Assembly: GCF_019039215.1 (NCBI RefSeq)
Contig: NZ_JAHNZZ010000003.1
Location: forward strand, 166,637-230,636
DNA from: Bacillus sp. FJAT-29790
Lineage (GTDB): Bacteria; Bacillota; Bacilli; Bacillales; Cytobacillaceae
Reading direction: 5' to 3'
Length of the DNA: 64,000 bases
The notes beneath the pieces are model-generated. The model ran no database searches and had not been told where the DNA came from. It worked only from the letters and a program-made list of their open reading frames with translations. Shown here piece by piece: positions 1-64,000 of this stretch (its first letter is position 1; each line of letters begins with the position of its first letter). A program made the position numbers and the translations under genes.

Positions 1-137
1 CCTTTTTCTCCATCACTCCATGTCCCTTGGAAATAAGGATTCTATTTTTCCTATCTATTTTTCTCCATTTCGAATAATCTTGTAGCGAATTTTTTCACAA
101 CTTGGTCCTAATTCCGGAAAATGAAAACCAAACATAT

Positions 138-170
138 AAAAGCTCCGGAATGATCCGGAGCTTTTATTAT
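138..170 (-). terminator. Terminator of pepA
   Basis: An 11-bp perfect inverted repeat (AAAAGCTCCGG with CCGGAGCTTTT, loop of about 6 nt) ends in a short T run on the minus strand. It lies directly after the pepA stop codon and should end its transcript. Confidence 0.85.
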
Positions 171-1681
171 TATTTCGATTCAGTTACCTCAAATCTTTCA
201 ACAAGCAATGCAAGCGTACGAACCATTACGCCTGTTGCGCCTGATGGGCCCAGTTCATGGTCTTTGCGAGTCGTTGCCGTTCCAGCAATATCAAGATGCA
301 CCCATGGGGTATCCTCGGCAAATTCTCCTACAAAGGCTCCCCCCATGATGGCATGGCCTTCACGTCCTGGCGAATTATTCAAGTCAGCAATTTTACTGTT
401 TCTGACTCTTTGTTTATCTTTTTCAAAGATAGGCAAGCGCCAAATCGGTTCTCCCGCTTCATAAGATGCTTCCAGCACTTGCTCAAATAAAGCCTCATTG
501 TTTGTTAAAGCGCCAGTCGTGTCGTTTCCAAGGGCGACAATTACACCGCCTGTTAATGTAGCAACATCCACAAGATAATTAGCTCCATTATGCTTTGCAT
601 ATGTCACAGCATCAGCAAGAACGAGGCGTCCTTCTGCATCTGTGTTCAAAACTTCGATTGTTTTCCCGCTCAGCGAAGTAATTACATCATCAGGTTTTAA
701 AGCTGTTCCGCTTACCATATTATCTGTTGATGGAATAACTGCGACTACGTTTTGCTCTGGTCTTAATTCACCGATGATTTCCATTGCACCGAGAACAGCC
801 GCGGCTCCGCCCATGTCGGCCTTCATCCCCACAATCCCATCTTTTGTTTTTATAGAATAGCCACCTGTATCAAAGGTAATTCCTTTTCCAACTAATCCAA
901 TGACATCCTTCCATTCATCTTTCCCCTGATATTTTAGGACAATCATTTTTGGCGGTTCAGCCGAGCCTTGGTTTACCGCTAATAATGCGCCCATTCCGAG
1001 CTTGAGCATGTCTTCTTTCTCTAGGACTTCCGTTTCGAAATCATATTTCCAGGCCAATTCGAGTGCATAGTTTGCCATATCTGTTGCTGTTAACATATTC
1101 CCTGGCAAATTGACAAGAGTACGAGCCGAGTTCGTGCCTTTTCCATAAGCAAATCCAACCGTTAATGAAGCCTTCACATCCTCTTCATCTGCCGATTCAC
1201 AGTAAATCGCAATGTTCCCCAGTTCTATTTCAGGTTCGTTTGATTTTTGTTTATATCCTTCGAAACGATAGGTTGATAAAGCAAACGCTTCACTAACTGC
1301 ATGAGCCGCATCTAGCGCATCCACATTTTCATTTATAAAAGAATCAAGAAAAACAGCCGCATCTTTGAGTTTGGCTGTTTTGATCGTTTTAAATGATTTC
1401 CCAATCGCTTCACGCAATACTTCGAAAGAGTAATCCTTCTCCCGGCCAAGCCCGACGACAAATAATCGTTTTGCACCAATTTTTCCAAATGTATGTACTT
1501 TCGACAACGCCTTTTTCTTTGCTAAAAGATCACCGCTCCTTACAAGCTCGGTTAACTGTCCATCAAAAAGTTTATCAACATCAGCAAGAACACCCGCAAA
1601 TTTATTCGGCTTTTCGAATAAACCGATGATCAAGCATTCATGATCTGCCGAATAGTTCATTTCTTTGTTAACTTTAAACAT
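170..1681 (-). CDS. pepA: Leucyl aminopeptidase (M17 family)
   Basis: A cytosolic di-metal aminopeptidase that removes N-terminal residues, mainly leucine, from peptides; the B. subtilis counterpart is YuiE. The 503 residues match the usual family length of about 500. The N-terminal third is the variable macro-like domain. The C-terminal catalytic domain carries the metal-binding stretch [15 protein letters not shown] near residue 270, the block around [11 protein letters not shown], and the M17 signature NTDAEGRL near residue 345. The ATG start follows a GGGGGTGA ribosome site. It appears monocistronic, with a terminator immediately downstream, and opens the yui-type gene order also seen in B. 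subtilis. Confidence 0.97.
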
Positions 1682-1741
1682 TCATTCACCCCCATAATTA
1701 TTGCTTTTATTATATCGGAAAGGAGAAAATCTTTCGAATAA

Positions 1742-2146
1742 CTAATCACTTAGATACAAAATTAATTTCGGCAATTGCGGAAGTGTATCCACTTCCTCAA
1801 AAGGGATACGGTCAATATCACCCGGAAATATAATTAAACATTTTTCAATAAATGAATATACATGCTCAAGGTCAAGTCCCCAATGCTCTGGCCGGTAGGA
1901 CTGCAAATAGTCATGGGCTGCTTTCATCATTAATCTGGCACCCTTTACATTTCCATATTCATAATGATAGATAGCCACACTCATTTGCAGTAAACCCTTT
2001 AGAAATAGATTCCCTTTATCTGTCATCCACATTTCTTCGAGAAGATCGTGGCAAGTGTAATAATCCCCTTCATTAAATTTAACGAAAAAATTGTAATATT
2101 CGAGCGGATATTCTCCCAACCTATTCAACTCCTCTTGAAAAAACAT
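1742..2146 (-). CDS. DUF309 family protein
   Basis: A small soluble helical protein of 134 residues. It carries the DUF309 hallmark in which a phenylalanine-asparagine-x-glycine stretch leads into CHDLLEEMW (residues 29-45), followed by a second helix with GLLQMSVAIYHYEYGN. B. subtilis YpuF belongs to the same family; the biochemical role is unknown. An ATG at 2146 preceded by AGTAAGAG is preferred over a GTG two codons upstream. It lies 60 bp upstream of pepA on the same strand and could be co-transcribed with it. I am confident of the family, not of a function. Confidence 0.8.
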   Translation of the reverse strand: MFFQEELNRLGEYPLEYYNFFVKFNEGDYYTCHDLLEEMWMTDKGNLFLKGLLQMSVAIYHYEYGNVKGARLMMKAAHDYLQSYRPEHWGLDLEHVYSFIEKCLIIFPGDIDRIPFEEVDTLPQLPKLILYLSD

Positions 2147-2214
2147 TTGCACTCTTACTGAATTATTATTATCATCTTAACAAAGGGGCTTCAATTGAGC
2201 ATGTTTTTGCAAAC

Positions 2215-2370
2215 TTTTCGAAAAGTGCAAGGCGCCTGGTCGACTAAGAACGCCACGTCCTCGAAAAAGAAGAGCACTTTTTCTTCATGCGATGATTATT
2301 CTGACGAAGCTTTCCTTATCCTGTGGCAACGTCGACACTAGTACGTCCTGTACGTCGAAGCTAGACATTT
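2215..2370. repeat. Intergenic repeat family B, copy 1
   Basis: This stretch between the divergent DUF309 gene and yuiD begins with GTGCAAGGCGCCTGG and ends with GAAGCTAGACATT. The same bookends (GCGCAAGGCGCC ... GAGCTAGAC) flank copies at 10213-10466 and 53525-53570. The middle part is GC-rich and differs between copies. Repeats with these ends are common in Bacillus-type genomes. It also contains any promoter of yuiD. Confidence 0.6.
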
Positions 2371-2385
2371 AAAGGTGGTTTCTAA

Positions 2386-2862
2386 ATGGAATTATTGATG
2401 AATTTTCCTCTTTGGTCTGCAATTGCAGCTATCTTCTTTGCCCAATTTGTAAAAGTCCCAATTCAATTTATCGCTACGGGAAAGCTAAATTGGTCCTTGC
2501 TTACAAGTACAGGGGGAATGCCTAGTTCCCACTCCGCAGCTGTAACCGCGCTTTCAACAGGGGTTGCCTTGGAAACAGGGATGAATTCAGCTGTGTTTGC
2601 CGTGTCCGCTGTATTTGCGATCATTACAATGTTTGACGCAACCGGAGTACGCAGGCAGGCGGGTGAACAAGCCATCGTGTTAAATCAGTTAGTATCAGAC
2701 TTTAACCGCTTTGTTGAAGAAGCAAAGGTGTGGCAGAAGAAAGCTGAACAGGAAAAACGGAAAGAGCTGAAAGAACTGCTCGGGCACAAGCCAATTGAGG
2801 TTTTTTTTGGCGGGTTAACCGGGATTCTTCTAACTCTTAGTCTTCATTATATATTTTCTTAA
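2386..2862 (+). CDS. yuiD: YuiD-type membrane protein (divergent PAP2 / DUF212 family)
   Basis: A 158-residue membrane protein of the divergent PAP2 family, distantly related to acid phosphatases and haloperoxidases. Hydrophobic segments lie near residues 5-25, 45-85 and 140-157. The family block TGGMPSSHSAAVTALSTG (about residues 43-60) holds the conserved serine-histidine pair, followed by FDATGVRRQAGEQA. The ATG follows an AAAGGTGG ribosome site. The gene is divergent from the DUF309 gene and lies 14 bp before the next gene, so the two probably form an operon. Substrate unknown; phosphatase activity is only suggested by the fold. Confidence 0.9.
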   Translation: MELLMNFPLWSAIAAIFFAQFVKVPIQFIATGKLNWSLLTSTGGMPSSHSAAVTALSTGVALETGMNSAVFAVSAVFAIITMFDATGVRRQAGEQAIVLNQLVSDFNRFVEEAKVWQKKAEQEKRKELKELLGHKPIEVFFGGLTGILLTLSLHYIFS

Positions 2863-2876
2863 TAGGTGTGATATGA

Positions 2877-3665
2877 TTGAGAATTATCTCTATTTGCCCA
2901 AGCAATACCGAAATAGTCGAATATCTAGGGCTTACAAACATGCTAGTTGGCATTGATGATTATTCTGACTGGCCTGAACAAATCAAGAACCTTCCGCGAT
3001 TAGGGCCGGACTTATCCATTCATATGGACAAAGTGGAAGAGTTAAAACCTGATTTAGTGCTTGCTTCACTAAGCGTACCTGGAATGGAAAAAAACGTGGA
3101 TGAGTTGGTTAGACGGAAAATCCCCCATATTATTTTAAATCCGCAAAGCTTAGCTGACATTGAAAATGATTTAATAATTACAGCGAAAGCGTTGGGTCAA
3201 CCTGAAGCTGGCCAAAAAGCAGCGCATCATTTCCGCACGCAAATGGAAGAGTTAAAGCAAATTGCCGCAAAAATAGAGAAAAAGCCTTCGCTTTACTGGG
3301 AATGGTGGCCAAAGCCAGTCTTTACCCCTGGTAAAATCAATTGGCTGACGGAAATAAGCGAGCTAGCAGGTGCGAGCAATCTATTTCATGATCTTGAACT
3401 GGCAAGTGTTCAAACGGATTGGGACGATGTGTATAAGCGCAAGCCTGATTATATCTGTCTTGCCTGGGTCGGGGTGAGAAAAGAGAAAGTCAATCCAGAG
3501 GTTGTGTTAAAGCGACCAAACTGGGCGGGGTTGGAAGCTGTCAAACAGAACCGGATTCTTGTTCTAGAAGAAGAACTATATTGCAGACCTTCTCCTCGTT
3601 TGCTCAAGGGAGCCGTCAGACTCGCAAAGCAAATTCATCCAGAAGAATTTGCTTTAATTCATTAA
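2877..3665 (+). CDS. BtuF/TroA-like substrate-binding protein without signal peptide
   Basis: The 262 residues resemble cobalamin/iron-siderophore periplasmic binding domains: it opens with ICPSNTEIVEYLGL, then GIDDYSDWP and the helix connecting the two lobes. Unlike secreted homologues there is no signal peptide or lipobox; the start is a TTG with an AGGTGTG ribosome site. It may therefore act in the cytosol or be a domain recruited for another role. No ABC permease or ATPase gene is nearby. It overlaps the yuiD transcription unit and is followed by a strong terminator. Annotation as a cobalamin-binding protein is by similarity only. Confidence 0.75.
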   Translation: MRIISICPSNTEIVEYLGLTNMLVGIDDYSDWPEQIKNLPRLGPDLSIHMDKVEELKPDLVLASLSVPGMEKNVDELVRRKIPHIILNPQSLADIENDLIITAKALGQPEAGQKAAHHFRTQMEELKQIAAKIEKKPSLYWEWWPKPVFTPGKINWLTEISELAGASNLFHDLELASVQTDWDDVYKRKPDYICLAWVGVRKEKVNPEVVLKRPNWAGLEAVKQNRILVLEEELYCRPSPRLLKGAVRLAKQIHPEEFALIH

Positions 3666-3667
3666 GT

Positions 3668-3712
3668 AAAAAAGAGGACAATCCAAAATAATCGGAATGG
3701 TCCTCTTTTTTC
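3668..3712 (+). terminator. Terminator of the yuiD operon
   Basis: The stem AAAAAAGAGGAC pairs with GTCCTCTTTTTT around a partly paired loop, with a T run on the plus strand. A-rich flanks could let it work in both directions, for yuiC as well. Confidence 0.8.
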
Positions 3713-3792
3713 TATCCTGATGTTTCCCGCCCCTTCATCATCTCGACTCTAAAGTTTATTCAACAAAATTCGAGTGGTACCTGTCACCTCGA

Positions 3793-4509
3793 CTATTTCC
3801 GTTCGGACTTAGTATACTGCTGACGGAAAACCTGCATGGATTCGTTTTCGTTTAAGGCATGTAATTCATCTTCTGTCAGCGAGCCGTCGCCCATTTCCAC
3901 AACATAGACATCCAGTGTTTTCTTACCCCATAGGTTATATACATCATCAACTGTTTCATAATAAAGATCTACTTTATTTCCTTTAATAGCCCCACCCTTG
4001 TCAGCGACTACACCATACCCATAACCAGGCACAAAAAGAATGGTTCCAATTGGAAATACATTCAAATCGGCAGCTACCGTCGAATATAAGTCTCTTTTTA
4101 CCTTCACGCCTGAATATGTAATGCCGAATCCAGGATGATCCGGATTTTTGCCTGTTGATTCATAAAAAGCAGTATAGCCTGTTGCAATCACCTGTTTAGC
4201 CGGATATTTCGTCCAATCAATTGATTCCTCTAACGTTTTTGGCTGTCCCACAACCGCTTTACTAGAAGAGATCTGCTCCAATTTAGCCACGCGCTTTAAA
4301 TTTTTAAATGCGATCCCAACGGACTTGAATGTATGTTCAAATCTATTTGGATCCGATTGTTTACTTATGTTTATTTCATCATGGTTAAAATAATAATTCA
4401 CGAGTGATTTTGCCTCTACTCCGGAAATAGACTGAAAGGTTGTTAATAGCGCTGCTAAAAATAAAGCTGACATGATTGTTCGTTTTGTCCAATTTTTTAT
4501 TCTTCTCAT
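3793..4509 (-). CDS. yuiC: YuiC: secreted 3D-domain protein (putative lytic transglycosylase fold)
   Basis: A roughly 238-residue exported protein with an N-terminal signal segment ([16 protein letters not shown], about residues 11-26). The C-terminal half is a 3D domain: [19 protein letters not shown], then the metal-free aspartate motif [17 protein letters not shown] near residue 175. 3D proteins share a double-psi barrel with MltA lytic transglycosylases; B. subtilis YuiC cleaves peptidoglycan (stationary-phase survival family). I place the start at the ATG at 4509 behind GGAGGAGTGG; the open frame extends seven codons further upstream. It is convergent with the preceding binding-protein gene. 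Confidence 0.9.
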
Positions 4510-4665
4510 ATTATCTACCACTCCTCCCAAGAATATTCATTTCCCAACTTTCAAAGAAATATTCATGGGTAGAATAGCAATCGGATACAGAAAGTCCCAA
4601 ATTGAATTCTTTTCCGAGTAAAAACCCTTTATTCTCTAGGGCTGTAGACATTTAAGGTAATATTT

Positions 4666-4703
4666 CAAAAAAATAAAAAAAATCCCTGCTAAAAGCAGAG
4701 ATT
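4666..4703 (-). terminator. Terminator of yuiB
   Basis: On the minus strand AATCTCTGCT pairs with AGCAGGGATT around TTT, followed by a long T tract. It lies just after the yuiB stop codon. Confidence 0.8.
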
Positions 4704-4711
4704 CCAGTTTT

Positions 4712-5038
4712 TTAAAACATTTGATACCCTTTTTTGCGGAGGAATTTAATCGTAATTCCCGCTACAATAGCTCCTGCCATGCCGCTGCTTAAAATAAGCA
4801 CATCTGCAATCGCAAGACTTGATAACTCAGTGCCCAGGCTTGAAAAGGATTCCTTACTATTTGTAAAATATTCGATAAACCGGACCTTATCAATAATTAA
4901 AATCGCAATAATCGGATAAATGATTGCCATAATCCAAGACATTCTTAGTAGCATATTTAATATAAAACCAATTCCAAAAAATAACACAAAGAAAAGCAGC
5001 ATGGAAATCGGTAATACGAAAATAGTCATTTGCATCAT
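4712..5038 (-). CDS. yuiB: YuiB-like integral membrane protein
   Basis: A 108-residue hydrophobic protein with three predicted membrane segments (about residues 5-30, 33-52 and 72-98) and a short positively charged tail ending KKGYQMF. Size, hydropathy and position between yuiC and yumB match B. subtilis YuiB, a conserved protein of unknown function. Start ATG preceded by AAGGGGGAATTA. No catalytic motif is visible. The small yuiA gene that follows in B. subtilis was not found; the expected place is occupied by a repeat element. Confidence 0.75.
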   Translation of the reverse strand: MMQMTIFVLPISMLLFFVLFFGIGFILNMLLRMSWIMAIIYPIIAILIIDKVRFIEYFTNSKESFSSLGTELSSLAIADVLILSSGMAGAIVAGITIKFLRKKGYQMF

Positions 5039-5092
5039 TAATTCCCCCTTAACATCAATATTTAGTGTACTGAATGTATATTAGGGAGTCAA

Positions 5093-5400
5093 TTATTTAA
5101 ATAGGCTCTTTTCGCATATATTGTTGATTTTAACCTTGAAAGTTTGCCCGTTGATTTCTACTACGGGCACTTGCTTTCCGCGGGGAGGGACGGGAGCCTC
5201 CTCGGCGTTACCGCCTGTGGGGTCTCTCGTTCCCTCTATTTCCCGCAGGATACTGCATTTACATCCTTGAATCTGCCCACGCACGAAGGAAATGCGATAG
5301 CATTTTCGAGGAGTCAAGTGCCCTCCGCTCCAATCAACTCAGATTTTCAAATAAAATCATACTAAAAAAAGCAACAAAGTTTACGAAAACAGCCTTTATA
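5093..5400. repeat. GC-rich intergenic repeat family A, copy 1 (interrupted)
   Basis: An imperfect palindromic element with the core GTTGATTTC ... CTTTCCGCGG ... GGGAGCCTCCTCG ... CCCGCAGG ... AGTCAAGTGCC ... AATCAAC. It ends at ACGAAAACAGCCTTT. Copies with the same core lie at 16215-16430 and, inverted, 51516-51750. Relative to the third copy it contains 62 extra bases (5250-5311) between CCCGCAGG and AGTCAAGTG. Such elements are widespread in Bacillaceae. Confidence 0.85.
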
Positions 5401-5539
5401 TAAAAGGCTTTTTCAATAAATATTGTTAGCGTTTAAGCTGCTTTATGTATAACAGCACTCTACATTATTCGTTCCGAATAAAACCCTTTCGCATGCAAAA
5501 GGCTAATAATCAACATTAATCGCTTAATATAGGCAAATG

Positions 5540-5570
5540 AAAAAAGGCCAGAGCTAAAAAAGCCTGACCC
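5540..5570 (-). terminator. Terminator of yumB
   Basis: On the minus strand GGTCAGGC pairs imperfectly with GC-T-CTGGCC around a T-rich loop and is followed by six Ts, 37 bp after the yumB stop. Confidence 0.65.
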
Positions 5571-5606
5571 ATTTCCGCAATTCCCACATGTGAAAGTGCC
5601 CCAAAA

Positions 5607-6824
5607 TTAAATTAGATTGAATTTCCCTTTTTTCATAACGAGGGATGGTCCGCCAATCATATAAAGAGCACGGTTATCAACCATTTTCTTCATAAAGGAA
5701 GCTTTTGAACCGTACATTTTTTTACCAAAAGCAACACCAATAGCATCGTCTTCACCAAGCGAACAAACTGTTCCTTTAATATCCGGTGTAAACGTTTCAA
5801 GTTCAGTTTTATTGCGAATTAACGCAACAAGGTTTCGCGCACATACTTCTCCTTGCTGCATTGCAATTTGTGCTGTTGGAGGATACGGACGGTTAATCTC
5901 TTCATTAATAATTAGCGAGCAGTCACCAATGATGAAGATATTGTCATGACCTGGCGCTCTTAAATCCGGCTGTACTTTCACACGGCCGCGCATCGCTTCC
6001 AAGCCTGATTTCTCAATAATTGCATTTCCGCGTACACCAGCAGCCCATACAACCGTTCCTGCCTTGATTTCTTCTACCTCTTCATCACCTTTGCCAACGA
6101 TAATTCCGTCAGGTGTAGCTTCTTTAATTGCCGTACCGATGCGGAATTCAACGCCTTTTTTCTCTAAGTGAGCAACAGCATAATTGACAAGCTCAGGATC
6201 AAATCCTGGAAGTACCATTGGTGCCGCTTCCACACAAATAACTTTTACTTTTTGGAAATCAACATCATATTCACGGCATAGTTCCGGAATACGGTTTCCT
6301 AATTCACCAAGGAATTCAATTCCTGTAAATCCAGCGCCACCAACAACAATCGTGAGACGCTCATCTTTTTTCTCAATTTCTGTATTATAAATAGCAAATT
6401 GATATTCGATATGCTCACGAATTTGACGAGCTGCATTGACATTCGCAATCGCAAACGCATATTCTTTCAATCCTTTAATTCCAAACGTTTCTGACTCTCC
6501 ACCAAGGGAAACAACTAAATAGTCATAATCAACTTCGCCATTCTCTAGAATGACCTTTTTCTCATCCGCCTTAATTTCGACTGCTATATCTTGAATAAAA
6601 TCGACCTTATTCCGGTCAATTACATCTTTAATATCATATCGAACCCGGTCATGGTGCAACGTTCCAGCAGACGCCTCATGTAACCAAGTTGTTTCGTAAT
6701 GGTATTCATTCTTATTCACTAAAACGATATCAGCTTCATTAACTCCTGCAGCTTTTTGTAAACGAGTCGCAGTCATAAGTCCACCGTAACCTGCACCTAA
6801 AATAACGATTTTTGGCTTTCTCAC
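5607..6824 (-). CDS. yumB: YumB: type II NADH dehydrogenase-like flavoprotein
   Basis: A 405-residue pyridine nucleotide-disulfide oxidoreductase of the Ndh-2 type, expected to pass electrons from NAD(P)H to quinone at the inner face of the membrane. The FAD-binding motif GAGYGG lies at residues 10-15, the NAD-binding GGAGFTGIE near residue 165, and the second FAD block (IFIIGDCS) near 300, followed by [14 protein letters not shown]. It aligns along its length with B. subtilis YumB. I choose the GTG at 6824, giving an N-terminus like the B. subtilis protein, instead of the longer open frame to 6869. It is divergent from yumC; the spacer carries an Fnr/Rex-like palindrome. Confidence 0.93.
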
Positions 6825-7214
6825 CGTGATCACTTCCACCTTTTTATAAGTATTTTCAAATGTTTTCAACAGTTCTGATTCCGCCGCTTTTTACTTTATA
6901 TTTTATTTGGCAAAATATAAATAGATTGTGATGCACTTCACTAGAAGCGACAAAAAATTGTTATAAATTTGTCACATAATATTAACATTATACCTACAGT
7001 ACATGATATTCTTTTTCCAAATGTTTTTCAAGCTTAAAAGTGTGTTTAATATGTTTTTAAAATTCAAACTTTTCTCTCCGTCTTATCCCCGACGAAAAAA
7101 TGCATGTTTAGATATCTTTTTCTCCTTATTATCTTTCTATGAAAGAGTGAGCTTTATGTGAATTTATGTTATTATAAATTGTGGGATTGAACAATATTAT
7201 TGGGGGGATAACGA
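6825..7214. promoter_or_regulatory. Divergent yumB/yumC promoter region
   Basis: A 390-bp AT-rich spacer between two divergent flavoenzyme genes. It must hold both promoters. Several TATAAT-like boxes are present, but none with an unambiguous -35 partner. An Fnr/Rex-like palindrome at 6926-6942 is annotated separately. Confidence 0.5.
6926..6942. promoter_or_regulatory. Candidate Fnr- or Rex-type operator
   Basis: TTGTGATGCACTTCACT contains TGTGA, six bases, then TCACT: one mismatch from the Fnr consensus TGTGA-N6-TCACA. It also resembles the Rex site TTGTGAA...TTCACAA. It lies about 100 bp upstream of yumB. Either redox regulator would suit an NADH dehydrogenase. Motif match only. Confidence 0.35.
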
Positions 7215-8210
7215 GTGAAAGAAGATCAAAAGATTTATGATATAACCATCATTGGCGGGGGGCCTACTGGTTTATTTACCGCTTTCTACGGAGGAATGAG
7301 ACAAGCTTCGGTAAAAATTATTGAAAGCCTGCCGCAACTCGGAGGCCAATTATCTGCGTTATATCCAGAAAAATACATATATGATGTAGCTGGTTTTCCT
7401 AAGGTCCGTGCTCAAGAGTTAGTTAACAATCTAAAGCAACAAATGGCTAAATTCGAGCCTGCTACAGCTCTAGAACAATCTGTAGAAAAGGTTGAAAAAC
7501 AAGCCGATGGCATCTTCAAGCTAACGACAAATAAAGAAATTCATTACTCGAAAACAGTCATTATTACAGCTGGTAACGGTGCATTCCAACCGCGTCGACT
7601 CGAACTGGATAGTGCAGTACAATATGAAAGCAAAAATCTTCATTACTTTATCGACGACTTAAATCAATTTGCCGGACAGAAAGTAGTTGTTTTTGGCGGC
7701 GGCGATTCTGCTGTTGACTGGGCGTTAATGCTTGAGCCAATCGCTGAAAAAGTGACTATTATTCACCGCCGTGACAAATTCCGCGCCCATGAACACAGCG
7801 TCGAGAATTTGCAAAATTCAAAAGTTGACATTAAGACACCATATGTTCCTGCAGAATTAGTAGGCGACAATGACGGGATCAAGCAAGTTGTCATTGAAGG
7901 CGTAAACGACAAAGAAAAAGTAGTAATCGACGTCGATGCTGTAATTGTTAACTATGGCTTTGTTTCTTCTCTTGGTCCTATTAAAGAATGGGGCTTCGAA
8001 ATTGAAAAGAACTCAATCGTTGTCAATTCGAAAATGGAAACAGCGGTCCCTGGGATTTATGCGGCAGGCGACATTTGCACATATGAAGGAAAAGTTAAGT
8101 TAATCGCTTGTGGCTTTGGTGAAGCGCCTACTGCTATTAATAATGCAAAGGCTTACATTGACCCTAAAGCAAAAGTTCAGCCTCTTCATAGTACTTCTTT
8201 ATTTAACTAG
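7215..8210 (+). CDS. yumC: YumC: ferredoxin--NADP(+) reductase
   Basis: A 331-residue thioredoxin-reductase-like ferredoxin/flavodoxin-NADP+ oxidoreductase; the B. subtilis enzyme YumC is essential. FAD motif [10 protein letters not shown] lies at residues 12-21 and NADP motif [10 protein letters not shown] near 160, followed by [11 protein letters not shown] for the 2'-phosphate. The redox-active CxxC of true thioredoxin reductases is absent, as expected for this group. The C-terminal aromatic extension ends in SLFN. Start GTG behind GGGGGGATAACGA. Monocistronic, with a strong terminator. Confidence 0.96.
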
Positions 8211-8260
8211 GCTCTTTTCTTAAATTTAGACCAATTCTATTCGAAAACAGTCTTTATTAA

Positions 8261-8303
8261 TAAGTGTGTACCAAAGGCCAAACCTTTGGCACACACTTTT
8301 TGT
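8261..8303 (+). terminator. Terminator of yumC
   Basis: A long stem (AAGTGTGT-CCAAAGG pairing with CCTTTGG-ACACACTT) precedes TTTTTG. Strong intrinsic terminator on the plus strand. Confidence 0.85.
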
Positions 8304-8336
8304 TTGTAATATTTGAGTATCGGTTAGTATTGCTGG

Positions 8337-8458
8337 TTTATCGGGGAACTTTTCAATTTATCAGCCAGTTATACCAATTTATCAGCCAAATTTTCGATTT
8401 GTCAGCCAGTTTTACTACTTTATCAGCCAAATCTTCAATTTGTCAGCCAGTTCAACTA
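8337..8458. repeat. Tandem minisatellite, 20/21-bp units in a 41-bp period
   Basis: Units begin at 8357, 8378, 8398, 8419 and 8439, each TTTRTCAGCC followed by either AGTT..AC or AAATYTTC in strict alternation, so the higher-order period is 41 bp. A degenerate unit starts at 8337. The array fills the gap between the convergent yumC and yutM genes. It is not a CRISPR: the unit has no unique spacers. Confidence 0.9.
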
Positions 8459-8465
8459 ATTGATG

Positions 8466-8828
8466 TTAACAATCTTCTGGTGTTCCAGTATTTGTAGCTG
8501 TACGGAAGGATGAACCACATCCGCAAGACGCAATCGCATTTGGGTTATCGATCGTAAATCCGCCACCCATCATGGATTGTTTATAGTCAATGTTTGTTCC
8601 TTGAAGGATCGCTGCATCCTCTTTGCTGACAAGAATATGGATTCCATGCTGCTCGAATTGGTCATCATTCTCTTCTTTTTCATGTGCAAAACCCATTCCA
8701 TATGATAAGCCGCTGCATCCGCCGCCTTTTACAGAAACACGTAAAAAGGAATTCTCCTCTTCGTTTGCTTTCATCATTTCTTTAATTTGTAATGCAGCTG
8801 CTTCAGTCAGGATAACAACCTCTTTCAT
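8466..8828 (-). CDS. yutM: YutM: A-type Fe-S carrier (IscA/HesB family)
   Basis: A 120-residue A-type iron-sulfur carrier that accepts clusters from the SUF scaffold and hands them to client proteins. The three ligand cysteines are present: one in GGGCSGLSYGM near residue 38, and the pair CGCGSSF near residues 102-104. The protein starts MKEVVILTEAAALQIKEMM. Its place beside yumC is as in B. subtilis, and the sufCDSUB operon lies 48 kb away in the same window. No terminator is visible downstream; the tandem repeat array begins directly after the stop. Confidence 0.94.
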   Translation of the reverse strand: MKEVVILTEAAALQIKEMMKANEEENSFLRVSVKGGGCSGLSYGMGFAHEKEENDDQFEQHGIHILVSKEDAAILQGTNIDYKQSMMGGGFTIDNPNAIASCGCGSSFRTATNTGTPEDC

Positions 8829-9163
8829 CTTATTTCCCTCCTTGCTTTTTAAGCCTGCTTAATGCCAATCACATAAAGTGAAACTTTCAAATCGTCGATT
8901 TCTTAATCTCCATCTTTCGCCCCTCACCTTGAAGTGATAACGAGTTTTGAGTACAGAGATTGAAAAATTAACATCTCCTCATTCCAGTATATACACTAAC
9001 ACCGCCATCCTCAACTAATCGGAATCACACAATTTTCACTTAAGATTCATAATCTATAACAACACATTAGTGCTTTTATCATATAATCGAGTATAATAAT
9101 AGTATAAATGCATTATGTATTCCTTCTGTAAAAATAAATCTTTATACCTAGGAGGTGGGTTCG
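8829..9163. other. Divergent spacer between yutM and the DUF2225 gene
   Basis: About 335 bp of AT-rich sequence between divergent genes. Several TATAAT-like boxes lie near 9080-9105 on the plus strand and probably include the DUF2225 promoter. dapF (yutL), found near here in B. subtilis, is not present. Confidence 0.5.
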
Positions 9164-9874
9164 GTGACTCAAATTGAAGCCAACTACGACAAAAAGTGTG
9201 AGTGCCGAATGTGCAAAAAGTCCTTTACTACAAATAAACTCCGTTCCAGATTTATTAAAGTTTCTAGCTACGATACAGACTTTTGCCCAGTTTACTCCCT
9301 TAGTGAGAACAATCCAATTTTGTATCATGTGAACGTCTGCCCTCAATGCGGTTTTTCTTCGACAGATGATTTTACACCCTATTTCCCACCCGGAGCTTTA
9401 GAAGTGATTGATTCAAAAGTATGTTCCCAATGGGTTCCGCATGACTTCGGTCAAAAACGAAGTATTGCCGATGCGATTAAAACGTATAAATTAGCCGTTT
9501 ATTGCGGGTTGTTAAAAAAAGAAAAGCATATCACTCTAGCAGGAATGTATTTACGGATCGCATGGCTTTATCGAAGCATTGAGAATGAAAATCAGGAACA
9601 GCGGTTTATGAAACTAGCCATTAAGGATTATTTAGAATCATATATGGCTGACGATTTTAAAGGAACCCAAGTATCAGAAGTAAGATTGCTTTATTTGATT
9701 GGAGAGCTATCACGACGGACCAATCAAATTGAACAAGCAGTCAAGTTCTTTTCGAAGGTGATCGAGCAGCAAAGCCGGACGATTGAATCGGGAATCATTG
9801 ATATGGCAAGAGATCGATGGTACGACATTCGTGAAGGTCAAAAAGCGGCACAGGAAGTACAGGAAATTATCTAA
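9164..9874 (+). CDS. DUF2225 zinc-ribbon/helical protein
   Basis: A 236-residue cytosolic protein of the DUF2225 family, function unknown. The N-terminus has two cysteine knuckles, C-x-C-x2-C (CECRMC) and C-x2-C (VCPQCGFSS), probably binding zinc. The rest is predicted TPR-like helices (residues 105-235, with IADAIKTYKLAVYCGLL and repeated basic/acidic helices). I choose the GTG at 9164, eight bases after GGAGG; an in-frame GTG at 9155 overlaps the ribosome site. It ends at an unusual compound terminator shared with yuzB. Confidence 0.8.
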   Translation: MTQIEANYDKKCECRMCKKSFTTNKLRSRFIKVSSYDTDFCPVYSLSENNPILYHVNVCPQCGFSSTDDFTPYFPPGALEVIDSKVCSQWVPHDFGQKRSIADAIKTYKLAVYCGLLKKEKHITLAGMYLRIAWLYRSIENENQEQRFMKLAIKDYLESYMADDFKGTQVSEVRLLYLIGELSRRTNQIEQAVKFFSKVIEQQSRTIESGIIDMARDRWYDIREGQKAAQEVQEII

Positions 9875-9955
9875 AAAATCCCCTGCCAATGAACTGCACC
9901 CCAATTGTTAGACACCATCTAACAATTGGAGTGCTTTTCACAAAGGGGATTTTTT
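9873..9955. terminator. Compound bidirectional terminator containing an IS3-like inverted pair
   Basis: Outer arms AAAAAATCCCCT (9873) and AGGGGATTTTTT (9944) enclose an inner inverted repeat, 9890-9940, whose arms match at about 20 of 23 positions (TGAACTGCACCCCAATTG... and its inverse). It separates the convergent DUF2225 gene and yuzB and should stop both. Confidence 0.75.
9890..9940. mobile_element. Possible IS3-family inverted-end remnant (MITE-like)
   Basis: The two arms resemble the ends of IS3/IS150-type elements, TGAACTGCACCCCAATTGTT followed by AGAC, facing each other with four bases between. It looks as if everything between two IS ends was lost. Recognition of the IS family is from memory of the typical end sequence and was not searched. 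Confidence 0.4.
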
Positions 9956-9959
9956 AAAT

Positions 9960-10199
9960 TTAATACATCGGATTTTCTTCTAAAAATTGATATATATTTT
10001 CGACCAGTTCATCTGGTGTACTACCAGTAACCACTTCCCCATTTACGAGTGCGAAATGGGATTCTGCACACTTTCCGCAATAGCCGAGACAGCCGTACTC
10101 AATCACATCAAGATCATAGTCCTTTTCTAAAATCTCCAATGCCTTTTGCGATCCGCTAGCTAGGTTGCTGAAACAAAATTCGATGATTGGCTTTATCAC
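9960..10199 (-). CDS. yuzB: YuzB (DUF1450)
   Basis: A 79-residue cysteine-rich protein matching B. subtilis YuzB. It has [19 protein letters not shown] at the N-terminus and the cluster [13 protein letters not shown] near residue 39, a 2Fe-2S/thioredoxin-like ferredoxin arrangement; role unproven. The start is the GTG at 10199 behind AAAGAGGTGATA. The longer open frame to 10256 reads into repeat family B and is not real. It is convergent with the DUF2225 gene. Confidence 0.88.
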
Positions 10200-10212
10200 T
10201 ACTATCACCTCT

Positions 10213-10466
10213 TTACTAAGAAAAGCGCAAGGCGCCCGATTATCGGCGACAAGCATAAGACGAGCCGGCTAAAAGGTTGTTCTTTAACCTTTTGGACGGA
10301 TTGACCGAAATGAGAGGCGACTGTTCAGGGACGACAGCATAAGACAAGCCCTGCAGGAAGGCGTCCTTTGCCTTCTGGAGGGTTTGGCTTATGACTCGAG
10401 TCCCTAGGAGCCGCAACTAGACACCCTTATGACCTCGAGCCGATGGCGCCTGGAGCTAGACAGTTA
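10213..10466. repeat. Intergenic repeat family B, copy 2 (longest)
   Basis: It opens with AAAAGCGCAAGGCGCCCG and closes with GGCGCCTGGAGCTAGACAG. The interior is GC-rich and self-complementary in several places, for example AAAAGGTTGTTCTTTAACCTTTT and GGAAGGCGTCCTTTGCCTTC. It shares both ends with the copies at 2215 and 53525. Confidence 0.75.
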
Positions 10467-10703
10467 TCTAACTTCAAAAAGCTTATACTTTCTTTTAAAA
10501 TAATGCTACCTTTTTTCATTGAAATCCGCAATAATATTTACCTCTGCAGGGCGAACCTTTTTCCCGTTTTTCCATTACGATTCTTTTGCCATTGGAACTG
10601 GGCTTTTAACACGTTCTGTCGAAACTTGTCAAGTTCTTACCTTATAAGTGTTGTGGTTTGGTCACAATTTAGTTATACTTTTTAGTGGATTAGGGTTAAT
10701 TGT

Positions 10704-10731
10704 TTTACATTTATCGAAATAATGTTACAAT
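10704..10731 (+). promoter_or_regulatory. Sigma-A promoter of yutJ
   Basis: TTTACA (10704) and TACAAT (10726) are separated by 16 bp, about 55 bp upstream of the yutJ ATG. Confidence 0.5.
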
Positions 10732-10785
10732 ATTTTATTTTTCAAATAATCTTTTTTTAGAATCGATATAAAGGGGAATTACAAA

Positions 10786-11853
10786 ATGAAGAATCTCGTG
10801 ATACTCGGCGGAGGCTATGGAGGAATGAGAGCGCTTGCCCGCCTTTTGCCAAATCACCTTCCGGAAGATGTATCAATTACATTAATTGACCGCGTACCTT
10901 ACCATTGTTTAAAAACTGAATATTACGCCTTAGTAGCAGGTACGATATCTGATCAGGATGTGCGGGTAACTTATCCAGAGCATCCTAGACTGAATATTAA
11001 GTATGGGGAGATTTCCGGAGTTAATCTTGAAGAAAAAAAAGTGCTGCTGGAAGACGAAAGTCCAGTCTCATACGATGACTTAATCATTGGTCTAGGCTGT
11101 GAAGATAAATACCATAATGTTCCTGGTGCAGATATCCATACCCACAGTATCCAGACGATTGAAAAATCACGTGCCACCTATCAGGCATTAAATAACTTAA
11201 TTCCTGGCTCAGTCGTAGCGATCGTCGGAGCTGGTTTAAGCGGTGTTGAATTGGCGTCAGAACTATATGAAAGCCGACCGGATTTAAAAATAAAATTATT
11301 TGACAGGGGCAGTCATATCCTATCTGCATTCCCTGAAAGACTAAGCTTGTATGTAGAAAACTGGTTTAATACCCATGGTGTTGAAATTATAAGTCATTCC
11401 AATGTTACCCGTGTAGAAGAGAACGTTCTTTATAACCACGATGAGCCTGTACCATGCGATGCCATCGTTTGGACTGCAGGAATTCAGCCGAATCAAGTTG
11501 TTCGCGATATGGAAGTCGAAAAGGATCCACAAGGCCGAGTCATTCTTACTAAACACCATAACATTCCTAATAATGAACATGTATATGTTGTCGGTGACTG
11601 TGCAAGCTTGCCCCATGCACCTAGTGCCCAGCTTGCAGAAGGCCAGGCCGAGCAAATTGTTCAAATCCTATTAAAACGTTGGAAAGGTGAAGAACTACCA
11701 GAGTCTTTACCGCAAATTAAACTTAAAGGAGTACTTGGATCTTTAGGCAAAAGGCATGGATTCGGAATGGTTGCTGACCGAGCAATCACCGGCCGTGTAG
11801 CACGTATTCTAAAATCAGGTATATTGTGGATGTATAAACATCATAGAGGGTAA
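10786..11853 (+). CDS. yutJ: YutJ: NADH dehydrogenase-like flavoprotein
   Basis: A 355-residue Ndh-2-like oxidoreductase that matches B. subtilis YutJ end to end. FAD motif LGGGYGGMRAL lies at residues 6-16, NAD motif IVGAGLSGVELASE near 147, and the second FAD motif VYVVGDCASLPHAPSAQLAEGQA near 268. It ends LWMYKHHRG. It lacks the long C-terminal membrane-anchoring tail of classical Ndh, so the electron acceptor is uncertain. Together with yumB and yumC it is the third NAD(P)H flavoenzyme within 6 kb, interspersed with Fe-S and thiol genes. Confidence 0.93.
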   Translation: MKNLVILGGGYGGMRALARLLPNHLPEDVSITLIDRVPYHCLKTEYYALVAGTISDQDVRVTYPEHPRLNIKYGEISGVNLEEKKVLLEDESPVSYDDLIIGLGCEDKYHNVPGADIHTHSIQTIEKSRATYQALNNLIPGSVVAIVGAGLSGVELASELYESRPDLKIKLFDRGSHILSAFPERLSLYVENWFNTHGVEIISHSNVTRVEENVLYNHDEPVPCDAIVWTAGIQPNQVVRDMEVEKDPQGRVILTKHHNIPNNEHVYVVGDCASLPHAPSAQLAEGQAEQIVQILLKRWKGEELPESLPQIKLKGVLGSLGKRHGFGMVADRAITGRVARILKSGILWMYKHHRG

Positions 11854-11860
11854 AGATAAA

Positions 11861-11900
11861 AGAAAAAACGGGTCTGGATTCTACATCCAGACCCATTTTT
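11861..11900. terminator. Bidirectional terminator between yutJ and yuzD
   Basis: A perfect 10-bp stem GGGTCTGGAT/ATCCAGACCC with a 5-nt loop, T run on the plus side and A run on the other. It serves the convergent yutJ and yuzD. Confidence 0.9.
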
Positions 11901-11923
11901 AGTCTAAGGGATTAGCTATTTTC

Positions 11924-12250
11924 TTATTCTGGTTTATACCCATGCTTCTCCATTTCGGCATAAACCGTTTTCAATTTAGGATTTCCTTCTCCTACCACTT
12001 CATCTTCAATTAATACGACCGGATAAAACATGTCCTCATCAATTACTCTTTGAGCATAGCTTTTCTTATCAGCATCCTCCGGTGGATTATGGATGTCAAC
12101 ATATGAAATTTGAAATGGTTGGTTTGGATATTTTCTAGTAAGAGCTGCTCCTAGCCATTCGTAGGTTTCTTTTGAAGAAGGCAGGTTTACACAACTTGGG
12201 CAAAGCACCTCTGCTCCATAAATAGTTATTTCTACTTGTCTATTCATCAT
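11924..12250 (-). CDS. yuzD: YuzD (DUF1462), thioredoxin-like
   Basis: A 108-residue protein matching YuzD. The N-terminus reads VEITIYGAEVLCPSCVNLPSS, a beta strand followed by a CxxC at a thioredoxin active-site position. Then come QISYVDIHNPPED and a Pro-containing segment FYPVVLIEDEVVGEG typical of the thioredoxin cis-proline strand. It is probably a small thiol-disulfide or Fe-S related protein; no activity is established. Start ATG behind GGGGGAAAAG. It is divergent from yutI, an Fe-S scaffold gene. Confidence 0.87.
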   Translation of the reverse strand: MMNRQVEITIYGAEVLCPSCVNLPSSKETYEWLGAALTRKYPNQPFQISYVDIHNPPEDADKKSYAQRVIDEDMFYPVVLIEDEVVGEGNPKLKTVYAEMEKHGYKPE

Positions 12251-12422
12251 CTTTTCCCCCTTTTTTTCTGAAAATGAATCAAACAGTACCTAAATTTCAT
12301 TTTACAACATTATGATACTAAAAACTTAAGAAAGTTCTTCCGTTAGAAGGAAATCGGTCTCTTTAAATAGATTTTTATAACCAAAATGATTATAATAAGG
12401 ATAAAGAAAGGAGTAGATTTCA

Positions 12423-12662
12423 ATGGCAGAACAAACAACAATGATCGAACAAGTTCAAGAAGTATTAGATAAATTGCGCCCATTCCTTCTACGCGATGGA
12501 GGAGACTGTGAATTAGTTGACGTAGAAGACGGGATTGTTAAACTTCGCTTATTAGGAGCTTGCGGTACTTGCCCGAGTTCAACCATCACTTTAAAAGCCG
12601 GTATTGAGCGCGCCCTTTTAGAAGAAGTGCCAGGCGTAGTAGAAGTGGAGCAAGTATTCTAA
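12423..12662 (+). CDS. yutI: YutI: NifU C-terminal-like Fe-S protein
   Basis: A 79-residue Nfu-type Fe-S carrier, the stand-alone C-terminal domain of NifU. It has the conserved CxxC in [16 protein letters not shown] near residues 45-48 and a preceding [14 protein letters not shown]. It is expected to bind a bridging 4Fe-4S cluster in a dimer and deliver it to targets. ATG start behind AAAGGAGTAGA. Monocistronic, with a strong terminator 30 bp downstream. Confidence 0.95.
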
Positions 12663-12693
12663 TTAGAATAGCGTATAAAGCTTGGAGCAATGT

Positions 12694-12726
12694 AAAAGCG
12701 ATGTCTTGTGGACATCGCTTTTTTTC
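12694..12726 (+). terminator. Terminator of yutI
   Basis: AAAGCGATGTC pairs perfectly with GACATCGCTTT around TTGTG, followed by a T tract. Confidence 0.9.
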
Positions 12727-12803
12727 TTTATTGAATATATTGACTGAACCTTCATGAGGACCACTTTTTCCCATGGGAGGTGTTTTCGGGCTTTATAAAC
12801 ATG

Positions 12804-13736
12804 CTAAGCATGGACACCTTTCATCCCGTTTGTCTGTGATGAATAAACCCTACTGCCGATCTGGTCAATTTCTAAACAAAGGTATTCCATTTCCGGGAGG
12901 ATATTGCGCAAGCCTGCTGCAATCCCGGGTGCCTTGCCTGCTTCCGCCAAACAAAGTACAGTTGGACCCGCGCCGCTTAGAGCCACCCCAAATGCACCAA
13001 GGTTTGGTGCTTTCTCTTCAATTACAGCAAGATGGGGGACCATTTTTTTCCGATAAGGATGATGATATAAATCGGCCTTCATCATTTTCCCTGCTAAAGT
13101 AAAGTTGCTGTTTAATAAGGACGCAATAAGGACATTCGCAACAGCCCCTGCTTGAACAGCCTCTTTATATGAAAAATTGTCAGGCAATACGCCCCTTGAT
13201 TCTTTCGTCAAAAGTTCTTCTTTAGGAACGACGGCAACGACGTCCATTGCAAGATGGTGGAAGGCTTCTGCACTAACTTCAGTTTCAGATTGGCAGCCGA
13301 TGACCAAGCCCCCCAATAAGGAGGCTCCTACATTATCCGGGTGTCCCTCGATCCTAGATGCTAATTCTAGCTTCTCCTGCTTCGTCAATTCAAGCCCGCA
13401 CAATGCATCCGCTAATTCAATTCCTGCTACAATCGCTGCAGCGCTGGAACCGAGCCCTCTTGCAAGGGGAATATCGCTTGTTACCTGGATTCTGCAGCCC
13501 GGGAGCTTTTGATTATATTTCTTAGCCGTTTTGATTGCAATTTGAAAGATAAAATTCGTTTCATCCTTCGGGTAGATCGCTAAATGCTTTGATAAAGGGA
13601 CGATCTCCCAGTTTTCCGCTCTGACTACCTCTAAGGTTAAATAGACATTCAATGCTAATCCAATTGAATCGAAGCCAGGCCCTAGATTGGCAGAACTTCC
13701 GGGAACTTTGATGATGAGCATTTCACCCTCGCTCAT
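12804..13736 (-). CDS. thrB: Homoserine kinase
   Basis: A 310-residue GHMP-family kinase that phosphorylates homoserine with ATP, the fourth step of threonine synthesis from aspartate. Motif 1 is [15 protein letters not shown] at residues 11-25, the ATP-binding glycine loop [16 protein letters not shown] near 90, and motif 3 [12 protein letters not shown] near 260. Its ATG overlaps the thrC stop as ATGA, so translation is coupled. It is the last gene of hom-thrC-thrB. I see no clear intrinsic terminator downstream. Confidence 0.97.
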
Positions 13737-14794
13737 ACATGGACAACTCCCTTTATGTGTTCAGCAACAGCAAGCTCATCATTTGGCAATGAAACTGGCT
13801 TAATCGGGCTGCAATCAATCGCTACGTTCGGATCCTTCAGACCATTTCCAGTCAAAATAGCGACAACTCTTGTTTTATGCGGGATATCTCCATTGCGAAG
13901 CTGTTTATAGATTCCTGCCAACGAAGCACATGAAGCCGGCTCAGCAAAAATCCCCTCTGTGGACGCTAATTTACGGTACATGCTAATAATTTCCTCATCG
14001 CTTACTTCATCAATTCTGCCACCTGATTCCTCCAAGGCTGCCGTCGCTAAATGCCAGCTTGCAGGGTTGCCGATTCGGATCGCAGTAGCGATCGTTTCAG
14101 GGTTTTCAAATACTTTCCCATGGACGATCGCTGCTGAGCCTTCTGCCTCAAATCCATGCATCTTCGGAAGTCCAGTATCCTTCCCTTCATGGTATTCTTT
14201 AAAACCTTTCCAATAAGCACTAATATTCCCGGCATTCCCGACTGGAAGAGCAAGAATATCCGGTGCGCCCCCCAACTGGTCGCAAATTTCAAAAGCACCT
14301 GTTTTTTGACCCTCAAGGCGGTAAGGATTAACCGAGTTTACTAGCGTAATAGGCTCTGTCTCGCTTATCTTTCTAACCATTGCTAATGCATCGTCAAAGT
14401 TCCCTTCAATGGAAATGACTTCTGCACCGTACATGACTGCCTGAGCAAGCTTACCCATGGCAATTTTCCCTTCTGGAATAACGACAATGCATCTCATCCC
14501 TGCTCTTGCAGCATAAGCCGCTGCCGCTGCAGAGGTATTCCCTGTAGAAGCACAGATGACCGTCTCGCTGCCTTCTTCCTTTGCCTTCGCTACAGCCATA
14601 ACCATTCCCCGATCTTTAAAAGAACCAGTTGGATTCGTACCCTCCGTTTTTACATAAAGGTCAATTCCCCATTCTGTTGATAATTTATCGAGTCTGATTA
14701 AAGGCGTATTTCCTTCATTTAACGTAAGTAATGGCGTATTTTCATTTATAGGCAAAAATTCTTTATATGTTTTTAATAATCCTTCCCATCTCAT
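13733..14794 (-). CDS. thrC: Threonine synthase
   Basis: A 353-residue PLP enzyme that converts O-phosphohomoserine to threonine. The PLP lysine lies in TGSFKDRGM near residue 59, with the family block [19 protein letters not shown] near 80 and the phosphate-cradle glycine run PVGNAGN near 180. Length fits the short bacterial form. It overlaps hom and thrB by four bases on each side (ATGA junctions). Confidence 0.97.
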
Positions 14795-16089
14795 ACGTTT
14801 GCACTTCCTTCCACTCTGTAAGAACTCTCGATTGTCTTAACGGCATGCAAATCTCTTAATTTTACTAAAATATCCTCGTAATCTTGTAGAGATGCTTGAT
14901 GAGTAACCAGAACAATCTCAGCAAGGTCTTTATCTTTCAGTGGTAATTGAAGAATCTTTTCAAAACTAACATGGTGCTCAGAGAAGATAGAAGTAATATT
15001 GGCAAACACACCGACTTCATCTCTGACATGCAACCTTAAGAAATATTTTGAATAGCTTTCATTTGCCGCTTTTAATTTCTTTTCATATTGTGGAGTCGCA
15101 GCACTTGTTCCATTTACACCAAGACGCATGTTTTTCATGACCGCGACGAGATCAGAAACAACGGCTGTGGCTGTTGGCAGGCTTCCAGCTCCTGGTCCAT
15201 AAAACATCGTTTCACCAACCGCTTCACCGTGTACATAAACCGCATTATATTCATCATTGACAGATGCAAGCGGATGAGATTCTGCCAATAGCGTAGGCTG
15301 TACGCTAACCTCCACTTTTTCACCTTCTCTGTCGGCAATCCCGATTAGCTTCATCACATAGCCTAGTTGTTTCCCATATTGTAAATCTTCTTCCGTAATC
15401 CCCGTAATCCCCTTTACTTTCACATCATCCAAATCAATTTTCATCGAAAATCCTAGTGTGGATAGGATTGCCATTTTTCTCGCTGCATCGAGTCCCTCCA
15501 CATCAGCTGTCGGATCTGATTCTGCATAACCAAGCTCTTGCGCTTCCTTCAATACTTCCTCATAGGCGCTTCCTTGTTTGCTCATCTTAGTTAAAATAAA
15601 ATTGGTCGTTCCATTGACGATTCCCATCATTTTTGTAATCCGGTCAGATGCTAGTCCATCTGCAAGACTTCTTAAGATCGGAATTCCGCCCCCAACACTC
15701 GCATCATAGAAAAGATCACAGCCATTCTCTGAAGCAATTGTCAGTAACTCCGCGCCGTGGACAGCCATTAAATCCTTATTAGCCGTTACCACATGTTTTC
15801 GATTAATTAATGCCTTTTTTATATATTGTTTTGTCTCGTTTACGCCTCCAATTACTTCAATGACTACATCGATTTCCGGATCACTGATAATATCTTCTGG
15901 ATCGGTTGTTAGCATCGCCTGATCTACATGAACAGCCCGACCTTTATCTAAGTCCTTTACAAGGATCTTTTTCACTTTCACTGAACATCCTACTTGGTGC
16001 ATAAGCTTATCCTGATGATTCTCAATGATTTTCACGACTCCTGAACCTACTGTTCCTAACCCTAATAAGCCGATTGAGATTGACTCCAT
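14791..16089 (-). CDS. hom: Homoserine dehydrogenase
   Basis: A 432-residue NAD(P)-dependent enzyme that reduces aspartate semialdehyde to homoserine. Rossmann motif [11 protein letters not shown] lies at residues 7-17, the catalytic-domain stretch [11 protein letters not shown] near 160, [14 protein letters not shown] near 193, and a C-terminal ACT domain (about 350-430) that normally mediates threonine feedback. It heads the hom-thrC-thrB operon. A well-formed sigma-A promoter lies at 16149-16177, with about 60 bases of leader, too short for a T-box. Confidence 0.97.
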
Positions 16090-16148
16090 TTTTTATTCCC
16101 CTCTCACATTGTTCTTCCTATATGTACATTTGTATTTATATAGTAGAC

Positions 16149-16177
16149 ATTATAATGCTAATTTTTAGTTATTACAA
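16149..16177 (-). promoter_or_regulatory. Sigma-A promoter of the hom operon
   Basis: On the minus strand TTGTAA (16177-16172) and TATAAT (16154-16149) are separated by exactly 17 bp, about 60 bp before the hom ATG. Confidence 0.65.
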
Positions 16178-16214
16178 TAGTTATTTTTAGCCCAATTTTG
16201 TGAAATCGCTTTCT

Positions 16215-16430
16215 TGCATGCTCTGACCAACTTTTTTAAAGGCTCTGTTAATCTTGACTGTTGATTTCCGCTCCAGGTGCTCGCTTTCCGCGGGCGATCC
16301 GAAAGCCTCCTCGTTGCTATCTCTCCTGCGGGGTCTCTTAGACTCACTTTCCCGCAGGAGTCTCGCACCTTCCGCTCCAATCAACAAAGTGCAAAAATCA
16401 ACAGTATGCTTTAACACAGCCTTTTTAAAA
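16215..16430. repeat. GC-rich intergenic repeat family A, copy 2
   Basis: GTTGATTTCCGCTCCAGG ... CTTTCCGCGGGCGA ... GAAAGCCTCCTCG ... CCTGCGGGGTCTC ... CCCGCAGGAGTC ... CCGCTCCAATCAAC. The ends GTTGATT/AATCAAC and the inner CCTGCGGG/CCCGCAGG arms are complementary, so a transcript would fold. It lies between the hom promoter and yutH. Confidence 0.85.
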
Positions 16431-16510
16431 AAAGTAGATTTTTAAAGCTTCACAACAAATAAATGCACCCATTTTAAAGGGTGCATCGTCATACCTAAAT
16501 AATGAAGTCT

Positions 16511-17518
16511 TTACTTTTTCAGCCAACCAAGTGTCGGGATTTTCCATTTATGAACTGGGACTTTCGCAAACTCAAAAAAACCACTTAAAAAACGCTCATG
16601 GTCATCTGATTGCTGCAAAAATTTTTCTAGTCTTTCTTCGAGCATTTTTTTCTGCTGCTCCGAGTTTGTACTATAATAAGATTCAATACAATTAAAATAA
16701 TGAAGCGGACAAAGAATCCGAGCATAATAAAGCCGCCATGAAAAAGAAGACAGAGGGACAAGACTTTGATAATCAGTGATCAATTGCAGGAGCTCTGGCT
16801 CGTAAGTTCGAATGTTTTGAAAATATTTCTCTCTCGTCCACTCCGCGAGATCCCTTGAAGCATGATCAAAAACCCAGTCGAATGGATTTTTCAAATAATA
16901 TGATTCCCCCCATGTATCGGCGGTGAACCTTTCATGGCAGATCGTGCCGCTATCGGTTATGGCAGGCTCATCATCAAGCTCTGTATCGACAAGGTATTGG
17001 ATCGCATTCTCAGCGATTCCCATATAATATGGGAATGATTCGATAAACATCCGTTCAAAATCATTATCTGGCTGACCGAAAAGCATGCCATTCCAAACCT
17101 TCTCCATTTGATCGAGTCTCGTTTCCCATAATTGCTTCCACTGGCCAATCCTGCTCATCTTTTTCACGGGAAAGGAAACAGATCTGCCCCGATAATGAAA
17201 TCTTGCCAGCTTCCTTCCAATACGATTTAATTTCCGATTCTGAACATGCTGGTTCATTAACACACAATATCGCTCATTTTCCCATTCGCTAATTTGCTTT
17301 CCATCCTTCGTTTTCAAAAAAGTACTGCTATATTTTTCGCCGCTGTTAGTTAGATGATCAGCCATTTGTTCTAATTCAGACAGTTCTTCATCATCTACCC
17401 CACCGGCAGGTACAAGGAAATAGATTTGTCCCTGTTTCATACAAGCATGATATTTTCCCGCCTGGACCTCTTCCTCTGCCTGTATCCCATATTGACTTCT
17501 CAGTATTTTCTTTAACAT
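16511..17518 (-). CDS. yutH: YutH: spore coat-associated CotS-like protein
   Basis: A roughly 335-residue protein of the CotS/YutH kinase-like family associated with the endospore coat. It opens MLKKILRSQYGIQAEEEVQAGKY and carries GRKLARFHYRGRSVSFP, the fold element of aminoglycoside-phosphotransferase-like proteins, but the catalytic HxDxxxxN loop of true kinases is not evident. The start is the ATG at 17518, seven bases after AAAGAGG, in preference to a GTG at 17524. Expression in the mother cell during sporulation is expected from B. subtilis; no sigma-K promoter was confirmed here. Confidence 0.85.
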   Translation of the reverse strand: MLKKILRSQYGIQAEEEVQAGKYHACMKQGQIYFLVPAGGVDDEELSELEQMADHLTNSGEKYSSTFLKTKDGKQISEWENERYCVLMNQHVQNRKLNRIGRKLARFHYRGRSVSFPVKKMSRIGQWKQLWETRLDQMEKVWNGMLFGQPDNDFERMFIESFPYYMGIAENAIQYLVDTELDDEPAITDSGTICHERFTADTWGESYYLKNPFDWVFDHASRDLAEWTREKYFQNIRTYEPELLQLITDYQSLVPLSSFSWRLYYARILCPLHYFNCIESYYSTNSEQQKKMLEERLEKFLQQSDDHERFLSGFFEFAKVPVHKWKIPTLGWLKK

Positions 17519-17716
17519 CTCCACACCTCTTTCAAAAAGGTCTCCATAGGCATATATATGAAGGTCTGAGGCAAAACTTGTATTTTTCTTGAATAAGTCT
17601 ATTCGCTCAGGATAAGATGAAGAGGAATGATTGTCGCGATCAGACAGCTTACAATGGCATTTTCCGAATGATCAGCGTATATATATAATGAAAATAAACA
17701 GAAAAAGGTGAAGCCA

Positions 17717-18217
17717 ATGAACGAAGGAAAACCAGTAGATTTAACGGAGCAAACAGCGCGGAAATGGCTAAAAGAGCGGGGGGTAGAAATTCAGGATATA
17801 GCGGACCTAGTCTTCTTTCTTCAGGAAAAATACCATCCAAATTTACAAATGGAGGATTGTATTCAAAACGTTGAGCGCGTCCTATCCAAAAGGGAAGTGC
17901 AAAACGCCGTCTTAACAGGCATTCAACTTGATGTGTTAGCCGAAGAAAAAAAACTCCTTGAACCTTTACAGTCGATCATCGAATCGGATGAGGGATTATA
18001 CGGGGCGGATGAAGTGTTAGCCTTATCGATTGTAAACGTTTATGGATCAATTGGGTTCACAAACTTCGGTTATATTGATAAATTGAAGCCTGGGATTTTA
18101 AAGGATCTTAATGATAAAAATTCAGGCAAGTGCCATACATTCTTAGATGACATTGTCGGGGCGATCGCAGCAGCTGCTTCTAGTCGGTTGGCTCATAGGG
18201 CGCATGGGGTGAAGTAA
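17717..18217 (+). CDS. yutG: YutG: PgpA-type phosphatidylglycerophosphatase
   Basis: A 166-residue PgpA-family protein, expected to remove phosphate from phosphatidylglycerophosphate or a related lipid phosphate. Family blocks seen: YHPNLQMEDCIQNVERVLSKREV near residues 40-60, and the acidic FLDDIVGAIAAAASSRLAHR at the C-terminus. The family's metal site uses such aspartates. Unlike Gram-negative PgpA it has no obvious transmembrane helices. Start ATG behind AAAAAGGTG. It is divergent from yutH and is the last backbone gene before the polysaccharide island. Confidence 0.88.
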   Translation: MNEGKPVDLTEQTARKWLKERGVEIQDIADLVFFLQEKYHPNLQMEDCIQNVERVLSKREVQNAVLTGIQLDVLAEEKKLLEPLQSIIESDEGLYGADEVLALSIVNVYGSIGFTNFGYIDKLKPGILKDLNDKNSGKCHTFLDDIVGAIAAAASSRLAHRAHGVK

Positions 18218-18223
18218 GCAAGT

Positions 18224-18260
18224 AAAAACGGATGGAGCGCCTTCCTTTCCATCCGTTTTC
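18224..18260 (+). terminator. Terminator of yutG
   Basis: AAAACGGATGGA pairs perfectly with TCCATCCGTTTT around an 11-nt loop on the plus strand. Confidence 0.85.
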
Positions 18261-18625
18261 TATGTGAATCATTCATTGTCGATCGGCTTACCCAGAACTT
18301 GGCCTTTTATGACAGAGGAATAACAAGCGCAGTGAAAGTAGGCCGAGCGACATTTACATACTGGAATCATGAATGTTTGATGATACTTTTAATCCTCTAG
18401 CACTGCTTGTATATATTTATTCAAATGAGTGGATTTTCGTGTGGGACAATCAGCAAACATACGAAAATATGATGTCTTCCCATCAAAAACAAAACGAAGT
18501 TTAAAAGTAGAAAGGATGCTGGGTACTTGCCCAAAAAGTACAAAACAAAAAGGGCGCCTCAAAATCAAAGTCTGGATTAAGAACCGCCCATTATTTTTAA
18601 AAAATATGCCAAGCATTAGCTTTCC
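18261..18625. other. Left junction of the polysaccharide island
   Basis: About 365 bp between the yutG terminator and galE. No gene is recognised. One minus-strand open frame (18389-18616) is listed separately with low confidence. No att site, tRNA or IS end is visible. Confidence 0.5.
18389..18616 (-). CDS. Doubtful 75-residue open frame after galE
   Basis: It begins 10 bp after the galE stop with a usable AAGGAAAGC ribosome site. The product, rich in Phe, Leu and Arg, has no recognisable domain or membrane pattern. An opposing frame at 18429-18629 is equally open, which argues that neither is real. Confidence 0.15.
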   Translation of the reverse strand: MLGIFFKNNGRFLIQTLILRRPFCFVLFGQVPSILSTFKLRFVFDGKTSYFRMFADCPTRKSTHLNKYIQAVLED

Positions 18626-19633
18626 TTAGTATCCATTTTGATTGTTCATTTGCCATTGCCAAGAATCGTTACACATATCGTCAATGCCCCTTCCAGCAGA
18701 CCAATTTAGTTCTCTTTTCGCTTTCATCGTATCAGCAAAGCTAATAGCAATATCACCAGCCCTTCTACTCACCATTTTATACGGAATCTTCCGTCCCGAG
18801 GCTTGTTCAAATGCATGAATCATCTCTAAGACACTATAACCTTTACCCGTGCCAAGATTATACGTATGAACCCCCGTGTGCTTCATTATCCTTTCGAGTG
18901 CTTTCAAATGACCGCATGCTAAATCAACGACATGAATATAATCCCTTACCCCAGTGCCATCATGCGTATCATAATCATTTCCGAACACATTTAATTCAGC
19001 TAATTTCCCAACCGCCACTTGACTCATATAAGGAAAAAGATTGTTCGGAATCCCATTTGGAACTTCCCCAATCAGCCCGCTGCTATGCGCCCCAACGGGA
19101 TTAAAATAACGCAATAAAGCGATGCGCCAATTAGGATCAGCATCAGCGAAATCTTGAAGCATTTTTTCACAGACTAATTTCGTCTGCCCGTACGGATTTG
19201 TCGCTTGAAGCGGATCGCTTTCACAAAATGGAACCCGATCCGAAAATCCGTAAACAGTGGCTGACGAGCTAAACACAAGCTTCTTCACGTTAAATTGATC
19301 CATCACTTCACACAGGTTAATTGTTCCCGCAACATTGTTCTGATAGTAGCGAAGAGGGACGGCCACTGATTCGCCCACCGCCTTTAGACCAGCGAAATGA
19401 ATGACGGCTTCAATTTCCTGTTCAGAAAAAATCGTGGATATTGACTGCTTATCTTTTAAATCCACATCATACGTGATGAAGTCATTACCTGTAATCTCCC
19501 TTACCCGCTCTAACGCTGCCGGCTGACTATTAGAGAAATTATCAGCGACAACGATGTTATATCCCACCTGCAACAGCTCAACACATGTATGTGTGCCGAT
19601 ATAACCAGCGCCGCCGGTAACTAGGATTGTCAT
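18626..19633 (-). CDS. galE: UDP-glucose 4-epimerase
   Basis: A 335-residue short-chain dehydrogenase-type epimerase that interconverts UDP-Glc and UDP-Gal (and possibly the N-acetyl forms). NAD motif VTGGAGYIGTHTC lies at residues 5-17, the catalytic Ser in FSSSATVYGF near 124 and the Tyr-x3-Lys as YGQTK at about 147-151. The length is typical. As the last gene of the island it may supply galactosyl donors for the polymer. ATG start behind GGGAGGAAAGAA. Confidence 0.95.
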   Translation of the reverse strand: MTILVTGGAGYIGTHTCVELLQVGYNIVVADNFSNSQPAALERVREITGNDFITYDVDLKDKQSISTIFSEQEIEAVIHFAGLKAVGESVAVPLRYYQNNVAGTINLCEVMDQFNVKKLVFSSSATVYGFSDRVPFCESDPLQATNPYGQTKLVCEKMLQDFADADPNWRIALLRYFNPVGAHSSGLIGEVPNGIPNNLFPYMSQVAVGKLAELNVFGNDYDTHDGTGVRDYIHVVDLACGHLKALERIMKHTGVHTYNLGTGKGYSVLEMIHAFEQASGRKIPYKMVSRRAGDIAISFADTMKAKRELNWSAGRGIDDMCNDSWQWQMNNQNGY

Positions 19634-19685
19634 ATTTCTTTCCTCCCATTTATGAATGTCCTAGTTTAATAAATATGTAGATAGC

Positions 19686-19725
19686 AAAAAAAAATCACGA
19701 TATCTGGGGATATCGTGACTTTTTT
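19686..19725 (-). terminator. Terminator upstream of galE
   Basis: AAAATCACGATATC pairs with GATATCGTGACTTTT around TGGG, with flanking A and T runs so it could work in both directions. It separates the decayed glycosyltransferase from galE. Confidence 0.8.
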
Positions 19726-19750
19726 AAAAAAGGGAAAATATATGAAGGGA

Positions 19751-20879
19751 CTATCCAATATAATTGGTGTAAATTTCAGCCATTTGATGCCCGATATTTT
19801 TTAGTGAATATTTTTCAACAATACTTAAATTCCTTTGTCCGCATTCCTTTCTAAGATTGGATGATTCATAAAGCATCAAGACCCTTTCAGTAAATGCCTC
19901 GACATCATCAATGGCTGTCACAAATCCGTTCACACCGTCTACAACAAAATCGCGATTGCCGCGACAATCGGTTACAATCAAAGCTAACCCCGTCGCCATA
20001 GCCTCCATTACATTCAGCGGCAACCCCTCGCGTCTAGACGATGAAACCGAAAGATCGGACAACATCATTAAATTAGCAATATCTTTACGGTATCCAAGGA
20101 ATTCCACGCATTCCAGAACTTATAGTTTGATAGCTTGTTCCTTATACTTTTCAGTACAATTCCCATCGCCGACAATAATATTTTAGATTGGGTATTTTTC
20201 CTTGTAATAAACTAACTGCTTCTATTAAAAGATCCTGGTGCTTATTTTCATTCAATTCCTCAACAAACAGCAAAATAAAATCGTCAAGCTGGTATTGATA
20301 TGTCTTTCGTAATTCTGTTTTTAGTTCTTCCGTCTGGGGGGTGAATATTTTCAAATTGATCCCGACCCCATTTACCAGCTTTGTCGATTTTAACATGAAC
20401 TTCTTTGCCCTAGCATAGTCTTCTTCATTAATGGTGATTAAACAGTCCGTGAAAGTTGCCAGCCATTTTTTAAGGGGATAATAAAGTAGCCAATTGGTGA
20501 ATGGTGCTCCCTTAAAAAAGTGGAATCCATGGGCAGTGTAGAGTACCTTCGTACCCCTTTTCCTAGCCTTTTTCGCTGCAAGTCTCGTCAAGACCCCGCC
20601 CGTTGGGGTATGCCAATGAATGATTTGATAGTTGTGTTTTTTAATTAATTGCTTAAGTACCATATAAACCTTAACATTACCTAGTTTGAAAGGCGATCGT
20701 TCAAAAGGAATATTGTGCTTCACATCGGCAAATGGGATGTTTGCATTTCCGTTAGTTGCGACATGAACTTCGAAGTTTTGATCCTTGAACCATTTGAGAT
20801 ATGGTAGGTAGAAATGTAGGATATGGCTGTCGACAGCTGCAGTATATAATACCTTTTTTAATAATGACCGATTGAACAT
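19751..20879 (-). pseudogene. Frameshifted EpsD-like GT4 glycosyltransferase
   Basis: The first part (20151-20879) encodes the GT4 N-domain: KKVLYTAAVDSHILHFYLPY, then YQIIHWHTPTGGVLTRLAA and VLYTAHGFHFFKGAP. The last part (19751-20107) encodes the donor-binding domain with SSRREGLPLNVMEAMATGLA. Between 20165 and 20105 the frame changes twice: IIVGDGNCTEKYKEQAIKL is read in a second frame before a third frame resumes at EFLGYRKDIANLM. No single frame spans the gene, so the product is a truncated 242-residue N-domain at most. It resembles B. subtilis EpsD. Confidence 0.88.
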
Positions 20880-21022
20880 GATTCATTTATTCCTCCGGTG
20901 TAACGATAGTAAGCTCTGGGCATTTTCTTTTAATGTATGCCTTATGTGCGAATTTGTAACCTTAGAAAATTACTAGCGATCCCTTATAGTAGCAATTATG
21001 TTGAGCTCTTATCCTCCTACTA

Positions 21023-22249
21023 CTATTTCATAATAGAAATAAAATGTTCTGCTAACTTTTTATAATCATGTTTGCTAATAATATATTCATACCCATTTTG
21101 CCCCATTTGCTTTCGCTCTTCTTCCGTTAGTTTCATTAATTTCAGTATTCCATCAGCAATTGCCTGAGGATTTTCTGGTTCAACAGAAACACCAGATTTA
21201 CTTTCAGCTACTAAGTCATTTCCTGCTTCTATCGAATGTAGTACAGGCTTTTGAGACATCATATAATCAAATAGTTTATTAGGACTAACACCAAAACGAT
21301 AAAGAGGTTGCCTTTGTAATCCTATATATAACACGTCCATTTTACTCAGAAAGTCTGGAATTGTATTTTTAGGAATCTCCTCAAAAAAATGAATGTTTTC
21401 CAAATTGTATTTTTTTGCCAGCCCTTTTAAATTTATTTTTTCAGGTCCTTTCCCAACCATTATCAAACTAATTGGATTTACTTTTAATAAGTTCACTGAT
21501 TCTATTAAAATTTCCAATGAATTAGCAACCCCGTGTGCTCCTGCATAGCCAATTAAAAATTGCCCTTTTTCCTTCATTTCATTAATAAAAGCAGACATTT
21601 CTTTTGGTATTTTATTCAAGGGGCTGTTCCATTCATCAATATCAATACCGTTAGGAATATAATAAAATTTAACTGGATCTAATCCATGTTCAACCATATG
21701 CCCTTTCGCTTTTGGAAGAAGAGACACCACTAAATCACAATGTTTATATGCGAAATTTTCTGCTTGTTGCATAACCATTATGAAGGGATGATAACGTGAC
21801 ATTCCACCTAATTCCTTTGGAGAGAGTGGCCATAAATCATGTACCTCATAAATTAGTTTTGCTTTGGAAGCTTTAGCTATTGCTTTGGCCGGATAAATAT
21901 CTAAAGGATAGGTAGAAGAAGCAATGACCACATTAGGATTAATTTCTTGTAATATTTTTGTTTTATATCGATAAATACTTTTTACAAAAGTCACCATATT
22001 CTTAATTCTTCCTAAACCATTTCCCTCATAGCTTGGAGTATTTATCCACACATAACGGATTCCATCAACTATTTCTGCCGTCCAATTTTGATCAATCTTT
22101 GGTTGTACATTTCTAACATGAGAATAAGAAGCCGCAATGATTGTTACATTGTGTCCTAATTTTACCCATTCACGTGCTAAGTAATAAGGACGATATTCCA
22201 TTCCATGGTATTTAGATCCGGCATAGTGATTTATTAGCAAAATATTCAT
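21023..22249 (-). CDS. WbuB-like GT4 glycosyltransferase
   Basis: A 408-residue retaining glycosyltransferase of the WbuB type (amino-sugar transferases of O-antigen and capsule clusters). The N-terminus MNILLINHYAGSKYHGMEYRPYYLAREW is typical of WbuB. The GT4 C-domain has YYIPNGIDIDEW near residue 195, GYAGAHGVANSLE near 235, and the donor-binding GVSPNKLFDYMMSQKPV near 322. It probably acts at the cytoplasmic face on an undecaprenyl-linked intermediate. Sugar specificity cannot be read from the sequence; N-acetylfucosamine-type sugars are common for relatives. Confidence 0.88.
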   Translation of the reverse strand: MNILLINHYAGSKYHGMEYRPYYLAREWVKLGHNVTIIAASYSHVRNVQPKIDQNWTAEIVDGIRYVWINTPSYEGNGLGRIKNMVTFVKSIYRYKTKILQEINPNVVIASSTYPLDIYPAKAIAKASKAKLIYEVHDLWPLSPKELGGMSRYHPFIMVMQQAENFAYKHCDLVVSLLPKAKGHMVEHGLDPVKFYYIPNGIDIDEWNSPLNKIPKEMSAFINEMKEKGQFLIGYAGAHGVANSLEILIESVNLLKVNPISLIMVGKGPEKINLKGLAKKYNLENIHFFEEIPKNTIPDFLSKMDVLYIGLQRQPLYRFGVSPNKLFDYMMSQKPVLHSIEAGNDLVAESKSGVSVEPENPQAIADGILKLMKLTEEERKQMGQNGYEYIISKHDYKKLAEHFISIMK

Positions 22250-22278
22250 TTCATAAAACTCCTGTTTAATCCTAAGAT

Positions 22279-22390
22279 TTATTGATTCATAATAATTTGA
22301 TCATCTGGAACCTTCCGGTGTTTCTTAGCAGGGGATCCAACCACCCTAACGTCCCCTTCCCAGTTATTATAACGATATGTGGCATTGTCA
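22279..22390 (-). pseudogene. C-terminal remnant of a left-handed beta-helix acetyltransferase
   Basis: Directly after the wbpG-like stop, one open frame reads WEGDVRVVGSPAKKHRKVPD and continues DQIIMNQ to a stop at 22279. VVGSPAK is the usual C-terminal signature of hexapeptide-repeat acyltransferases (compare VAGIPAK in the intact gene at 29946). No start codon or body remains. Confidence 0.5.
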
Positions 22391-23509
22391 TTAATGACCT
22401 AAATAATTCCTATACTTTCTAGCGATATGAGCATAATTAATTAAAAAGGATATTTTATATTCATCATGTTTTCTAGGAGGCTCATTCATAATTTTGTTAA
22501 AATCTTTTCTTTTCATTTCCAAATATGATAAAATATACTCTATATCTTTATCCATTTCTTCATCGTCATAAAGAGGTTTCTCTAGCTCTTTTAATGCATC
22601 TTCTCTTGTGATTTGACCTGATATAATTAAGCTTGAAAGATGAGAAGTTCGTTTATCTATATTAAACTTTTTTGGTAAATAGTAAGTTTGAAAAAATTTT
22701 GTGAAGATATTTTCATAATGTTTTCCGCCATAATAATTAAAACCACAAAGTTCATTCAATTCATTAATGGCTCTTTCGCGATTATAATCAATAAAATTTA
22801 AAGGTAAAAGAATGTTTAAGTTTTTAAAGTACTTATTTGCAATATACTTTTCAAAGTACGAAGTTAAATGTAGTTTATTAATCCCTTTATCTCCAAATTC
22901 ATTACTAATTGCTTTTATATGCGTTTTGTCCGCTGCATTATGCGCATTTCCCCTTTGGAGGATGGATTCAAGAGCAAAATTCGCCCCCGATAAAAAATAT
23001 TTAATTTTATTACGCTTCGCATGATTATATAAACACGCCAATAAAATATTATCCTGCGGAATGGCAATATTCGGCACTCCAGCCTGGATAAACGCGCGCG
23101 TCAAATCCATGTATTGTTCTTTATCTGGTTTTTCAATAATAAGGTCAATGTTACAAAATTTAGTCAGCTTATTGATATTTTCCTCTGCTAAGATTGTATT
23201 GAAACCATCATCAATATGAATAGCAAGTATTCTCAGATTATATTTAGCAATCAAATATGCCAAGTATGACGAATCTAAACCTCCTGAAAGACCCATCATA
23301 CAATCGTACTTTTTCCCCTCACCTTCTTTTTTTAACATTTTAATCATATTGTCTAATTTATTTTTCCCATGTTCATTCGGGAAATAAACATTCTTCATTC
23401 GCTCTAGACTATAATTACAATAATTGCAATTTCCATATTCATCAAAAGTAATTGTATCATCAGATCGATTATCCATTACACATCGATTACAAACTGTTCT
23501 TTTAGACAT
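22391..23509 (-). CDS. WbpG/PseA-type N-acetyl sugar amidotransferase
   Basis: A 372-residue PP-loop ATPase that converts a sugar carboxylate or acetamido group to an amidine. In Pseudomonas O-antigen synthesis WbpG acts with HisH- and HisF-like partners on the 2,3-diacetamido mannuronic sugar. Zinc-type cysteine pairs CNRCVMD (residue 8) and CNYCNYS (residue 29) precede the PP-loop MGLSGGLDSSYLA near 73. No dedicated HisH or HisF copy lies in this window, so it may borrow ammonia from elsewhere. A hexapeptide-acyltransferase remnant follows it directly. Confidence 0.88.
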   Translation of the reverse strand: MSKRTVCNRCVMDNRSDDTITFDEYGNCNYCNYSLERMKNVYFPNEHGKNKLDNMIKMLKKEGEGKKYDCMMGLSGGLDSSYLAYLIAKYNLRILAIHIDDGFNTILAEENINKLTKFCNIDLIIEKPDKEQYMDLTRAFIQAGVPNIAIPQDNILLACLYNHAKRNKIKYFLSGANFALESILQRGNAHNAADKTHIKAISNEFGDKGINKLHLTSYFEKYIANKYFKNLNILLPLNFIDYNRERAINELNELCGFNYYGGKHYENIFTKFFQTYYLPKKFNIDKRTSHLSSLIISGQITREDALKELEKPLYDDEEMDKDIEYILSYLEMKRKDFNKIMNEPPRKHDEYKISFLINYAHIARKYRNYLGH

Positions 23510-23709
23510 TAATAAGATCCCCTTATCATATCTTTAAAAATCTTCAATTTAATCCATAAAAATATTTAAATCAGATTTGCTTAATATATTTAGGATATTT
23601 AGGATTTACAAATTTTTACCAAAAGCGCCGATTATAGGAAAATATATCCAATTCCTTTCTTTGATCATAAAAAAAAGACCTCTTTCCTTTCCCAGCGAGT
23701 TCTAACAAT

Positions 23710-25041
23710 TTAAAGCTTATTATAGTTTTTTCGCATCAATAATTCAGTGACGTTTCTCGTGTCTAATATTGCTGGAGCAATTTCACCAATTAGCTTGTAA
23801 TCAAACACACTATGATTTGTAGCAATCATCGTTATATCAGCCTGCTTTATTAGTTCTTTTCTTAAAGTCTCAGTTTGATGGACTCCGTTATTCAATCTAA
23901 ATTTTTCAATATACGGATCGACGACTGTCCACTCGGCTCCTAACTTTGTAAGTTTCTCTAATATCGGTAATACCGGCGACTCTCTATAATCATCAATATC
24001 TTTTTTATATGCGACTCCCAACACTAGGATTTTCGATCCTTTCATCGCCTTCCCCTGCTCATTTAATATATCAAAACACCGCTGCACCACAAAGTCTGGC
24101 ATACTATCATTAATTTCTCCGGCAGTTTCAATCAACTTTGTGTGGTAATTATATTCTCGTGCTTTCCATGTAAGGTACCACGGATCAATCGGTATACAGT
24201 GACCTCCTAGTCCTGGCCCTGGATAAAAAGGCATAAATCCGTATGGCTTTGTTGCAGCTGCATCGATCACCTCCCATACATCAATTCCCATCTTATTACA
24301 AAGAATGGCCATTTCATTTGCTAAGGCAATGTTGATATTTCTAAATGTGTTTTCAAGAATTTTTTCCATTTCAGCAACCGCCGGGCTTGAGACTTTATGA
24401 ACAGTTCCTTCTAAGACACTTTCATATAAAGCTGCAGCCACAGCCGTACAATTTGGTGTCATACCCCCAACTACTTTTGGCGTATTTTTTGTATTAAAAG
24501 TTTTATTTCCAGGATCGACACGTTCTGGAGAATAAGCAAGAAAAAAATCTTCTCCACAAACTAATCCTGATTCTTCCAATATTGGCTTTATTAATTCTTC
24601 AGTTGTTCCAGGATATGTCGTACTTTCTAAGACCACTAATTTTCCTTTTTGAAGATAATTTGCAATCGCCTTTGTCGAGCTTTCGATATGTTTCATGTTT
24701 GGTTGTTTGTAAATGTCCAATGGCGTTGGCACGCATATTGCCACAGCGTCAATATCTCTAATAAATGAAAAATCTGATGTAGCCATCAACTTTCCACTTT
24801 TAACCAAAGATTGAAGATCTGTAGGAATAACATCTCCTATATAATTTTCACCTTTATTAACTTTTTTCACTTTTTCTTCCTGTACATCGAAGCCGATTAC
24901 TGTATAACCAGCTTTTGCTTTTTCAACCGCAAGCGGCAGACCTACGTACCCTAACCCGACTACTCCAACCCGGGCTGTTCTATTACTTAACTTTTCAATT
25001 AGTCGAACGGCTGCGTGACTCTCAATCATTTTTTCTGTCAT
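23710..25041 (-). CDS. wbpA: UDP-N-acetylglucosamine 6-dehydrogenase (WbpA type)
   Basis: A 443-residue nucleotide-sugar dehydrogenase that oxidises UDP-GlcNAc at C6 to the uronic acid, using two NAD+. NAD motif VGLGYVGLPLAVEKA lies near residues 28-42, LESTTYPGTTEE near 136, and the catalytic cysteine in GPGLGGHCIPIDPWYL near 268. It overlaps the WbpB-type gene upstream by 20 bp, and the two enzymes act in sequence. The similar WecC/TuaD enzymes are less likely given the Wbp context. Confidence 0.9.
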   Translation of the reverse strand: MTEKMIESHAAVRLIEKLSNRTARVGVVGLGYVGLPLAVEKAKAGYTVIGFDVQEEKVKKVNKGENYIGDVIPTDLQSLVKSGKLMATSDFSFIRDIDAVAICVPTPLDIYKQPNMKHIESSTKAIANYLQKGKLVVLESTTYPGTTEELIKPILEESGLVCGEDFFLAYSPERVDPGNKTFNTKNTPKVVGGMTPNCTAVAAALYESVLEGTVHKVSSPAVAEMEKILENTFRNINIALANEMAILCNKMGIDVWEVIDAAATKPYGFMPFYPGPGLGGHCIPIDPWYLTWKAREYNYHTKLIETAGEINDSMPDFVVQRCFDILNEQGKAMKGSKILVLGVAYKKDIDDYRESPVLPILEKLTKLGAEWTVVDPYIEKFRLNNGVHQTETLRKELIKQADITMIATNHSVFDYKLIGEIAPAILDTRNVTELLMRKNYNKL

Positions 25042-26062
25042 AACATATCTCCTCGTAGAAAACTAGTTTGTTTTTCTCTGCTGATTCATAAAATGCCAGA
25101 ACTAATTCAAGCACTTTTTTACCATCCTCATCTGTAACTGCTGGCGTTTTATTTTCATTAATTGCTTCGATTAAATCCTCAATAATTCTCTGGTGACCTG
25201 GTGTTCCCAACGGATCATTTTTTATTTTTTCTTTTAATCTCTCAGCTTCCCCTTCCGGCATTCCTTCAATTTGGATATGTTCAAAGTAGATTGCATTCGT
25301 CCCTCCGATTTTAACTGTTCCTTTTTCTCCAAAGATGGTAATTGATTCTTCAAAATTATGTGGATAAACGGTTGTGGATGCTTCGACTGTTCCAAGTGCG
25401 CCGGACTGAAAGCGAATCACACCAATTGATACATCCTCAGCTTCGATATTTCGCAACCGTGTTGCTTTCATACTGAAAATTTCTTTAGGCTTTCCCATAA
25501 ACCACAATAGTAAATCAAGCGTATGAATTGCTTGATTCATTAACACTCCACCATCTTGCTGCTTCGTACCTCGCCACGGAGCTTGATTATAGTATTCCTG
25601 GTTTCGATGCCAATTTACTTTTGCACTAACATGGCTTATTTTCCCTAGAAGTCCTTGGTCGATTATTTTTTTCAACTCTTGTACCACTGGGCGAAAACGA
25701 TTTGGATGCACCACCGATATTTTAATCTCGTTCACTTCAACCGCTTTAATGATCCGATTCGTTTCTTCAAGTGTCATTGCAATCGGTTTTTCTACTATAA
25801 TATGCTTTTTAGTAGCGGCTACTTCTTCTACAAGTGCTGCGCGAAGACTGCTTGGCGTGCAAATGCAAATTACATCAATCGATGAATCTTTAAGCATCTC
25901 AGTTAAATCTGTATACGGCGTTGCTTGATATTGATACACATACGGTTCCATCGCCGATTCTATTTTGTCACAAATAGCTATTAATCTAGCATTCTGAATA
26001 TTATTAATCGCAACAGCATGTTTCTTTGCAATAAATCCACAACCTACAATCGCAAAATTCAT
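25022..26062 (-). CDS. wbpB: Gfo/Idh/MocA sugar-nucleotide 3-dehydrogenase (WbpB type)
   Basis: A 346-residue Gfo/Idh/MocA oxidoreductase. The Rossmann motif IVGCGFIAKKHA is at residues 4-15 and the catalytic lysine in IIVEKPIAMTLEE near 94. HRNQEYYNQAPWRGTKQQDGG near 155 is the substrate region seen in WbpB/WlbA enzymes, which oxidise the 3-OH of UDP-GlcNAc uronate so an aminotransferase can act. Next to wbpA and with WbpD/WbpE homologues in the same island, this role is the best fit. ATG start behind AAGGAAGGTCATCC. Confidence 0.87.
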   Translation of the reverse strand: MNFAIVGCGFIAKKHAVAINNIQNARLIAICDKIESAMEPYVYQYQATPYTDLTEMLKDSSIDVICICTPSSLRAALVEEVAATKKHIIVEKPIAMTLEETNRIIKAVEVNEIKISVVHPNRFRPVVQELKKIIDQGLLGKISHVSAKVNWHRNQEYYNQAPWRGTKQQDGGVLMNQAIHTLDLLLWFMGKPKEIFSMKATRLRNIEAEDVSIGVIRFQSGALGTVEASTTVYPHNFEESITIFGEKGTVKIGGTNAIYFEHIQIEGMPEGEAERLKEKIKNDPLGTPGHQRIIEDLIEAINENKTPAVTDEDGKKVLELVLAFYESAEKNKLVFYEEICYDRKND

Positions 26063-26087
26063 GATGGATGACCTTCCTTCTTAATCC

Positions 26088-27197
26088 TTAATTTATTAGC
26101 CCTTTATATAAATCAATGAGCTTCCTTTCTTCAATATTCCAATTGTACTTTTCTCGGATCGCTTTTACTCCATTTTCCCCCATTCGCTGTGCGATTGTGG
26201 GATTATTTAATAAAAAAGTTATTTGGTCTGCAACATCATCTATGTTTTCTGGGTCAACACAAATACCGAACTCATATTCTTCCATCACTTTTCTAGCATA
26301 CGTATAGTCTGAAATAATAACAGGTAATCCCATCGACATATATTCGTATACTTTGGTGTTGAGAGTATCAACCTTAGGATATTGTCCTACGTCTAATATC
26401 GTTGATATACCTACATAACTTTCACTTAAAATAGCTGCAATTTCATTTCTAGAAATAACCCCTCGATAGTCTACTTTTGTATATTCAGGATAGCTTTTAA
26501 TTTCCTCATAATACTCTTTTGAGCTAAATGGGCCGCACAATATAAGGTTAGCGGGAGTTTGGGCTATTGCCTTAACGAGATGAGTTATTCCTCTTACGTG
26601 CGCCAATGTTCCTACATAAACCGCAGTGTTTGATTTATTATCATTTTTAGAAAAATCTTTATTAAATACATTATTATCAGGTAAATTTTCGATAAAAATG
26701 GTGTGGTTTGAACGATTTTCAAAATAATTCACATTATTGATTGTGCAAACTGCAATCACTGCATCAAGCTTCTTACATATATAAGCCTCATAACTCATAT
26801 ACAATTTTGCAATTAATTTTCTGATCATCTTAGGAATATATTCTTTTATTTCAATCTGAATCCCATAAAACTCATGACTATCAAAAATAACTACTTTGCC
26901 TTTCTTTTTTAACTTCGCCGCATATGGCAGCAGTTCCGGGTCATGAATCTGGTAAATATCGGCACCTATTTTCACTGCCTCTTTATACAACTTTTTACTT
27001 GTAAAGATCATTCGATGCAGCCTGCTTTTAGCACTCTCCATCCCAATATATGTTACTCCATCTTTTTCAAAGCTTTCCCCCTGTGAAACAATATAAGGTT
27101 TCATTCCTATTTTAATTGCACTTGATGCTTCTCTTAGTAGCCGTGGAATGGCATTTTGAGGCGTACTTGTTATATGACATATTTTTACCATTTCCAA
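26088..27197 (-). CDS. GT4 glycosyltransferase
   Basis: A 369-residue GT4-type glycosyltransferase. The N-domain begins VKICHITSTPQNAIPRLLRE and contains DIYQIHDPELLPYAAKLKKKG; the C-domain has AVYVGTLAHVRGI, and the donor-binding stretch KVDTLNTKVYEYMSMGLPVI near residue 287. The start is either the TTG at 27197, spaced correctly from GGGGGG, or the ATG two codons later. It lies between wbpB and a deacetylase-like gene in the same direction. The sugar transferred is unknown. Confidence 0.87.
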   Translation of the reverse strand: MEMVKICHITSTPQNAIPRLLREASSAIKIGMKPYIVSQGESFEKDGVTYIGMESAKSRLHRMIFTSKKLYKEAVKIGADIYQIHDPELLPYAAKLKKKGKVVIFDSHEFYGIQIEIKEYIPKMIRKLIAKLYMSYEAYICKKLDAVIAVCTINNVNYFENRSNHTIFIENLPDNNVFNKDFSKNDNKSNTAVYVGTLAHVRGITHLVKAIAQTPANLILCGPFSSKEYYEEIKSYPEYTKVDYRGVISRNEIAAILSESYVGISTILDVGQYPKVDTLNTKVYEYMSMGLPVIISDYTYARKVMEEYEFGICVDPENIDDVADQITFLLNNPTIAQRMGENGVKAIREKYNWNIEERKLIDLYKGLIN

Positions 27198-27232
27198 CAG
27201 TTCCCCCCAAATATCGCTCGAATTTTTTCTCC

Positions 27233-27982
27233 TTACCTATTTCTATAAAAAACCGATTCTTTCATTGGATCTTGAAAGCCTTTAATATTTTTAACAAGCT
27301 CAGCTATAATTTTTTCGTTTAATTCATCTTTAAACACGTTTAATTTATCATTTTGAGTACTCAAATGATTGTAGTTCCACCAAATTGGGTGCGTTAATAT
27401 ATGCAATTTGTTATTTTTAATATGATTACATGCACAATCTTCACTCCAGTTATGATTTGAGTCAGATATATATTTAAATTCTTTAAAAAAGGTCTTGTCG
27501 TATGCATTAAATAAACCTTTTATTTTGAGACTTTTATTTAATAGATTTTTACCGGGACGATGAAAAGAGAAAGAAGAAATGTTGTGGTTTAATATTTTTG
27601 CTAAAATTTCAATCTCAATTTGAAGCTTTTCAACAATATCATTTGACTCAGGATAAGCCGTTGGGTCAAAATGTAGTCCTATATCATGACCCAAATCCAG
27701 AATATTTAGAAGTAATTTTGTTTGAGAGGGATCTAAAATATTATAAAATGGAGACGTTATCCAAACAAAATAAGTTGATTTAACCGCTAGATTGTTCTCA
27801 ATTTGTGCAATATGATATGCAGCATCTATACTTTGATCAATATCATGCCTTAATATTACTAATTGTCCATTTGTCTGACTGTTGTTACGATAATTCTTAT
27901 AAAAAAGAAAATTATACCCATTATTTTTTAGTAAATTTAGGATTTCCATGTAATGCTTGCTTGAAAAATCACATTTTTTCAC
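27233..27982 (-). CDS. Polysaccharide deacetylase-like protein
   Basis: A 249-residue protein of the NodB-like deacetylase group found in polysaccharide clusters. LVILRHDIDQSIDAAY near residue 42 resembles the metal-binding D-x-D strand, DIGLHFDPTAYPE near 112 supplies a histidine, then SFHRPGKN near 149 and LHILTHPIWWNY near 204, the last matching the catalytic C-terminal histidine strand. There is no signal peptide, so it would act in the cytosol. Start GTG behind GGGAGGGGG. AT-rich codon use suggests a recent origin. Substrate unknown. Confidence 0.75.
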   Translation of the reverse strand: MKKCDFSSKHYMEILNLLKNNGYNFLFYKNYRNNSQTNGQLVILRHDIDQSIDAAYHIAQIENNLAVKSTYFVWITSPFYNILDPSQTKLLLNILDLGHDIGLHFDPTAYPESNDIVEKLQIEIEILAKILNHNISSFSFHRPGKNLLNKSLKIKGLFNAYDKTFFKEFKYISDSNHNWSEDCACNHIKNNKLHILTHPIWWNYNHLSTQNDKLNVFKDELNEKIIAELVKNIKGFQDPMKESVFYRNR

Positions 27983-28045
27983 ATCTAACCCCCTCCCTAT
28001 TTGATTAATTTTTCATCAAAAGAAACGTAATGAGTAAATACTTTA

Positions 28046-28140
28046 TTAAATGCCTTGTTGTTTAAAGTAATTAATCGTTTCGTTGATCCCTTATTTTAAA
28101 CTATAGGCTAGTTCCCAGTTCAACTTCATACTTATCCACG
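28046..28140 (-). pseudogene. C-terminal remnant of an NAD-dependent sugar epimerase/dehydratase
   Basis: The minus strand reads KLNWELAYSLK, an in-frame stop, then GINETINYFKQQGI before a stop at 28046. This is the usual tail of GalE/WbpP-like epimerases (lysine, x-LGW, then a GI-x-x-TI-x-YF helix). The rest of the gene is gone. Confidence 0.5.
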
Positions 28141-28469
28141 ATTCCCAGCCTCTCTATTACAGTCACTATGATTCCCCCTATTATTAGCATGAGCAAAGTA
28201 GCCTACCTAATCTAACTAAGAAGTTTTGGCTATTCAGAAAAATCCATGAAAATAGGATTTAATCTATTCTTTTGTTCTAACCCATTGGATGCTCATATAT
28301 CGATAATTTTATTCGTTCTAAAGAACGAATAGTCATAACTAAAGACGCCGCTCAAAAAAAGAGCGACTCTCCTATTTCATAATTTACAAAAATGAAGCCA
28401 TTTATTTATTTTAATATTTTAATTCTGGTAGGTCCTTCTTTATATATTCTTTTTCCATTTTTTACGAAA

Positions 28470-28540
28470 GGGCATCTAACCCGTCCTCACAGCATGATCG
28501 AGTACCTCCATTAATATTGTTAAGGAGACATCACCATTAA
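28470..28540. repeat. Island duplication, copy 1
   Basis: GGGCATCTAACCCGTCCTCA, CAGCATGATCGAGTACCTCC and AAGGAGACATCACC each recur with few changes and in the same order at 45780-45895. The second copy carries about 48 extra bases after the first block. Confidence 0.75.
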
Positions 28541-28757
28541 AAACTTATATGTTTTTAATAAAAAGTAGTCAAGTAAAAAAATGGCCTTGCAATTACAACA
28601 AAGAAAACAGCTATATCTACCTAATTCATTTGGAACCAATTGGGAAATACCACCTAAATTGGAATACGACTTCACTTCACATGCTCTACGATACTCGTAT
28701 TATGATCACGACTATACGAATTACTGTATGTCCCGTCTTCGCATGTTTTTTACATAT

Positions 28758-29924
28758 TTATTTGGAATTCCCCTCCAGAATTTCTCTTACTGCTTCCATG
28801 ACACGTCGTTGATCCATTTCTGTCATTTTTGTGTAAATTGGTAAACTCACTGCTTGTTCATAGATTTTGAGAGAACGGGGATAATCGGACGGTTTAAGCT
28901 TATACTCATTTCTCCAAAAAGGATGGAGATGAAGGGGAATAAAATGAACACTGCATCCAATTCCTTTCTCAGCCATTTTTTCAATGAATTCGTTACGCGT
29001 AATAGTCAAAGGTTCACCCAACCTGAGAACATACAAATGCCAGGAATGGACATCGCCAGCTATGGGTTTCGGAGGCAAAATAACAGGTTGATCGGCCAAT
29101 TCCTCATCATAGTAGGCAGCGATTTGAGTTCTTTTTTCTTTAAAAGTCCAAATCTTTTTCAATTGATGAATTCCTAAAGATGCAGCAACATCTGTCATAT
29201 TATACTTAAAACCTGGGGCTATGACTTCGTAATACCAAGAAGGTGTTTTTGATACATATCGATTAAACACATCCCGGCTGATTCCATGTAGACGCATAAC
29301 CTTGCACCGTCTGGCTATATCAGCATTATTAGTGACAATCATACCGCCTTCGCCGGTCGCTAACGTTTTTGTAGCGTAAAAACTAAATACCGTTGCATCG
29401 CTTTCAAGCGAGCCGATCAAAGAACCGTTACAAACCGCAGGGAGAGCGTGGGCAGCATCTTCTACTACCCGAATGCTATATTTACGGGCAATTGCCAAAA
29501 TTTCTCCCATTTCACATGGAAGACCGGCAAAATGTACTGGAATAATCGCTTTTGTACGAGGTGTGATCGCCTGTTCAATTTTTAAAGGGTCAATATTGAA
29601 AGTATTTTCATCTATATCGACAAAAATGGGATTGGCTCCTAAATATCGGATTACTTCAGCAGTTGCCGTAAAAGTGTAAGGTGTGGTTATGACTTCATCG
29701 CCTGGTCCCACTCCAATTGCCTCCAACACCAGATGGAGACCCGCAGTCGCCGAATTGACGGCGATTGCTTCACTTCCGCTTTTCCCAATAAATTGGGAAA
29801 ACTCTTCCTCAAATCGTTTCGTTTTCGGGCCCGTTGTCAGCCAGCCTGAACGGAGAGAATCAACCACCTCATTTATTTCATTTTCATCAATATCAGGCAG
29901 GGCAAAAGGTAGAAATTGATCCAC
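28758..29924 (-). CDS. DegT/DnrJ/EryC1-type sugar-nucleotide aminotransferase
   Basis: A 388-residue PLP aminotransferase acting on keto-sugar nucleotides. The PLP lysine is in [18 protein letters not shown] near residue 186; [10 protein letters not shown] near 157 holds the cofactor-binding aspartate; the N-terminus reads [20 protein letters not shown]. It is the second member of this family here. Since a WbpE-type copy sits beside wbpI, this one may aminate a 4-keto sugar made by the EpsC/CapD dehydratase, but that is inference. ATG start; the gene lies 22 bp downstream of the WbpD-type acyltransferase. Confidence 0.9.
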
Positions 29925-29945
29925 TTATTTTCTCCCCCTTCGTCT

Positions 29946-30659
29946 TCATTGGTTAATCAGCAATTGTTCTGCAGGAACGGCTTTAAGTTCTTTTGCAGGT
30001 ATGCCAGCTACTATTTGTTTGGCCTTTACATCCTTTGTTACCACACTTCCAGCTGCAACCGCTCCATCCTCGTGGATGACTTTACCTGGAAGAATTGTTG
30101 CATTTGCCCCAACCCGGCCGCCTTTCTTAATGGTAACCCCTTTGATTTCGTTAAGCCTTTCCTTTGTTCGAGACATGTAATTATCATTTGTTGTCACGAC
30201 ATTTGGAGCAATGAAGACAAAATCCTCTATATCTGAATAGGCAGTAATGTAACAATTTGTTTCAAGCTTACACTTAGAGCCAATTTTACAATCATTCTCG
30301 ACTGCTACTCCACGGCCAATTATCGTTTTTTCACCGATAGAAACCCTTTCTCGAACAGTCGCTAAATCGGCAATAAATACATCGTTTGCGATAATTGCAT
30401 TTGCATAGATAATAGCGGATGTCCCGATTGTACAACCTGCGCCAATAACAGTTGGTTTTAAGTTCATTTCTGCACGGCGAATTGAATTCTTGGCTGCAGT
30501 CGGCTGTTTCCCTATGACAGCATTATCTAAAATAACCGTATCGTTTCCAATCTCACATCCTTCATAAATAACAACATTATTCCCAATGGTAACACCCCTT
30601 CCAAATTTTACATTTTCACCAATCACAACGTTGTTCCCAATATTATATTTTTTAGACAT
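29946..30659 (-). CDS. wbpD: WbpD-type sugar-nucleotide N-acyltransferase
   Basis: A 237-residue left-handed beta-helix acetyltransferase with about ten hexapeptide repeats ([IV]G-x4), from YNIGNNVVIGENVKFGRG at the N-terminus to the closing VVAGIPAKELKAVP. Asparagine/histidine ligands typical of acetyl-CoA binding lie in FIAPNVVTTNDNYMSR near residue 160. WbpD acetylates the 3-amino group in UDP-2,3-diacetamido glucuronate synthesis, and the wbpI and wbpE homologues are immediately upstream. The family is certain; the exact substrate follows from context. Good GGGGAGG ribosome site. Confidence 0.85.
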   Translation of the reverse strand: MSKKYNIGNNVVIGENVKFGRGVTIGNNVVIYEGCEIGNDTVILDNAVIGKQPTAAKNSIRRAEMNLKPTVIGAGCTIGTSAIIYANAIIANDVFIADLATVRERVSIGEKTIIGRGVAVENDCKIGSKCKLETNCYITAYSDIEDFVFIAPNVVTTNDNYMSRTKERLNEIKGVTIKKGGRVGANATILPGKVIHEDGAVAAGSVVTKDVKAKQIVAGIPAKELKAVPAEQLLINQ

Positions 30660-30674
30660 TATTCCCTACCTCCC

Positions 30675-31741
30675 CTATAAAAAGGATAAAATCCCACTTA
30701 CAATTCTTTCAGATGCACAACCATCTCCGTAGATTTGTACTGTTTTATCTGGGATATGACTGCGGTTAAGAAGCATTGAGAGATCTTCAGCCAGAGGATC
30801 AATCAATTGATTCCAGCCGCTATTAATCGTTTCTATCCACTCAGTCTCGTCCCGGAGCGTAAAGCAAGGTACTTGGGCAAAATACGCTTCTTTCTGGACA
30901 CCACCTGAATTAGTAATAATCCCTTTTGCTTGATTTTCCAATAACAGCATTTCTAAATATGAAACCGGCTCTATTAGTTTAATATTTTTCGAATTTCGTA
31001 GAAAATTATACAATCCAAACTTTTTCAACATTTCTGCTATTCTTGGATGAATGGGAAAATAACTTTTTCCTGTATATCTAGAAGCCCCTTAACAATTGCT
31101 TTCATTCTGCCAGGATTGTCGGTATTTTCAGCCCGATGAATAGTAGCTAAATAATATCCTTTTTCCTTCAAAGTGAATTTGTCCAAACCAAACCATTCTT
31201 GAGCTTTTTTGGAATTTAAAGGGAAGTCGTCGTACATTACATCTCCAACTAAATATACATTTTTTCAAAATTTTCCACTCTTAAATTTTCAATCGCAGTT
31301 TGTGTTGGAGCAAAAAGCAGCGATGACATGTGATCTGTTAGAACACGATTTATTTCTTCTGGCATTTTCTTATTGAAACTTCTAAGACCGGATTCTATAT
31401 GTATGACTGGAATGTGCAGTTTGCTGGCTGCCACTGCCCCTGCCAATGTTGAGTTTGTATCCCCATATAAGATTACAGCTTCCGGTCTTTCAATTAGTAA
31501 AACCTTCTCTAATTTTATTAACATCTGCCCCGTCTGCTCTCCGTGAAAGCCGGAACCTACCTCAAGGTCATAGTCTGGCTTTGGAATATTTACTGATCAA
31601 AAAAACTTCAGACAATGTATAATCGTAATGTTGACCTGTATTAATCAAAATCTCTTTAAATGATTGGCGTAGAACCCGAGAAACTGGAGCAAGTATAATA
31701 AAATGGGGTCTTGCCCCAACAACTGTTACAATTTTCCTCAT
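30675..31741 (-). pseudogene. wbpI: Frameshifted UDP-GlcNAc 2-epimerase (WbpI/MnaA type)
   Basis: Four pieces in changing frames together cover a whole non-hydrolysing 2-epimerase. The start (31741, after AGGAGAAAA) gives MRKIVTVVGARPHFI and INTGQHYDY. Then comes [20 protein letters not shown] with [19 protein letters not shown], then YYLATIHRAENTDNPGRM, and finally GIITNSGGVQKEAYF and GDGCASERI. Frame changes fall near 31590, 31250 and 31045. All catalytic segments are still recognisable, so inactivation is recent. The enzyme would convert the diacetamido glucuronate to the mannuronate form. Confidence 0.9.
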
Positions 31742-31754
31742 AAATTTTCTCCTA

Positions 31755-32873
31755 TTAAATGCGACGTTCATAAAAATCACTTATTTTTTCCACAATAAAA
31801 ATCTGTTGCCCTTCTGTTAATTCTGGAAAAATTGGCAATGATAAAACTTCAATAGCTGCCTTCTCAGCCAGAGGAAAATCACCCTTTTTATAACCGAGGT
31901 CAGCAAATACAGGTTGAAGATGTAAGGGTATCGGATAGTAGACGATTGTATCAATACCATGTTCGGATAAATAGGCTTTCAGTTCATTACGTCTTTCCGC
32001 TTTAATTGTATATTGATGGTAGATATGATGATTTCCTTCTGATTCTATTGGCAGAACCACTTTATCGGGACACACTTTTGACAGTAAATTTGTATACAAA
32101 TGGGCCTTTTCTCTCCGTAAATTGTTCCATGAATCCAAGTACAGGAATTTCACATTTAAAATGGCGGCCTGAATTTCATCTAATCGGCTGTTATATCCTA
32201 AAATTTGATGGTTATACCTCTCCTTGGCACCATGTACACGGATAAGTTTCATTTTCTCAGCCTGATTTTCATTATTTGTGACAATCATGCCACCATCCCC
32301 ATACGCTCCTAAATTTTTCGTTGGAAAAAAGCTAAAACAAGCGGCGTCCCCAAGCCCCCCCACTTTTCTTCCTTTATATTTAGCACCAATGGCTTGAGCA
32401 GCATCTTCAATAACAAATAGGCCGTATTTATCCGCGACTTTTAAAATTGAATCCATATCCGCAGGCTGGCCATATAAGTGAACGGCGATAATTGCCTTGG
32501 TTTTACTCGTAATCTTTTGTTCTATTAAATTGGAATTGATGTTGAAAGTGTGAGGCTCTATATCTGCAAAAACAGGTATTGCTCCTGCCCTGGAAATCGC
32601 ACCTGCCGTTGCAAAAAAAGTAAAAGGGGTGGTAATCACTTCATCACCAGGTCCAATACCGATGGCTGTTAAAGAAATATGGAGAGCATCACTTCCGTTC
32701 GCAACTCCAATCCCATACCTTACATTACTGTAAGCTGCAATATCTTCTTCCAACCTTCTAACATTTTCACCTAAAATGAAATGGGAGGCATTTAAGACAG
32801 ACTGTATTTTTTCGTTTAACTCCCTCTTTATTTGCTCATATTGAACGGTTAGGTCTAACATCGGAATCTTCAT
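31755..32873 (-). CDS. wbpE: WbpE-type UDP-3-keto-sugar aminotransferase
   Basis: A 372-residue DegT/DnrJ/EryC1 aminotransferase that fits WbpE, which transfers an amino group to the 3-keto position of UDP-GlcNAc uronate. It begins MKIPMLDLTVQYEQIKRELN. The PLP lysine is in FSFFPTKNLGAYGDGGM near residue 186, and VIEDAAQAIGAKYKGR near 158 provides the cofactor aspartate. The FFPTKNLG...GDGG form matches WbpE/WlbC rather than 4-aminotransferases. It overlaps the sugar transferase upstream by 38 bp and is followed by wbpI and wbpD. ATG start behind GGAGGATAC. Confidence 0.88.
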   Translation of the reverse strand: MKIPMLDLTVQYEQIKRELNEKIQSVLNASHFILGENVRRLEEDIAAYSNVRYGIGVANGSDALHISLTAIGIGPGDEVITTPFTFFATAGAISRAGAIPVFADIEPHTFNINSNLIEQKITSKTKAIIAVHLYGQPADMDSILKVADKYGLFVIEDAAQAIGAKYKGRKVGGLGDAACFSFFPTKNLGAYGDGGMIVTNNENQAEKMKLIRVHGAKERYNHQILGYNSRLDEIQAAILNVKFLYLDSWNNLRREKAHLYTNLLSKVCPDKVVLPIESEGNHHIYHQYTIKAERRNELKAYLSEHGIDTIVYYPIPLHLQPVFADLGYKKGDFPLAEKAAIEVLSLPIFPELTEGQQIFIVEKISDFYERRI

Positions 32874-33516
32874 GTTTTGTATCCTCCATTTTAAAAATAT
32901 GAATAAAGGTTAGAAACAGTATTTTTAAGTCGATTACAAAAGAAAGATTCTCTACATATTGAAGATTAATTACCAATTTATCTGCCATTATTTCTTCAAT
33001 ATATGTTTTTTCAGGGTCACGACTTTTGGATAATTTCCTGCTTTCATTTCGGTACTTAATAGAAGCATAGTCGGTTATCCCTGGACGGATAAGGAAAACC
33101 TTTCTCTGTCCCTCATTGTATAATTTCGTATAGCGGGGGACCTCGGGGCGGGGGCCAACAAAGCTCATATCTCCTTTCAATACGTTATACAACTGCGGAA
33201 ATTCATCTAATTTGTATTTTCTTAATGTCATCCCGACTTTTGTTATGCGCCGGTCATCTCCTACCGTAATTTGTTTTCCTGACTTTTCAGCATCTTTAAC
33301 CATCGTCCGAAATTTATAAATGTAAAATTCCTTTTCGTTTCTGCCTATCCTAACTTGTTTAAAAAAGACAGGTCCTTTTGAATTCACCTTTACAGCGATA
33401 CCAAGCAAAAGAAATAACCAGCAAAAACTAATTAAAAGAAAAAGGCTGCATACAATATCGAAAATTCTTTTTACAGATAATGTTATCTTTAGACGTTGCA
33501 ATTGAACCTCTTTCAT
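32836..33516 (-). CDS. Initiating undecaprenyl-phosphate sugar phosphotransferase
   Basis: A 226-residue member of the bacterial sugar transferase family (WbaP/PglC/EpsL catalytic domain) that loads the first sugar phosphate onto undecaprenyl phosphate at the membrane. VKRIFDIVCSLFLLISFCW (about residues 15-40) is the single membrane re-entrant helix. Catalytic stretches GPVFFKQVRIGRNEKEFYIYKFRTM and LDEFPQLYNVLKGDMSFVGPRPE follow. The long N-terminal four-helix domain of WbaP is absent, so this is the short PglC-like form. ATG at 33516 behind AGGTG. Confidence 0.93.
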   Translation of the reverse strand: MKEVQLQRLKITLSVKRIFDIVCSLFLLISFCWLFLLLGIAVKVNSKGPVFFKQVRIGRNEKEFYIYKFRTMVKDAEKSGKQITVGDDRRITKVGMTLRKYKLDEFPQLYNVLKGDMSFVGPRPEVPRYTKLYNEGQRKVFLIRPGITDYASIKYRNESRKLSKSRDPEKTYIEEIMADKLVINLQYVENLSFVIDLKILFLTFIHIFKMEDTKHEDSDVRPNRSI

Positions 33517-33611
33517 CAAAAGCACCTGGCTTTTGTCTGAAAAGTTTGGTTCTCCGTTTTATTTGTATGGAATCCATTGTAAGCATTAAGCACTTTTCTC
33601 CCTCCTTCACT

Positions 33612-34784
33612 TTAGTTTAAGTATGATTCCTTTTTCTGTAATGGGGATTCAAATGCATTCCCTCCAACTTTCCGATATACCTCCAATAAAACTTTTTCTT
33701 GTGTACCCCAATTATAGGTTTTCGCCAGATTTTGCGAATTTCGCGAAAGGTCTTGCAGATCCAGTTCCAGCATACATTCGATTGCCTGCTGGATAGAATC
33801 GGCAGTCCCCTCCTCAACTGTCATTCCGCACTTATATAGTTGAACGAATCGCCTTATTTCCGGTAAATTTCCTGTTAGTACTGGCAGGCCTGCCATAGTA
33901 TATTCAAAAAACTTGTTAGGCAATGAGTAATAGTGATTTAAACAAGTATTTTCTGTAATTACGATCCCTATGTCCGCTGATGACGTATAATTCAATAGGT
34001 CTAGAGGGGAAACTGCCGCATGGTAAAAGATGCTCCCGCATGATGAAGCTGCAGATCTAACTTTTTCTTCCAAAGGTCCATTTCCCATCACAACCAGTAC
34101 AATATCATCCCTTTGAATTTTTGAAAAAACTTCTAATAACAGTTCCAACCCCCTTTCTTCATATAATCCACCTTGGTATAGTAAAACTTTTTGGTCCTCC
34201 CGGATTGGGAAGCACTCCCGAAATTCATTATTTCTTCCTATTTTTTGGGGAATAGGACAATTCATCACTAAATATGGCTTTTGAACGTTATACCTTTTCG
34301 CATATTCATCAGCGATAGAATCGCACACGGTAATGACCGCATCTGCATAACGGATAAGCCGCCTTTCCAAAGCACACACAGCCAAGTATTTCCACCCTGT
34401 TAGTCCGAGTTCAGTTTCAAACTCGTGTGCATCGTAAATGATTTTTATTCTCCCTTTCGATACCAATTTAAAGAGGACAGCAATTGGCAGCGGTTCTAAA
34501 TCATTGCAGTGAATAATATCGACATTACGATAGTCCTTCATGATACGAATGGCAAATTCTAAATATTTAACCCCCTGAACAAGCAAATGCTTTGACCACC
34601 TCCTTGTTTTTAATCGTATCCTGTGAACAGGAATTTCCTGAATGATTTCTTTTTCTTTCAAATCCGACTCATGTAAAGCTAAAACTTGAATGTCATAACC
34701 CGCCTTTTTGGTTGAAATGCATTCTTTTAATACTCTGGAATCATTTACAAAGTTGTTTAAGACAATCGACAGGACTTTTTTAAT
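33612..34784 (-). CDS. GT4 glycosyltransferase with probable AUU start
   Basis: A GT4 glycosyltransferase, about 390 residues if begun at 34784. The first canonical start in frame (TTG at 34661) would cut off the N-terminal strand. In-frame upstream sequence codes for KKVLSIVLNNFVNDSRVLKE and continues to ALHESDLKEKEI, a normal GT4 N-terminus. The only start-like codon there is ATT at 34784, six bases after GGGGTG and overlapping the previous gene's stop. Later motifs: DIIHCNDLEPLPIAVLF, VLLYQGGLYEERGLELL, and YSLPNKFFEYTMAGLPVL. Specificity unknown. Confidence 0.82.
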   Translation of the reverse strand: MKKVLSIVLNNFVNDSRVLKECISTKKAGYDIQVLALHESDLKEKEIIQEIPVHRIRLKTRRWSKHLLVQGVKYLEFAIRIMKDYRNVDIIHCNDLEPLPIAVLFKLVSKGRIKIIYDAHEFETELGLTGWKYLAVCALERRLIRYADAVITVCDSIADEYAKRYNVQKPYLVMNCPIPQKIGRNNEFRECFPIREDQKVLLYQGGLYEERGLELLLEVFSKIQRDDIVLVVMGNGPLEEKVRSAASSCGSIFYHAAVSPLDLLNYTSSADIGIVITENTCLNHYYSLPNKFFEYTMAGLPVLTGNLPEIRRFVQLYKCGMTVEEGTADSIQQAIECMLELDLQDLSRNSQNLAKTYNWGTQEKVLLEVYRKVGGNAFESPLQKKESYLN

Positions 34785-36048
34785 GACAATTCACCCCATT
34801 TTTCAATTCGTTTCCGAGTTGTCTTGAAAACCTCTTGTAATTCCTATTGGCGTTCGAAAGCTCATACCAGGTTTTATACGCATTTTCCCTTAAGTTATTT
34901 TTAAAGGAAGCCTCTAACCGGTAAAAGTTTTCAATATACCCGGCAAGTTCGATTGCAGTAATATCTTTTTTTACAAGCAGCCCATTTGAACCATTCACCA
35001 ACTCCCCCGTCCCCCCTACATCTGTTCCGATAACCGGTACGCCAAAACTAAAAGCCTCCATAATGGAAACCGGTACTCCTTCACTCACACTTACATTCAT
35101 AAATAAGTCAATTGGATTTTCATGATAGTACTGAATCACTTGTATGTTTGGCATACGCCCCAAAAAGCGGTAACTGATATTTCCTGGCAACCCCTTTGCA
35201 GATTCTAGCAATTCGTTTCTAAGAACTCCATCTCCTATATGGGTCCATTCAATATTAATTTTGCAATAGGACAAAGCAGCTATAAGAAGTTCCAACCTTT
35301 TAATGCGCCCTATATCCGAGCATGTAATAATTCTCAACACTCCATCGTTAGACTGCCCTGCTTTCTTTTTACTGCCTAAAACACCAAGACGGCTTATCGC
35401 CAAATTGTTTAACTGTGCATCTTTATCCTTTAAATACCTATAGCCGTCTGATGAAACCAAATACAACCGATCAAGTCTCTTGATTGCTTTTAGCTGCAAG
35501 GGGATATACGGTGGAACTTTTCGACAGGAATATAAGTCTCCTCCGTGGGCTCTTGCAACCGCCACCAGACTTGGAACTTTCTCTTTCAACATTGCCAATG
35601 ATATAGCGCTCGGGTTGAACCAATAGGAATATAGTAAAATACTTTTCTCCTTATCCATTACATGCTTGAGCAAATAATTACGAATTTCAAATGCGGAAAG
35701 AACCCAACTAAGTAAGACTCTGAAACCTTTCCCATCAGCAAGGATGGCAGCTTTTATATCAGAAAAGATCCATTTTATACTTTGAGGGTCAAAACAAATC
35801 CGCAATAATCCCAAAAATCTTTTTAATTTCCAAAGCTTATGGGTAAAGTTGGGGATTGTATGCAATTTTGCATTAGCCGGCAATTTCCTTGGCTCGGTTT
35901 TCACTTTCCCAAAACAGCCGATAGGTATGATGACAATTTCATAAAAATGCTCCGCCAAATATTTAATCTCCGTTTCCAAAAACTCCTCACCTGGAGGGTA
36001 AGGGAAATGATGCGTTAATAAAACTAATGTATCGGCATCCTTATTCAT
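34780..36048 (-). CDS. GT4 glycosyltransferase (colanic-acid type)
   Basis: A 422-residue GT4 glycosyltransferase resembling colanic-acid WcaL-type and related enzymes. It begins with a histidine-rich LVLLTHHFPYPPGEEFLETE; ARAHGGDLYSCRKVPPYIPLQ near residue 173 is a group signature. The C-domain has RIITCSDIGRIKRLELLIAA near 238, NVSVSEGVPVSIMEAFSFG near 320 and PVIGTDVGGTGELVNGSNG. Start ATG behind GAGGGGGAAAT. Its stop overlaps the ATT start of the next gene, so translation may be coupled. Confidence 0.9.
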   Translation of the reverse strand: MNKDADTLVLLTHHFPYPPGEEFLETEIKYLAEHFYEIVIIPIGCFGKVKTEPRKLPANAKLHTIPNFTHKLWKLKRFLGLLRICFDPQSIKWIFSDIKAAILADGKGFRVLLSWVLSAFEIRNYLLKHVMDKEKSILLYSYWFNPSAISLAMLKEKVPSLVAVARAHGGDLYSCRKVPPYIPLQLKAIKRLDRLYLVSSDGYRYLKDKDAQLNNLAISRLGVLGSKKKAGQSNDGVLRIITCSDIGRIKRLELLIAALSYCKINIEWTHIGDGVLRNELLESAKGLPGNISYRFLGRMPNIQVIQYYHENPIDLFMNVSVSEGVPVSIMEAFSFGVPVIGTDVGGTGELVNGSNGLLVKKDITAIELAGYIENFYRLEASFKNNLRENAYKTWYELSNANRNYKRFSRQLGNELKNGVNCH

Positions 36049-36092
36049 ATTTCCCCCTCTTTATATGTTTATATGACTCTTTATCTGCTATT

Positions 36093-37412
36093 CTACTTAT
36101 GCCATGACGCAATTCCCGTATTCCATTCTTCTATATTTCTAGCGGCATAAATAAATCCAATAACAAGCCATGTCGGATAAATGACAAATAAATCAATGAA
36201 AAAAAATTCAATCATAAAGGAAAGAAAAGTAAGCAAAAGAACATCGGAGATCCCCGGTTTTTTTTGAATCATTTTGATAAGCGGCCTAACCATATCCACT
36301 ATCAGGAAATATACAAAGGCTAAAAATCCGAATAACCCCAATTCAGCAAAAGTCATAAGATAAAGATTATGGGCACCCATACCTTCCCTGATATACCAAG
36401 TGCGGGCCGATTCGAAGTATTGATTAAAAACGATTCTAAAATTATCAAACCCGACCCCAAATAGGAAGTTTTCTGAAATCATGGCTAAACCAATCTTCCA
36501 AATATCCAATCTGCCAGCACCCCTGTCAGATAAGGTTACAATTGAAAGGGCACGGTCACCGAAATGACTCGGCATTATCATCAGGAGGAAAGCTATCATT
36601 GCAGAAAAAAACAAAATGAGGTGCCATTGCCGTCTATAAACAATATATACGAGGACAGTGATGATTAATGCAACGATAAAACTCCTTGTTTGTGTTGTTA
36701 AGGCAGCAAGCACTTGTAAAAAGACCCCAAGATAAAAGAACCATCTATACTTTATTCTTTTCACTTTCTGGGACAGTATGAGACATGTATAAATCCCCAA
36801 GTAAATATAGAAACCGACCACTGCGGGATTTTGAATTGGATTGACCGCTGCCCTTTCCTCAGGATTCTGTATGAATGATGCAAGAACAAAAATCGCACTT
36901 ATCAAACTTCCAACAGTATAGCCGGCCAGCAAAAACCAAAAATCATATTCCTTTTTTACTAAGATAATAATGCAGATAGCAAATAGTAGCATTTGCAGTA
37001 TTGAACCGATCCGGTTTAAAGACGCCATTTGGTCTGCTGCCCAAAAAGAGGACATAGCCGCATAAAAAAGAATAATATATAAAGAGGTATATTTTTGATA
37101 CCCTCTCTGGCCAATCATCTCATTTCCTATCAGAATCCTTATTAAAATCCCCAATAATAGGACAGCTAACATTTTGTTCAAGCTGATAAAAAAGTGATTT
37201 GCTTCGAACTCCTCTGCTAAAGGTGTTATTACCATGATAATAAATAACACCCACAAAGGTTTTTTAATCACTAGAATAGCGGAGGCGAACAGAATTGATA
37301 TAAACAAAAGTTTTATATTATAACCGAGATAGCCAATTAACGGTGCAAGCAATAGAAAGATAAAGAGGAACTTCGACTGGTCTTTTGTAAAACGGGATAA
37401 CACCTTTTGCAT
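36093..37412 (-). CDS. wzy: Wzy-like O-antigen polymerase/ligase membrane protein
   Basis: A 439-residue protein with about 11 hydrophobic segments and the large extracytoplasmic loop of the O-antigen ligase/polymerase family near residues 275-340. That loop contains DRGAGRLDIWKIGLAMISENFLFG and GMGAHNLYLMTFAELGLFG, where the conserved H-N-x-Y/L-L motif sits. In Gram-positives this protein polymerises lipid-linked repeat units outside the membrane. It lies just downstream of the flippase. The symbol is by role; sequence identity between Wzy proteins is low. Confidence 0.88.
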   Translation of the reverse strand: MQKVLSRFTKDQSKFLFIFLLLAPLIGYLGYNIKLLFISILFASAILVIKKPLWVLFIIMVITPLAEEFEANHFFISLNKMLAVLLLGILIRILIGNEMIGQRGYQKYTSLYIILFYAAMSSFWAADQMASLNRIGSILQMLLFAICIIILVKKEYDFWFLLAGYTVGSLISAIFVLASFIQNPEERAAVNPIQNPAVVGFYIYLGIYTCLILSQKVKRIKYRWFFYLGVFLQVLAALTTQTRSFIVALIITVLVYIVYRRQWHLILFFSAMIAFLLMIMPSHFGDRALSIVTLSDRGAGRLDIWKIGLAMISENFLFGVGFDNFRIVFNQYFESARTWYIREGMGAHNLYLMTFAELGLFGFLAFVYFLIVDMVRPLIKMIQKKPGISDVLLLTFLSFMIEFFFIDLFVIYPTWLVIGFIYAARNIEEWNTGIASWHK

Positions 37413-37462
37413 ACACTATCGATCCTTTTCTCCATAATGAAAAAAGTGGCCTTGCGCATCAT

Positions 37463-38800
37463 TTATATAGATTCCACGGATTTCCCCATTTTTTTATTTT
37501 TTGCTAAATTAACGATCCAAAAGCCGTATACTAGTGTATAAAGGAATCCCATCCCTCCCATGATCGCTAAACCGATATATATATGCTGTACTACCTTGCT
37601 AATGATGAAAAATATTACAAGTACAAATAAATTAAAAGTTACACTCAAATAAAAGGCAGTCTTTTGCCTATTTAAGATGATTGGGATATGGCTCGTTGGT
37701 GAAACAACAAAATTTGCAAGCATCCATGGTGAAATTAGTTGGGCATATACTCCCGCCTCTCTCCAACTTTCACCAAATGTCCACTCAAAAAGCATAGGAG
37801 CAAATAAGATAATGATCAAAAAAACAGGTGTACCAAATAGAGCTAAAAGAATCATCGTCTTTCTGATAAAAATCTGCAAATCACCGTTGCTATTATAAAT
37901 TTCGGTTGATTTTTGATAAATAACTTGTGAAACGGATGAACTGATCAAACCTGCGGGGAGTTTTAACATTCTCATTGTGAATGAATAGTAGCCTAGTATC
38001 GTGCTGCCAAAGATGGATGCAATAATGAACACAACCCCATTCTCCTTAATCATGTCAAGAAAAGCATGGAAAGAATTGATTTTAGGAAAATCCTTGTATT
38101 TTTTTGCATTTTTTATCATTTGTTCCTTGTTTAATAGATTTTTGTATGGATGATCTTCTTTCCAAAGTTGCCTGGCAAAAATGCCTGTTGCCAACAATTG
38201 TCCGATAATGAGAGAACCAATGAGCCCTGAAAATTTTACGCCTGTTGACCCAAACAACAAATTACATAAAGCTGTTAAACCTGATTGATTTATTTTGGAG
38301 GCTGTCATTCTTTTATATTGCTTACGACGGTTAGCCCAATAGGTCAATGCTTGATAAACTCCCGTACATAGGATAGATAGAGGAATAAAATACAGCAACG
38401 ACGAAATATCAGGTTCATTTAATAGTCCCACAATTTTTGAGTGGAACAGCATCACTATCACCAAAGAGATAAGACTGATAATTGATGCTATAACTATGGA
38501 TAATCCAAAAAGGTTAACTGCATCTTCTTCGTTATCCGGCAGCATAATAGCCAGTTCATAACGCGCGGTCGCAACTACAGAAATAATCGAAAAAATTGAT
38601 ACATACAACGCAAAAACACCAAATTCTTTTGGAGAATATAAACGTGTAATAATAGGGGAAACCGCAATGGGAATAGCTTGAGACAAAATGCTTCCTGTTA
38701 AAAGGACAAATATATTACGAGAAAACTCTCCTACACTAAACATATTCATGAGTTTATTGAACAAAACAATGCGATCCCCCCTTGCGATTTTTAATTGCAT
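37463..38800 (-). CDS. wzx: Wzx-like oligosaccharide flippase
   Basis: A 445-residue protein with about 12 to 14 hydrophobic segments, of the polysaccharide biosynthesis (MOP/MATE superfamily) type. PIAVSPIITRLYSPKEFGVFALY near residue 45 is the family's N-terminal signature. It should flip undecaprenyl-linked repeat units for the Wzy-like polymerase downstream. The start is uncertain: the ATG at 38800 has a poor site, whereas a TTG at 38764 or the ATG at 38749 lies after AAGGGGGG and gives a more typical N-terminus. Confidence 0.9.
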   Translation of the reverse strand: MQLKIARGDRIVLFNKLMNMFSVGEFSRNIFVLLTGSILSQAIPIAVSPIITRLYSPKEFGVFALYVSIFSIISVVATARYELAIMLPDNEEDAVNLFGLSIVIASIISLISLVIVMLFHSKIVGLLNEPDISSLLYFIPLSILCTGVYQALTYWANRRKQYKRMTASKINQSGLTALCNLLFGSTGVKFSGLIGSLIIGQLLATGIFARQLWKEDHPYKNLLNKEQMIKNAKKYKDFPKINSFHAFLDMIKENGVVFIIASIFGSTILGYYSFTMRMLKLPAGLISSSVSQVIYQKSTEIYNSNGDLQIFIRKTMILLALFGTPVFLIIILFAPMLFEWTFGESWREAGVYAQLISPWMLANFVVSPTSHIPIILNRQKTAFYLSVTFNLFVLVIFFIISKVVQHIYIGLAIMGGMGFLYTLVYGFWIVNLAKNKKMGKSVESI

Positions 38801-38857
38801 TCCCTACCCATAAATGCTTATAGATTCTTCAAGACTGGCAGGATTGTTACAGCCACT

Positions 38858-40245
38858 TCAATTACTCCCAAAGTCCCAGATCACCACTTTTGCAGAAGAA
38901 AGTATGTCGTTTAATGATTCCCTTATATCTTCATCTCCTAAATCCAAAGTGAATTCTAATTTTGATAACTTTCTATTAAACTCTTCCGTCCCCTGCTTCC
39001 CAGAACATTACCAAAGCGTGCAGCTGTATATTTAGTATCACTATTCAAATTGAAGTCTTGAATTAACATTTCTTCTACACGCTTGGTAGTGCCCATAATG
39101 CTCATAGGATTAACTGCTTTGTCTGTTGAAATCAATACAAATCTTTCTCCCTTCTGTGCACATCGCTAAATTTTTGGTCCAAAAATATTATTCTTAACTG
39201 CTTCTGAAGAATTTTTTTCCATAAGGGGTAAATGCTTATGGGCAGCCGCATGAAAAATAACCTGTGGACGAAAAGTTTGAAATAGCCGTTCTAATCTTTT
39301 CAGATCCTTAATATCAGCGATAAGCGGCTCAATATTTATGTCTGAATATTTTTGTTTAAGCTCCAATTCGATTGAGTAAATACTATTTTCTCCATAACCA
39401 AGCAATAACACGGAGCGAGGATAAAACGTACATATTTGTTGGCAAAGCTCAGAGCCTATTGACCCTACAGCACCAGTAACAAGAACAACCTTATCATCTA
39501 TATAACCTGTAATATTTGGTAAACTTATCCTGACTGGTTCACATCCGAGTAAATCTTTTATATTTACATCTCTGATCTCCTTAATGGAGACTTTCCCATC
39601 AATTAAATCTTGTACTCGAGGAAGTATTTGTAATTTTGCAGTTGTTTGCTTACGTAGAATAATAATTTCTGTTATTTGTGTCTTAGACGCGGTAGGCATA
39701 GCGATTACAATATTATCAATTTTTTCCCTTTCTACGATCTGGAGAATTTTATCTCTTGTGACCCATAACGAAAATCCCCGAAAGCCCCAAATTTTGTTTA
39801 TTCGGATCATCATCAACAAATGCAATCGGATAGAATTCTGCTTCTTTTTGATGCTGGAGCTGATTGACCACCATTCTGCCGGACCCTCCCGCACCAACGA
39901 TTAATGCCCTGCGTTGATGCGGTTACCTTTTTATATAAAGAGACATGTACAACCTTCTTATGAAACGAGAAAATCCTATCAGAGGAGCAAACTCCCCATT
40001 GTGATAGCTTTTAAAATGGAGATTAACTCATTTACACTTGCAAAACGCCAAATTCTCTTATAAAATTTTGAAAAATACAGGACCATCAAATTAAGACATA
40101 AACCTACACCAATAAAAACTATGATATTACTTGTAAACCTTTCCCCTTTTCATTATTTGACCTTCAAAATCCAGTACAATGGCAGCTAATAAGCTAAAAA
40201 TGATAATACACCCATCAATTGTGGTCAAAAAGAAAGACGCGCCAT
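38858..40245 (-). pseudogene. Decayed EpsC/CapD-type nucleotide-sugar 4,6-dehydratase
   Basis: A broken paralogue of the intact gene at 43846-45672. Pieces on the minus strand: an N-terminal membrane part around IDGCIIIFSLLAAIVLDFEG and FYKRIWRFASVNELIS; the first Rossmann part ALIVGAGGSGRMVVNQLQHQ in another frame; the long open piece 39166-39897 with VVLVTGAVGSIGSELCQQI and VIFHAAAHKHLPLMEK; then [20 protein letters not shown] and [15 protein letters not shown] near 39100-38985. After LGSRGR the homology stops and an unrelated 40-residue tail runs to 38858. At least four lesions are present. Confidence 0.88.
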
Positions 40246-40314
40246 GCATACATCATAGGGCCTCATATGGAGTTTTCCAACAATTTCATCATTAAGGCAA
40301 TTCTGTCACTAAAT

Positions 40315-40977
40315 TCAGTTGTCAATTAAGGCAGAACCAATAATCTCTATACTTAAACGCTTCAAAACTTTTCCGGCTTTTACTACTTGTTGATTATTAA
40401 CCACCCCTTTATTTACAATTAGGACAGCAGCGTCCACAGCTCTTAAAAACTTTTTTTGCAAAAGTTTACTGCTTAATGCCGGTCCATTGATCAGTAAAAT
40501 GTCAAACTGACTTTTTACCTTAGTTAGGACATCATTGAACCTTTCTTCTTTTAATAGCTTTTTTGGCAGTATTGTTCTAGTGCCAGCAGGCAATATCGAT
40601 AAATTCTCTTTATGTGGATGCAAGGATATCACATCGTAAATATCTAGGCCTTGAACTAAAATGTCCGTTAATCCTGGTGAGTTGGGTATGGAAAAGGAGC
40701 TGTGAATCGTCGGCCGGTCCATATTCGCATCGATCACTAACACCTTCTCTCCTTGACTTGCAAATAGGTGTGCAACATGTGGTACAGTTAACTTAGTTTT
40801 GGGCGACTCTCTTATAGGGATACATATAACGGTCTTGAATTTCTTAGACACTCTTATGTGTTGTAGGTTTCTTGATAAAGCTTCGAGCGGATTAGATCGA
40901 TCTGCGCCCGTCTCAGAAATAAACATCCTGCCCGCTAACTCATCTTCCGTTACATTCCCTAACCAGTCGTTTTTCAT
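40315..40977 (-). CDS. BY-kinase-like protein lacking Walker motifs (CpsD/EpsB type)
   Basis: A 220-residue protein aligned with the cytoplasmic tyrosine kinases (BY-kinases) that pair with Wzz-like modulators. SNPLEALSRNLQHIRVS, KVLVIDANMDRPTIHSSFSIPN and GLTDILVQG are clear family blocks. Walker A, normally GxGKS/T, reads RESPKTKLT, and Walker B, normally IIDTPP, reads LLINGPA. The tail ends SIEIIGSALIDN without the tyrosine cluster. It should not hydrolyse ATP or autophosphorylate and may be an inactive partner. The frame is intact, so it is not listed as a pseudogene. It lies 15 bp after the Wzz gene. Confidence 0.82.
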   Translation of the reverse strand: MKNDWLGNVTEDELAGRMFISETGADRSNPLEALSRNLQHIRVSKKFKTVICIPIRESPKTKLTVPHVAHLFASQGEKVLVIDANMDRPTIHSSFSIPNSPGLTDILVQGLDIYDVISLHPHKENLSILPAGTRTILPKKLLKEERFNDVLTKVKSQFDILLINGPALSSKLLQKKFLRAVDAAVLIVNKGVVNNQQVVKAGKVLKRLSIEIIGSALIDN

Positions 40978-40992
40978 TCATCTCATCCTCAT

Positions 40993-41700
40993 TTATGATT
41001 TCATGGAAACCTGGATTGGACTTTCTCTCCCAAGATATTCGGAAGTCAAAACCGGGACACCCAGCAACTCTTCCAGCTGTTCTTCTGAATCAATGATTTT
41101 ATTTAGAGATTCCATAAGAAACGCGATAAGAGAGGATGTAATCGCCCCCAATAAAAAAGAGATCGCTATATTCATAGTTCTATTTGGGAAGACCCGTAAC
41201 GGGTTTTCTGAATTGACAGCATTTTCAAGTATCTGTAAATTATTTGCTTGAGTAAGTGAAACAACCTGTTTCATAAATGAATCGATAAAAGCATTGGTTA
41301 TTTTAACAGCTTCATTATAATCATAGTCAGTCACTGTTATTGAGATAACTTGAGTATCGTTCAATACTTTTATGTCAATCATCTTCTCTAATTGATTTAC
41401 ATCCATTTTAAGATTTAGTGCAGATTTCACATCTTCCAAGATAGGGCGGCTTTTGGCAATCTCTTGGTATGTTTTAATAAGGGCTGAGCTTGCCAAAATG
41501 TTTGTATATTCCAGATTAATTGATTCTGACTGGGGCAATTGTTTATAAACCAAAATAGATGCCTTTGCTTCATATAATGGAGTCAGTACAAAAAAACTGA
41601 TTATCGCACTTGTTAACGTTGCAATTAGAGTAAATATGACAATAAACCACACTCTTCTCCGAACAATTTCTAGTAATAATTTCAAATTTAAATCGCCCAT
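40993..41700 (-). CDS. Wzz/CapA-type chain-length modulator
   Basis: A 235-residue membrane protein with two transmembrane segments (VWFIVIFTLIATLTSAIISFF near residue 18; NIAISFLLGAITSSLIAFLM near 177) flanking an extracellular helical domain. It has the PxxP-like region NPLRVFPNRTMN just before TM2, as in Gram-positive CpsC/EpsA/YwqC proteins. It determines polymer length and normally activates the partner kinase. It starts at ATG behind AAGGAGGG. The following BY-kinase has lost its nucleotide motifs, so signalling may be altered. Confidence 0.9.
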   Translation of the reverse strand: MGDLNLKLLLEIVRRRVWFIVIFTLIATLTSAIISFFVLTPLYEAKASILVYKQLPQSESINLEYTNILASSALIKTYQEIAKSRPILEDVKSALNLKMDVNQLEKMIDIKVLNDTQVISITVTDYDYNEAVKITNAFIDSFMKQVVSLTQANNLQILENAVNSENPLRVFPNRTMNIAISFLLGAITSSLIAFLMESLNKIIDSEEQLEELLGVPVLTSEYLGRESPIQVSMKS

Positions 41701-41720
41701 TCCTTACCCTCCTTTTCGGG

Positions 41721-41900
41721 CTAAGCGGCTTCCCTTCTTCTTTCCGGCATTATGGACCCAAAGATTACGATTAATCCTTCCCGGCAGTCAGTCGCTACCA
41801 AATGGGTTTCATAACCGGCTGAAGAAAGATACTGGCACTCTTTAATAAAAGTCCTGATATCATAATATGGATGTACAGAAGTGAGGTGGCAAACCTTCAT
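41721..41900 (-). pseudogene. N-terminal remnant of a GT4 glycosyltransferase
   Basis: A frame from an ATG at 41900 reads MKVCHLTSVHPYYDIRTFIK and continues to the AGYETHLVATDC strand. This is the characteristic first 42 residues of GT4 enzymes in such clusters. Homology then ends, and the frame stops at 41721, 59 residues in total. The rest of the gene is missing. Confidence 0.65.
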
Positions 41901-41933
41901 ATATTCAAGCCCCCTCTTCCGATAGATAAATTT

Positions 41934-43781
41934 CTATCCACTCAAACCAAACCTTTTAATCCAATAATGGACTGATAATAACCTCCATAAAAAAAATTGC
42001 TTAAATGGGTTGTTTGGATGTTCAAACCATTCTCTAAATTTATCTCGATCAATCCACTCGTATAAATGAGAATCCTGACATAATAGTTCTTCTTTAATTT
42101 TTTGATAGTTTTCCCGATACCATAATATTTCCGGAGTCTCAAACCCTTTCTTATCTGTTCTTAAACGAACAGAATTCGGTAAGCTCCCCTTCATGGCTTC
42201 TCTTAAAAACGGCTTTGTCCATCCGTCACGAATTTTGTATTCACCAGGCATATTTAAAAATAGCTCTACTAATCTATAATCTAAAAAGGGAGTCCTTGCC
42301 TCGACAGAAAAAGTCATTGAATTTCGGTCTTCATGCCTTAGTAATGATTGTAATCTACCGAATATATCATGATATGTGTATGATTGGAAATCCAGAGACG
42401 AATTAAACCTCTCCACATTTTGATATTTACTGTTTAATAAGCTTTTAATCGGAACTACTCTTAATTGTTTTAACCCTGATAGGTAATAACCTGTTTTCAT
42501 CAGAATTCGCAAAGAAGATTCGGTTGCTGAAAGAATCCCTGTCCTTTTCATACTTGATAAAGAGGAAAGGAAATTCGGAACATTCCCTGTTTTTAGAGTA
42601 CTTGCAAGGTACATCGGAATGTAGTAATGATAACCTGACATAACTTCGTCAGCACCTTGACCGTCCAGTAGAACCTTTATTCCTTTTTCATGTGCTAACC
42701 TCATCACGTTCCATTGGGCAAAGATGGATGTCGATCGAAATGGCTCTTCCTGATACCAGATTAAATCCTCGATTTCTTGAAAAAGATTATTCATGTTTGG
42801 GAATACCCGATGCGCTTCTACATTTGTTGAATTTACAACTTCCTCAGCAAATTGCCACTCATCAAATCTTGGATCCTCAAAACAGGATGTAAAGGTTTTT
42901 TGTGAGTTTCCGGCACCTTGTTGCGTAATAAGTTTTTTTGTCATCGTCACAATAGAGGACGAATCCATTCCTCCACTTAAACAGGAGCCTACTTCCACAT
43001 CACTTCTTAGCCGTAAGCGTACGGAATCTTCAAATAGAAAATTAAACTTTTCTTGATAGTACGACAGTTCTTTCTTTCCTTTCATAGAGCGTTCAAACTC
43101 AGGATCATAGTATTTCCAAATCCTAATATTTTCCGTTCCCTCATGGATATTCCACATCAGCGCTTCACCATTTAGTAACTGGAATACTCCATCAAAGCAA
43201 GTTTTTCGGGATAGATTTACATCGCCATATAATAAAAATTTTGCAACTTCTGCTTTCTCATATCGTTTTCCAAAACCAATTTCACATAGCTGCTTAATTT
43301 CCGAAGCAAACCCAACCAATTGCTCTTTAACACCATAGTAAAATGGTTTTGCACCAAAGCGATCCCGGGCAGCAAACACTTTCTTTTCTTGTGTATCAAG
43401 AATCACAAATGCCCACGCCCCATTAAACCGCTGTAAGCAGTGTTCTCCCCATTGAGCATAAGCAGCCAAAACCACCTCTGTATCAGTTTTGGAATAAAAT
43501 ACATGCCCTAACGACTCTAATTCGGACCTTAACTCAATATAGTTATAAACCCCTCCATTATATGTAATCCAATATCGTTCGTTTCGATAGCTCATTGGTT
43601 GATGACCTGCAGATGATAAATCAACAATTGACAAACGCCGATGGCCCATCCAAAAATGATTTTCAAAGAAACACATATGTCCCTCGCCATCTGGCCCCCG
43701 GTGTTTTATAATGTCAGTCATCCTAGTAATAAAGCTCATATCAATTGGTTTTTGACTATAAATTGCTGCAATTCCACACAT
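41934..43781 (-). CDS. asnB: AsnB-like glutamine-hydrolysing amidotransferase
   Basis: A roughly 615-residue asparagine synthetase B family protein. The start is set at the ATG at 43781 (behind GGGGGA) so that Cys2 of MCGIAAIYS becomes the N-terminal glutaminase nucleophile; the open frame begins four codons earlier. The glutaminase domain has HRRLSIVDLSSAGHQPM near residue 47; the synthetase domain has the PP-loop GSCLSGGMDSSSIV near 262. In polysaccharide clusters such enzymes (for example Pseudomonas WbpS) amidate uronic acids, which would suit the WbpA product here. Classical asparagine synthesis is the alternative. Confidence 0.9.
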   Translation of the reverse strand: MCGIAAIYSQKPIDMSFITRMTDIIKHRGPDGEGHMCFFENHFWMGHRRLSIVDLSSAGHQPMSYRNERYWITYNGGVYNYIELRSELESLGHVFYSKTDTEVVLAAYAQWGEHCLQRFNGAWAFVILDTQEKKVFAARDRFGAKPFYYGVKEQLVGFASEIKQLCEIGFGKRYEKAEVAKFLLYGDVNLSRKTCFDGVFQLLNGEALMWNIHEGTENIRIWKYYDPEFERSMKGKKELSYYQEKFNFLFEDSVRLRLRSDVEVGSCLSGGMDSSSIVTMTKKLITQQGAGNSQKTFTSCFEDPRFDEWQFAEEVVNSTNVEAHRVFPNMNNLFQEIEDLIWYQEEPFRSTSIFAQWNVMRLAHEKGIKVLLDGQGADEVMSGYHYYIPMYLASTLKTGNVPNFLSSLSSMKRTGILSATESSLRILMKTGYYLSGLKQLRVVPIKSLLNSKYQNVERFNSSLDFQSYTYHDIFGRLQSLLRHEDRNSMTFSVEARTPFLDYRLVELFLNMPGEYKIRDGWTKPFLREAMKGSLPNSVRLRTDKKGFETPEILWYRENYQKIKEELLCQDSHLYEWIDRDKFREWFEHPNNPFKQFFLWRLLSVHYWIKRFGLSG

Positions 43782-43845
43782 AAAATCCCCCATTTATCAA
43801 GATTGTATAGGAGCCTTCTTCACTTTCATGCGAACCACTCCTCGT

Positions 43846-45672
43846 CTATCGAACTAGTCTGGATACTGCTTTTTCTTTTATTCGTTTCCTGTTAGCTAAG
43901 CTTACTAATAGGGAGGATAATTCTTCCTGCTGCAGATTCATGTACGTTAAAAGAATGTCCTCAATTTCATCCATAAATAAGTCCGATGTTTTCCCGATAT
44001 ATATCTTCGGATGAATTTGTTGCTCGTAAATTTCGTTTTCATTTAATAATTCCTCGAATAATTTTTCACCTGGTCGAATACTAGTAAATTCAATGCCGAT
44101 CTCATCTTCGGTGAATCCCGATAATTTGATCAAATTTCTTGCGAGATCAACAATCTTAACGGGAGAGCCCATATCCAGTACAAATGTTTCACCGCCCCGA
44201 GCTAGGCTACCGGCTTGAATGACTAAACGTGATGCTTCTGGAATTGTCATAAAATAACGTTGCATGTCTGGATGCGTGACCGTCACGGGGCCACCTTTTT
44301 GAATTTGCTTTTTAAATAACGGGATAACACTCCCTCTGCTACCTAAGACATTACCAAACCTAACCGTCACAAATTTCGTTTGGCTTTTTTTGTCCATGTC
44401 TTGAATAATCATTTCAGCTAATCGTTTTGTTGCGCCCATGACACTTGTTGGATTGACTGCTTTATCCGAAGAAATCATGACGAACGTTTTTACCCCATTG
44501 TTATTCGCTGCAATCGCTACGTTAAAAGTACCGATCATATTATTTTTTACAGCTTCTTCCGGGTTTCTTTCCATTAAGGGAACATGCTTATGAGCAGCTG
44601 CATGATAAACAACATCCGGCTTATATGTTTCCATTAGAATACTTATTTTCGGTTTATCTTGAATATCCGCAATTTCAGTAACTAAACGAATATCGTTCTT
44701 TTTACATAAATGGCGAAGTTCCATTTCAATCGCATAAATACTGTTCTCTCCATGACCTAATAAAATGAGTGTTTCAGGATTAAAGTTTACAACTTGCCGG
44801 CATATTTCCGAGCCGATGGATCCACCTGCACCAGTAACTAAAACGACTTTATTGGTAACTGAATTGGAAATGCTATCCATATCCAATTCAACTTGCTCTC
44901 GCCCTAATAAATCCTCCACTAGAACATCACGGAATTGATTTACAGTAACTTTTCCAGATACTAAATCTTCCAGCATCGGCAATATTTGTGTCTTTGCCTT
45001 CGTTTTTGCGCATTCTCGAAAAATTCGATTTAGGTCTTTTTTACTTAAAGAGGGAATAGCGATCACGACATTTTCAATATTCAGCTCTTGCACAATACGT
45101 ACAATTTGATTACTTCCTCCAATGACTGGAATGCCAAGAATATCAAGACTATGCATCCTGACATTATCATCAACAAAGGCTATGGGGAGTAAATTAGACT
45201 GATTACTTTTTTGCAGTTGTCTGGCAACCATTGTACCAGCAGAACCCGCTCCAATTATCAATGCTCTTTTTTTATTTTCTGTCTTTTTCATATAAAGATC
45301 ACGAGCGACTCTCCACCAAAATCGTGAGCCCCCAATGAAGAGGATAAGCAGCAACCATTTCACGATGTATAGGCGTGGCTGAATCGTTTGCAAAACAATA
45401 AGCTCTGCACTTATTGTTATGACGATTGAAAGACTGACAATCTGTAGAATCATGATTAATTCACGAATACTTGCATATTCCCAAACCTTTTTATAAAGTT
45501 TATATTTGTATGAAAAGTAATGAAAACTAATGAATAAGGCGACTGCAGTCACGATAAGCTCTGAATTAAAGGTTATTTGGTAGTTAAATAAGAAATAACA
45601 GACAAATACCGACGTCATGATCAATATCGAGTCAATCACGAGTAAAATAACTAATCTTTGGGGATAGGGCAC
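43846..45672 (-). CDS. EpsC/CapD-type UDP-sugar 4,6-dehydratase, membrane-bound
   Basis: A 608-residue dehydratase that turns UDP-GlcNAc into a 4-keto-6-deoxy sugar. Four transmembrane helices (about residues 5-25, 30-48, 65-85 and 90-105) precede a first Rossmann domain (LIIGAGSAGTMVARQL near 127). The catalytic extended short-chain dehydrogenase domain has VVLVTGAGGSIGSEICRQV near 272, YHAAAHKHVPLMERNPEEAV near 355 and ISSDKAVNPTSVMGATKR near 398. The start is the GTG at 45672 directly after AAGGAGGGGGGAT; the open frame extends 22 codons upstream without support. It is the functional counterpart of the broken gene at 38.9-40.2 kb. Confidence 0.9.
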   Translation of the reverse strand: MPYPQRLVILLVIDSILIMTSVFVCYFLFNYQITFNSELIVTAVALFISFHYFSYKYKLYKKVWEYASIRELIMILQIVSLSIVITISAELIVLQTIQPRLYIVKWLLLILFIGGSRFWWRVARDLYMKKTENKKRALIIGAGSAGTMVARQLQKSNQSNLLPIAFVDDNVRMHSLDILGIPVIGGSNQIVRIVQELNIENVVIAIPSLSKKDLNRIFRECAKTKAKTQILPMLEDLVSGKVTVNQFRDVLVEDLLGREQVELDMDSISNSVTNKVVLVTGAGGSIGSEICRQVVNFNPETLILLGHGENSIYAIEMELRHLCKKNDIRLVTEIADIQDKPKISILMETYKPDVVYHAAAHKHVPLMERNPEEAVKNNMIGTFNVAIAANNNGVKTFVMISSDKAVNPTSVMGATKRLAEMIIQDMDKKSQTKFVTVRFGNVLGSRGSVIPLFKKQIQKGGPVTVTHPDMQRYFMTIPEASRLVIQAGSLARGGETFVLDMGSPVKIVDLARNLIKLSGFTEDEIGIEFTSIRPGEKLFEELLNENEIYEQQIHPKIYIGKTSDLFMDEIEDILLTYMNLQQEELSSLLVSLANRKRIKEKAVSRLVR

Positions 45673-46140
45673 ATCCCCCCCTCCTTTCATATAGAAAAGA
45701 TGCAAGCATATCCTTTCTTCATTTTTGAAAACTTTCATGAAACGATTTCAATCAATCATTTCATGAAAACTTTCAAAATTGGGCATCTAACCCATCCTCA
45801 CACCACACTACCGACGACTAGCATCTAAGGTCTTCCAACCCACAGCATGACCGAGTGCCTCCATTGATAAAGGTAAGGAGGCATCACCAACGATAAAACA
45901 AACAGGTTCTTAATAAAGAACAAAATGAATAAAAAAATAGTTTTACTGCATTTGAATAGGGATAACTTCATATGCTTGAGCAATATGTGGAATCAATCGG
46001 ATAATAGCTAGGAATTGTTACCTAAATTAGAATATGGTTTTATTTCTTATTTAAGAACAGTTTTTTCGTTTTAACATAATTTACAAAAGTATCCTAATCG
46101 AATCGTTCATTTGAATTAGTGAGGGGGAAAAATAAATACA
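45673..46140. other. Right junction of the polysaccharide island
   Basis: About 470 bp without an intact gene. It includes the second copy of the island duplication (45780-45895) and a degenerate segment (about 45990-46060) weakly similar to 28630-28690. The operon promoter must lie here or in the extended upstream region; no box pair was convincing. Confidence 0.55.
45780..45895. repeat. Island duplication, copy 2
   Basis: GGGCATCTAACCCATCCTCA, CAGCATGACCGAGTGCCTCC and AAGGAGGCATCACC match copy 1 at 28470-28540 in order and orientation, with about 48 bases extra in this copy (roughly 45801-45848). Confidence 0.75.
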
Positions 46141-46182
46141 AAAAAAGGGAAAAGGATGGAGAATTTCCCCCATCCTTTTTTT
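46141..46182 (-). terminator. Terminator of yutF
   Basis: On the minus strand AAAGGATGG pairs with CCATCCTTT around a 10-nt loop, with T runs close by. It lies 42 bp after the yutF stop and marks the backbone side of the island. Confidence 0.75.
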
Positions 46183-46223
46183 GCGTCGAATTAAGATTTC
46201 CGGAAACAACGTTACTTATCCTT

Positions 46224-46991
46224 CTACAAAAACTCCCACTGATCAAGCGTCTCAACAACATATGTCGGCTTCTTCTCGTATTTGGCAAGTAGTTCCTTTG
46301 TCGTTACACCTGTATGAACAAGTAAAGTATCAAGCCCAGCATTCATACCAGCTAATATATCGGTATCATAGTTATCACCGACCATGAGTGTTTCTTCCTT
46401 TTTCGTTCCCAGCACCTGCAAAGCTTGTTCCATTATGATCGATTCCGGTTTCCCGATAAATATTGGCTTTGTTTGCGTTGATACGGTAATAACCGATGTT
46501 AATGAACCATTCCCCGGAACGAGTCCTCTTTCGGTTGGAATGGCAATATCCCCGTTTGTTGAAATAAAGACTGCTCCATTTCGAACTGCCAGACAGGCAA
46601 TAGAAAGCTTCTCATAACTGATTGAACGGTCAATGCCTGTGACAACATAGTCTGTATGCTCTTCAGCGAACGTTAGTCCTTTTTCTGATAGAGCGGTTCT
46701 GAGGCCTTCCTCACCGATCACATAAGCGGAAGCATCCTTTTTTTGTTCAGCGATATAATTGGCGGTTGCTTGGCTTGATGTAAAAACTTGAGACTCTTCT
46801 GCATGTATGCTAAATCCACGAAGCTTTGCCGCTACATGGGCCGGTGTTCTTGAAGAGTTATTTGTGACAAAAAGGTATGGCAAATCAAGATCACGGAGTT
46901 TTTTTACAAAATCAGCTGCTTCATGGATCTGCTCTGTCCCCCGATACATCGTTCCATCCAAATCAATTAAATATCCTTTATATTTTTTCAT
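46224..46991 (-). CDS. yutF: YutF: NagD-like HAD phosphatase
   Basis: A 255-residue HAD-superfamily phosphatase of the NagD/PNPase group acting on phosphorylated small molecules. Motif I GYLIDLDGTMYRG lies at residues 5-17, motif II PYLFVTNNSSRTP near 44, motif III lysine in FIGKPESIIMEQAL near 178 and motif IV MVGDNYDTDILAGMNAGLDT near 204. The start is the ATG at 46991 behind GGGAGTGATACAG; the open frame reaches 15 codons further without a ribosome site. In B. subtilis it is next to yutG; here 28 kb of island lies between them. Confidence 0.93.
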   Translation of the reverse strand: MKKYKGYLIDLDGTMYRGTEQIHEAADFVKKLRDLDLPYLFVTNNSSRTPAHVAAKLRGFSIHAEESQVFTSSQATANYIAEQKKDASAYVIGEEGLRTALSEKGLTFAEEHTDYVVTGIDRSISYEKLSIACLAVRNGAVFISTNGDIAIPTERGLVPGNGSLTSVITVSTQTKPIFIGKPESIIMEQALQVLGTKKEETLMVGDNYDTDILAGMNAGLDTLLVHTGVTTKELLAKYEKKPTYVVETLDQWEFL

Positions 46992-47248
46992 CTGTATCAC
47001 TCCCGAGTATTCATTGCTTATATTATAGGGGCGCATTCCTCATATTTATTATATACAAGTATTTAAATTGTGTAATTATTCACGTACTAAAAATTCCTTA
47101 GGCGGCATAAAGATGAAAACAAAAAGGTAATGCTTTTTCCTTTTATGAGCCTTTTTACGGATGAAACTTAAACGGAGGGGAGTGGTCTCATCACCGATAT
47201 GACAGATATATCGTTTCAGGAAATTTTTCCAATTGACCAAAAATTTTA

Positions 47249-47875
47249 TTACTTTTGGTCAATAACATAATGACAACAGTGGTCTCCTGCAGCCATGCAG
47301 GATTCTACCTTAACTGCGTCCGTTTCGAGGAGTTCTTTTATTAGCACTTTTTCTGAAGCACAAATTTGCCGAAATTCCTTAGCCGCTTCTACATAGGGAC
47401 AATTAAATTCTTTAAAGTGAATCACGCCGTTTTTGACGGATATTTCGGGCATAAAACCTTCTGAAGCCTGGATTTCTTTCAAGGCTTCTAGTTTTTCCAT
47501 AATGGATTTTCCTAATGTTTCTGTCTTATACTGTTCTACAAGACCATTCTTTTTTCTTGTGAATATATTTGTTATTACCGATTCCTGCCCTATTTCCTTC
47601 AGCTCTTTTAATAGTTCAATGCTTAATTGCTTATATCTTTTCGGAAATAACTCCTCTCCTTTTGGAGAAAGCTGATATACCTTTGAGGGACGGCCCTTCG
47701 TTTGTTTTTGAGTAATCGATTCGACAAGACCCTCTAGCTCAAGTGAATGAATATGCCTCCTCACAGCCATATCTGTTATCTGCAATTCGTTTGCAATATC
47801 TGTAATAGAGAGGCGTCCGGATTTCTTGAAGAATCCTAATATTTGATCCTTTGTGGATTTTGGATGCATAAGCAT
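47249..47875 (-). CDS. SufR-like winged-helix regulator with C-terminal Fe-S-type cysteines
   Basis: A 208-residue DeoR/ArsR-like regulator. The N-terminal winged helix reads ILGFFKKSGRLSITDIANEL followed by AVRRHIHSLELEGLVES (residues 8-50). The C-terminus has cysteines in the order C-x12-C-x20-C-x6-CC (NCPYVEAAKEFRQIC ... ESCMAAGDHCCHY), close to the spacing that holds a 4Fe-4S cluster in cyanobacterial SufR. It may sense Fe-S status and control suf genes, which lie 9 kb away. Start set at the ATG at 47875; the longer frame to 47977 reads through a terminator and a repeat. Its neighbours yutF and yutE are adjacent in B. subtilis, so it is an insertion. Confidence 0.78.
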   Translation of the reverse strand: MLMHPKSTKDQILGFFKKSGRLSITDIANELQITDMAVRRHIHSLELEGLVESITQKQTKGRPSKVYQLSPKGEELFPKRYKQLSIELLKELKEIGQESVITNIFTRKKNGLVEQYKTETLGKSIMEKLEALKEIQASEGFMPEISVKNGVIHFKEFNCPYVEAAKEFRQICASEKVLIKELLETDAVKVESCMAAGDHCCHYVIDQK

Positions 47876-47903
47876 GAATTTCACCGCTCTCTGATTATTT
47901 CTT

Positions 47904-47935
47904 TTAAAAAAAGATCGGAATTCATTCCGATCTTT
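47904..47935 (-). terminator. Intrinsic terminator 30 nt upstream of the SufR-like gene
   Basis: On the minus strand AAAGATCGGAAT pairs with ATTCCGATCTTT around a minimal loop, followed by a run of seven Ts. It lies after the structured element below yutE and only about 30 nt before the regulator's ATG, so it either ends yutE or attenuates the regulator. Confidence 0.8.
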
Positions 47936-47936
47936 G

Positions 47937-48119
47937 AAATCAAATTCGCCTTGGCGTACTTGCGCCCAGATTTTCACCTTAGCTTGCTAGGTAAGTTCCA
48001 TTAAAAAATCTGTGGCTTAACTTTATTCATCCGGGGGTTGAACCCCCACTAAATTGGATTCCTATCTAATTCATTCACCACTTATAGAAGTGGAAGACTG
48101 CTGAATAAAGTTAAACCCC
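47937..48119 (-). repeat. Structured 3'-end element, copy 1 (after yutE)
   Basis: On the minus strand a 13-14 bp helix (TTAACTTTATTCA with TGAATAAAGTTAA) encloses CCACTT-CTAT-AAGTGG and GGGGGTTCAACCCCC hairpins. A second domain has CAGATTTT pairing with AAAATCTG around an ACCTAG-CAAG-CTAAGGT stem, then GGCG-N6-CGCC. It starts 3 nt after the yutE stop. Copy 2 lies at 50979-51176. Confidence 0.8.
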
Positions 48120-48122
48120 TGT

Positions 48123-48560
48123 CTAATTTCGAAATGCCGTTACAGGTCCAAGTTCGTTCAGTAAGTATTCTCTTACTTTCGCTGGAAACTGCTTGATGAC
48201 CGGTAAATGGTCGCTAAATACTGCCTTTATTTCCGCATGGTTTATTTCCGTATACGTTTGAACTAACATTTTACGGTATTGAATGATTTGTTTGCAGCTC
48301 TTGCTTAGTTCATCATCAATGACTTTTTCATCGTCAAGAATGTCGACGATATCTTCATAACTTCCGGGATCACGCATAATAAACCCGTCTATCATCGCAT
48401 TGCCGACATCGAGAATTGCCTCAATCATAGTATGGGTTGTCCGCTCTAGGGCTGCCTTTTCTATCGACGACATAACATCTTTCAATTCCTCAAAAAGAGC
48501 GATTTGCTGCTCAAGAAACACAAGAATTTCTTCGATTTTTTCCCTATCAATGAAATACAT
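48123..48560 (-). CDS. yutE: YutE: HEPN-type DUF86 protein
   Basis: A 145-residue all-helical DUF86 (HepT-like) protein matching YutE. It begins MYFIDREKIEEILVFLEQQI; the HEPN-type R-x4-6-H region is ERTTHTMIEAILDVGNAMID near residues 44-63, followed by acidic DIVDILDDEKVIDDEL. HEPN proteins of toxin-antitoxin pairs are RNases neutralised by a nucleotidyltransferase (MNT). No MNT gene is adjacent, so the housekeeping YutE role is unknown. Start ATG at 48560 behind AAGGATGAGAG. A structured repeat follows directly after its stop. Confidence 0.86.
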   Translation of the reverse strand: MYFIDREKIEEILVFLEQQIALFEELKDVMSSIEKAALERTTHTMIEAILDVGNAMIDGFIMRDPGSYEDIVDILDDEKVIDDELSKSCKQIIQYRKMLVQTYTEINHAEIKAVFSDHLPVIKQFPAKVREYLLNELGPVTAFRN

Positions 48561-48692
48561 ATCTCTCATCCTTTTCAAAAAATTCTAGGTTGTTTTTGCA
48601 AAGATTCGATTCGCAATTGTATCTGTTTGCATCGTCTCGAAGCAAATTATTGGGCTATTGATTAATAATAAAATTATGTATAAAGGCTAGAT

Positions 48693-50006
48693 TTAAGATG
48701 ATTTTAAACCCTTTTTAAGAGTATCAGGGCGTGCGTAATAATATCCTTGGGCTAAATCAACTTTATTTCTAGTTAGAACGGATGCCTCTTCCTTACTCTC
48801 AATTCCTTCAGCAACAACTAATGAACCAGCTGCCCTTGCGATTAACAGCAAACCTTTAAGCATCGATTCTTTAACCAAATTCTTATCAATATCATGGATG
48901 ACCGAACGATCAATCTTAATGATATCAGGCATTATTTCACTAATTGAGTGCAAACTCGCATAGCCAGCACCAGTATCATCTATTGCCACTCGAAACCCTA
49001 ACGATCTTAATATCTTTATATTGTATATAAAGTTCTCCATGCCTTCAATGGAATCCCTTTCCGTAATTTCTAGGATCATCTGATAGGGAGAGATATTTTT
49101 ATGCTTAGCCAGCATTTTTTTGATATCCCTTACAAATTGTTCGTTCCCTAATGAAATAGGTGTAAAGTTAATAAAAATCTCTTGCGAGCATCCTGTGTCA
49201 TGAATTTGTTCCAGTATTTTTTCAAATACAATAAGCTCAAGATCGTATAGCAGGCCTGTTTGCCTAGCCACCGAAAAGAGCTGCAGCGGGCTTTCCAAAA
49301 CCGTGCCCTCTGGACCTCGGGTAAGCATCTCCCAAGCTCTTACTTCCCCTGTAGCAACATTTATGATCGGTTGCGCAAGAAGACGGATATTTTTCTTGGC
49401 AACAACTTTGCTTACTGAATATAGCATCTCATTAAATTCAGACTGAACACGCTTTTCGGCCATTGCGATTGCTTGCTGATGGGCTCTTTGTACGGCTTCC
49501 TGAATGGAATAATGCTGTTTTTCAATAAACATATAACCAGTATCTAAAATGGGCTGTGCCAATGGTATTTTAAGTGCAAGGCTTTTTTCTAAATCTCTCG
49601 CTACTTTTTTCATCTTTTTGTCGAGTTCTGTTACGCAATGACGATTATGATCCATTCTTATAAATAATGTCAGTCCGTCACTAGAATAATCATGGAGTAC
49701 AATGATGTCTTCATTTTCTACCTCTTGCTCAATGACCAAACGGAAGGTTTTCTTGAGAGTAGCAATGAAATAGTTATACCCCTGCTGGCCTAATACATCC
49801 AGCAGCTCACGTAAATTTTTAATGTTAAAAACAACCACTGCCACTTCAAAGCCCTGATCAAAAACCCTTTTCACCCCATCTGTGATTGGGTCACGAACAA
49901 TAAATTGAGGTGGATAAAAGCGTATTTTTTTTAATGGAAGGAGAATCTTCATCCATTTGAGGAAATGCGTAATTTTCTGTATGTGTCGACGGATCATATG
50001 TTTCAT
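48693..50006 (-). CDS. Degenerate GGDEF plus EAL-domain protein (c-di-GMP)
   Basis: A 437-residue cytosolic protein. Residues 1-190 look like a GGDEF-type domain that lost its signature: the position holds HDYSSDGLTLFIR. Residues 195-430 are an EAL domain: the motif is EMLTR instead of EALxR, keeping the glutamate, with INFTPISL, EITERDSI, VAIDDTGAGYASL, IIKIDRSVI, AEGIE and AQGYYYARP. Most metal-binding residues remain, so phosphodiesterase activity is plausible. The start may be the ATG three codons in (49997) behind GAGAGGA. It could regulate polysaccharide output, by inference only. Confidence 0.85.
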   Translation of the reverse strand: MKHMIRRHIQKITHFLKWMKILLPLKKIRFYPPQFIVRDPITDGVKRVFDQGFEVAVVVFNIKNLRELLDVLGQQGYNYFIATLKKTFRLVIEQEVENEDIIVLHDYSSDGLTLFIRMDHNRHCVTELDKKMKKVARDLEKSLALKIPLAQPILDTGYMFIEKQHYSIQEAVQRAHQQAIAMAEKRVQSEFNEMLYSVSKVVAKKNIRLLAQPIINVATGEVRAWEMLTRGPEGTVLESPLQLFSVARQTGLLYDLELIVFEKILEQIHDTGCSQEIFINFTPISLGNEQFVRDIKKMLAKHKNISPYQMILEITERDSIEGMENFIYNIKILRSLGFRVAIDDTGAGYASLHSISEIMPDIIKIDRSVIHDIDKNLVKESMLKGLLLIARAAGSLVVAEGIESKEEASVLTRNKVDLAQGYYYARPDTLKKGLKSS

Positions 50007-50249
50007 TCCTCTCAGGTGCAGCGTTCATTATCTATCTATATTTTATCACAAAGATTGAGCATATTTTCCTTAACTAGAAAGATTTATAATGAGAATATAA
50101 TGTAACAAATGGCGAAATCAGTGAGATTTGTCCTTGATTCTGTTAAGATAGAGTAGATTACGAATCACAAGTCGGATAATTCCGCCAATGGGACTACACA
50201 ACCGTTAATCTGCATTTAAAGATCAAACAAGTTAAAGGAGAACGAATAA

Positions 50250-50516
50250 ATGGCTGAGCGTTTTTATTTATATGATGATATTGTGGAAACAAAGACACGC
50301 TTTGTTAGCTTCATGGGAGAAAATCAGCGTTTTGACTTGGCGATCATCCAATCAGACCGTTACTATGGGAAGCAGATCGTACTTGATATTCAAGGCAACC
50401 GCTTTGCTATTATCGGCACGGATGATTTAAATGAAGAGGGATATTTGGAATATGCGTTTAATTTATCAGAGGCAGACGCGGAAGAATTGCGTTCCTTCTT
50501 ATTCGAGTTAATTTAG
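50250..50516 (+). CDS. DUF3055 family protein
   Basis: An 88-residue acidic cytosolic protein with FYLYDDIVETKTRFVSFMGE and QGNRFAIIGTDDLNEEGYLEYA, which I recognise as the DUF3055 family of Bacillales. Function unknown. ATG start behind AAAGGAGAACG. It is followed by a clear terminator and forms a single-gene unit divergent from the EAL gene. Confidence 0.75.
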   Translation: MAERFYLYDDIVETKTRFVSFMGENQRFDLAIIQSDRYYGKQIVLDIQGNRFAIIGTDDLNEEGYLEYAFNLSEADAEELRSFLFELI

Positions 50517-50550
50517 CTTTTGTTTATTATTAGCATAAACACAAATAATA

Positions 50551-50587
50551 GAGGAGAACCTTTCATAAATAGGGGTTCTCCTTTTTC
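50551..50587 (+). terminator. Terminator of the DUF3055 gene
   Basis: GGAGAACC pairs with GGTTCTCC around a 13-nt loop, followed by TTTTT. Confidence 0.8.
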
Positions 50588-50637
50588 CATTCAGATGGAA
50601 TTGAAAGATGCGGGATAACGACAACGAGGTGATCGCA

Positions 50638-50922
50638 TTGGATGATAAAGAGCAAGGCTACACAGATTTCTCTAACGTCGAAACACAGAGGAATTTTCTA
50701 ACTGCTGAAGAATTACCCGAGGGGCCTTTTGGTTCTCCACGTAAAAAGGATGAGCCAGTTGAAAATAAAAATACTCCTTGGCAAGAAGGACAGCGGCAAT
50801 ACAGTGCCTATAATTATGAAAACAAAACTTTACACCAACATTTACCACGACAAATGGAAGGGGCACATCCTACACATGATGACCCTGACAAAAGTAAAGA
50901 ACCTCCATACTTAGATGTATGA
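50638..50922 (+). CDS. DUF3905-like small hydrophilic protein
   Basis: A roughly 94-residue very hydrophilic protein, rich in Glu, Asp, Pro and His, with ELPEGPFGSPRKKDEPVENK and HLPRQMEGAHPTHDDPD. I recall this pattern from DUF3905 cytosolic proteins of Bacillus, but the assignment is from memory. Likely disordered. The start is the TTG at 50638, six bases after GAGGTGA; an ATG at 50608 in frame has a weaker site. A terminator follows 20 bp downstream. Confidence 0.65.
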   Translation: MDDKEQGYTDFSNVETQRNFLTAEELPEGPFGSPRKKDEPVENKNTPWQEGQRQYSAYNYENKTLHQHLPRQMEGAHPTHDDPDKSKEPPYLDV

Positions 50923-50942
50923 GGTCTGAAGTGAGTTTGGAG

Positions 50943-50974
50943 GAAATCGGCGAAATGGCCGATTTCTTTTTTCT
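50943..50974. terminator. Terminator of the DUF3905-like gene
   Basis: GAAATCGG pairs with CCGATTTC around CGAAATGG, then a T run on the plus strand. On the minus strand it closes the structured element that follows yutD. Confidence 0.85.
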
Positions 50975-50978
50975 CCAT

Positions 50979-51176
50979 ATCAAATTCGCCTTGGCGTATT
51001 TGCGCCCAGATTTTTATCGAGCTTGCTCGATAAATTCCTTTAAAAAATCTGAGGCATCCGCCGGAGGCTTAACTTTATTCAGTCCGGTTTGAAACCCCAC
51101 TTAAATGGATACCTTTTTGCATTCATCTCGCTACTTATAGAAGTGGGACACTTCTGCTGAATAAAGTTAAAACTCT
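50979..51176 (-). repeat. Structured 3'-end element, copy 2 (after yutD)
   Basis: Same architecture as copy 1. TTAACTTTATTCAG pairs with CTGAATAAAGTTAA around an AGAAGTG-TCC-CACTTCT hairpin and GGTTTCAAACC. Then CAGATTTTT...AAAAATCTG encloses TTTATCGAG-CAAG-CTCGATAAA, and GGCG-N6-CGCC closes. It begins about 10 nt after the yutD stop on the same strand. Stem bases differ from copy 1 in a pairing-preserving way. Confidence 0.8.
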
Positions 51177-51186
51177 TTTGTCATTC

Positions 51187-51462
51187 TCAATTATTCACTT
51201 TTTTTACCACAAAATAGGCGCAGCCAAAATTACAGAATTCATATAGATATTCCGTTAATGTACTGATCTTCGTATCGAAGGTTGCTTTTTGGTTTTGATC
51301 GTCAAAAAATCCCCGCAAGCGTAATTGCCCATAACCCCAATCACCAACAATATAATCATATCGCGTCAAAATATCGCTGTACCTGCCACGGAACGCCTCT
51401 TCATTAAAACCGTCTCGTTTTTCTTCAATGATTTCATAGCATACATTGTTAACACAAATCAA
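51187..51462 (-). CDS. yutD: YutD (DUF1027)
   Basis: A roughly 91-residue protein matching the DUF1027 family member YutD: EEKRDGFNEEAFRGRYSDIL, then RYDYIVGDWGYGQLRLRGFF, then a tail YEFCNFGCAYFVVKK with two cysteines. Widespread in Firmicutes; function unknown. I place the start at the TTG at 51462, six bases after GAGGTG; the open frame reaches 51486. A copy of the structured 3' element follows its stop codon. Confidence 0.85.
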   Translation of the reverse strand: MICVNNVCYEIIEEKRDGFNEEAFRGRYSDILTRYDYIVGDWGYGQLRLRGFFDDQNQKATFDTKISTLTEYLYEFCNFGCAYFVVKKVNN

Positions 51463-51486
51463 AACTTTCACCTCGACTTCAAACAA

Positions 51487-51904
51487 TATCTTGTATCTCT
51501 TAGGATCATTTATTAGAAGGCTGTTTTCGTAAAGTTTGTCGCTTTTATTATGCGGTTTTTATTTAATAATCTGAGTTGATTGGAGCGGAGGGCACTTGAC
51601 TCCTGCGGGAATAGAGGGAAGCGGGAGACCCCACAGGCAGTTAACGCCGAGGAGGCTCCCGTCCCTCCCCGCGGAAAGCAAGTGCCCGCAGCGGAAATCA
51701 ACGGGAAAACTTTGTATGCTAAAACAACAATATAGCGAAAACAGCCTATTAGAAATATTTGTCTCTAAAAACCGTGCATTCTTGAGCGGAAACTAACTAC
51801 ACACCTATTTGGAAAAAAAGCAAAGCTTAAATTAAATTATAACTGATTCTCCATCAATTACTAAGAGAAAAAAATATTTACCTGGTCATTCTATAAAAGA
51901 GGAG
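51487..51904. other. 418-bp spacer between yutD and yutC
   Basis: Most of it is repeat family A copy 3 (51516-51750). The remaining 150 bp upstream of yutC is AT-rich; a sporulation promoter would be expected but was not identified. Confidence 0.55.
51516..51750. repeat. GC-rich intergenic repeat family A, copy 3 (inverted)
   Basis: The reverse complement matches copy 1 almost base for base across GTTGATTTCCGCT ... CGGGCACTTGCTTTCCGCGG ... GACGGGAGCCTCCTCGGCG ... CCCGCAGGAGTCAAGTGCC, without the 62-bp insert. Both ends carry the AGGCTGTTTTCG / CGAAAACAGCCT arms, so the whole unit is an inverted repeat. Confidence 0.88.
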
Positions 51905-52549
51905 GTGTTTTCAATAAAAAAATCACTAATAATTATTGGGATTTGCGGTCTCACCGCTTTAACAGCTTGCCAAAGTAATATCGCAAGAGATGGCATTTAT
52001 GAAAAAAGCGGCAATACCATTAATGTAAATACCCAGCGTGCTGACATATATAATAAAGATAGGGGACTTAACAATAAAAACGCGAACTTTGGATATGTAC
52101 GTCATCAAAAAAGTCCTATCTTAGGTGAGAATGTTGCCTATAATCACTATGCGGCAATTGATCGCGAACAGATTGCCGATATTATTTCAAAATATTGTAC
52201 AGAAATTCCGAATGTCCACGACGTCTCTACCCTTGTGACTGACAAAGAGGTATTAATCATTTATGATACCGATACAGCTAATTCCAATCGAACGGCAGAC
52301 CAAGTAAAGAGAATGGCGATGTCTGTTGTTCCACGATGGTATCATGTTTATGTAAGTGATAACACAAATTTAAGAAAAAATGTCGAAAGCTATGCGACGC
52401 TCGATTCGAACAGCCGGAATGCTCATTTTGGCATCAATAAATTAATAAAAGATATGCAAAAGTCCCCTCAAGGATATAAAATGGGCGAGGGCGAAAATGC
52501 AAATGGAGAAATGCCTTGGGAAACCAAAAACGCGGGAAATAGAAAATAA
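51905..52549 (+). CDS. yutC: YutC: YhcN/YlaJ-type sporulation lipoprotein
   Basis: A roughly 212-residue lipoprotein with signal KKSLIIIGICGLTALTAC, the last cysteine being the lipobox residue, followed by an Asn-rich linker and a YhcN/YlaJ domain (YNHYAAIDREQIADIISKYC ... VSTLVTDKEVLIIYDTD). Family members are spore-associated. The nominal start is the GTG at 51905, but that codon is part of the GGAGGTG ribosome site. Six bases after it the codon ATA (51914) begins the KKS signal, so initiation may really occur at AUA. It is convergent with lipA. Confidence 0.85.
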   Translation: MFSIKKSLIIIGICGLTALTACQSNIARDGIYEKSGNTINVNTQRADIYNKDRGLNNKNANFGYVRHQKSPILGENVAYNHYAAIDREQIADIISKYCTEIPNVHDVSTLVTDKEVLIIYDTDTANSNRTADQVKRMAMSVVPRWYHVYVSDNTNLRKNVESYATLDSNSRNAHFGINKLIKDMQKSPQGYKMGEGENANGEMPWETKNAGNRK

Positions 52550-52555
52550 CATGAC

Positions 52556-52594
52556 AAAAGAGTTCAGCTTCAGACGCTGAACTCTTCCTTTTAA
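52556..52594. terminator. Bidirectional terminator between yutC and lipA
   Basis: AAGAGTTCAGC pairs perfectly with GCTGAACTCTT around a 6-nt loop between convergent genes. Confidence 0.85.
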
Positions 52595-53512
52595 TTATGC
52601 TTCTTTTACTTCCTGCTCGCCTAGCTGTTGTTTTCTCTTCGTTGCAGCATTTACTTGTTCATCTGCATGGTAAGAAGAACGTACAAGAGGACCTGCCTCG
52701 CAGTGGCTGAAGCCTTTGCTTAATGCAATTTCTTTTAATTCTTGGAATTCCTCTGGACTGTAATATTTCACTACTTTTAAATGACTCTTTGAAGGCTGCA
52801 AATACTGGCCAATGGTCATAATATCTACATGATTGGCTCTTAAGTCATCCATCGTTGCGATGATTTCTTCTTTTGTTTCACCAAGGCCAATCATTAAGCT
52901 GGATTTTGTTGGGATATCCGGTTGCATTTCTTTCGCACGTCGTAAGAATTCTAATGAACGGTGATATTTTGCACGTGCTCTTACTCTTGGAGTAAGGCGC
53001 TCTACTGTTTCGATATTATGATTCAAAATATCTGGACGCGCATCCATAAGCATTTTGAGATTGTCCGAAATCCCACCCATATCTGATGGTAATACTTCGA
53101 TGCCTGTTAATGGGTTCTTTCTTCTGATAGCCCTTACAGTTTCCGCAAAAACAGCTGCACCGCCATCTCTCAAGTCATCCCGTGCAACTGCTGTAACAAC
53201 GACATGTTTTAAATTCATTAATGTAACTGAGTCCGCCACTCTTTCTGGCTCTTGCAGATCCAACTCATTTGGCAATCCCGTTTTTACAGCACAAAAACGG
53301 CATGCTCTCGTACATGTATCTCCAAGGATCATGAAAGTTGCCGTTCTTCTTTCCGCCCAGCATTCATGAATGTTGGGACATTTTGCTTCTTCACAGACTG
53401 TATGAAGGTTGTTTTCCCTCATCATTTTCTTTAAAGCGTTATAGTTTTCATTCGTGTTTAATTTTATTTTTAGCCATTCCGGCTTTCGTAAATATTCCTC
53501 TTTTTTGCTCAT
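52595..53512 (-). CDS. lipA: Lipoyl synthase
   Basis: A 305-residue radical SAM enzyme that inserts two sulfurs into octanoyl groups on lipoyl domains. The auxiliary cluster motif [12 protein letters not shown] lies at residues 48-59 and the radical [11 protein letters not shown] at about 74-81. Late residues include GLGETKEEI and the C-terminal [13 protein letters not shown], with the RSSYHA serine that ligates the auxiliary cluster. It needs two 4Fe-4S clusters, linking it to the suf operon nearby. Start ATG at 53512; the frame to 53542 is longer but less like homologues. Confidence 0.96.
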
Positions 53513-53524
53513 AGTACCCCACTC

Positions 53525-53570
53525 CATTCTAAGAAAGCACAAGCACCTGTGGCGCTGGAGCTAGACATTA
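53525..53570. repeat. Intergenic repeat family B, copy 3 (minimal)
   Basis: AAGAAAGCACAAGCACCTGT followed by GGCGCTGGAGCTAGACATT: the two end motifs of the family joined with almost no interior. It shows that the interior is dispensable. Confidence 0.65.
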
Positions 53571-53679
53571 ATCTATATTCTTATCAAAAAACTCTCATAA
53601 TTGTGCTCCCAACCCAGTATGAAAAAAAATGTAGTTCAGCCAACTTTCACTGCGCTAGTTATGGCACAGGTCGACCGAT

Positions 53680-53707
53680 AATTTATTATTCACACAGAAA
53701 AAGTCAA
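53680..53707 (-). promoter_or_regulatory. Candidate lipA promoter
   Basis: On the minus strand TTGACT and TAAATT are spaced by 16 bp. The -10 is imperfect and the leader would be about 165 nt. Confidence 0.35.
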
Positions 53708-53874
53708 GAAATCATTTACAAGAGAATTGATAAATCTTCACCTATTGTCACTTTATCATAAGGAATTAACAAGGACAAGTCGAATTTATTTGGGATTACC
53801 AATAATTGATACAGATTAATTTGTGGGAATTTCACAAACTAAAAAAGCAGACCAACTAGGAAGGGAGGAATTTT

Positions 53875-54861
53875 GTGCGGCTCTTTTTCATTGTCTTTTT
53901 CACATTGCTTTTTTTGCTTCCACTTCAATGGAAGGCAGATGCGCAGGCGCCTGATCCTTATACACTAAGAATGGAATTATATAAAAAAATTGAAACAGTG
54001 ACGAATATCCCCTGGTACTATCTTGCAGGGATTGATCAGTATGAACGGAACGTCAGGAAAGCGAGAAGAGATATTCCAAAAGCAGAAGGAATTACAGGCA
54101 TATACTTTAAGCCAGAAGAATGGGCTGGCATCTTAAATCCCAATCCAAATGATGACAATCCCATGTCCATTCAACTCTTTGGTGGATTAGGAATCGATGG
54201 GGATGGAGATGGAAAAGCTACCCTTTCAAGTGATGAAGATGTTCTTTATACCTTTGCACAATTTCTTCTTTCCTATGGAACGGATCACGATAATTTAAAA
54301 ATCGGGTTATGGGATTATTATAAGCGTGATAAAACAGTTGGAATTATCATTGGGAATGCAAATATTTATAAAAAATTCGGACGGCTGAACTTAGATGATC
54401 ATGCCTTCCCGCTTCCTTTACGAAGTAATTACAGTTATAAAAACACATGGGGGGCTGCCCGTGGGTGGGGTGGCAGAAGAATGCACGAAGGAACCGATAT
54501 TTTTGCTGGTCATGGTGTTCCTGTCCGGGCAACCGCATACGGAATTGTCGAAATGAAGGGCTGGAATCGGTTTGGTGGATGGAGAATAGGGATACGGGAT
54601 ATCAATAATAACTATCATTATTTTGCACACTTGAGCGGCTTCGCTAAAGATGTAAAGCTCGGGCAAATTGTAGAACCTGGTATGCTCATTGGCGGAGTAG
54701 GGAGCTCTGGTTATGGCCCACCCGGTACTTCCGGTAAATTCCCTCCGCACCTCCATTATGGCCTCTACAAAGATAATGGGTATACAGAATGGTCGTATGA
54801 TCCGTATCCTCATTTAAGTTTGTGGGAAAGGCAGGAGCGTGCGAAAGCAAGGAAAAAGTAA
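53875..54861 (+). CDS. yunA: YunA: secreted M23 peptidase
   Basis: A 328-residue exported cell-wall endopeptidase. The N-terminal signal LFFIVFFTLLFLLPLQWKADA precedes a 170-residue extracellular domain, with a lysozyme-like PWYYLAGIDQYERNVRKA and DGDGDGKATLS, then an M23 domain from about residue 195. Zinc ligands: H-x3-D in HEGTDIFAGHGVPVRA near 204, and HLHYG near 300. The last residues ERAKARKK are basic. Start GTG behind AGGGAGGAATT. Followed by a terminator. Confidence 0.92.
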   Translation: MRLFFIVFFTLLFLLPLQWKADAQAPDPYTLRMELYKKIETVTNIPWYYLAGIDQYERNVRKARRDIPKAEGITGIYFKPEEWAGILNPNPNDDNPMSIQLFGGLGIDGDGDGKATLSSDEDVLYTFAQFLLSYGTDHDNLKIGLWDYYKRDKTVGIIIGNANIYKKFGRLNLDDHAFPLPLRSNYSYKNTWGAARGWGGRRMHEGTDIFAGHGVPVRATAYGIVEMKGWNRFGGWRIGIRDINNNYHYFAHLSGFAKDVKLGQIVEPGMLIGGVGSSGYGPPGTSGKFPPHLHYGLYKDNGYTEWSYDPYPHLSLWERQERAKARKK

Positions 54862-54890
54862 AGCCAAATAATTGCTTTCTCTTAAAATGT

Positions 54891-54920
54891 AAAGGGCTTC
54901 CGATTTATCGGAAGCTCTTT
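54891..54920 (+). terminator. Terminator of yunA
   Basis: AGGGCTTCCGAT pairs with ATCGGAAGCTCTT around TT on the plus strand. Confidence 0.75.
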
Positions 54921-55082
54921 ATCGAAGACCGCTTTTCCCTTTTCAAAGGCGTTCGGGGCACAAATAACCCTTTTTCATGACCGTTTTCAACTTTTCGGGG
55001 AGGGTTAGGACACAAAACACTTGACGGTTGTAAATTTCACGAAAACAGCCTATTATTTAACACACGTGCGGTGCCTGACACT

Positions 55083-56168
55083 TTAAAAAGCGGTGTCGCA
55101 GCCCGTTATTGTAATGCTTAGCTCTGTTTTCAAATCTATACTATAAGGAGCCACCTTTTCCCCATTATGCTGGAGTATTCTAATAATAGGCCGATCTCCG
55201 AGACCTATATTTTGTTCGGAAACAATCCCTTTTCTGCCGTCATTCAATTCAACGGTTATCCCAACCGGATAAATAGCAACGGCAAGCCGAAAAGCTTCAA
55301 CCACTTTCTGTTCAAATAATGTGCCCGACCCTGCATATAGAATCTCGAGCCCTTCATGCGGAAGCATTGCTTTTCGGTACACACGGTTCGATGTAACCGC
55401 ATCAAATACATCTGCCACAGCAATTATTTTGGCAAACTTGTGAATATCGCAGTCAGTTATTCCTCGTGGATAACCCGATCCATTCATCCTTTCATGGTGC
55501 TGGTATGCACAATGAGCGACTAAAAGCGGAATGGTTTGCACCTTTTTCAAAATTTGAAAGCCATCTTCAGCATGCTTTTTTATTGCTAAATATTCGTCTT
55601 CTGTTAACCTTCCTGGCTTTAATAAAACTTCTAAAGGTACATTCAATTTACCCACATCATGGAATATCGCACCCAGCCCAAGTATTTCAATCTCTTTCGG
55701 CGAAAGTTTCAACTCCATACCAATCGCAAGAGAATATAGGGTGACATTTAACGAATGGGTAAAAATATAATGATCATATGTATACGCATCTGAAAGCAGG
55801 TTTAATAATTCTTTGTTCTCTTTCAATTCTGCCAGAAGATTACGGATTAATTCAGAAAATCTTCTTGAAGCTTTTTCGATTACGAATGAACTCGTCAGCT
55901 TTGGATCCTTTTGGAGTTGCTGGAAGGTTGAATTAATCGTCTGAATCGCTTCTCTGCGAAGAGAATCTGTTAGTGTTCCGATATATTCGATATCGTCAGT
56001 TTGGCTATCTTTAATATAAATATAGCTTACCCCTAAAGTTTGAAGCCGCTGGATCATTCCTTCCTTTAGCTCGATACCTTCATTAAGTAATATTTGCCCT
56101 GTTTCATTATAAATGGCTTTAGCAAGAATCGTACCGGCTTCTACCGATGTGGTCGTCACTAATCTCAT
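55083..56168 (-). CDS. HD-GYP domain protein (c-di-GMP phosphodiesterase type)
   Basis: A 361-residue cytosolic protein. Residues 1-110 form a DUF3391-like N-domain (AGTILAKAIYNETGQILLNEGIELK). The HD-GYP domain spans about 115-300: YDHYIFTHSLNVTLYSLAIG, the metal HD pair GLGAIFHDVGKLN near 167, the GYP signature HHERMNGSGYP near 224 and ADVFDAVTSNRVYR near 253. All HD and GYP residues are present, so hydrolysis of c-di-GMP is expected. It occupies the place where B. subtilis has yunB. Start ATG behind AGGAGTTAC. Confidence 0.92.
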   Translation of the reverse strand: MRLVTTTSVEAGTILAKAIYNETGQILLNEGIELKEGMIQRLQTLGVSYIYIKDSQTDDIEYIGTLTDSLRREAIQTINSTFQQLQKDPKLTSSFVIEKASRRFSELIRNLLAELKENKELLNLLSDAYTYDHYIFTHSLNVTLYSLAIGMELKLSPKEIEILGLGAIFHDVGKLNVPLEVLLKPGRLTEDEYLAIKKHAEDGFQILKKVQTIPLLVAHCAYQHHERMNGSGYPRGITDCDIHKFAKIIAVADVFDAVTSNRVYRKAMLPHEGLEILYAGSGTLFEQKVVEAFRLAVAIYPVGITVELNDGRKGIVSEQNIGLGDRPIIRILQHNGEKVAPYSIDLKTELSITITGCDTAF

Positions 56169-56549
56169 GAGTAACTCCTATTTCTTGTTTTTTCTTTGCT
56201 GCTTGCATTATAACTTACTATATTAAAGAAGATTTCATTTAAAAATAACTTTCTTCATTTTACGACATTTTCCCTATTGTTTCTACATTAACCTTTTTCA
56301 CTTATGTATTTCAACCCGCTATAGACCTAGTTTTGTGGATACTTTATGGAGGATTGAAATAACGGACTGCCTATCCATTTGGGATTCCCTTGTAAACTTT
56401 AGATCCTACGATTCCTTTAAAAAACGAAAAAGGCAGCCGTCGAGGCATACCTTTCCATTATCTATAGAGTGGCTCTGTTTAATGTGAAACTTCCATCAGT
56501 GGGGGCTTTACTGCCCGTTAATCTGCGATAAATTCCCAACAACATCCCT
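56169..56549. other. 381-bp spacer between the HD-GYP gene and yunC
   Basis: No gene is visible. A weak terminator-like hairpin for yunC lies at 56427-56455. The HD-GYP promoter should lie in 56180-56420; the region is AT-rich and no clear box pair stands out. Confidence 0.5.
56427..56455 (-). terminator. Possible yunC terminator
   Basis: On the minus strand AAAGG..GCC pairs with GGC..CCTTTTT with internal mismatches, followed by T-rich sequence about 95 nt after the yunC stop. Weak. Confidence 0.35.
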
Positions 56550-56852
56550 TTATATCATCTTTAGAAGTGCTTCTCTTCCAATCATTCCTTTATGAATCCC
56601 AATTGCTTCCGCTTCATAGGTGACTGATTCGAGGGGAGCTTCAAGTAGTTGCTCAATTGTCTTGACACCTACTGCCCTTCCTGCAATAACTTTTCGATCC
56701 TTTAGCTTTTCGTTTAGCAATGCGACATCCAATGCACCGCACATGATATAACCTTTATCATTAGTGACAACGAGCAAATTCGTTTTCGGCAATTGTACTG
56801 ATACGCACAGAAATGTATGGTTTTGGATGTCAATCGGTTTCAAATCAATCAA
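56550..56852 (-). CDS. yunC: YunC (DUF1805)
   Basis: A 100-residue protein of the DUF1805 family, matching YunC. It has KTNLLVVTNDKGYIMCGALDVALLNEKL and AGRAVGVKTIEQLLEAPL, ending IGIHKGMIGREALLKMI. The start is a TTG about 11 bases after AAGGAGTG. It lies between the HD-GYP gene and the suf operon, separated from sufB by a strong terminator. Function unknown. Confidence 0.87.
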   Translation of the reverse strand: MIDLKPIDIQNHTFLCVSVQLPKTNLLVVTNDKGYIMCGALDVALLNEKLKDRKVIAGRAVGVKTIEQLLEAPLESVTYEAEAIGIHKGMIGREALLKMI

Positions 56853-56945
56853 TTTTCAAACACACTCCTTCCATTCTCCACTACACAGTATGTAGAAATG
56901 AGGAAAAGCGTGTATTTTTAACCATTGCTTGCTAAATTTTCACTT

Positions 56946-56984
56946 AAAAAATCCGCTCACCTATAAAGGTAAGCGGATTTTTTC
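56946..56984 (-). terminator. Terminator of the suf operon
   Basis: AAAAAATCCGCT pairs with AGCGGATTTTTT around a loop that itself pairs ACCT with AGGT. It follows the sufB stop by 9 bp and is T-rich on both sides. Confidence 0.9.
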
Positions 56985-56992
56985 AACAATCA

Positions 56993-58390
56993 TTATCCGA
57001 TACTGCCTTCCATCTCGAACTTGATCAGACGGTTCATTTCTACTGCGTATTCCATTGGAAGTTCTTTCGTAAATGGCTCGATAAAGCCCATAACGATCAT
57101 TTCAGTTGCTTCTTCCTCAGAAATTCCGCGGCTCATTAGATAGAATAATTGTTCTTCAGAAACCTTCGAAACTTTCGCTTCGTGCTCTAAGGAGATGTTG
57201 TCGTTCATGATTTCGTTGTATGGAATTGTATCTGAAGTCGATTGGTTATCCATAATTAACGTATCACATTCGATATTTGCACGGGCGCCATCTGCTTTGC
57301 GTCCGAATTGAACGATTCCACGGTATGTTACTTTCCCGCCCTGTTTAGAGATCGATTTCGAAACGATTGTCGAAGAAGTGTTTGGAGCAAGGTGAATCAT
57401 TTTCGCTCCCGCATCTTGGTGCTGCCCTTTTCCTGCTAATGCAATAGAAAGAGTCATCCCGCGTGCGCCTTCTCCTTTTAAAATAACTGCTGGATATTTC
57501 ATCGTTAATTTCGAACCGATGTTACCGTCAATCCATTCCATTGTAGCATTCGCTTCACAAACGGCACGTTTTGTCACAAGGTTATAAACGTTGTTTGCCC
57601 AGTTCTGGATCGTTGTATAGCGGCAGTAAGCATCTTTCTTAATGATGATCTCAACAACAGCACTATGCAATGAGTTCGTTGTATAAACTGGAGCTGTACA
57701 GCCCTCTACATAATGAACATGTGCACCTTCGTCAACAATGATCAATGTACGCTCGAATTGACCCATGTTCTCTGAGTTGATGCGGAAATATGCCTGTAAA
57801 GGTGTCTCCACTTTGATTCCTTTTGGAACATAAATGAATGATCCACCAGACCAAACTGCTGAGTTTAATGCTGCAAATTTATTATCGGTTGGAGGAATAA
57901 CCTTCGCCCAATGCTCACGGAAAATGTCTTCATTTTCACGTAAAGCGGAATCTGTATCTTTAAAAACGATCCCTTGTGCGACAAGATCTTCCTGCATATT
58001 GTGATAAACAACCTCTGATTCGTATTGAGCAGAAACCCCTGCTAAATACTTTTGCTCAGCTTCTGGAATCCCGAGTTTATCAAATGTTTGTTTAATTTCC
58101 TCAGGTACTTCATCCCATGAACGCTCTGTTTTTTCAGAAGGTTTAACATAATACGTAATTTCATCAAAGTTTAATGACGCTAAATCTCCGCCCCACTGCG
58201 GCATTGGCATATTGTAGAAATGCTCCAAAGATTTTAAACGGAAGTCGAGCATCCATTGAGGCTCATCTTTCAATTTTGAAATCTCTTCAACAATTTCTTT
58301 CGTCAAACCGCGTTTTGATCGGAAAATGGAAACGTCTTTATCGGCAAAGCCATATTTATAATCGCCGATCTCAGGCATCTTTTTTGCCAT
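56993..58390 (-). CDS. sufB: SufB: Fe-S cluster scaffold
   Basis: A 465-residue scaffold subunit of the SufBC2D complex on which Fe-S clusters are built. The beta-helix core holds GTTCAP-type [21 protein letters not shown] near residue 235. The C-terminal region carries [23 protein letters not shown] near 375, with the conserved cysteine used in cluster assembly, and ends in the SufC-binding [18 protein letters not shown]. Start ATG at 58390 behind TGGAGGAATACGACG, not the longer frame to 58441. Last gene of sufCDSUB. Confidence 0.97.
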
Positions 58391-58489
58391 CGTCGTATTC
58401 CTCCATTCATATCGAAAGGGCTTCCCCAATCGTCTGTTCATATTTTGGCACAGGTTTGCAGATGGTTGGAAGTATTAATCAAACGTTGA

Positions 58490-61462
<2,973 letters not shown>

Positions 61463-61479
61463 AATGATCCTCCTAACAA

Positions 61480-62265
61480 TTACGCTTCTTGACCAACTGT
61501 TTCGTCTTCGATACCAAGCTCTTGTTTAATCCAGTCATATCCTTCTGCCTCTAAACGTTGTGCAAGCTCAGGACCGCCTGATTTCACAATGCGTCCTTGC
61601 ATCATGACATGTACAAAGTCAGGTTTAATATAGTTTAGAAGACGTTGGTAGTGAGTAATGATTAAGCAGCCGAAATCTTCGCCGCGCATTTCATTAATCC
61701 CTTTTGAAACGACTTTCAAAGCATCAATATCAAGACCTGAGTCGATTTCATCCAAAATCGCAATCTTCGGTTCAATCATCATCAGCTGAAGAATTTCGTT
61801 ACGTTTTTTCTCTCCGCCTGAAAATCCTTCATTCAAATAACGCTGAGCCATATCTTGGTCCATTTCAAGGTATTCCATTTTGTTGTCCATTTTGCGGATG
61901 AATTTCATTAAAGAAATTTCATTTCCTTCTTCTAGACGGCTATTGATTGCAGAACGTAAAAAGTCTGCATTTGTCACGCCGCTAATTTCACTTGGATATT
62001 GCATAGCTAGAAACAGCCCAGCACGAGCACGTTCGTCAACTTCCATTTCTAGAACATCGTCTCCATCTAAAGAAACACTTCCTTGTGTTACTTCATATTT
62101 CGGATGGCCCATGATCGCAGATGATAATGTAGACTTACCTGTTCCATTTGGCCCCATGATTGCATGGATTTCTCCGCCTTTAATTTCAAGGTTTACACCT
62201 TTTAATATTTCTTTGCCTTCAATTGCAACATGAAGATCATTAATTGTTAATTTAGATCCTGCCAT
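61480..62265 (-). CDS. sufC: SufC: ABC-type ATPase of the SUF complex
   Basis: A 261-residue ATPase that drives conformational change in SufBC2D. Walker A is MGPNGTGKSTLSSAI near residue 36, the ABC signature GFSGGEKKRNEILQ near 150, and Walker B IAILDEIDSGLDIDAL near 173. ATG start behind GGAGGTATTATA. First gene of the operon, with a sigma-A-type promoter about 85 bp upstream (62348-62376). Confidence 0.97.
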   Translation of the reverse strand: MAGSKLTINDLHVAIEGKEILKGVNLEIKGGEIHAIMGPNGTGKSTLSSAIMGHPKYEVTQGSVSLDGDDVLEMEVDERARAGLFLAMQYPSEISGVTNADFLRSAINSRLEEGNEISLMKFIRKMDNKMEYLEMDQDMAQRYLNEGFSGGEKKRNEILQLMMIEPKIAILDEIDSGLDIDALKVVSKGINEMRGEDFGCLIITHYQRLLNYIKPDFVHVMMQGRIVKSGGPELAQRLEAEGYDWIKQELGIEDETVGQEA

Positions 62266-62347
62266 TATAATACCTCCATCAATAAAAGAAGATTTTTATC
62301 CTTCGGCAATTGCCGGAACCCTCTATTCTCATTTTATTCTCATTACA

Positions 62348-62376
62348 ATCTTATAACAAATGAAAATTGTTAGCAA
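62348..62376 (-). promoter_or_regulatory. Sigma-A-type promoter of the suf operon
   Basis: On the minus strand TTGCTA and TAAGAT are separated by 17 bp. The -35 lies within GTTGCTAAC, an imperfect palindrome. Two TGAGAAT repeats follow the -10. These could be operator sequence, which is not shown. Confidence 0.5.
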
Positions 62377-62597
62377 CTCTTTCAGTCCATTATCAAACTT
62401 TTCATACAAAAATATATAAAAAGGTAGAAAGGGCCCCTTTCCTGTATTTCAATTTCACTCATATAATTCCATATACTAAATTTAGACATGTCCTATTTTT
62501 TACCGCAGTTACTTAATTCATGTACACAAATACCGCTTTGCAAATATATGGGGTTTTTCGCAAATAAATTATATTTGACCACGATCTCTGCGGGCAC

Positions 62598-62626
62598 AAA
62601 AAAGGGAAACTAACAGTTTCCCTTTT
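62598..62626 (-). terminator. Terminator of the small gene upstream of suf
   Basis: AAAAGGGAAAC pairs with GTTTCCCTTTT around TGTTA, followed by Ts on the minus strand. Confidence 0.85.
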
Positions 62627-62635
62627 CCTTCCTTA

Positions 62636-62794
62636 TTAATAAGAGTGTATTCTTCTTCTTTCTAAATTGGCTAGTACCTGCTGGCTTTTAAGATATTCTT
62701 CTTGGCGCTTTTTTTCAACCTGCATTCTTACATCATGCTTCATGCTATACACTGCATAGCTGACACCATGAGCTCCTTGCATCGCTTTCTCCAT
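62636..62794 (-). CDS. Unknown 52-residue basic protein between metQ and suf
   Basis: A short protein with MEKAMQGAHGVSYAVYSMKH, then a charged predicted helix (QVEKKRQEEYLKSQQVLANL) ending RRRIHSY. I do not recognise it. The ATG at 62794 follows GAGTGAG; a second ATG four codons later follows GGAG with better spacing. An open frame reaches 62848 (TTG) but has no ribosome site there. A strong terminator 10 bp after the stop supports a real transcript. It stands where B. subtilis has yurZ but is unrelated to that family. Confidence 0.55.
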   Translation of the reverse strand: MEKAMQGAHGVSYAVYSMKHDVRMQVEKKRQEEYLKSQQVLANLERRRIHSY

Positions 62795-63023
62795 CTCACT
62801 CGTATAATTCAGCTGTAACCGGTTGATACAAACCAATCCTTTCGACAATGCGAATTTATTTCATATAGGAATTTTACCATCTCCTATTTTTCAAACACAA
62901 AGTCGAAAAATCCCGATTATTTTTGGAGAGAATTCAAATACCGCCATTAAAGCGCTTACATATTTGTCATACTTAAAATATTAATAATATTCTTTTGACA
63001 ATAACAGAACAAACGGAATTGCA

Positions 63024-63058
63024 TAAAAAAAGCAGGCTAATTGCGTGCCTGCTTTTTC
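63024..63058 (-). terminator. Terminator of the met transporter operon
   Basis: AAAAAGCAGGC pairs with GCCTGCTTTTTTT around a 9-nt loop, just after the metQ stop. Confidence 0.9.
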
Positions 63059-63065
63059 CAAAGTT

Positions 63066-63899
63066 TTATTCAGTTACCGAAATTACGGCACCTTGGTATT
63101 TTTCTTTAATAAAGTCTTGGATTTCCTTTGATCTAAGAACTTCTACTAATGTTTTAATTTCTTCTCGGTCTTTGTCCTCTGAACGAACAACAATTAAGTT
63201 AGCTGGAACAACATCTGCACCCTCGAATGCAATGCCTTCATCTTTGATGTTAACTCCACCTTCAAGCGCGTAATTTGTGTTGATTACTACTGCATCACCT
63301 TCTCCACTTTCAAAAGATGTAGCTAATAGTTTGGCTTCAATTAATTTAGAGAAGTCAAGGTTCTTTGGATTTTCAATAATATCTTCAACCCTTGCTGAAG
63401 CGCCAACGCCCTCTTTAAGTTTAATGACACCTTCTCTTTCAAAAATAGGCAAAATACGGCCATGGTCACTAAAAGAATCACTCATAATAATTTTGGCTCC
63501 ATCTGGAAGGTCCTTAAGGCTTTTATATTTCTTTGAATAAACCCCAATCGGTTCTTGATGAATTCCGCCAACGCTAACAAAGTCATAATCCTTGTTTTCC
63601 TTCATTTGAAGCTCAAGATACCCAGGTGTTTGGAAGTAATTCGCATCAAGGTCTTTATCTCTTAATGTAACATTTGGCAAAATGTAGTCAGTAAATACTT
63701 GAATCTCTAAGTCAATGCCCTTTTCTGCTAATAGAGGTTTTGCTTCCTCAAGAATTTCTGCATGAGGCACCGCTGATGCTCCAACAACTAATTTTTTATT
63801 TCCACCTTCATCTGCGGCCTCTTCTTTCTTACTGCCACCGCATGCAACTAATGATAAAGAAAGTAAAGCTACAATTAAAAAACCAAGAACTTTTTTCAT
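63066..63899 (-). CDS. metQ: MetQ: methionine ABC transporter binding lipoprotein
   Basis: A 277-residue NlpA/MetQ lipoprotein that binds methionine outside the cell for the MetNPQ importer. Signal and lipobox: KKVLGFLIVALLSLSLVAC, then GGSKKEE. Family blocks: VVGASAVPHAEILE, QVFTDYILPNVTLRDKDLDANYFQ and QEPIGVYSKKYKSLKDLP. Start ATG at 63899 behind AGAGGGGGAGAAAA; the longer frame to 63920 overlaps metP. It is the last gene of metNPQ; any S-box leader would be upstream of metN, outside the window. Confidence 0.96.
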   Translation of the reverse strand: MKKVLGFLIVALLSLSLVACGGSKKEEAADEGGNKKLVVGASAVPHAEILEEAKPLLAEKGIDLEIQVFTDYILPNVTLRDKDLDANYFQTPGYLELQMKENKDYDFVSVGGIHQEPIGVYSKKYKSLKDLPDGAKIIMSDSFSDHGRILPIFEREGVIKLKEGVGASARVEDIIENPKNLDFSKLIEAKLLATSFESGEGDAVVINTNYALEGGVNIKDEGIAFEGADVVPANLIVVRSEDKDREEIKTLVEVLRSKEIQDFIKEKYQGAVISVTE

Positions 63900-63916
63900 T
63901 TTTTTCTCCCCCTCTG

Positions 63917-64000
63917 TCATCGTTTGTCTGTTTTGTTTGTAAAATAATCTCCAATTAATTGGATGATAAATACTATAATTATGATTGCTATCGTTGCAGC
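63917..64000 (-). CDS. metP: MetP (MetI): methionine permease, C-terminal fragment
   Basis: The last 27 codons of the permease, cut by the window edge: AATIAIIIIVFIIQLIGDYF then TKQTDKR and a TGA stop at 63917. The tail after the last membrane helix (LIGDxxxxxxDKR) is typical of MetI/MetP. It lies 17 bp before metQ. Confidence 0.85.
   Translation of the reverse strand, partial: AATIAIIIIVFIIQLIGDYFTNKTDKR

Follow-up and report, generated by a model that had tools for sequence, protein, structure and literature searches.

The 64,000-nt stretch of the Bacillus sp. FJAT-29790 genome analyzed here (the window) contains two copies, alignable with each other and in the same orientation, of a non-coding, dispersed element measuring about 195 bp. 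We consider it likely that they belong to a non-autonomous, PATE-like mobile element of the IS200/IS605 type, which carries no transposase and is moved by a putative Y1 transposase acting in trans. An initial annotation of the window had described two folded copies in one orientation, as the alignment bears out, and had proposed either selection on RNA structure or a mobile element that targets gene ends. Mobility is upheld by element-free sites in sister species, fixed borders, and high copy numbers that are not confined to a single genus.

The borders of the window copies (Table 1) were set by a profile. The strand reading TTTAAC...TTTGAT, termed top strand in the following, is the minus strand in the window. 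On this strand one copy starts 7 nt after the stop codon of a HepT-like gene (Pfam name; yutE in the initial annotation) and the other 15 nt after that of yutD; the initial annotation, using wider borders, correctly placed both starts shortly after a same-strand stop codon, at distances of 3 and 10 nt. Copy 2 shares 87–100% identity with the 40 scored matches in its own genome, itself included. A 26-mer from the tail of the element occurs twice in the window and never in 100 shuffled versions. Both strands of both copies fold more stably than all 200 shuffled sequences (z-scores of -4.2 to -5.5), so folding alone does not reveal the strand. The window also contains a second dispersed repeat of approximately 250 bp (51505-51755, including GAGTTGATTGGAGCGGA) that has three further own-genome copies at 92–93% identity and is matched many times in congeners, as well as matches to the epsC RNA (RF01735) at 45780-45889 and 28469-28536 (minus strand), the second of which is shorter than usual.

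Table 1. Coordinates of the element copies, their parts, element-free sites and nested motifs. Plain numbers refer to the window; L and G designate loci and genomes; empty sites are listed under the position of the filled S. terrae copy.
Feature	Position	Strand	Remarks
Copy 1	47939-48115	-	177 nt; TTTAAC...TTTGAT; part of hairpin 2 missing
Copy 2	50979-51171	-	193 nt; orientation as copy 1
Left-end TTTAA, copy 1	48111-48115	-	read by comparison with Siminovitchia empty sites
Left-end TTTAA, copy 2	51167-51171	-	read by the same comparison
Hairpin 1, copy 2	51069-51170	-	outer stem TTAACTTTATTCAG(C)/(G)CTGAATAAAGTTAA around the left-end hairpins
Left-end subterminal hairpin region, copy 2	51126-51155	-	AGAAGTG/CACTTCT; alternative CACTT/AAGTG
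Hairpin 2, copy 2	50988-51068	-	GCCTCCGGCGGATGCCTCAGATTTTT.../...AAAAATCTGGGCGCAAATACGCCAAGGC
Right-end imperfect palindrome, copy 1	47942-47961	-	AAGTACGCCAAGGCGAATTT; fold weaker
Right-end imperfect palindrome, copy 2	50982-51001	-	AAATACGCCAAGGCGAATTT; 3 nt from 3' tip; one stem mismatch
Empty site	L143:1002		pentamer TTTAA in G062
Empty site	L143:3787		pentamer TTTGA in G062
Empty site	L141:2012		pentamer TTTGA in G073
Empty site	L141:4940		TTTAA in G072, TTTGA in G073, TTTTA in G071
Empty site	L143:3250		GTTGA in G062; filled copy reads CTTAA
Empty site	L152:6967		TGCAA in G073, TGTAA in G072
Bacillaceae-1 within copies, other genera	L094, L138, L158, L161, L185, L198, L201, L219, L220	same as element	

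On the top strand, the predicted fold consists of hairpin 1, with an outer stem of TTAACTTTATTCAGC/GCTGAATAAAGTTAA enclosing smaller hairpins, followed by hairpin 2 and the right-end imperfect palindrome, which overlaps the foot of hairpin 2. Palindromes thus stand near both termini, with 79.6% of the cells paired in the left hairpin and 97.5% in the right palindrome of 40 aligned sequences. A profile search of 80 loci of the own genome plus the window yielded 102 matches, 82 of them full length. These loci surrounded those of 100 listed places where the tail 26-mer matched with no or one mismatch, whereas places with two or three mismatches were included only if they fell inside such a locus; five places of the first kind (C4:22587, C4:23653, C4:65940, C5:67282, and C7:18643) were left out. 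Exact TTTAAC starts were found in 53 and exact TTTGAT ends in 69 of the 82 full copies, the remainder mostly having near or shifted forms of these ends, and the sequence outside is unrelated. The 237 full matches in the loci examined measure 150–200 nt, too short to encode a transposase; a possible open frame on the top strand ending in IWAQxRQGEFD was dismissed because it is disrupted in copies that differ in length by one base. Among the matches listed, internal-deletion forms and remnants consisting of hairpin 2 only also occur. The ends are not inverted repeats of each other (TTTAACTTTATTCAGC compared by eye with the reverse complement of the other end, ATCAAATTCGCC). Nor was a target duplication detected in the 82 copies, of which a single one had a flank match of 3–6 nt (shuffled pairings gave a mean of 2.27 at 3 nt and still reached 1 at 6 nt). 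A classical MITE was rejected, as both terminal inverted repeats and target duplication are absent.

The mode of insertion could be read from Siminovitchia terrae, whose loci were compared with four congeners. Six of 12 full copies in four loci gave a usable element-free site in a sister species, each with a pentamer at the place of the element's 5' TTTAA directly followed by the right flank; no such site was obtained for L152:3887, L152:5500, L141:4409, L174:952, L174:3240, and L174:6822. TTTAA or TTTGA occupied four of the six empty sites (one of these in two of three relatives) and the other two were mismatched, one of them (TGCAA/TGTAA) being a poor fit to TTTRA. Since the empty sites hold a pentamer where the TTTAA stands, the latter is most simply a retained target and not a duplicate, and the target looks like the pentamer TTTAA/TTTGA. 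By analogy to these copies, the TTTAA at the 5' ends of both window copies is probably likewise a retained target pentamer and not element DNA. Relatives from the own genus, about 70–83% identical in the yutD-lipA region, were too diverged to yield empty sites for own copies. The copy at L141:4940-5134 is located directly upstream of an apparent tmRNA gene, which we take to be ssrA from its 5' sequence.

The element is abundant in more than one genome. The 4.55-Mb own genome contains at least 132 matches to the tail 26-mer with up to three mismatches, divided between the two strands as 63 and 69, and none to the reversed 26-mer. In S. terrae, 57 copies (47 full) were found in 400 kb, corresponding to about 750 copies or close to 3% of the genome if this sample is representative; it comprised 20 stretches placed at round coordinates of contigs on which matches had been detected before. 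The same approach applied to 20 stretches of the own contig C1 gave eight copies (six full) in 399 kb and an estimate of about 91 per genome, below the 132 pattern matches. Among the matches listed, the exact 29-base tail is present in Siminovitchia, Bacillus norwichensis, Fredinandcohnia, Schinkia azotoformans, Amphibacillus sediminis, an Alkalihalobacillus macyae MAG, Cytobacillus depressus, Peribacillus huizhouensis, Lederbergia citrea, and others. A shorter tail pattern with up to two mismatches was found in 13 of 61 genomes including the own one, though in several of these the one or two matches, all with mismatches, may be due to chance. Transport as plasmid or phage cargo was rejected, as neither 72,556 plasmid records nor the phage records contained a match at an E-value of 1e-5. 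Three IMG/VR contigs carry a copy, and in two of them (L240 and L242) the flanks are those of the S. terrae locus L134. Five element strings of 15–17 bases did not occur in the literature searched, which comprised few subscription papers and thus leaves their absence unproven.

The orientation of the copies bears directly on the first proposal of the initial annotation, according to which the element would be a cis-acting RNA (in 3'-UTRs, 5'-UTRs, or between cistrons) whose structure is selected on the mRNA, for example for transcript stabilization or operon spacing, and whose orientation is dictated by genes. At first sight the own genome agrees with this: based on our own gene calling, 56 of the 82 full copies lie with and two against co-directional gene pairs. 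A further 17 are situated in divergent gaps, five in convergent gaps, and two overlap predicted ORFs. The initial annotation had asked whether every copy is placed behind a stop codon in one orientation; the 17 copies in divergent gaps and the two against co-directional genes show that this is not the case. Gene-relative orientation can, however, mimic RNA selection when genes and replication run together. With the replication terminus placed at approximately 1.27–1.40 Mb of C1 by GC skew and gene strand in the 20 sampled stretches, the TTTAAC strand is the lagging-strand template, or in other words lies on the leading-sense strand, in 68 of 72 matches of the own loci on C1 and in 57 of the 60 full ones. 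The gene-neutral divergent gaps of C1 favor the replication orientation by 13 to 2 (10 to 2 for full copies). In S. terrae, 52 of 57 copies have the TTTAAC strand on the lagging-strand template, divergent and convergent gaps together are replication-oriented by 22 to 4, and three of three copies between lagging-strand genes, a small number but one where genes and replication are opposed, follow replication; gaps with neutral or opposing genes sum to 25 to 4. Intergenic TTTRA sites are nearly equally frequent on both strands (612 and 559). Orientation thus follows replication where the two influences are separable, and RNA selection does not account for it. On C1, none of 46 co-directional placements of full copies is between two lagging-strand genes although about seven would be expected; selection against antisense placement therefore probably adds to the replication effect.

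The next start codon is closer to the copies (median 45 nt, n = 73) than to random intergenic TTTRA sites (165 nt, n = 629), and 36% of 61 copies (31% when the 5-nt target is allowed for) lie within 10 nt of a stop codon, compared to 11% of 567 random TTTRA sites. The proposed targeting of gene ends is thereby supported as far as proximity to codons is concerned, but the target itself looks like a pentamer. We read this placement as survival away from promoters and coding sequence; the alternative is a real preference for such positions. Hairpin terminators at the far end (47913-47932 and 50943-50966), regarded by the initial annotation as a shared part, fall outside the element, and a terminator function was rejected on these grounds. 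The far 45-nt flank folds at -8 kcal/mol or better in 10 of 81 own copies, compared to 4 of 81 after shuffling and 9 of 82 for the other flank, and in 35 of 82 own copies it contains a Shine-Dalgarno sequence and a start codon.

The initial annotation had taken paired changes in the stems as a sign of selection on RNA structure or of a mobile element. Both sides of a stem had indeed changed together between the two window copies, but CTAGGT stands opposite ACCTTAG in only one of the 41 own copies with this arm (at 47939), while the opposite arm is of the CTCGAT class in 30 of the remaining ACCTTAG copies and of another variant in 10; the inner GGGG/CCCC hairpin, also cited, has two-sided changes at one of four pairs. 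Other stems do covary across genera. In an alignment of 40 sequences (39 of 42 picked at <86% identity and the second window copy; L019, L134, and L205:4743 were left out as short), two-sided changes affected 18 of 54 proposed pairs, a number equalled by one of 500 shuffles with a statistic that ignores relatedness and a structure drawn on one alignment row, which favors the structure. They occurred at six of nine pairs of the left-end hairpin (helix 2) and at four of 15 pairs of the outer stem of hairpin 1 (helix 1), whereas the right-end palindrome is too conserved to show much covariation, with one copy having CTCC/GGAG for CGCC/GGCG. The number of further pair types did not exceed that in shuffles (114 of 500). 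Sliding the structure by -1 still gave 17 two-sided pairs, but only 43% of the cells were paired as opposed to 89%. Covariation across genera is expected both for RNA and for single-stranded DNA hairpins that a transposase recognizes. Top-strand mismatches also point both ways: G-T exceeds A-C outside the outer stem (88 vs. 42), whereas A-C exceeds G-T within it (24 vs. 7). A comparison with Rfam, suggested by the initial annotation, returned no gathering-level match over either window copy, nor over the element in L009, L027, L002, and five other loci, with the exception of Bacillaceae-1 nested within the element in L094. A cis-acting RNA would agree with the gene-relative counts, the nearby start codons, the covarying stems, and the G-T excess, and 40–51% of the bcr repeats of B. 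cereus are transcribed according to the accessible part of one report (PMC3446304). Against it stand the replication-oriented gaps of S. terrae, the orthologous sites without copies, the A-C excess in the outer stem, and the Rfam result, and we deem this explanation very unlikely.

A parent element was sought at transposase genes and upstream of partial copies. The own genome encodes a single, RAYT-like Y1 transposase (Pfam Y1_Tnp, G000:C4:216311-216640, locus L081), and no TnpB was matched in it at an E-value of 0.001. S. terrae has an IS200-like TnpA gene at G061:C12:346820. The Y1 gene is preceded by GGTGTCAGGCACC palindromes. A composite of REP sequences moved by this resident RAYT gene, or a MITE, would agree with the high copy number, intergenic location, and hairpins of the element. 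However, the palindromes at the RAYT locus are different ones, the 3.3-kb locus contains no copy, and neither inverted ends nor duplications were found, so that we regard such an origin as most improbable. Across relatives, Y1 genes were detected in 43 of 61 genomes and tail matches in 13; no clear association follows from these numbers, and a link between the element and Y1 genes was thus rejected. Viewed from the other side, 13 of 17 genomes with tail matches (two of which, G021 and G069, look like one genome) encode a Y1 transposase, while G013, G028, G063, and G070 do not. In G021, a congener of the own genome that is apparently Cytobacillus depressus, the Y1 gene has the same coordinates as in G069. 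G028, a single contig of 99% completeness, has 11 tail matches with up to two mismatches but no Y1 gene at an E-value of 0.001. Whole or partial copies were present in six of 20 Y1 and 30 TnpB loci (L256, L258; L338, L344, L350, and L363). In a search of these 50 loci that was not exhaustive, neither matching ends around a transposase gene nor palindromes related to IS605-type transposons were found, and the 3' flanks inspected at TnpB genes lack element ends, which led us to reject TnpB-linked ends. For 48 copies reduced to hairpin 2 (16 from the own genome, 32 from elsewhere), up to 1.6 kb of upstream sequence contained no gene-bearing form; at least nine of them had <100 upstream bases covered. 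Left-arm motifs more than 250 nt away from such copies belonged to other full copies (L014, L042, and L149, the last assigned from its tail position) or were due to chance (L030). As the checked loci hold no parent, the mover is perhaps lost or acts from afar.

The missing parent IS, the inconsistent occurrence of Y1 genes, and the state of G028 would also be explained if the element were spread by a single-strand enzyme other than Y1, or by a host function acting on single-stranded DNA of the lagging strand. Yet Y1 transposition of the IS200/IS605 type agrees with the insertion site, the missing duplication, the palindromes at the ends, and the strand bias, and copies in genomes devoid of Y1 genes may be relics of a lost transposase. 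We therefore hold this alternative to be quite unlikely.

Some copies in other genera are themselves interrupted. Bacillaceae-1 (RF01690), a separate 67-nt motif listed as an RNA motif of Bacillaceae in the accessible part of PMC2864571, was matched on the strand of the element in nine of 10 loci, nearly all of which had been picked for apparent splitting. In seven of these the element continues on both sides of the motif, which lies in the loop of hairpin 2, except in L138, where it separates the two hairpins. For L185 and L220, just the tail side of the element is seen at the edge of the locus. Neither window copy contains a match. Elsewhere in the window, a Bacillaceae-1 match at 2228-2354 extends over 127 nt, compared to 67 nt in the model, its loop being broken by about 60 nt of other sequence. 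Given the nested arrangement, Bacillaceae-1 may be a mobile repeat in its own right, and an Rfam "sRNA" family inside mobile DNA bears on how such RNA families are read. A more far-reaching interpretation, unlikely in our opinion, would combine an orphan class of elements, filling several Bacillaceae genomes by means of a lagging-strand integrase different from the IS200-type Y1 enzymes, with a role of the element as landing platform for Bacillaceae-1, which would then be a mobile repeat and not an ordinary small-RNA gene.

The favored explanation, IS200/IS605-type mobility, builds on a published mode of transposition. As stated in the accessible parts of PMC6006769 and PMC7290912, insertion by IS200/IS605 enzymes takes place 3' of a tetra- or pentanucleotide; it creates no duplication, involves no inverted repeats, and relies on hairpins near both ends as well as on the lagging-strand template. 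The TTTRA-like empty sites, the lack of duplications and inverted ends, the end hairpins, and the bias toward the lagging-strand template are the marks of this "peel-and-paste" transposition, with the qualification that one IS605 set, with 10 of 22 on the leading strand, was not biased (PMC7290912, accessible part). By this mechanism, a putative Y1 (HUH) single-strand transposase supplied in trans would bind the hairpins at the ends while replication forks expose the top strand as lagging-strand template. Cuts behind the left TTTAA and the right TTTGAT would follow, and the excised single-stranded circle would be pasted 3' of another TTTRA. The intergenic locations after stop codons and before ribosome binding sites would mostly represent what survives selection in a dense genome, and any effect on host mRNA would be secondary. 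If so, transposition of single strands at replication forks provides the structured intergenic repeats of Bacillus relatives with a mechanism that can be tested, and hundreds of insertions per genome constitute a natural set for reading lagging-strand exposure.

Compared to known systems, the element is ordinary in kind and unusual in its copy number, spread, and missing parent. With IS608 and ISDra2, members of IS200/IS605, it shares insertion 3' of a tetra- or pentanucleotide, the lack of duplication, end hairpins, and the lagging-strand template (PMC6006769, PMC7290912), but it has neither the tnpA nor the tnpB carried by IS200/IS605 elements. The bcr1/bcr repeats of the B. cereus group are, in the accessible parts of PMC6542083 and PMC3446304, likewise intergenic, 100–400 bp long, and endowed with mobile features; bcr1 reaches up to 130 copies in one strain and is associated with a TTTAT motif, in contrast to the TTTRA pentamer here, a distinction drawn from published descriptions. 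Closest are the PATEs of Haloquadratum walsbyi, which according to the available part of PMC3119063 also lack terminal inverted repeats and duplications, have palindromes near their ends, are non-coding in size and high in copy number, and are mobile although intact IS200 transposases are scarce in their host. Small repeats insert in palindromes of PATEs, comparable to Bacillaceae-1 in hairpin 2. PATE palindromes are related to those of IS605-type transposons (PMC3119063, same part), whereas no IS605-type element with ends matching the element described here was found at the loci checked. Moreover, PATEs are archaeal, while this element belongs to Bacillaceae, has a long structured interior, and attains a higher estimated copy number in S. 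terrae.
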